Source of the DNA: Pseudomonadaceae bacterium UBA836
Lineage (GTDB): Bacteria; Pseudomonadota; Gammaproteobacteria; Pseudomonadales; Pseudomonadaceae
Reading direction: 5' to 3'
Length of the DNA stretch: 19,358 bases
Assembly (NCBI GenBank): GCA_002296055.1
Contig: DBHE01000116.1
Coordinates: 1 to 19,358 of the forward strand
Shown here piece by piece: positions 1 through 19,358 of the stretch; position 1 is the first letter of the stretch; each line of letters opens with the position of its first letter. The notes beneath the pieces are model-generated. The model was given only the letters and a program-made list of their open reading frames with translations. It was not told where the DNA came from and did not search any database. Position numbers and translations under genes: made by a program.

Positions 1-314
1 GCGCCGGTGAGTACGATAACCTTGTCCTCGATATCGGCCAGCGCCGCGCCGGTTACCGTCATGGTATCGGTACCGTGGGTAATCAGAATGTGCTCATAGG
101 GGCAGGCAGCGACGCTGGCATGAATCAGGTCGCGGTCGGCGTCGGTTAGCTCCAGGCTGTCTTTACGGGCCAGCGACTCGATTTGATACTCAAACCCGAC
201 ACGCGCTTGCTGCAGGATGTCTGCAGCCATGGGCTCGCCGATCTGGAACTCGCTGAGCGCGTCAAAGTAGACTTTGTCGATAGTGCCGCCAGTGCTGAAA
301 ATCTGAATGAACAT
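1..314 (-). CDS. Short asparaginase-domain protein, 5' part only (runs off left edge)
   Basis: Translating the minus strand from ATG at 314-312 gives about 104 residues with no stop before the window edge. Two asparaginase signatures are visible: TGGTIDK near residues 8-14, which carries the nucleophile threonine of the first catalytic motif, and ITHGTDTM near residues 77-84, which holds the second Thr-Asp pair. The family hydrolyses L-asparagine or a related amide to aspartate and ammonia. The N-terminus starts directly at the first strand (MFIQIFSTGG) with no signal peptide, so it is probably cytoplasmic. Pseudomonads carry a short (roughly 160-residue) asparaginase-domain protein with this start, but the C-terminal half is outside the window, so full-length asparaginase cannot be excluded. 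An AAAGGG ribosome-binding site lies about 7 nt before the ATG. The gene is divergent from the GIY-YIG gene, with only 32 bp between the start codons. Confidence 0.85.
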   Translation of the reverse strand, partial: MFIQIFSTGGTIDKVYFDALSEFQIGEPMAADILQQARVGFEYQIESLARKDSLELTDADRDLIHASVAACPYEHILITHGTDTMTVTGAALADIEDKVIVLTG

Positions 315-346
315 CCTGTATCCCTTTGCGCCGAGTCTGTCTGCGT

Positions 347-658
347 ATGTCTGTTGAAGAGTCTACCTTGTCTGCGCTTGAGCGTATCTGGTGGGTTTAC
401 ATGGTGCGTGCCGAGAATGGCCATCTGTATACGGGCATCAGCGTGGACCCGGAGCGGCGCTTTCTCCAGCATCAGAGCGGCAAGGGTGCGCGTTTCTTCA
501 ATCGCAGTGCGGCGGCGGCGTTGGTTTGGCGTCGCAGTTGCGCCGATCACAGCGATGCCCTGCGGCAGGAGAGGGCGATCAAGGCGCTGACGCGCAAAGC
601 CAAGGAGTGCCTGATAAATCAGCCCGATGGCGACTTATCAGTCCGCCCGAAGGGCTAG
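347..658 (+). CDS. GIY-YIG domain protein, YhbQ/UPF0213-like
   Basis: This 103-residue protein is almost entirely one GIY-YIG nuclease fold. The first motif is V17-Y18-M19 and the second is Y28-T29-G30, followed by E36-R37-R38 with the conserved arginine. QHQSGKGARF follows, then the conserved glutamate E75 in ALRQERAIK. Size and layout match E. coli YhbQ (about 100 residues), a small stand-alone member linked to DNA handling whose role is not settled. I chose ATG 347; an upstream in-frame TTG at 326 is possible, but it adds residues without family resemblance. No clear Shine-Dalgarno sequence precedes either start. It ends with TAG at 656-658, which shows that amber codons terminate genes in this genome. 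Nuclease activity is inferred from the fold only. Confidence 0.85.
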   Translation: MSVEESTLSALERIWWVYMVRAENGHLYTGISVDPERRFLQHQSGKGARFFNRSAAAALVWRRSCADHSDALRQERAIKALTRKAKECLINQPDGDLSVRPKG

Positions 659-712
659 CCAGCCTCCGTATGGGCGGTCTACAGTGGCAGCTCATTTTGC
701 CGGAGAGCTGTC

Positions 713-1648
713 ATGACCGATCTGATTCTGCACCATTATCCGCAATCGCCGTTCGCCGAGAAGGCGCGCCTGATGCTCGGCTTCAAGGGCCTGTCCTGGC
801 ATTCGGTCATGATCCCGCCGGTGATGCCCAAACCGGACCTGACCGCCCTGACAGGCGGCTATCGCCGTACGCCGGTACTGCAGGTGGGTGCCGACATTTA
901 CTGCGATACCGCGCTGATTGCCCGCCGCCTGGAGCAGGAAAAGGCGGCGCCGGCACTGTTCCCCGAGGGCCAGGAGGCCGCAGCAGCCAGCCTGGCGCAG
1001 TTTGCCGATCAGGTGCTCTTTCAGCACGCGGTTGCCATTAACTTCCAGCCCAAGGGCCTGGCTGAGCGGTTTGCCGGTATGCCGGAACAGGTGATCAAGG
1101 GCTTTGTTGCCGATCGTCAGAAGCTGTTCAGTGGTGGCACGGCGAGCCGCCTGGAAACCGATATAGCGCTTGGTCAGTGGCCTGCGTTGCTGTCGCGGCT
1201 GGAGACCCAGCTTGAGCGTGACGGTGACTTTTTGCTGGGTGGCCAGCCCTGCATTGCAGATTTTGCCCACTATCACGCGCTGTGGTTTGTTGCGTCCAAC
1301 CGTGCGGTGGCCGAGGCGTTGGATCCGTATGTGGCGGTGCGCGCCTGGATGGGTCGCATGCGCGACATTGGCCACGGCTCTCACACTGACCTGAGCGCTG
1401 AGGCGGCTATCGACATCGCACGCCAGGCCAGCCCGGCGCCCTTGCCAGCTGACGCCATCAGCAGCCCAACGGGCTTGTCTGTCGGTCAGGCTGTTTCTGT
1501 CAGCGCGGTTGACTACGGCACGGACGAAGTCGCTGGCACGCTGGTTTACGAGGACGCTGAGCAGATCATCATCGCCCGCGAAGATGAGCGGGCAGGGCTG
1601 TTGCACGTGCACTTCCCGCGGTTTGGCTTCCGCGTGCGCGCGGCCTGA
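713..1648 (+). CDS. Glutathione S-transferase family protein with C-terminal extension
   Basis: The protein has 311 residues. Residues 1 to about 80 form a thioredoxin-like GST N-domain: LILHHYPQSPFAEKARL carries the active-site SPF segment, and RRTPVLQVG holds the cis-proline strand. Residues about 85-230 read as the all-helical GST C-domain, with GGQPCIADFAHYHALWF as the conserved N-capping-box region. About 65 residues beyond the usual GST length follow (from about 245), are rich in beta-prone segments (VGQAVSVSAVDYG, EVAGTLVYEDAEQIIIARED), and end in FGFRVRAA; this tail looks like a small extra domain. The GGAGAG ribosome-binding site (702-707) sits 5 nt before ATG 713. Substrate is unknown; conjugation of glutathione to an electrophile is the family default. 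A hairpin terminator candidate closes the gene. Confidence 0.85.
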   Translation: MTDLILHHYPQSPFAEKARLMLGFKGLSWHSVMIPPVMPKPDLTALTGGYRRTPVLQVGADIYCDTALIARRLEQEKAAPALFPEGQEAAAASLAQFADQVLFQHAVAINFQPKGLAERFAGMPEQVIKGFVADRQKLFSGGTASRLETDIALGQWPALLSRLETQLERDGDFLLGGQPCIADFAHYHALWFVASNRAVAEALDPYVAVRAWMGRMRDIGHGSHTDLSAEAAIDIARQASPAPLPADAISSPTGLSVGQAVSVSAVDYGTDEVAGTLVYEDAEQIIIAREDERAGLLHVHFPRFGFRVRAA

Positions 1649-1658
1649 AGCGCAGCGT

Positions 1659-1690
1659 CGCGTCAGTGGCGATGTCCGGCCACTGACGCG
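1659..1690 (+). terminator. Hairpin terminator candidate after the first GST gene
   Basis: A perfect 12-bp inverted repeat, CGCGTCAGTGGC (1659-1670) and GCCACTGACGCG (1679-1690), is separated by an 8-nt loop and begins 10 nt after the GST stop codon. Only a weak T-rich tail follows (TCTTG), so termination may be partial or Rho-assisted. The rest of the 147-bp gap to the next gene (1691-1795) shows no convincing promoter: a TTGTCT at 1707-1712 lacks a good -10 partner. Confidence 0.6.
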
Positions 1691-1795
1691 TCTTGCAACA
1701 GAGTATTTGTCTGCGGCCCTCTCGCCAGCGCCATAGCTGCGCGCTACTCTGCTCAGGCGGTCAGCTCGACCGTTTCTCCTTCAGGACTCTCTGCC

Positions 1796-2527
1796 ATGTT
1801 TGACTGGATTTTCCTGCCCGAAGCCTGGGTAGCACTGGCGACATTGCTGGCGCTGGAAATTGTGCTTGGTATCGACAACATCATCTTCATCTCCATCCTG
1901 GTCAGCCGTTTACCCCCCGAGCAGCGAGAGCTGGCGCGACGTCTGGGTATCGGTTTTGCGATGGTCACCCGATTGGCGCTGCTGTTTTCGCTGGCGTGGA
2001 TTATCGGTCTGGTAGAGCCCTGGTTCAGTGTGTTGGGGCAGGATATTTCCGGCCGAGACTTGGTGCTGATCCTTGGAGGGCTGTTTTTGCTGGGCAAGGC
2101 GACCCACGAGATTCATGCCAGCCTGGAAGCACCGGCTGAAGCTGAAGCCTCTCTGGCGGCGACGGCGCGTAATGGCATGGTTAGCGTGGTGGTGCAGATC
2201 GCCATTTTGGATATTGTTTTCTCGCTGGATTCGGTCATCACCGCCGTTGGTCTGGTAGACCATCTGGCGGTCATGGTGATCGCGATTCTCGGCGCGGTGG
2301 CGGTGATGCTGTTTGCCGCCAAGCCGATCGGCGACTTTGTTGATCGTCACCCGACCATCAAGATGCTGGCGCTGTCGTTTCTCATGATGATCGGCTTGAC
2401 GTTGATGGCTGAAGGCTTCGATGTGCATGTGCCCAAGGGCTACATCTACTTTGCGATGGCATTCTCGGTGGTAGTGGAACTGCTCAATATTCGGGTGCGG
2501 CGCAACAGCGCCTCGCCGGAAAACTGA
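1796..2527 (+). CDS. TerC/YgdQ-family integral membrane protein
   Basis: The protein has 243 residues and about seven hydrophobic segments. The diagnostic acidic motifs sit in membrane helices: LEIVLGIDNIIFI (residues 20-32, with GIDN at 25-28) and ILDIVFSLDSVITAVG (137-152, with D145). A KPIGDF segment occurs near 176-181. Length and order match E. coli YgdQ and relatives of TerC, inner-membrane proteins connected with metal ion (especially manganese) export or with metalation of secreted proteins; the exact role of this subgroup is not fixed. AGGA (1783-1786) lies 9 nt before ATG 1796. It is probably monocistronic. It converges on the minus-strand GST with 3 bp between stop codons. Note that tellurite resistance is the historical name of the family and not a safe prediction here. 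Confidence 0.85.
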   Translation: MFDWIFLPEAWVALATLLALEIVLGIDNIIFISILVSRLPPEQRELARRLGIGFAMVTRLALLFSLAWIIGLVEPWFSVLGQDISGRDLVLILGGLFLLGKATHEIHASLEAPAEAEASLAATARNGMVSVVVQIAILDIVFSLDSVITAVGLVDHLAVMVIAILGAVAVMLFAAKPIGDFVDRHPTIKMLALSFLMMIGLTLMAEGFDVHVPKGYIYFAMAFSVVVELLNIRVRRNSASPEN

Positions 2528-2548
2528 GGCTCAGGCGTTCATCCGGCG
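2514..2548. terminator. Possible bidirectional terminator between convergent terC-like and gst genes
   Basis: CGCCGGA (2514-2520) pairs with TCCGGCG (2542-2548), and a second small inverted repeat CTGAG/CTCAG (2524-2534) sits in the loop. The structure spans both converging stop codons. The stem is short and no T-tract is present on either side, so the call is tentative. Confidence 0.3.
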
Positions 2549-3130
2549 ATAACCGGGCAAGGCTTCAATGCGCCTGAGCCAGGCGCGCAGGGCGGGGTAG
2601 CCCTGCAGCTCGAAGCCGCCATCGCCGGCAACGTGGGTGTAGGCGTAGAGCGCGATGTCGGCCACGCTGGGCTGTTCGCCTACCAGGTAGGGTGTTTTTG
2701 ACAGCTGGGTCTCCATAACTTTCAGCGCCTTGTGTCCGCCGGCCTGTTTGCTCTGGTATGTGGCTCGGTGGGTCTCGGGCAGGCCGAGGTATAGCGCGAT
2801 AAAACGCGCAACGGCAATGTAGGGTTCGTGGCTGTACTGCTCGAAAAACAGCCATTGCAGCATGCCGGCGCGCTCAAAGGCGTCGGCCGGAATCAGTACG
2901 CTGCCCTCGGCCAGGTACAGCAGAATGGCATTGGACTCGGCCAGGCAGCGGCCATCGTCGAGCTCCAATAGCGGCACCTTGGCATTGGGGTTGCGGGCGA
3001 GGAAGTCGGGTGTGTGCGTTTCGCCCTGCAGTATGTCGACAGGCTGCCACGCATAGTTGATGCCCAGTAGGGCACAGAGCAGCTGGATTTTGTAGCAATT
3101 ACCGGAGCGTTCGTCGCCATGGATTTTCAT
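2531..3130 (-). CDS. Glutathione S-transferase family protein (YfcG-like type)
   Basis: Starting at ATG 3130-3128, the protein has 199 residues, the normal size for a two-domain GST. Residues 1-80 are the thioredoxin-like domain: GDERSGNCYKIQ (5-16) supplies the active-site Ser/Asn region, NPNAKVPLLE carries the cis-proline, and ESNAILLYLA (65-74) is the glutathione-binding Ser motif. Residues about 88-199 form the helical domain, with VGEQPSVADIALYAYTH as the conserved capping box. This motif set resembles the Nu-class/YfcG group, which often shows disulfide reductase activity; that activity is inferred and not visible. An in-frame TTG five codons upstream (3145) would add MRTLH; I prefer ATG because MKIHGDERSGN is the typical family start. 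Neither start has a strong ribosome-binding site. The gene is divergent from the ABC exporter genes. Confidence 0.85.
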   Translation of the reverse strand: MKIHGDERSGNCYKIQLLCALLGINYAWQPVDILQGETHTPDFLARNPNAKVPLLELDDGRCLAESNAILLYLAEGSVLIPADAFERAGMLQWLFFEQYSHEPYIAVARFIALYLGLPETHRATYQSKQAGGHKALKVMETQLSKTPYLVGEQPSVADIALYAYTHVAGDGGFELQGYPALRAWLRRIEALPGYRRMNA

Positions 3131-3173
3131 GTGCAGGGTTCTCAAGGGTAGTGCCTCAAGGGCGTCAGGTAGT

Positions 3174-3197
3174 AGCGGCCGGTTTCGTAAGGCCGCT
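3174..3197. repeat. Inverted repeat in the gst/ABC divergent intergenic region
   Basis: AGCGGCC (3174-3180) and GGCCGCT (3191-3197) form a perfect 7-bp inverted repeat with a 10-nt spacer, in the leader side of the minus-strand GST gene. It could fold as an RNA hairpin in that leader or be a binding site. Function is unknown. Confidence 0.35.
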
Positions 3198-3205
3198 GAT
3201 CTAGT

Positions 3206-3239
3206 GTAGGGTCCTACGACAGCTGTAGCGCGGCGTCAA
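3206..3239 (-). promoter_or_regulatory. Weak promoter/operator candidate for the minus-strand GST gene
   Basis: Read on the minus strand, TTGACG (3239-3234) is followed after 17 nt by TAGGAC (3216-3211). The -35 is good and the -10 is poor. A palindrome GTAGG-GT-CCTAC (3206-3217) covers the proposed -10, which would suit a repressor operator. This is inference from spacing and symmetry only. Confidence 0.22.
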
Positions 3240-3285
3240 CGGGACAGCCGAGCGGCGGCTGATTAAGCAGGCAGGCGGAGTGTGA

Positions 3286-4248
3286 GTGGACAACGTCATT
3301 GCGGTGGAAAACCTGACCAAAACCTACGCCAGCGGCTTTCAGGCACTGAAAGGCGTCAGCCTGCACATTCGGCGGGGCGAAATTTTTGCGTTGCTTGGCC
3401 CTAATGGTGCCGGTAAGACCACGCTGATCAGTATCGTTTGCGGGCTGGTCAATCCCAGTAGTGGGCAGGTGCTGGTCGATGGCTTTGATAACCGCCGGCA
3501 GTATCGGCAGGCGCGCCAGCTGATCGGTCTGGTGCCGCAAGAGCTGACCAACAACATGTTCGACAGTGTCTGGTCAACGGTACGCCTCAGCCGCGGGCTG
3601 TTCGGCAAGCCCAGTAATGACGCCCTGCTGGAGCAGATATTGCGTGAGCTGTCGCTCTGGGATAAGCGCGATGAGCGCATCATGGACCTGTCCGGCGGCA
3701 TGAAACGTCGAGTGCTGATTGCCAAGGCGTTGGCCCACGAGCCTGAAGTACTGTTTCTGGATGAGCCGACTGCTGGCGTGGACGTGGCGCTGCGCCGGGA
3801 CATGTGGAACATGGTGCGACGTCTGCAGCAACGCGGGGTGACCATCATCCTGACGACGCATTACATCGAAGAGGCCGAAGAAATGGCCGATCGCATCGGG
3901 GTGATTCGTCAGGGTGAGCTGATCCTTACCGAGGACAAGGATAGCCTGATGCGCCAGCTTGGTACCCGGCAGTTGACGCTCCAGCTGCAGCAGCCGCTGC
4001 AAGCGGTGCCGTCTGCGTTAAGTCATTACCCGTTGACGCTGGCAGAGCAGGGCTTTGCGCTGATCTATACTTTCGATGCGCAGGCAGAGCAAAGTGGTAT
4101 TGCAGAGCTGTTGCGCAGCGTGGATCAGCTGGGCATCGAGGTGCGTGACCTGCACTCGAGTCAGAGCTCGCTGGAGGATATTTTCGTGGGGCTTGTGCAC
4201 AATCGAGAAAAGGCCGAGCAGCCAGCGGCAGCGGGGGAGAGTGCATGA
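3286..4248 (+). CDS. ABC-2 type exporter, ATP-binding subunit (YadG-like)
   Basis: The protein has 320 residues. All ATPase motifs are intact: Walker [10 protein letters not shown] (38-46), Q-loop Q85 in LVPQEL, signature LSGGM (135-139), Walker B VLFLDEP (155-161) and the H-loop histidine H192 in [10 protein letters not shown]. Residues from about 230 form the extra C-terminal domain common in DrrA/YadG-type exporter ATPases. Sequence around SGGMKRR and [13 protein letters not shown] resembles E. coli YadG. It would power the permease encoded by the next gene, overlapping by ATGA. The start is GTG 3286, with GGCGGAG (3274-3280) 5 nt upstream. The exported substrate is not known. Although it lies just before the pel operon, nothing in the sequence ties it to Pel secretion, and a separate pel promoter intervenes. 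Confidence 0.9.
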
Positions 4249-5006
4249 ATCTGTATGGGGTCAAGGCTATCTATCTTGCCGAGATGGCGCGGATGCTGCG
4301 CACGCGGCTGCAGAGCATTGCCTCGCCGGTCATTTCTACTTCGCTGTACTTTATCGTCTTTGGGGCCGCCATTGGCACGCGCATGACGGAAGTGGACGGG
4401 GTGAGCTACGGCGCCTTTATTATTCCCGGGCTTATCATGCTGATGCTCCTTAACGAGAGCATTTCCAACGCCTCGTTCGGCATTTACATGCCGCGTTTCA
4501 CGGGCACCATCTACGAGGTGCTGTCGGCGCCGGTGTCGCCCTTTGAGATTGTGGTGGGATACGTCGGGGCGGCGGCCACCAAGTCGGTGTTGCTCGGGCT
4601 GCTGGTGTTGCTGACGGCGCGGATCTTCGTGGACTACGAGATTCAGCACCCTGTGTGGATGCTCGGTTTTCTCTTGCTGACAGCCATCACCTTCAGTCTG
4701 TTCGGATTCATCATCGGTATCTGGGCGGACGGCTTCGAGAAACTGCAGATCATTCCCTTGATGATAGTGACGCCACTGGCTTTTCTGGGTGGCAGCTTCT
4801 ACTCCATCACCATGCTGCCGCCGTTCTGGCAGACAGTTACCCTGTTCAACCCCGTGGTTTATCTGATTAGCGGCTTTCGCTGGAGTTTTTACGGCGCTGC
4901 CGATGTGCACATCGGCGTGAGCGTGGGCATGACGTTGGTGTTTCTCGCGCTGTGTCTGCTGGTGATCTGGTGGATATTCCGTACGGGCTTTCGTATTAAA
5001 CCCTGA
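4245..5006 (+). CDS. ABC-2 type exporter, permease subunit (YadH-like)
   Basis: The protein has 253 residues and about six membrane helices, the standard size for an ABC-2 permease. A typical cytoplasmic amphipathic start ([20 protein letters not shown]) precedes the first helix. The family region [26 protein letters not shown], with the conserved glycine-rich GGSFYS turn, lies near residues 167-192. The final helix is followed by a short basic tail (FRTGFRIKP). It pairs with the preceding ATPase through the ATGA overlap (4245-4248), implying translational coupling and a heteromeric inner-membrane exporter. No clear terminator hairpin follows the TGA at 5004-5006; the AT-rich pel control region begins within about 10 bp, so some read-through into pel cannot be excluded. 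Confidence 0.9.
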
Positions 5007-5017
5007 TAAAAAGAAAT

Positions 5018-5031
5018 GTCATTTTATTGAC
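5018..5031. promoter_or_regulatory. FleQ box upstream of the pel operon
   Basis: GTCATTTTATTGAC matches the published P. aeruginosa FleQ consensus GTCAATnnATTGAC at 11 of 12 defined positions, the only mismatch being A to T at position 5. FleQ, with FleN, represses pel at low c-di-GMP and switches toward activation when c-di-GMP binds. The site is centred about 58 bp before the predicted transcription start, next to a good promoter and ahead of pelA, which is where the known pathway would place it. Occupancy is inferred. Confidence 0.75.
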
Positions 5032-5038
5032 TTTGTGA

Positions 5039-5052
5039 TTAGTTATATTGAG
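5039..5052. promoter_or_regulatory. Possible second, degenerate FleQ site overlapping the pel -35
   Basis: The right half ATTGAG (5047-5052) matches the FleQ half-site ATTGAC at 5 of 6 positions, while the left half is poor. It starts exactly 21 bp after the first box, about two helical turns, so a protein could contact both on one DNA face. It overlaps the proposed -35 (5048-5053), a position suited to repression. Confidence 0.35.
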
Positions 5053-5076
5053 AATGTGTCAGCGCTTTGGTATGAT
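5048..5076 (+). promoter_or_regulatory. Sigma-70-type promoter of the pel operon
   Basis: The -35 TTGAGA (5048-5053) and -10 TATGAT (5071-5076) are separated by 17 nt, the optimal spacing, and an extended -10 TG occurs at 5068-5069. Transcription would start near 5083, giving a leader of about 100 nt before pelA. The leader holds an 8-bp palindrome TGACGTCA (5160-5167). The AT-rich composition (roughly 5007-5060) contrasts with the coding sequence on both sides. Confidence 0.65.
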
Positions 5077-5171
5077 GCCATTGTGATATCAGTCGATCGC
5101 TGTGTGCGGCGCTAGCTGCTTCCGTTGTCGTGACCAGGCTGACTCCCGAACTAACACAATGACGTCAGGTT

Positions 5172-5177
5172 AGGAGA
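5172..5177 (+). promoter_or_regulatory. Ribosome-binding site that sets the pelA start
   Basis: AGGAGA lies 7 nt before GTG 5185 and 4 nt before the alternative TTG 5182. The spacing and codon strength favour GTG. In P. aeruginosa pel translation is repressed by RsmA binding at the leader; a GGA core is present here inside the ribosome-binding site, but the preferred A two bases upstream is absent, so RsmA control is only a possibility. Confidence 0.55.
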
Positions 5178-5391
5178 CAATTTGGTGCTGCTGTTGTCGC
5201 GTTGTCTTGCTCGTGGCCTGGCGCTGCGCTGCCTGTCGGTGGTGTTTATGCTGAGCCTATTCGCTCCGGGGCCAGCCGCCGCCCAAGGCAAGCTCCAGTC
5301 GGTCGCGTTTTGGTACGCCGCCGAGCCGCCGCTGCCCGAGCTTGCTCAGTACGACTGGGTGGTGCTTGAGCCTGGCCATATCGCGGCCGAC

Positions 5392-5394
5392 TAG
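5392..5394 (+). other. In-frame amber codon disrupting pelA
   Basis: The codons before it (EPGHIAAD) and after it (VAFLRAQGAVPYAYLSVGEL) both read as PelA in one frame, so a single substitution explains the stop. A CAG (Gln) codon changed by C to T is the simplest origin; AAG, GAG, TGG or TAC/TAT are also one base away. TAG is used as the genuine stop of the GIY-YIG gene, pelD and pelF in this window, which argues against a reassigned code. Confidence 0.85.
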
Positions 5395-7950
5395 GTTGCT
5401 TTCCTGCGCGCCCAAGGCGCAGTGCCCTATGCCTACCTGTCGGTCGGCGAACTGTCCCCTGAAGATGAAGCCCTGCCAGATGCCGAGCAGCTGTCGAGCG
5501 GCGAGCGCAATCGCGAGTGGCAGAGCGACATCGCTGATCTTGCCAGCCCCCAGTGGCAGCAACGACTGCTCGACCGTGCGGCGGCGCTGCAGGGCGCCGG
5601 TTATCGTGGCCTCTTTCTGGACACTATGGACAGCTTCATGCGCCTGCCCGAGAGCCGCCGAGCGGAGCAGCAGCAGGGGCTGGTTGCGCTTCTGCAGCGC
5701 TTGCACGCTGAGTATCCGCAGCTGCAGTTATTCTTTAATCGCGGCTTTGAGGTATTACCGCAACTGGATTTCGCACCTGCTGCTGTAGCGGTGGAGTCAC
5801 TGGAGGCCAGTTGGGATCAGGCGCAGGGCCGCTACCGCCGTGTGCCGGAAAATGACCGTGCTTGGCTCGATGGCCAGCTTCAGCCTCTGCTGGCGGCCGG
5901 CGTACCGGTGGTGGCTATCGAGTACTTGCCGCCCGAGCAGCGCGAACAGGCGCGCGATCTGAGTCGCCGGCTGCAGCAAGAGGGCTTTGTGCCGGTGGTG
6001 ACCACACCGGATCTGGACTCATTGGGGGTGGGCACGCTGGAGATCGTTCCACGTCGCATTGCCTTGTTGTTTGATCCACGTGAAGGCGAGTTGACCCGTA
6101 CCCAAGGCCATGTGTTTCTGGGCGGTCTGCTGGAGTATCTGGGCTATCGCGTGGACTACTTCCCGGTCGACGGGCATTTGCCCCAGCGCCGCTTCGACGA
6201 GCTGTACGCCGGCGTTGTGGTGTGGATGACCAGTGGAGCACCTTCACAGGCCAGTGACTTCCGTCGTTTTCTGCAGGCACGGCTGAATGAGGGTACGCGC
6301 ATTGCGTTCTTTGGCGGTATGCCGCTGGATGACGCCCGCCTGCTGTCGCGGCTTGGGCTGCGGCGGCTGCCCTACGACCCGGATAACGTCAGCCTCAGCC
6401 GTGTGGACAGCTCGCTGCTTGGCAATTTTGAAGCCCCTCTGCGCCTGCGCTCACGTGATTTGCTGGCGCTGACTGCCGATGAAGACGTGCTGCGCCCGGC
6501 GCTGCAGTTACTGGATCACCAGCAGAACCTGCTCACACCGGTCGCGCTGGGCGACTGGGGCGGCTATGCGCTGGCGCCTTATCTGTTCCAGGAGTCGGCT
6601 TCCAGCCGGCGCTGGATACTCGATCCTTTCCGTTTTCTACAGCAAAGTCTGCAGCTGCAGCCCTTGCCGGCGCTGGATACCACGACCGAAAACGGTCGCC
6701 GCATCGCCACTGTGCATATTGATGGCGACGGTTTTGCCTCCCGCGCAGAGATACCCGGCACGCCCTACTCTGGCGAGGTGGTCCTGCGCGACTTCATTCG
6801 GGCCAACAACTATCTGACCTCGGTGTCGGTGGTGGAAGGCGAAGTCGGTCCCAAGGGGATGTATCCGTATCTGAGTCAGCGTCTGGAGCCCATCGCCCGC
6901 CGCATTTTTGCTGACCCGAAGGTGGAGCCAGCCACGCACACGTTCAGCCATCCCTTTTTCTGGGAGCCCGAGAAGGCCAGCCAGCGTGAGGGGTTTAACC
7001 CGGTTTACGGGCTGCACATGAACGTTCCCAATTACCCGAAGATGGACCTGCAGCGGGAAATCGTCGGCTCACGGGACTATATCCAGCAGTCGTTATTGCC
7101 GGCGGACAAGCAGGTGCGCCTGATCTTCTGGTCGGGGGAGGCGTTGCCCAGCGCGGAGGCGATCCAGATGGCCTATGACGCTGGCATGGCCAACGTCAAT
7201 GGTGCTGAAACTTACATTACCCGCGCCAACCCGTCGCTGACCGGGCTCTACCCGCTCTTGCGCCCGACCCGCGGCGGTTTGCAGATTTACGCGCCGATCA
7301 TCAACGAAAACCTTTACACCAACCTGTGGACCGGGCCTTTCTACGGGTTTGAGCGCGTGCTGGACACCTTTGAACTGACCGACTCTCCGCGCCGTTTGCG
7401 CGGTATGCATCTCTACTATCACTTCTACTCCGGTACCAAGCAGGCATCGATCAAGGCCATGGCGGATGTCTACGCTGCCATGGACCGGCAAGAACCGATC
7501 TCGCTGTGGATGGGCGACTACCTGCGCCGCGTGCGCGGGCTCTATGAGGGTAGTCTGGCGCGCCGCAGCGATGGCCGCTGGCAGTTGCGTGCATTGCAGG
7601 GGCTGCGCACTGTGCGGCTTGATCCGCAGCTGGGCTGGCCCGATCTGCTGCATTCTGAAGGGGTCGCTGGCGTGCGGGATTTGCCACAGGGCCGTTATGT
7701 CCACTTGAGCAGCGATCGCGCGGTGCTGGCGCTGCGGCCTGACCGCGATGGTGCGCCCGCCCTGGAGTACGCCAACGTGCCCGTCCAGCAATGGCAGTAT
7801 CAGCATGAGCGTGAGGTCAAGCTGTCGATGGCCGGCGCCTTTGCGCTGCGCTTTGCCGTGCGGTACGCCGGTAGCTGCAGCCTGTCAGTCGACGGGCGTC
7901 GTTACCAAGGGCAGCGCCGTGGTGGGCTGCTGGAGTTTGCACTGGAGCAA

Positions 7951-7960
7951 AAGGAGGTGA
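7951..7960 (+). promoter_or_regulatory. Strong pelB ribosome-binding site inside the pelA 3' end
   Basis: AAGGAGGTGA is a near-complete complement of the 16S rRNA tail, with AGGAGG ending 6 nt before pelB ATG 7964. It is the strongest such site in the operon and lies within pelA coding sequence, so pelB could be translated independently of ribosomes finishing pelA. Confidence 0.8.
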
Positions 7961-7963
7961 GCG

Positions 7964-10900
7964 ATGCAGTACTCGCCTGCCGCTGAGTCGACCCCACTAT
8001 TCCGGCCCTGGGCCCTTGGCCTGGCGGTTTTGCTGGTTGCCGTGGTGCTGGTGCTGACTTATCAAAACAAAAGCGCATTCATGCCGCAGGGTGAGACCGA
8101 TGCGGTGTCCGTCGGCTACGCCGAATTGCTGCTCACGGCTGAGCCCGAGAACATCGAGTTGCGTGCCGAGCTTGTAGAAATGCTGATCGAGCGCGGCGAG
8201 TTTTCCCGCGCACTCCGGCATCTGAGCGATTGGCAGGGCGGCGACGAGCAACTTCGTCGTTTTTATAACCTGGTGCTCGATGGCCGCATGGCAACAGTGC
8301 GCCGCGATGAGCAGGCGATTGCACAGGCGCGTCAGCGACTGGCCGCGTTCGATTTGACCGGGTTGACCCCGGCACAACAGGCAGAGTTGGCGGAGCTGGC
8401 GTTGGCGCTGGGCATGCCAGGCCGGGCAGCGGATTTGCATTTGGCGCTGGCCCAGGCCGAGGGACCTGACCGGCAGACGCACCAACTGGCTGCCGCGCGT
8501 TGGTATCTGGCGGCCGAGCGGCCGGCCGAGGCGTCAGCGATCTATCAGCAGTTGGCGGAAACGGCACGCACAGTCGAGGGGCGCCGGCAGTTTGCCAAGC
8601 TGGCCTACGACGGCTTGCTGGCTGCAGACCAGGCCGAGGCTGCCAGCCTCTATGCTGTGCAGTTGCTAGACAGTGGCAGCCTGAGCAGTCTGGGCGAAGA
8701 CTGGTGGCTGCCGAGCGTGCAGGTTGCTCAGGGAGCCAGACGGTATGACCTGGCGACCCGTTTGGCAGAACATTGGCGCGCCCAGGAGCCGGATAACGTT
8801 GCGGCACTGCAAGCGCGCTTTGATATGGCGCTGGCTGCCGGCGATACGGCAACGGCCTGGGAGATAGGGCAGACGCTGGTGAAAGAGGCTCCGCCCAATG
8901 CCGCGCTGTTACGGCAAATGGCGCAGCTCGGCCAGTGGCGGGGCAAACCTGAGGCGGCGCTGGACTACTGGATTGCCTATCTGGATATGGCCGAGGACGC
9001 CGAGGCACGCAATCAGGCCTGGCGCCTGGCGTTCCAGCTGTTCGACTACAACCGTGGCGTGCAGCTGCTGAGCGGCATGGCAGCCTCCCGGCGCCTTACC
9101 GACAAAGAGCTGGACGCGCTGATTTATGCCCACGAGCAGCGCGGCACGCCGGCGATGGCGGAAAACTGGCTACGCGGCTACCTGCAGCGCGCCGCCAGTC
9201 AGCGTTTGGCTTGGACGCGGCTGATGCAGAACCTGCAGAACCGTCAATTGCTGCAGCGTGAAGCCGACACATGGCCGCAGTTCGCCGGCCGGCATCAGCT
9301 CACTATCAGTGAACGTATGAGCTGGGCCGAGGTGTTGTGGAACCTGTACCAACCCGAACAAGCCTGGCAAGTACTGGATGTGGCGCCGCTGGACCAGCTC
9401 AGCCCAGATTACTGGCGTTTGCGCGCAGCCCTGGCCTGGGAGCTGGAGCAAGACGATGCGGTACAGGCCAGCTACGAGGCGCTGCTTGCCCAGGGAGCGG
9501 TACTGCTGCAGAGCGAGCAGGCACAGCTGATCGATATGTATCGCCAGCAAAATCCAGAGTTGGCGCTGCGCATGCTGACCGCCAACTGGCGGCGCAGTGG
9601 CGATAGCCGCTATCTGGTCGATGCGCTGCAACTCGCTGAGGATCAGCAGGATTGGACGCTGTTGGCTGCCCTGGTGGCCGAGGCGGAGCAGTCACCGACC
9701 ACCGCCGAGCTGTTGCCGGTATTGCTTGCGCGCGGCCTGCTGGCAGAGCGCGCCGGACGCTTTGCGGAGGCCGAGCGGCTGTACTTGCATGGGCTTTCTC
9801 AGCAGCCGCGCAACAGTCTGCTGCGCGCGCGGCTGCTCTGGTTGTTTGTCGATAGAGTAGATCGCAGCAAGCTGGAGCGTGCCCTGCGGCAGTGGGAAGG
9901 TGAGGCCCAGTCGGTCCCCGTTATGTGGCTGCCGATGGGCGCTGCCAACCAGCTGCTCTCGCGCAATACCCAGGCGCTGCAGTGGTTCAATCGTCACCTG
10001 CGCGATAACCCGCAGGACACCTTGGCCTTGGCCGCCTACGCCGATGCCCTGGAGGCCAGCGGCCGGGAAGCTGCCGCACTGCAGCTGCGTAGTCGCTTGC
10101 TGAATCGTTTGCGTTTTGCCGATATCGAGCGGGCTCCCTATACCGAGCGCCAGACCTGGGCACGACTGATGACCGCCGGTGGGTCACCGCGTCAGGCGCT
10201 GGCAGGGCTGCAGCGCTGGCACGACGGCTCGGTCGGCACGCTGCAGCTTTGGTATGCCGCTCAGCTGGCTCGCTTGGACAGTATCAATCAGGAAGCACAG
10301 AAGGATGCCTGGTTGGCCTGGGGGCGCGAGCGCGGCCTGCGGGAAGAAGGGTATCAGCGAATTCAGGAAGCGCTGCGAACCAATCGGCGTGAGGCGTTGG
10401 CGGCGTTGCTGGTCAACCCGCAGGTTGATGATGCCCACCGGGTTGCTGCATTGGAACGCCTTGGCGATGACAACCAGGCCATGGCGCAAGCACTGTCCTC
10501 GCTGGGCGAGCAGCAGCCGCTGGCGGTGCGCCGGCAGTTGTGGCGGCAATCGGTCGCCTTCCTGGAGCGCTACCCGCAAGGGCTGCGCGTTGGCTGGGGA
10601 GAGGAGGATTTCGGCGGATTGAAGACTCGCGGTCCGCAGCTCAGTATTGCCCGTTTTATTGGCGAGAACTGGTACCTGCGCGCCGATGGTGGCCGGGCAG
10701 AGTATGACTCGCCGCTGCTCGACAGCAGTGTGCTGGGCGCGGAACGCAATTTGCTGCTGCGTGCCGAGCGCCAGTTGCCGAACGGCGACCTGTCGCTAGA
10801 GCTGGATCACAGCGGCCGGCAGGATGACAACCGCACCGGTGTCGGCATTGCGCGGCGCTGGAGTGAAGGTGGCAATGAAGTCGAAGTAGGTGCGGACTTG

Positions 10901-11518
10901 CAGCGCGAAAGTCGTGAGACCGGCCTGATGCGCGCGTTGGGCGAGGAAAGCGCGCTGTGGTTGCGCGCCAGCCATGCCTTCAGTGCGCGCGATCAACTGA
11001 GCTGGCAGGTGTCACAGCGCCAGTTTGACAGCCGCTCGGGGATTGATATCGGCTCCGGTAAGCAGGTGAATCTGGAGTTCAGTCAGATTCAGTTTTTTGA
11101 GGGCCCTACCTGGATTCTTCGCACGGGTATCGAGTGGCAGCGCAACAGCCTCAGTGGTGAGTCGCTGGGTTCTCTGCTGGTGGCTAACGGTGGAGCTGTG
11201 CGGCAAGACGATGTGACGGCCGACCAACTGCTGCCCGAGCGTGTGGGCCGGGTCTACATTGGTAGCCAGCTGCGCCGGGGGATGCCAGGCCTGATCAACC
11301 GCAATCGCGGCCAATACACCTGGCTGCTGGACGCTTCTACCGGTTGGGACTGGGAAGAGCAGAGCATGAATTTCGCCCTCAATGCCGGTATTGGCATCGA
11401 GGTGTTTGGCGACGACGAACTGTCGTTCACCGCCGGCTACCAATCGGAGCCGATTGGGGGTGATGGTGAGGCAGGCGGTACCGCAACGATTTCCTACAGC
11501 AGTCGCTTTGGCCGCTGA
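7964..11518 (+). CDS. pelB: PelB, outer-membrane Pel export porin with periplasmic TPR scaffold
   Basis: The protein has 1184 residues (P. aeruginosa PelB has 1193). A single N-terminal membrane helix (about 15-34, WALGLAVLLVAVVLVLTY) anchors it in the inner membrane. Residues about 45-860 are a long alpha-helical superhelix of TPR-like repeats, rich in paired A/L helices such as LLTAEPENIELRAELVEMLI and ARGLLAERAGRFAEAERLYLHG. From about residue 877 (VGWGEEDFGG) the sequence turns to alternating amphipathic beta-strands ending in ATISYSSRFGR, the outer-membrane beta-barrel through which Pel leaves the cell. In the known system the TPR region binds PelA and raises its deacetylase activity, so loss of PelA would leave the scaffold without its partner. 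The start overlaps pelA by 23 bp and has a very strong ribosome-binding site. Confidence 0.95.
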   Translation: MQYSPAAESTPLFRPWALGLAVLLVAVVLVLTYQNKSAFMPQGETDAVSVGYAELLLTAEPENIELRAELVEMLIERGEFSRALRHLSDWQGGDEQLRRFYNLVLDGRMATVRRDEQAIAQARQRLAAFDLTGLTPAQQAELAELALALGMPGRAADLHLALAQAEGPDRQTHQLAAARWYLAAERPAEASAIYQQLAETARTVEGRRQFAKLAYDGLLAADQAEAASLYAVQLLDSGSLSSLGEDWWLPSVQVAQGARRYDLATRLAEHWRAQEPDNVAALQARFDMALAAGDTATAWEIGQTLVKEAPPNAALLRQMAQLGQWRGKPEAALDYWIAYLDMAEDAEARNQAWRLAFQLFDYNRGVQLLSGMAASRRLTDKELDALIYAHEQRGTPAMAENWLRGYLQRAASQRLAWTRLMQNLQNRQLLQREADTWPQFAGRHQLTISERMSWAEVLWNLYQPEQAWQVLDVAPLDQLSPDYWRLRAALAWELEQDDAVQASYEALLAQGAVLLQSEQAQLIDMYRQQNPELALRMLTANWRRSGDSRYLVDALQLAEDQQDWTLLAALVAEAEQSPTTAELLPVLLARGLLAERAGRFAEAERLYLHGLSQQPRNSLLRARLLWLFVDRVDRSKLERALRQWEGEAQSVPVMWLPMGAANQLLSRNTQALQWFNRHLRDNPQDTLALAAYADALEASGREAAALQLRSRLLNRLRFADIERAPYTERQTWARLMTAGGSPRQALAGLQRWHDGSVGTLQLWYAAQLARLDSINQEAQKDAWLAWGRERGLREEGYQRIQEALRTNRREALAALLVNPQVDDAHRVAALERLGDDNQAMAQALSSLGEQQPLAVRRQLWRQSVAFLERYPQGLRVGWGEEDFGGLKTRGPQLSIARFIGENWYLRADGGRAEYDSPLLDSSVLGAERNLLLRAERQLPNGDLSLELDHSGRQDDNRTGVGIARRWSEGGNEVEVGADLQRESRETGLMRALGEESALWLRASHAFSARDQLSWQVSQRQFDSRSGIDIGSGKQVNLEFSQIQFFEGPTWILRTGIEWQRNSLSGESLGSLLVANGGAVRQDDVTADQLLPERVGRVYIGSQLRRGMPGLINRNRGQYTWLLDASTGWDWEEQSMNFALNAGIGIEVFGDDELSFTAGYQSEPIGGDGEAGGTATISYSSRFGR

Positions 11519-11540
11519 AGGCACAACAAAGGAGCACAAC

Positions 11541-12059
11541 ATGCGCATTCTCAAGGGTATGACACTGGCGGCGACTCTGCTGGTCGTCTCCGCCTGCAGT
11601 ACCTTCTCCGGGAACAACGGCCCGAGCTTTCCAGCATCAGCCAGCTGGGGTTTGTTACCGATGGTCAACTATTCGCAGACCCCGCAAGCCGGCGAGCGCA
11701 GCGAGCAGATTCTGCTTAGCGTACTGTCGGAAGAGGGCATTCAGCCGCGCATCTATCCGCATGTCGAGGATCAGGACTTGCTGGTACTGGATGACCACAA
11801 GCGCTACGAGCAAGCGCTGCAGTGGGCTCAGGGCCAGGGCTTTGATTACCTGGTCAGCGGCAGTGTCGAAGAGTGGCAGTACAAGAATGGCCTGGACGGC
11901 GAGCCGGCCGTAGGCTTGAGCCTGCGGGTGCTGGATGCGCGCACCGGACAGGTGCTGTGGAGCAACAGCGGTGCCCGTGCCGGCTGGTCGCGCGAGAGTC
12001 TCGCCGGCTCGGCGCAGAAGGTACTTAATACTCTGATCGGTGACCTGCGGATCGAATAA
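11541..12059 (+). CDS. pelC: PelC, outer-membrane lipoprotein of Pel export
   Basis: The protein has 172 residues, the same length as P. aeruginosa PelC. The lipoprotein signal is clear: a basic start (MRILKG), a hydrophobic core, and lipobox VSAC with the acylated cysteine at position 19. Serine at +2 favours outer-membrane sorting over inner-membrane retention. The mature part is an alpha/beta domain related to the TolB-type N-terminal fold (LLPMVNYSQTPQAGERSEQILLSVLSEEGI, then LDARTGQVLWSNSG). In the known system twelve PelC subunits form a ring at the periplasmic mouth of the PelB barrel and funnel the cationic polymer. I chose ATG 11541, with AAAGGAG (11528-11534) 6 nt upstream; an in-frame upstream start at 11382 would bury the signal peptide and overlap pelB heavily. 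The TAA stop shares one base with the pelD ATG. Confidence 0.95.
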   Translation: MRILKGMTLAATLLVVSACSTFSGNNGPSFPASASWGLLPMVNYSQTPQAGERSEQILLSVLSEEGIQPRIYPHVEDQDLLVLDDHKRYEQALQWAQGQGFDYLVSGSVEEWQYKNGLDGEPAVGLSLRVLDARTGQVLWSNSGARAGWSRESLAGSAQKVLNTLIGDLRIE

Positions 12060-13423
12060 TGTTCAAGAACTCGGTGCACAAGGATTATCGCCTGGCGCCC
12101 GGCAACAATCGTCGCTGGTCCTGGGTGGAAACGCCGCTGCTAACGGCTCTTGTGCTGGGGGTATGCTATTGGCTGCACCCGGCGGACCCGCTGTTTCTGC
12201 AGGGCTTCCCGTGGCCGATTCTGGCGCCACTGCTGTTAGCGGTGCGCTACGGTTTTTTGCAAGGTGCGTGCAGTGCGGCGCTGCTGGTGCTGGTCGCCTA
12301 TGTTCTGCACCGCCTGGACTTCCCGGGTTACGTCGAGGTGCCAGGCTCCTTTATCGTCGGCGTACTGGTCGCCAGCATGGTGGTTGGCGAGTTTCGAGAC
12401 CTCTGGGGTCGTCGCCTAGAGCGACTGCAAACGGCCAACGAGTATCGCCAGTACCGGCTTGACGAATTTACCCGCGCCTATCATGTGCTGCGCAGCTCCC
12501 ATGAGCGGTTGGAGCAGCGCGTTGCTGGCAGTGATACCAGTCTGCGCAGCACGCTGCTGTTGCTTCGGCGTCAGCTGCAGGAACAGCCGCAGGGTGATGC
12601 ACTTGAGCAGATGGCACCCGCGCTGCTGGGGGTATTGGCTCAGTATGGCTCTTTCAACGCGGCGGCGCTTTATGCCGTGCGCGAGGGAGAGCTGCTGTTG
12701 CAGCGGCCGCTGGCAGATATTGGCGAAGCGGTTGAGCTGCCTGAGGATGACCTGCTGCTGACACTGTGCCTGCAGCGAGGTGAAGTGGTCAGCGTGCGCG
12801 ACAGTTTTCTGGAAACTGGCCGAGAAGAGCAGGTGTCGGCGCTACAGGCGTGTATCCCCCTGTTGTCGGTAGAAGGGGAGGTGCTGGCGGTGGTTGCGGT
12901 TCATAGCATGCCCTTCTTCGCATTCAACGAGCGCACCTTTACCTTGTTGGCACTCTTGGGTGGGCACATGGCTGACCTGCTGGAAACGCCGCGCCAGTTG
13001 CTGCGTCCAGACGATGCCGAAGCGCGCCGTTTCTCTCAGCAGCTGCGCCGTGCGCTGCGCGATGCAACCGAACACGATCTGCCCAGCAGTTTGGCGTTTT
13101 TGAAGTTGCCGGATGATAGCGTTGCCTTGCAAAAGCTGCTGATTGAAAGCCAGCGAGGTCTCGATCTGCAGCTGGTCTTGCAGTGCGCCAATGGAGCAGA
13201 GGGCGTGCTGGTACTGATGCCTCTGACAGATCAGGACGGCAGCCGCGGATACAGTCAGCGTTTGAATCGTATGGTGCAAGAGCGCTTCGATAACGCATCC
13301 AGCCTCGAGGCTCTGGGGGTTGGCATTCACTATTACGAGATCCGCCAGAACAAGCCGGACAGCGCCTTGGCCGAGTTTTTATATCAGGAGTGTGGGCTGA
13401 ATGAGCAGCAAGTGGCTATTTAG
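12059..13423 (+). CDS. pelD: PelD, inner-membrane c-di-GMP receptor of the Pel synthase
   Basis: The protein has 454 residues (455 in P. aeruginosa). Residues about 25-113 hold four membrane helices (TPLLTALVLGVCYWL to FIVGVLVASMVV). A charged, probably coiled linker (115-175) precedes a GAF domain (about 185-310) and a degenerate GGDEF domain (about 318-450) lacking the cyclase motif. The inhibitory-site residues that bind c-di-GMP in P. aeruginosa PelD, R367-x-x-D370 and R402, correspond to R366-G-L-D369 and R401 here, so the receptor looks functional: it would switch on polymer synthesis post-translationally at high c-di-GMP. It is not predicted to make c-di-GMP. The start overlaps the pelC stop by one base (TAATG), and the end overlaps pelE by 23 bp, indicating translational coupling. 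Its stop is TAG. Confidence 0.95.
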   Translation: MFKNSVHKDYRLAPGNNRRWSWVETPLLTALVLGVCYWLHPADPLFLQGFPWPILAPLLLAVRYGFLQGACSAALLVLVAYVLHRLDFPGYVEVPGSFIVGVLVASMVVGEFRDLWGRRLERLQTANEYRQYRLDEFTRAYHVLRSSHERLEQRVAGSDTSLRSTLLLLRRQLQEQPQGDALEQMAPALLGVLAQYGSFNAAALYAVREGELLLQRPLADIGEAVELPEDDLLLTLCLQRGEVVSVRDSFLETGREEQVSALQACIPLLSVEGEVLAVVAVHSMPFFAFNERTFTLLALLGGHMADLLETPRQLLRPDDAEARRFSQQLRRALRDATEHDLPSSLAFLKLPDDSVALQKLLIESQRGLDLQLVLQCANGAEGVLVLMPLTDQDGSRGYSQRLNRMVQERFDNASSLEALGVGIHYYEIRQNKPDSALAEFLYQECGLNEQQVAI

Positions 13424-14381
13424 CGGCGCCCTGGCCTTTGAGCTGGGCAGCTGGGGTGGGCTGCTGAGCAACCCCTCGCTTATCGAGGGGTTGTACCTGT
13501 ATGTGGTCCCCCATGCCATCGCCTCTGTCATGTTGGCAGCGGCACTTTGGCTGGTGCTGCCTAGGCGCTACCGCTTTCCTTTGCCCTGGTCTCCGATGCT
13601 GCTGTTCAGTCTGATTTTCTTTATTCCGGTGGCTGGTGCCGTCGGTGTCATGCTGGGAGTCTTTCCCGGGCTGTATCTGCCACGGCGCGAGGTTGAGCAG
13701 GGTTGGCAGCTGACGCGCATGCCGAGCCTGCCGTACCGGGCCGTCGACGAGTGGCACTCGCCGCTGTTTAACGACGGTGGCTTGCAGGACGTACTGCAAC
13801 TGGCTGGCGACTCTGAACGCCGGCTGTCTGCCTTGCTGGCGACCCGAGCGATGCCTGGAAATGACGCCGTGCCAGTGCTGAAGTTGGCGCTGCGTGATCC
13901 GGAAGACGATGTGCGCTTGCTGGCCTACTCGATGCTTGATCAGCGCGAGAACCGTATCAATCAGCATATCGAACGCCTTCTTGAGCGGCAGGCTGAGACG
14001 CCTTCTGCGGGGACTCGCGCAGTCCTCGCCGGGTGGTACTGGGAGCTGGCCTACCTGGGGCTGGCGCAGGGCGGCGTGTTGCAGCACGTTTTGCAGCAGG
14101 CGCTGGAACACGCTGATGCTGCGCTGCGTTCCGAGCCTTCCGGCGATCTTGCGGTGCTTGCGGGGCGTATTCAGATTGCGCGTGGTCAGGCTGCCGAGGC
14201 CCGGCGCTATCTGGAACAGGCGGCCGATCTTGGGGTGGGTACCACCCGACTGGCGCCCTTGCTGGCCGAGGTCGCGTTTCTTGAGCATCGCTACAGTGAG
14301 GTCGTCAATCAGTTGCAACGCATCAGCCCAGCCATGCGCGCCAAGCCGCCGTTGGCAGCGACCGCAGGATATTGGTTATGA
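13401..14381 (+). CDS. pelE: PelE, inner-membrane TPR protein of the Pel synthase
   Basis: The protein has 326 residues, close to P. aeruginosa PelE. Two clear membrane helices lie near residues 32-54 (YLYVVPHAIASVMLAAALWLV) and 64-90 (SPMLLFSLIFFIPVAGAVGVM); an earlier hydrophobic stretch is weaker. The remainder (about 110-326) is helical with TPR character, for example VLAGRIQIARGQAAEARRYLEQAADLG and LAPLLAEVAFLEHRYSEVVNQLQRI. In the known system PelE bridges PelD, PelF and PelG in the inner membrane. CAGGAG (13385-13390) precedes ATG 13401 by 10 nt, inside the pelD coding region. The TGA stop overlaps the pelF ATG as ATGA, a tightly coupled junction. No catalytic motif is visible, consistent with a scaffold role. 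Confidence 0.93.
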   Translation: MSSKWLFSGALAFELGSWGGLLSNPSLIEGLYLYVVPHAIASVMLAAALWLVLPRRYRFPLPWSPMLLFSLIFFIPVAGAVGVMLGVFPGLYLPRREVEQGWQLTRMPSLPYRAVDEWHSPLFNDGGLQDVLQLAGDSERRLSALLATRAMPGNDAVPVLKLALRDPEDDVRLLAYSMLDQRENRINQHIERLLERQAETPSAGTRAVLAGWYWELAYLGLAQGGVLQHVLQQALEHADAALRSEPSGDLAVLAGRIQIARGQAAEARRYLEQAADLGVGTTRLAPLLAEVAFLEHRYSEVVNQLQRISPAMRAKPPLAATAGYWL

Positions 14382-15883
14382 GTACACCTCAGGCGGATAT
14401 CTGTCTGCTGCTCGAAGGCACCTGGCCCTATGTCCGGGGGGGCGTCTCCAGCTGGGTGCACCAGATGTTGCTGGGGCTGCCGGATGTACGCTTTAGCGTG
14501 GTGTTCATCGGTGGCGAACGCGATGCCTACCCGCAGCGCCACTACCTGATACCCCCCAACGTGGTGCATCTGGAAGAGATTTTTGTTTCAGATGCCTGGC
14601 GCTATCCTGCCCGCCCGGATGACACGCCGCCGAGCGGAGATCGGGATGCGCTGGAAAGTCTGTACCGCTACTTCCAGCATCCGGACATGCCAACGCCGGA
14701 GCACGGCCAGGAGCTATTGCGGCAGCTGGTCGCCGGTCGCATCACCAGCGCCCAGTTGCTGCGCAGCGAAGCCAGTTGGCAGGTATTGAGCCAGGGTTAC
14801 CTGGAGCATTGCAGCGACCCGTCGTTCATCGACTATTTCTGGACCCTGCGTACCATGCAGACGCCGCTGGTCATGCTGACCGAGTTGCTGGGCAGACTGC
14901 CGCGTGCCCGCGCTGTACATGCGGTATCCACCGGCTACGCCGGGCTGCTCGGAGCGCTGCTGAAGGGCTACTGGCAGTGCCCCTTTATCCTTACCGAGCA
15001 CGGTATTTATACCAAGGAGCGCAAGATCGATCTGGCTCAGGCTGCCTGGGTGGCGGGTAAGAGCGAGGAGTCTGAAGTCAGCGGTCTGGCGGCTACCAGT
15101 GGTTACATCCGTACCCTGTGGATTCGCTACTTCGAACGTGCCGGCTTGCTGGCCTACCAGAATGCTGATCCGATCATCGCTCTGTATGAAGGCAACCGCG
15201 CGCGGCAGATTCGTGATGGCGCGCCACCGGCATTAACGCAGGTGATCCCCAACGGTATTGCCTTGAGTGAGTGGCAGCAGGTCCGAGCCCATCGGCCGGA
15301 GGGCATCGCACCGGTTGCTGGTTTGATCGGCCGCGTCGTGCCGATCAAGGATGTGAAAACCTTTCTGCGTGCCGTGCGGTCGGTGGTCAATGAAATACCT
15401 GACTTTGAGGCCTGGATTGTCGGCCCCGAAGATGAGGACCCGGCCTACGCCCACGAATGCCACAGTCTGGTCAGCAGTCTGGGCTTGACTGGCCAGGTGC
15501 GCTTTTTGGGCTTCTGCAACATTCGCGAAATCATGCCGCAACTGGGTGTGGCGGTGTTGACCTCTATCAGTGAGGCTCAGCCGCTGGTCATTCTTGAGGC
15601 CTGGTGCGCCGGTACGCCGGTAGTGAGCACCGATGTTGGCTCCTGCCGTGAACTCATCGAAGGGGTTGGTGAAGAAGATCGGGCGTTGGGTGTAGCCGGT
15701 GAGGTGGTGCCAATTGCCGATCCGCTGGCCACGGCCAGAGCAATCCAGCGACTGCTGCAGAATCCCGACCGCTGGCATGCTGCGCAGCAGGCTGGCGAGC
15801 AGCGGGTGCAGCGGCGCTACAGTGATGATTTGATGTTTGCGCGTTATTGGCGGCTGTACCGCGCCGCGATGGGAGAGGGTTAG
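14378..15883 (+). CDS. pelF: PelF, cytoplasmic GT4-family glycosyltransferase (Pel polymerase)
   Basis: The protein has 501 residues (507 in P. aeruginosa) and no membrane helix. The N-domain begins CLLLEGTWPYVRGGVSSWVHQML, the glycine-rich acceptor-side loop of GT4 enzymes. TEHGIYTKERKIDL (about 206-219) is the family histidine segment. In the C-domain, GLIGRVVPIKDVKTF carries the Arg/Lys pair that contacts the nucleotide-sugar phosphates, and the catalytic E-x7-E motif is E399 and E407 in SEAQPLVILEAW. It would polymerise a UDP-sugar, probably UDP-GalNAc, into Pel at the inner membrane; the sugar donor is inferred from the known product. The start is ATG 14378 (AGGA at 14366-14369, 8 nt upstream), overlapping the pelE stop; the TTG two codons earlier is less likely. 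It ends with TAG. Confidence 0.95.
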   Translation: MSTPQADICLLLEGTWPYVRGGVSSWVHQMLLGLPDVRFSVVFIGGERDAYPQRHYLIPPNVVHLEEIFVSDAWRYPARPDDTPPSGDRDALESLYRYFQHPDMPTPEHGQELLRQLVAGRITSAQLLRSEASWQVLSQGYLEHCSDPSFIDYFWTLRTMQTPLVMLTELLGRLPRARAVHAVSTGYAGLLGALLKGYWQCPFILTEHGIYTKERKIDLAQAAWVAGKSEESEVSGLAATSGYIRTLWIRYFERAGLLAYQNADPIIALYEGNRARQIRDGAPPALTQVIPNGIALSEWQQVRAHRPEGIAPVAGLIGRVVPIKDVKTFLRAVRSVVNEIPDFEAWIVGPEDEDPAYAHECHSLVSSLGLTGQVRFLGFCNIREIMPQLGVAVLTSISEAQPLVILEAWCAGTPVVSTDVGSCRELIEGVGEEDRALGVAGEVVPIADPLATARAIQRLLQNPDRWHAAQQAGEQRVQRRYSDDLMFARYWRLYRAAMGEG

Positions 15884-15888
15884 AGCAG

Positions 15889-17259
15889 ATGGCCGGTATC
15901 GGATTTGAACTGCGGCGCATTCTCGCCAAGGATAGCTACAGCGCCACGCTGCGAGCCTATCTCTATGCCGGGTTAATCAGCTCGGGCCCTTGGGTGTTGT
16001 CGATTATCAGCGTGATGCTGATCGGCATCATGAGTATCGGGTTTGTGGTGCCAGACCTGCTGGTACGCCAGTTTCTGGTCAGTGTTACCTACCTGATGGC
16101 AACCTCGCTGATTGTGACCGGCGGCTTGCAGCTGTTCTTTACGCGCTTTGTTTCCGACCGATTGTTTGAGCAGCGCATGGATGCGATTACGCCCAATCTG
16201 CTCGGCATCTTGCTGATGGTCACGTTGTTTTCCGGTCTGCTGGGGACCTTGGTGCTGGTGGCCCTGTTTGATCAGCCCTTTGTTTACCGGGTGCTGATGC
16301 TGGCCAATTTTGTGACCTTGTGCAATCTGTGGCTGGTGATCGTGTTTTTGTCCGGCATGAAAGCCTACAACCGTATTCTGGTAGTGATGCTGCTGGGCTA
16401 CGCTGGGATGATTTTTACCGCGTTCTTTCTGCGCAACGCCGGTATGGATGGGCTGCTGCTGGCGCTGTTGATCGGGCATGCGCTGTTGTTGTTCATTTTC
16501 CTGTTTGATGTGCTGCGTCAGTATCCGTCCGAGCGGCTGGTTGCGTTTGAGTTCTTGCAGCGGCGCAAGGTGTTCGTCAGCCTGCTGGTGACTGGCTTTT
16601 GCTACAACCTGGGCATCTGGATCGACAAATTCCTGTTCTGGGGTAGCGAGGCCACGTCTGAGCAGGTGATTGGCCCGCTGCGCGCGTCGTTGATCTACGA
16701 TCTGCCGATCTTTCTCGCCTATTTGTCGATCATTCCCGGTATGGCGGTGTTCCTGGTACGTATCGAGACCGACTTTGCCGAATGGTATGACCGTCTGTTT
16801 CGCGCGGTGCGTGAGGGCGAGACGCTGCAGCATATTCGGCAGTTGAAGAACGAAATGACGCTGTCGATTCGTCAGGGATTGCAGGAAATCTGCAAGGTTC
16901 AGGGGCTGACCGTGCTCTTGCTGTTTCTCGGCGCGCCCATGCTGCTGGAGCAGCTGGGGATATCACAGCACTACCTGCCGCTGTTTTATGTGGATCTGGT
17001 CGGTGTCAGCGTACAGGTGGTGTTTATGGCGCTGCTCAACGTGTTCTTCTATCTCGACAAACGCCGAGTAGCGCTAGAGCTGTGCCTGCTGTTTGTCCTG
17101 CTCAACGCGGTGCTTACCCTGGCTACCCTGTATCTGGGTCCAACCTTCTTTGGCTACGGCTTCACCGTTTCGCTGATTATTTGTGTGCTGATGGGGTTGT
17201 TTCGCCTCAATCAGGCGCTGCAGAAGCTGGAGTACAGCACCTTTATGCTGGAGCACTGA
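15889..17259 (+). CDS. pelG: PelG, polytopic inner-membrane protein of Pel synthesis/translocation
   Basis: The protein has 456 residues, the same length as P. aeruginosa PelG, and about twelve hydrophobic segments from the first near residue 22 (YLYAGLISSGPWVLSIISVML) to the last ending near residue 450. It begins with the family-typical cytoplasmic MAGIGFELRRILAKDSY. PelG is related to the MOP/Wzx flippase superfamily and is thought to move the growing polymer across the inner membrane together with PelD, PelE and PelF. I chose ATG 15889, 5 bp after the pelF stop, with a purine-rich site (15871-15879) upstream; an earlier in-frame ATG at 15847 lies inside pelF and adds a non-family extension. 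The stop codon is embedded in the stem of the hairpin that closes the operon. Confidence 0.95.
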   Translation: MAGIGFELRRILAKDSYSATLRAYLYAGLISSGPWVLSIISVMLIGIMSIGFVVPDLLVRQFLVSVTYLMATSLIVTGGLQLFFTRFVSDRLFEQRMDAITPNLLGILLMVTLFSGLLGTLVLVALFDQPFVYRVLMLANFVTLCNLWLVIVFLSGMKAYNRILVVMLLGYAGMIFTAFFLRNAGMDGLLLALLIGHALLLFIFLFDVLRQYPSERLVAFEFLQRRKVFVSLLVTGFCYNLGIWIDKFLFWGSEATSEQVIGPLRASLIYDLPIFLAYLSIIPGMAVFLVRIETDFAEWYDRLFRAVREGETLQHIRQLKNEMTLSIRQGLQEICKVQGLTVLLLFLGAPMLLEQLGISQHYLPLFYVDLVGVSVQVVFMALLNVFFYLDKRRVALELCLLFVLLNAVLTLATLYLGPTFFGYGFTVSLIICVLMGLFRLNQALQKLEYSTFMLEH

Positions 17260-17275
17260 GGCACTGCCTCAGTGC
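17253..17275. terminator. Hairpin closing the pel operon, between convergent pelG and yejK
   Basis: GCACTGAGG (17253-17261) and CCTCAGTGC (17267-17275) form a perfect 9-bp stem with loop CACTG. The pelG TGA (17257-17259) lies inside the stem, and the yejK stop begins 6 bp beyond it. No T-tract follows on either strand, so it may act as a weak bidirectional terminator or as a 3'-end stabiliser. Confidence 0.5.
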
Positions 17276-17280
17276 TGCTC

Positions 17281-18288
17281 TCAGCGTCGCTTGTTACGCA
17301 GTTGCTGTACCAGCCCCTTGGGCGGGTGCCGGATGACCAGCGCGTCTTCAGTCTCGTCGTATTCCACCCGCTCGCCAAGCAGGTGTGACTCAAAGCTGAT
17401 CGACAGCCCGTCAGCCTTGCCGTAGTAGCGCAGGAAATTATTGATCGCGCGCTTGTCCGCTGGCATCTCCGGGTTTAGGCCGTAATCCTTGTTGCGGATG
17501 TAGTCGTAGAAGGCGCGTGGATGCTCCTCGTCCAATACCCCTGACAGCTCCTCCAGTGCCACCTGCTCGCCGGCACGGGTCTGGCTGTTGACGTAGCTGC
17601 TCATGGCCTTGGCTTTGTCTTTCACCAGTTCTGGCTCAAGTGAGGCTTCACCGACATAGTCGCTGAAGGCCTGCAGAAGGGTGTTGGTCTCTTCCTCTGG
17701 ATTGGCTCCTTCGACACAACCGATAAAGTCGCGGAAGTAATCCGATACCCGCTTGCCGCTGCGCCCGCGGATGAAGGAGATATAGTTCTTGGCGCTGGCG
17801 TTCTGTTTCCACTCAGTCAGATTGATGCGTGCGGCCATGTTCAGGCTGGACAGATCGAGATGGCGGGCGGCCGCCACGTCCAGCTCATCGGTCACGGTTA
17901 CGCCTTCGGTATGGTGCAGCAGTGCGATAACCAGAAACGCGGTCATGCCCTGGCGGTAGCGGATAAACAACACGTGTCCGCCCAATGCCAGGTTGGAGCC
18001 TTCCATCAGCGTTTTCAGGTGTTCAGTGGCCTGGCTGGAGAAATGGACGAAGTCCAGCTCCTGATCAATCAGTTGTTGCAGCCAGCCGCTGAAAGGATAG
18101 GCGCCGCTTTCGTTGTGGAAGTAGCCCCAGGCCTTGTTCGGCTTGCTGTTGTAGGCCTCGATCAGACCGGCCAGCAGTTGCTCCAGCGCAGCCGAGCTGG
18201 CCAGCTCGGCATCGCGCAGGGTCAGGCTGGCCGGCTGGCCATCGGGCTTCTTGTGGATCTGATGAACAATGCTGTTGTCGATGGGCAT
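17281..18288 (-). CDS. yejK: Nucleoid-associated protein YejK/NdpA
   Basis: The protein has 335 residues, the same length as E. coli YejK. The N-terminal region [29 protein letters not shown] and the segment [22 protein letters not shown] are family hallmarks. Further conserved stretches are [46 protein letters not shown], and a C-terminal basic end ([17 protein letters not shown]). The family is abundant in the proteobacterial nucleoid and binds double-stranded DNA; its precise role is not established. The start is ATG 18288-18286, after a purine-rich GAGAG leader. It converges on pelG with 21 bp between stops and lies downstream of valS on the same strand, separated by a strong hairpin, so it may have its own promoter or be read through from valS. 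Confidence 0.92.
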
Positions 18289-18304
18289 GGCGGCTCTCGG
18301 CAGA

Positions 18305-18328
18305 CAGCGCCGCCCGAGGGCGGCGCTG
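18305..18328. terminator. GC-rich hairpin between valS and yejK
   Basis: CAGCGCCGCC (18305-18314) and GGCGGCGCTG (18319-18328) form a perfect 10-bp stem with a CGAG tetraloop, 7 bp after the valS stop on the minus strand. Downstream on that strand the sequence is TCTGCCGAG, without a U-run, so termination is likely incomplete. Confidence 0.55.
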
Positions 18329-18335
18329 ACAGGGG

Positions 18336-19358
18336 TTAGAGGCTGGCGATGTGGCTGCGTTGCTCACTCAGCTGGGTCAGGGCTTTCTCGGCCTCGGCCA
18401 GCTTGGCGCGCTCCTTGTCGATCACGGCAGCGGGTGCCTTGTCGACAAAGCCCGGGTTGGACAGCTTGCCGCCCACGCGCTTGACCTCGCCTTCCAGACG
18501 GCCGATTTCCTTGTCCAGACGCGCCAGCTCGGCGGTCTTGTCGATCAGACCGGCCATGGGTACCAGCACTTCCAGCTCACCGACCAGCGCGGTAGCGGCC
18601 AAGGGCGCTTCCTCGTCGTCGCCGAGGACGCGGATCGACTCCAGCTTGGCCAGTTTCTTCAGGAAGGTTTCGTTGTCACCCAGGCGACGCAGGTCTTCGG
18701 CGGTGGTCTTGCGCAGCAGCACATCCAGTGCTTTGCCCGGAGCCACGTTCATCTCGCCGCGGATGTTACGTACGCCGAGAATGAGCGCCTTGAGCCACTC
18801 GATGTCGCCTTCAGCGGCGCTGTCGATGCGGTCTTCGGCGGCAACCGGCCAGGGTTGCAGCATGATGGTGTCGCCCTGCTTGCCGGCCATGGGCGCGATG
18901 CGCTGCCAGATTTCTTCGGTGATGAAGGGCATGAACGGGTGCGCCAGACGCAGCGCGGTTTCCAGCACGCGCACCAAGGTGCGGCGGGTGCCGCGCTGGC
19001 GCTCGGCTGGGGCGTTCTCGTCCCACAGCACCGGCTTGGACAGCTCCAGATACCAGTCGCAGTACTCGTTCCAGACGAACTCGTACAGCGCTTGGGAGGC
19101 GTGGTCGAAGCGGTACTCGTCCATCGCCTTGGTGACCTGCGCTTCGGTTTTCTGTAGCTGGGAGATAATCCAGCGATCGGCTAGCGACAGCTCCACTTCT
19201 TCGCCGCTGGTGCCGCAATCTTCGCCTTCGGCATTCATCAGCACATAGCGCGAGGCGTTCCACAGCTTGTTACAGAAGTTGCGGTAGCCATCCAGGCGGT
19301 TCATATCGAACTTGATATCGCGCCCGGTGGTGGCTTGGGAAAGGAAGGTAAAGCGCAG
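18336..19358 (-). CDS. valS: Valyl-tRNA synthetase, C-terminal third (runs off right edge)
   Basis: The minus-strand frame is open from the window edge (19358) to TAA at 18338-18336, giving 340 residues of a protein that is normally about 950. The first visible residues, [39 protein letters not shown], are the end of the class I catalytic core and the start of the anticodon-binding domain, and closely follow E. coli ValS. The helical anticodon domain continues to about [17 protein letters not shown] and beyond. The end ([41 protein letters not shown] to EQRSHIASL) is the C-terminal coiled-coil arm that grips tRNA. ValS charges tRNA-Val in the cytoplasm. The catalytic HIGH and KMSKS motifs and the editing domain lie outside the window. 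Confidence 0.97.

Follow-up and report, generated by a model that had tools for sequence, protein, structure and literature searches.

An in-frame amber codon early in pelA of a Halopseudomonas draft genome: a recent knock-out allele or a consensus error

Introduction

A single TAG codon interrupts an otherwise open pelA frame in the window studied here, the whole stretch of 19,358 nucleotides that makes up contig C92 of the draft genome G000 (3.56 Mb in 275 contigs, 83.9% complete). The genome belongs to Halopseudomonas, and the draft is probably a metagenome bin. Does this codon record a loss of Pel in the organism, or does it exist in the draft sequence alone? An initial annotation held that secreted PelA, and with it Pel, would be lost, and it offered as explanations a recent loss, phase-like variation within a population, suppression by an amber-suppressor tRNA, or a sequencing or assembly error; it also proposed comparing the codon in close relatives, searching the genome for a tRNA with a CUA anticodon, and computing dN/dS for the part of pelA downstream of the stop.

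In a Pel overproducer of Pseudomonas aeruginosa, both deletion of pelA and a point mutation of its deacetylase leave no detectable Pel and no pellicle, according to the accessible part of PMC10269871. A natural isolate of this species with a nonsense codon in pelA forms poor biofilm, as described in the available portion of PMC12690498, which also cites conflicting reports on whether, in clinical isolates, absence of pelA goes along with loss of biofilm. Our literature search found no paper on the pel operon of Halopseudomonas.

Results

The amber codon and the pel operon

The TAG at positions 5392-5394 (+) is codon 70 of the 933-codon pelA, whose frame opens with a GTG at 5185 preceded by AGGAG, in agreement with the initial annotation (Table 1). 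The PelA-like frame is uninterrupted on both sides, as had been noted, with 69 open codons before the stop and 863 after it, and ends with a TGA at 7984-7986. The 854-residue piece downstream of the stop matches the PelA of a solved structure (9cgy) over residues 2-853, and the six catalytic residues of the hydrolase and deacetylase that had been called preserved, D146, E204, D513, D515, H585, and H589, are all in place, in frame, and downstream of the stop. The numbers follow the window's PelA; in P. aeruginosa PelA (P0107) the aligned residues are, in that order, D160, E218, D528, D530, H600, and H604. The locus therefore has the makeup of a pelA nonsense allele: one stop within the frame cuts off essential domains, and nearby homologues are intact. 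No second pelA copy was found in the G000 genome, and the plasmid relatives considered for the window came down to just two weak Cupriavidus matches, which were rejected.

Codons 1-69 are likely the sole translated part of pelA. Only three of the restart codons between the stop and position 6000 have any four-base match resembling a Shine-Dalgarno sequence, the first being an in-frame GTG at 5422 with a weak AAGG alone upstream.

The window carries a Gram-negative pelABCDEFG operon, its seven genes in the order pelA to pelG. PelB, PelD, PelF, and PelG were named from matches to family models, PelA from solved structures, and pelC and pelE from position and alignment; no model of Pfam or NCBIfam matched pelC. 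The start of pelG was set at an ATG inside a longer open reading frame (15847-17259), and the gene at the right edge of the pel site is yejK-like. The view that the six other pel genes are intact was borne out, since pelB to pelG each align in one frame, with no internal stop, to the nearest relative of the window, the single-contig genome G034. An apparent pelC stop in four relatives was an artefact of a query starting upstream of the ATG and disappeared with the correct start.

TABLE 1 Features of the pel site in the window and of altered pel sites in related genomes
Feature	Position	Strand	Remarks
ABC transporter pair abcA, abcB	3286..5006	+	Directly upstream; left edge of pel site; labels assigned here
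pelA codons 1-69	5185..5391	+	Signal peptide (judged by eye) and start of hydrolase; aligns to G034
In-frame TAG, codon 70 of pelA	5392..5394	+	Sense codon in 14/14 pel-bearing relatives found in the genus
Rest of pelA frame, 863 codons	5395..7983	+	Most of hydrolase domain, deacetylase, C-terminal domain
pelB	7964..11518	+	PF24604; overlaps end of pelA; intact compared to G034
pelC, lipoprotein	11541..12059	+	Full-length alignment to 14/14 relatives, no stop; named by position
pelD	12059..13423	+	PF16963 PelD_GGDEF
pelE	13401..14381	+	Operon position; aligns to 14/14 relatives; no Pfam match
pelF	14372..15883	+	NF038011 PelF, 721.5 bits
pelG	15889..17259	+	PF16933 PelG; intact compared to G034
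yejK-like gene	17281..18288	-	Right edge of pel site; adjoins abcB in two pel-less nested genomes
Empty pel site	L116:2831-4617 and L117:2770-4556		G006, G033
SSM26 pelB frameshift	L055:about 4500-4535		Extra copy of a 7-base unit compared to relatives

Codon 70 in relatives and in a nearly identical public protein

At an E value of 0.001 or better, pelA was detected in 15 of the 37 Halopseudomonas genomes, the window's included, and all 14 others found to bear pel have a sense codon at the stop column, among them G034 (96% identity). The comparison in close relatives that had been proposed thus indicates that the stop is not a family trait. This column is also filled in 119/119 other PelA proteins listed, 108 of which share one residue, a protein list being unable to show stops; the residue varies among close relatives of the window. 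In a family-wide sample, pelA was present at an E value of 1e-100 or better in 62 of 398 genomes, with an internal stop in the window and in G002 alone and the other 60 frames open over at least 917 codons. In an order-wide sample, which has G307 in common with the family sample, 14 of 293 genomes carry pelA, and none of the other 13 has an internal stop.

A public protein, P0001, is a 933-residue representative of a cluster of 7, encoded on a contig of 14,019 bases. It is identical to the window product at 863/863 residues after the stop; before it, the true difference lies at residue 37 alone, in addition to how the GTG start is written. The two were compared as protein, at which level silent differences are invisible, and P0001 is a single cluster representative whose origin may be a different assembly of this organism or this sample. 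One residue is common to 110 of 119 PelA proteins at the residue-37 column. The change at residue 37 and the stop lie no more than about 100 bases apart, the following 863 codons show no difference, and the chance that two random changes both fall within the first 70 of 933 codons is about 0.006. Because this intact copy exists, the stop is not fixed in the nearly identical lineage, and the TAG is therefore either a young, unfixed allele or a consensus error.

Selection on pelA

For the part of pelA downstream of the stop, dN/dS between the window and G034 is 0.046, the other pel genes ranging from 0.026 to 0.108; this calculation, also proposed at the outset, gave no sign of relaxed selection. 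Private nonsynonymous/synonymous changes number 4/46 in the window, 7/50 in G034, 3.5/51.5 in G021 (H. pachastrellae JCM 12285), and 5.5/50.5 in G002 (Pseudomonas [Halopseudomonas] abyssi MT5). No trace of long decay of pelA was found in the window or in H. abyssi.

Stops elsewhere in the draft

As a control that counts stops only, with frameshifts left out, TonB barrel and AMP-binding families were surveyed in four genomes, and 2 of 182 domain matches contained an in-frame stop (G000, 1/44; G034, 0/50; G021, 1/39; G002, 0/49). The stop in H. pachastrellae JCM 12285 is an in-frame TAG in an AMP-binding enzyme gene (G021:C28:70578-71720 (+)). A TonB-dependent receptor gene of G000 has an in-frame TAG at L070:14687-14689 (-), 73 codons before its end; in a TonB census of the 37 genomes, one gene in G000 and one in G008 carry a stop among the matches listed. 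A second public record, P0121, ends at the same residue as this receptor and differs from it at 2 of 665 residues, so some stops of the G000 draft are real. The pelA stop, unlike the TonB stop, does not recur in a second record.

Eleven stretches of G000, the window included, were also compared to G034 (100 G034 frames, 42,421 codons); as they were picked from family matches, the TonB stop among them, they do not yield an unbiased rate. The lesions judged clear are the pelA TAG, the TonB receptor TAG, and a disrupted gene for a PhoX-type alkaline phosphatase, all in G000; within G034 frames, no nonsense codon was accepted across these stretches. The PhoX gene (L076:2749-5159 (-)) aligns to G034 in three frames and contains a diverged 162-base repeat, its copies 88% alike and 376 bases apart, which may be a real partial duplication or a misassembly. 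The 5' part of one L076 gene has its G034 counterpart (L077) in a different frame, which may reflect a frameshift of G034 near the gene start. Within G000, a TonB gene of L066 and a 156-residue frame in L072 each align in two frames. Several further candidates were dismissed: five stops at residues 5 to 54 of over-extended G000 or G034 frames, and one at residue 126 of the TonB frame, were judged to precede the true starts, and two frames with 4 and 5 stops (the L077 gene in L076 and the L076 gene in L077) were treated as non-coding.

Pel genes across the clade

A tree of abcAB, covering 30 of the 37 genomes, placed nine genomes in one clade with support of 100/100, and in seven of the nine pelA comes right after abcB. 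The remaining two, G006 and G033, are nested in the clade (support 100/99); in both, the yejK-like gene directly follows abcB and is itself followed by valS. The reading frames of abcB and of the yejK-like gene, stop codons included, end 23 bases apart. No pel gene was found at this site, and neither pelA nor pelG was found elsewhere in either genome. The simplest reading is deletion of the operon; two separate pel gains at one site, instead of a deletion, are possible.

The pelA of H. abyssi MT5 contains an in-frame TGA at residue 693 of 933 (L054:12377-12379 (-); also L004 and L020), which lies inside the deacetylase by the domain limits given in the accessible text of PMC12690498; a separate, shortened H. 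abyssi cluster was not found among the best 120 of 186 matches. In P. neustonica SSM26 (G013), an extra 7-base tandem unit shifts the pelB frame near codon 355; this could be a sequencing error. The eight remaining Halopseudomonas genomes with pel showed no lesion in the pel genes read, the pelG of G019 running off its contig.

The MT5 TGA, the SSM26 frameshift, and the two empty sites are the grounds on which repeated loss of Pel is predicted in the nine-genome clade, and this evidence is suggestive. With the window counted in, five of the nine genomes would be Pel-negative, through four independent events. The statistics of this pattern are post hoc and weak: pelA stops occur in 2/7 clade genomes versus 0/55 elsewhere in the family sample (0.011), the chance that a second stop falls in the clade is 0.098 when G000 is treated as the ascertained case, and pel lesions occur in 3/7 clade genomes versus 0/8 in the rest of the genus (0.077).

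Discussion

If the allele is read as written, the ribosome would release a 69-residue product made up of a signal peptide and the beginning of the hydrolase, and any product restarted downstream, e.g., at GTG 5422, would have no signal peptide and would stay in the cytoplasm. Without the deacetylase of periplasmic PelA, export of the Pel polymer would fail. The pelB start lies within the end of pelA, so absence of pelA translation would probably also lower expression of pelB to pelG. The allele as written would be Pel-negative, and the initial expectation that Pel would be lost is sound by analogy with P. aeruginosa, in which a pelA deletion mutant lacks detectable Pel in the material available from PMC10269871. 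That the codon is real in cells, that Pel is lost, and that the stop is polar on the downstream genes are steps that we infer from the DNA.

Could full-length PelA be made despite the TAG, or could the site act as a switch? The frame downstream of the stop is fully conserved, as would be expected if an amber-suppressor tRNA or recoding allowed read-through. However, the search for a CUA anticodon found none among the 27 of 29 tRNA matches in G000 that could be typed, a survey that is incomplete because the draft is, several standard tRNAs also being absent from the 27. TAG is not depleted as a terminator, ending 13 of 98 closed frames sampled in G000 versus 14 of 94 in G034 under a mechanical frame filter, and P0001 is intact with no stop at this column. 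We regard read-through as highly improbable, and amber suppression gains no support from the typed tRNAs or the sampled terminators. Phase-like variation acting at the TAG fares no better: no direct or inverted repeat was found within 5330-5460, and the site lacks the short tandem repeat of phase variation by slippage, with no tandem array found at codon 70. The tandem frameshift in SSM26 pelB is potentially reversible, but it affects another gene in another species, and a reversible Pel switch working through the TAG site seems to us more improbable still.

The other early proposals, namely recent loss, variation within a population, and assembly error, are supported as a group by the intact P0001 and the absence of relaxed selection. 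A consensus error would mean that a miscalled or mixed base, from thin coverage or a mixture of strains, hides a working pelA. The fragmented and incomplete state of the draft fits such an error, as do the concentration of the clear lesions of the paired stretches in G000 and the partial-repeat look of its PhoX lesion. So do the two clustered changes at conserved columns in a sequence otherwise identical to P0001, a clustering that a local error or a mixed consensus explains no less well than a young allele does. On the other hand, recurrence of the TonB stop in P0121 indicates that not every lesion of G000 is an error, and a separate pelA stop is present in a named isolate from a related species. 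We give a consensus error slightly under an even chance. To the alternative, in which the TAG at 5392 represents a knock-out of pelA that arose very recently, is unfixed, and would block Pel export, we assign a probability of about 0.5. The TAG is real in the sequence, ordinary in kind, and uncertain in life.

Natural nonsense alleles of pelA and pelD are already published. P. aeruginosa PA121 likewise has a natural pelA nonsense codon (E537*) and is reported to have impaired biofilm; as far as the accessible part of PMC12690498 describes it, PA121 is a phenotyped isolate that keeps the hydrolase domain, whereas the window stop lies at codon 70 and is known from sequence alone. In Streptococcus intermedius AP2, a single nonsense SNP, in pelD, likewise separates two variants, but the gene and the operon type differ; in the strain concerned, deletion of pelD was shown to abolish aggregation, as described in the available portion of PMC12345266. 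H. abyssi MT5, a close relative, also has a lone in-frame stop in a pelA that is open elsewhere, although its stop is a TGA in the deacetylase of a named isolate and an independent event.

Taken alone, the TAG of the window is one more nonsense allele of natural origin in a dispensable biofilm gene, and its reality is doubtful. H. pachastrellae, H. abyssi, and P. neustonica are sea-living species, and the clade from H. pachastrellae to P. neustonica may be shedding Pel repeatedly, by different routes and at different stages, under relaxed or reversed selection on a biofilm matrix in open-water life; this idea is tentative, and we would sooner bet against it than for it. Should this pattern be confirmed across the clade, a natural series made up of H. 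pachastrellae, H. abyssi, P. neustonica, and the pel-less pair would be available for work on when and why a bacterium drops a biofilm polysaccharide.
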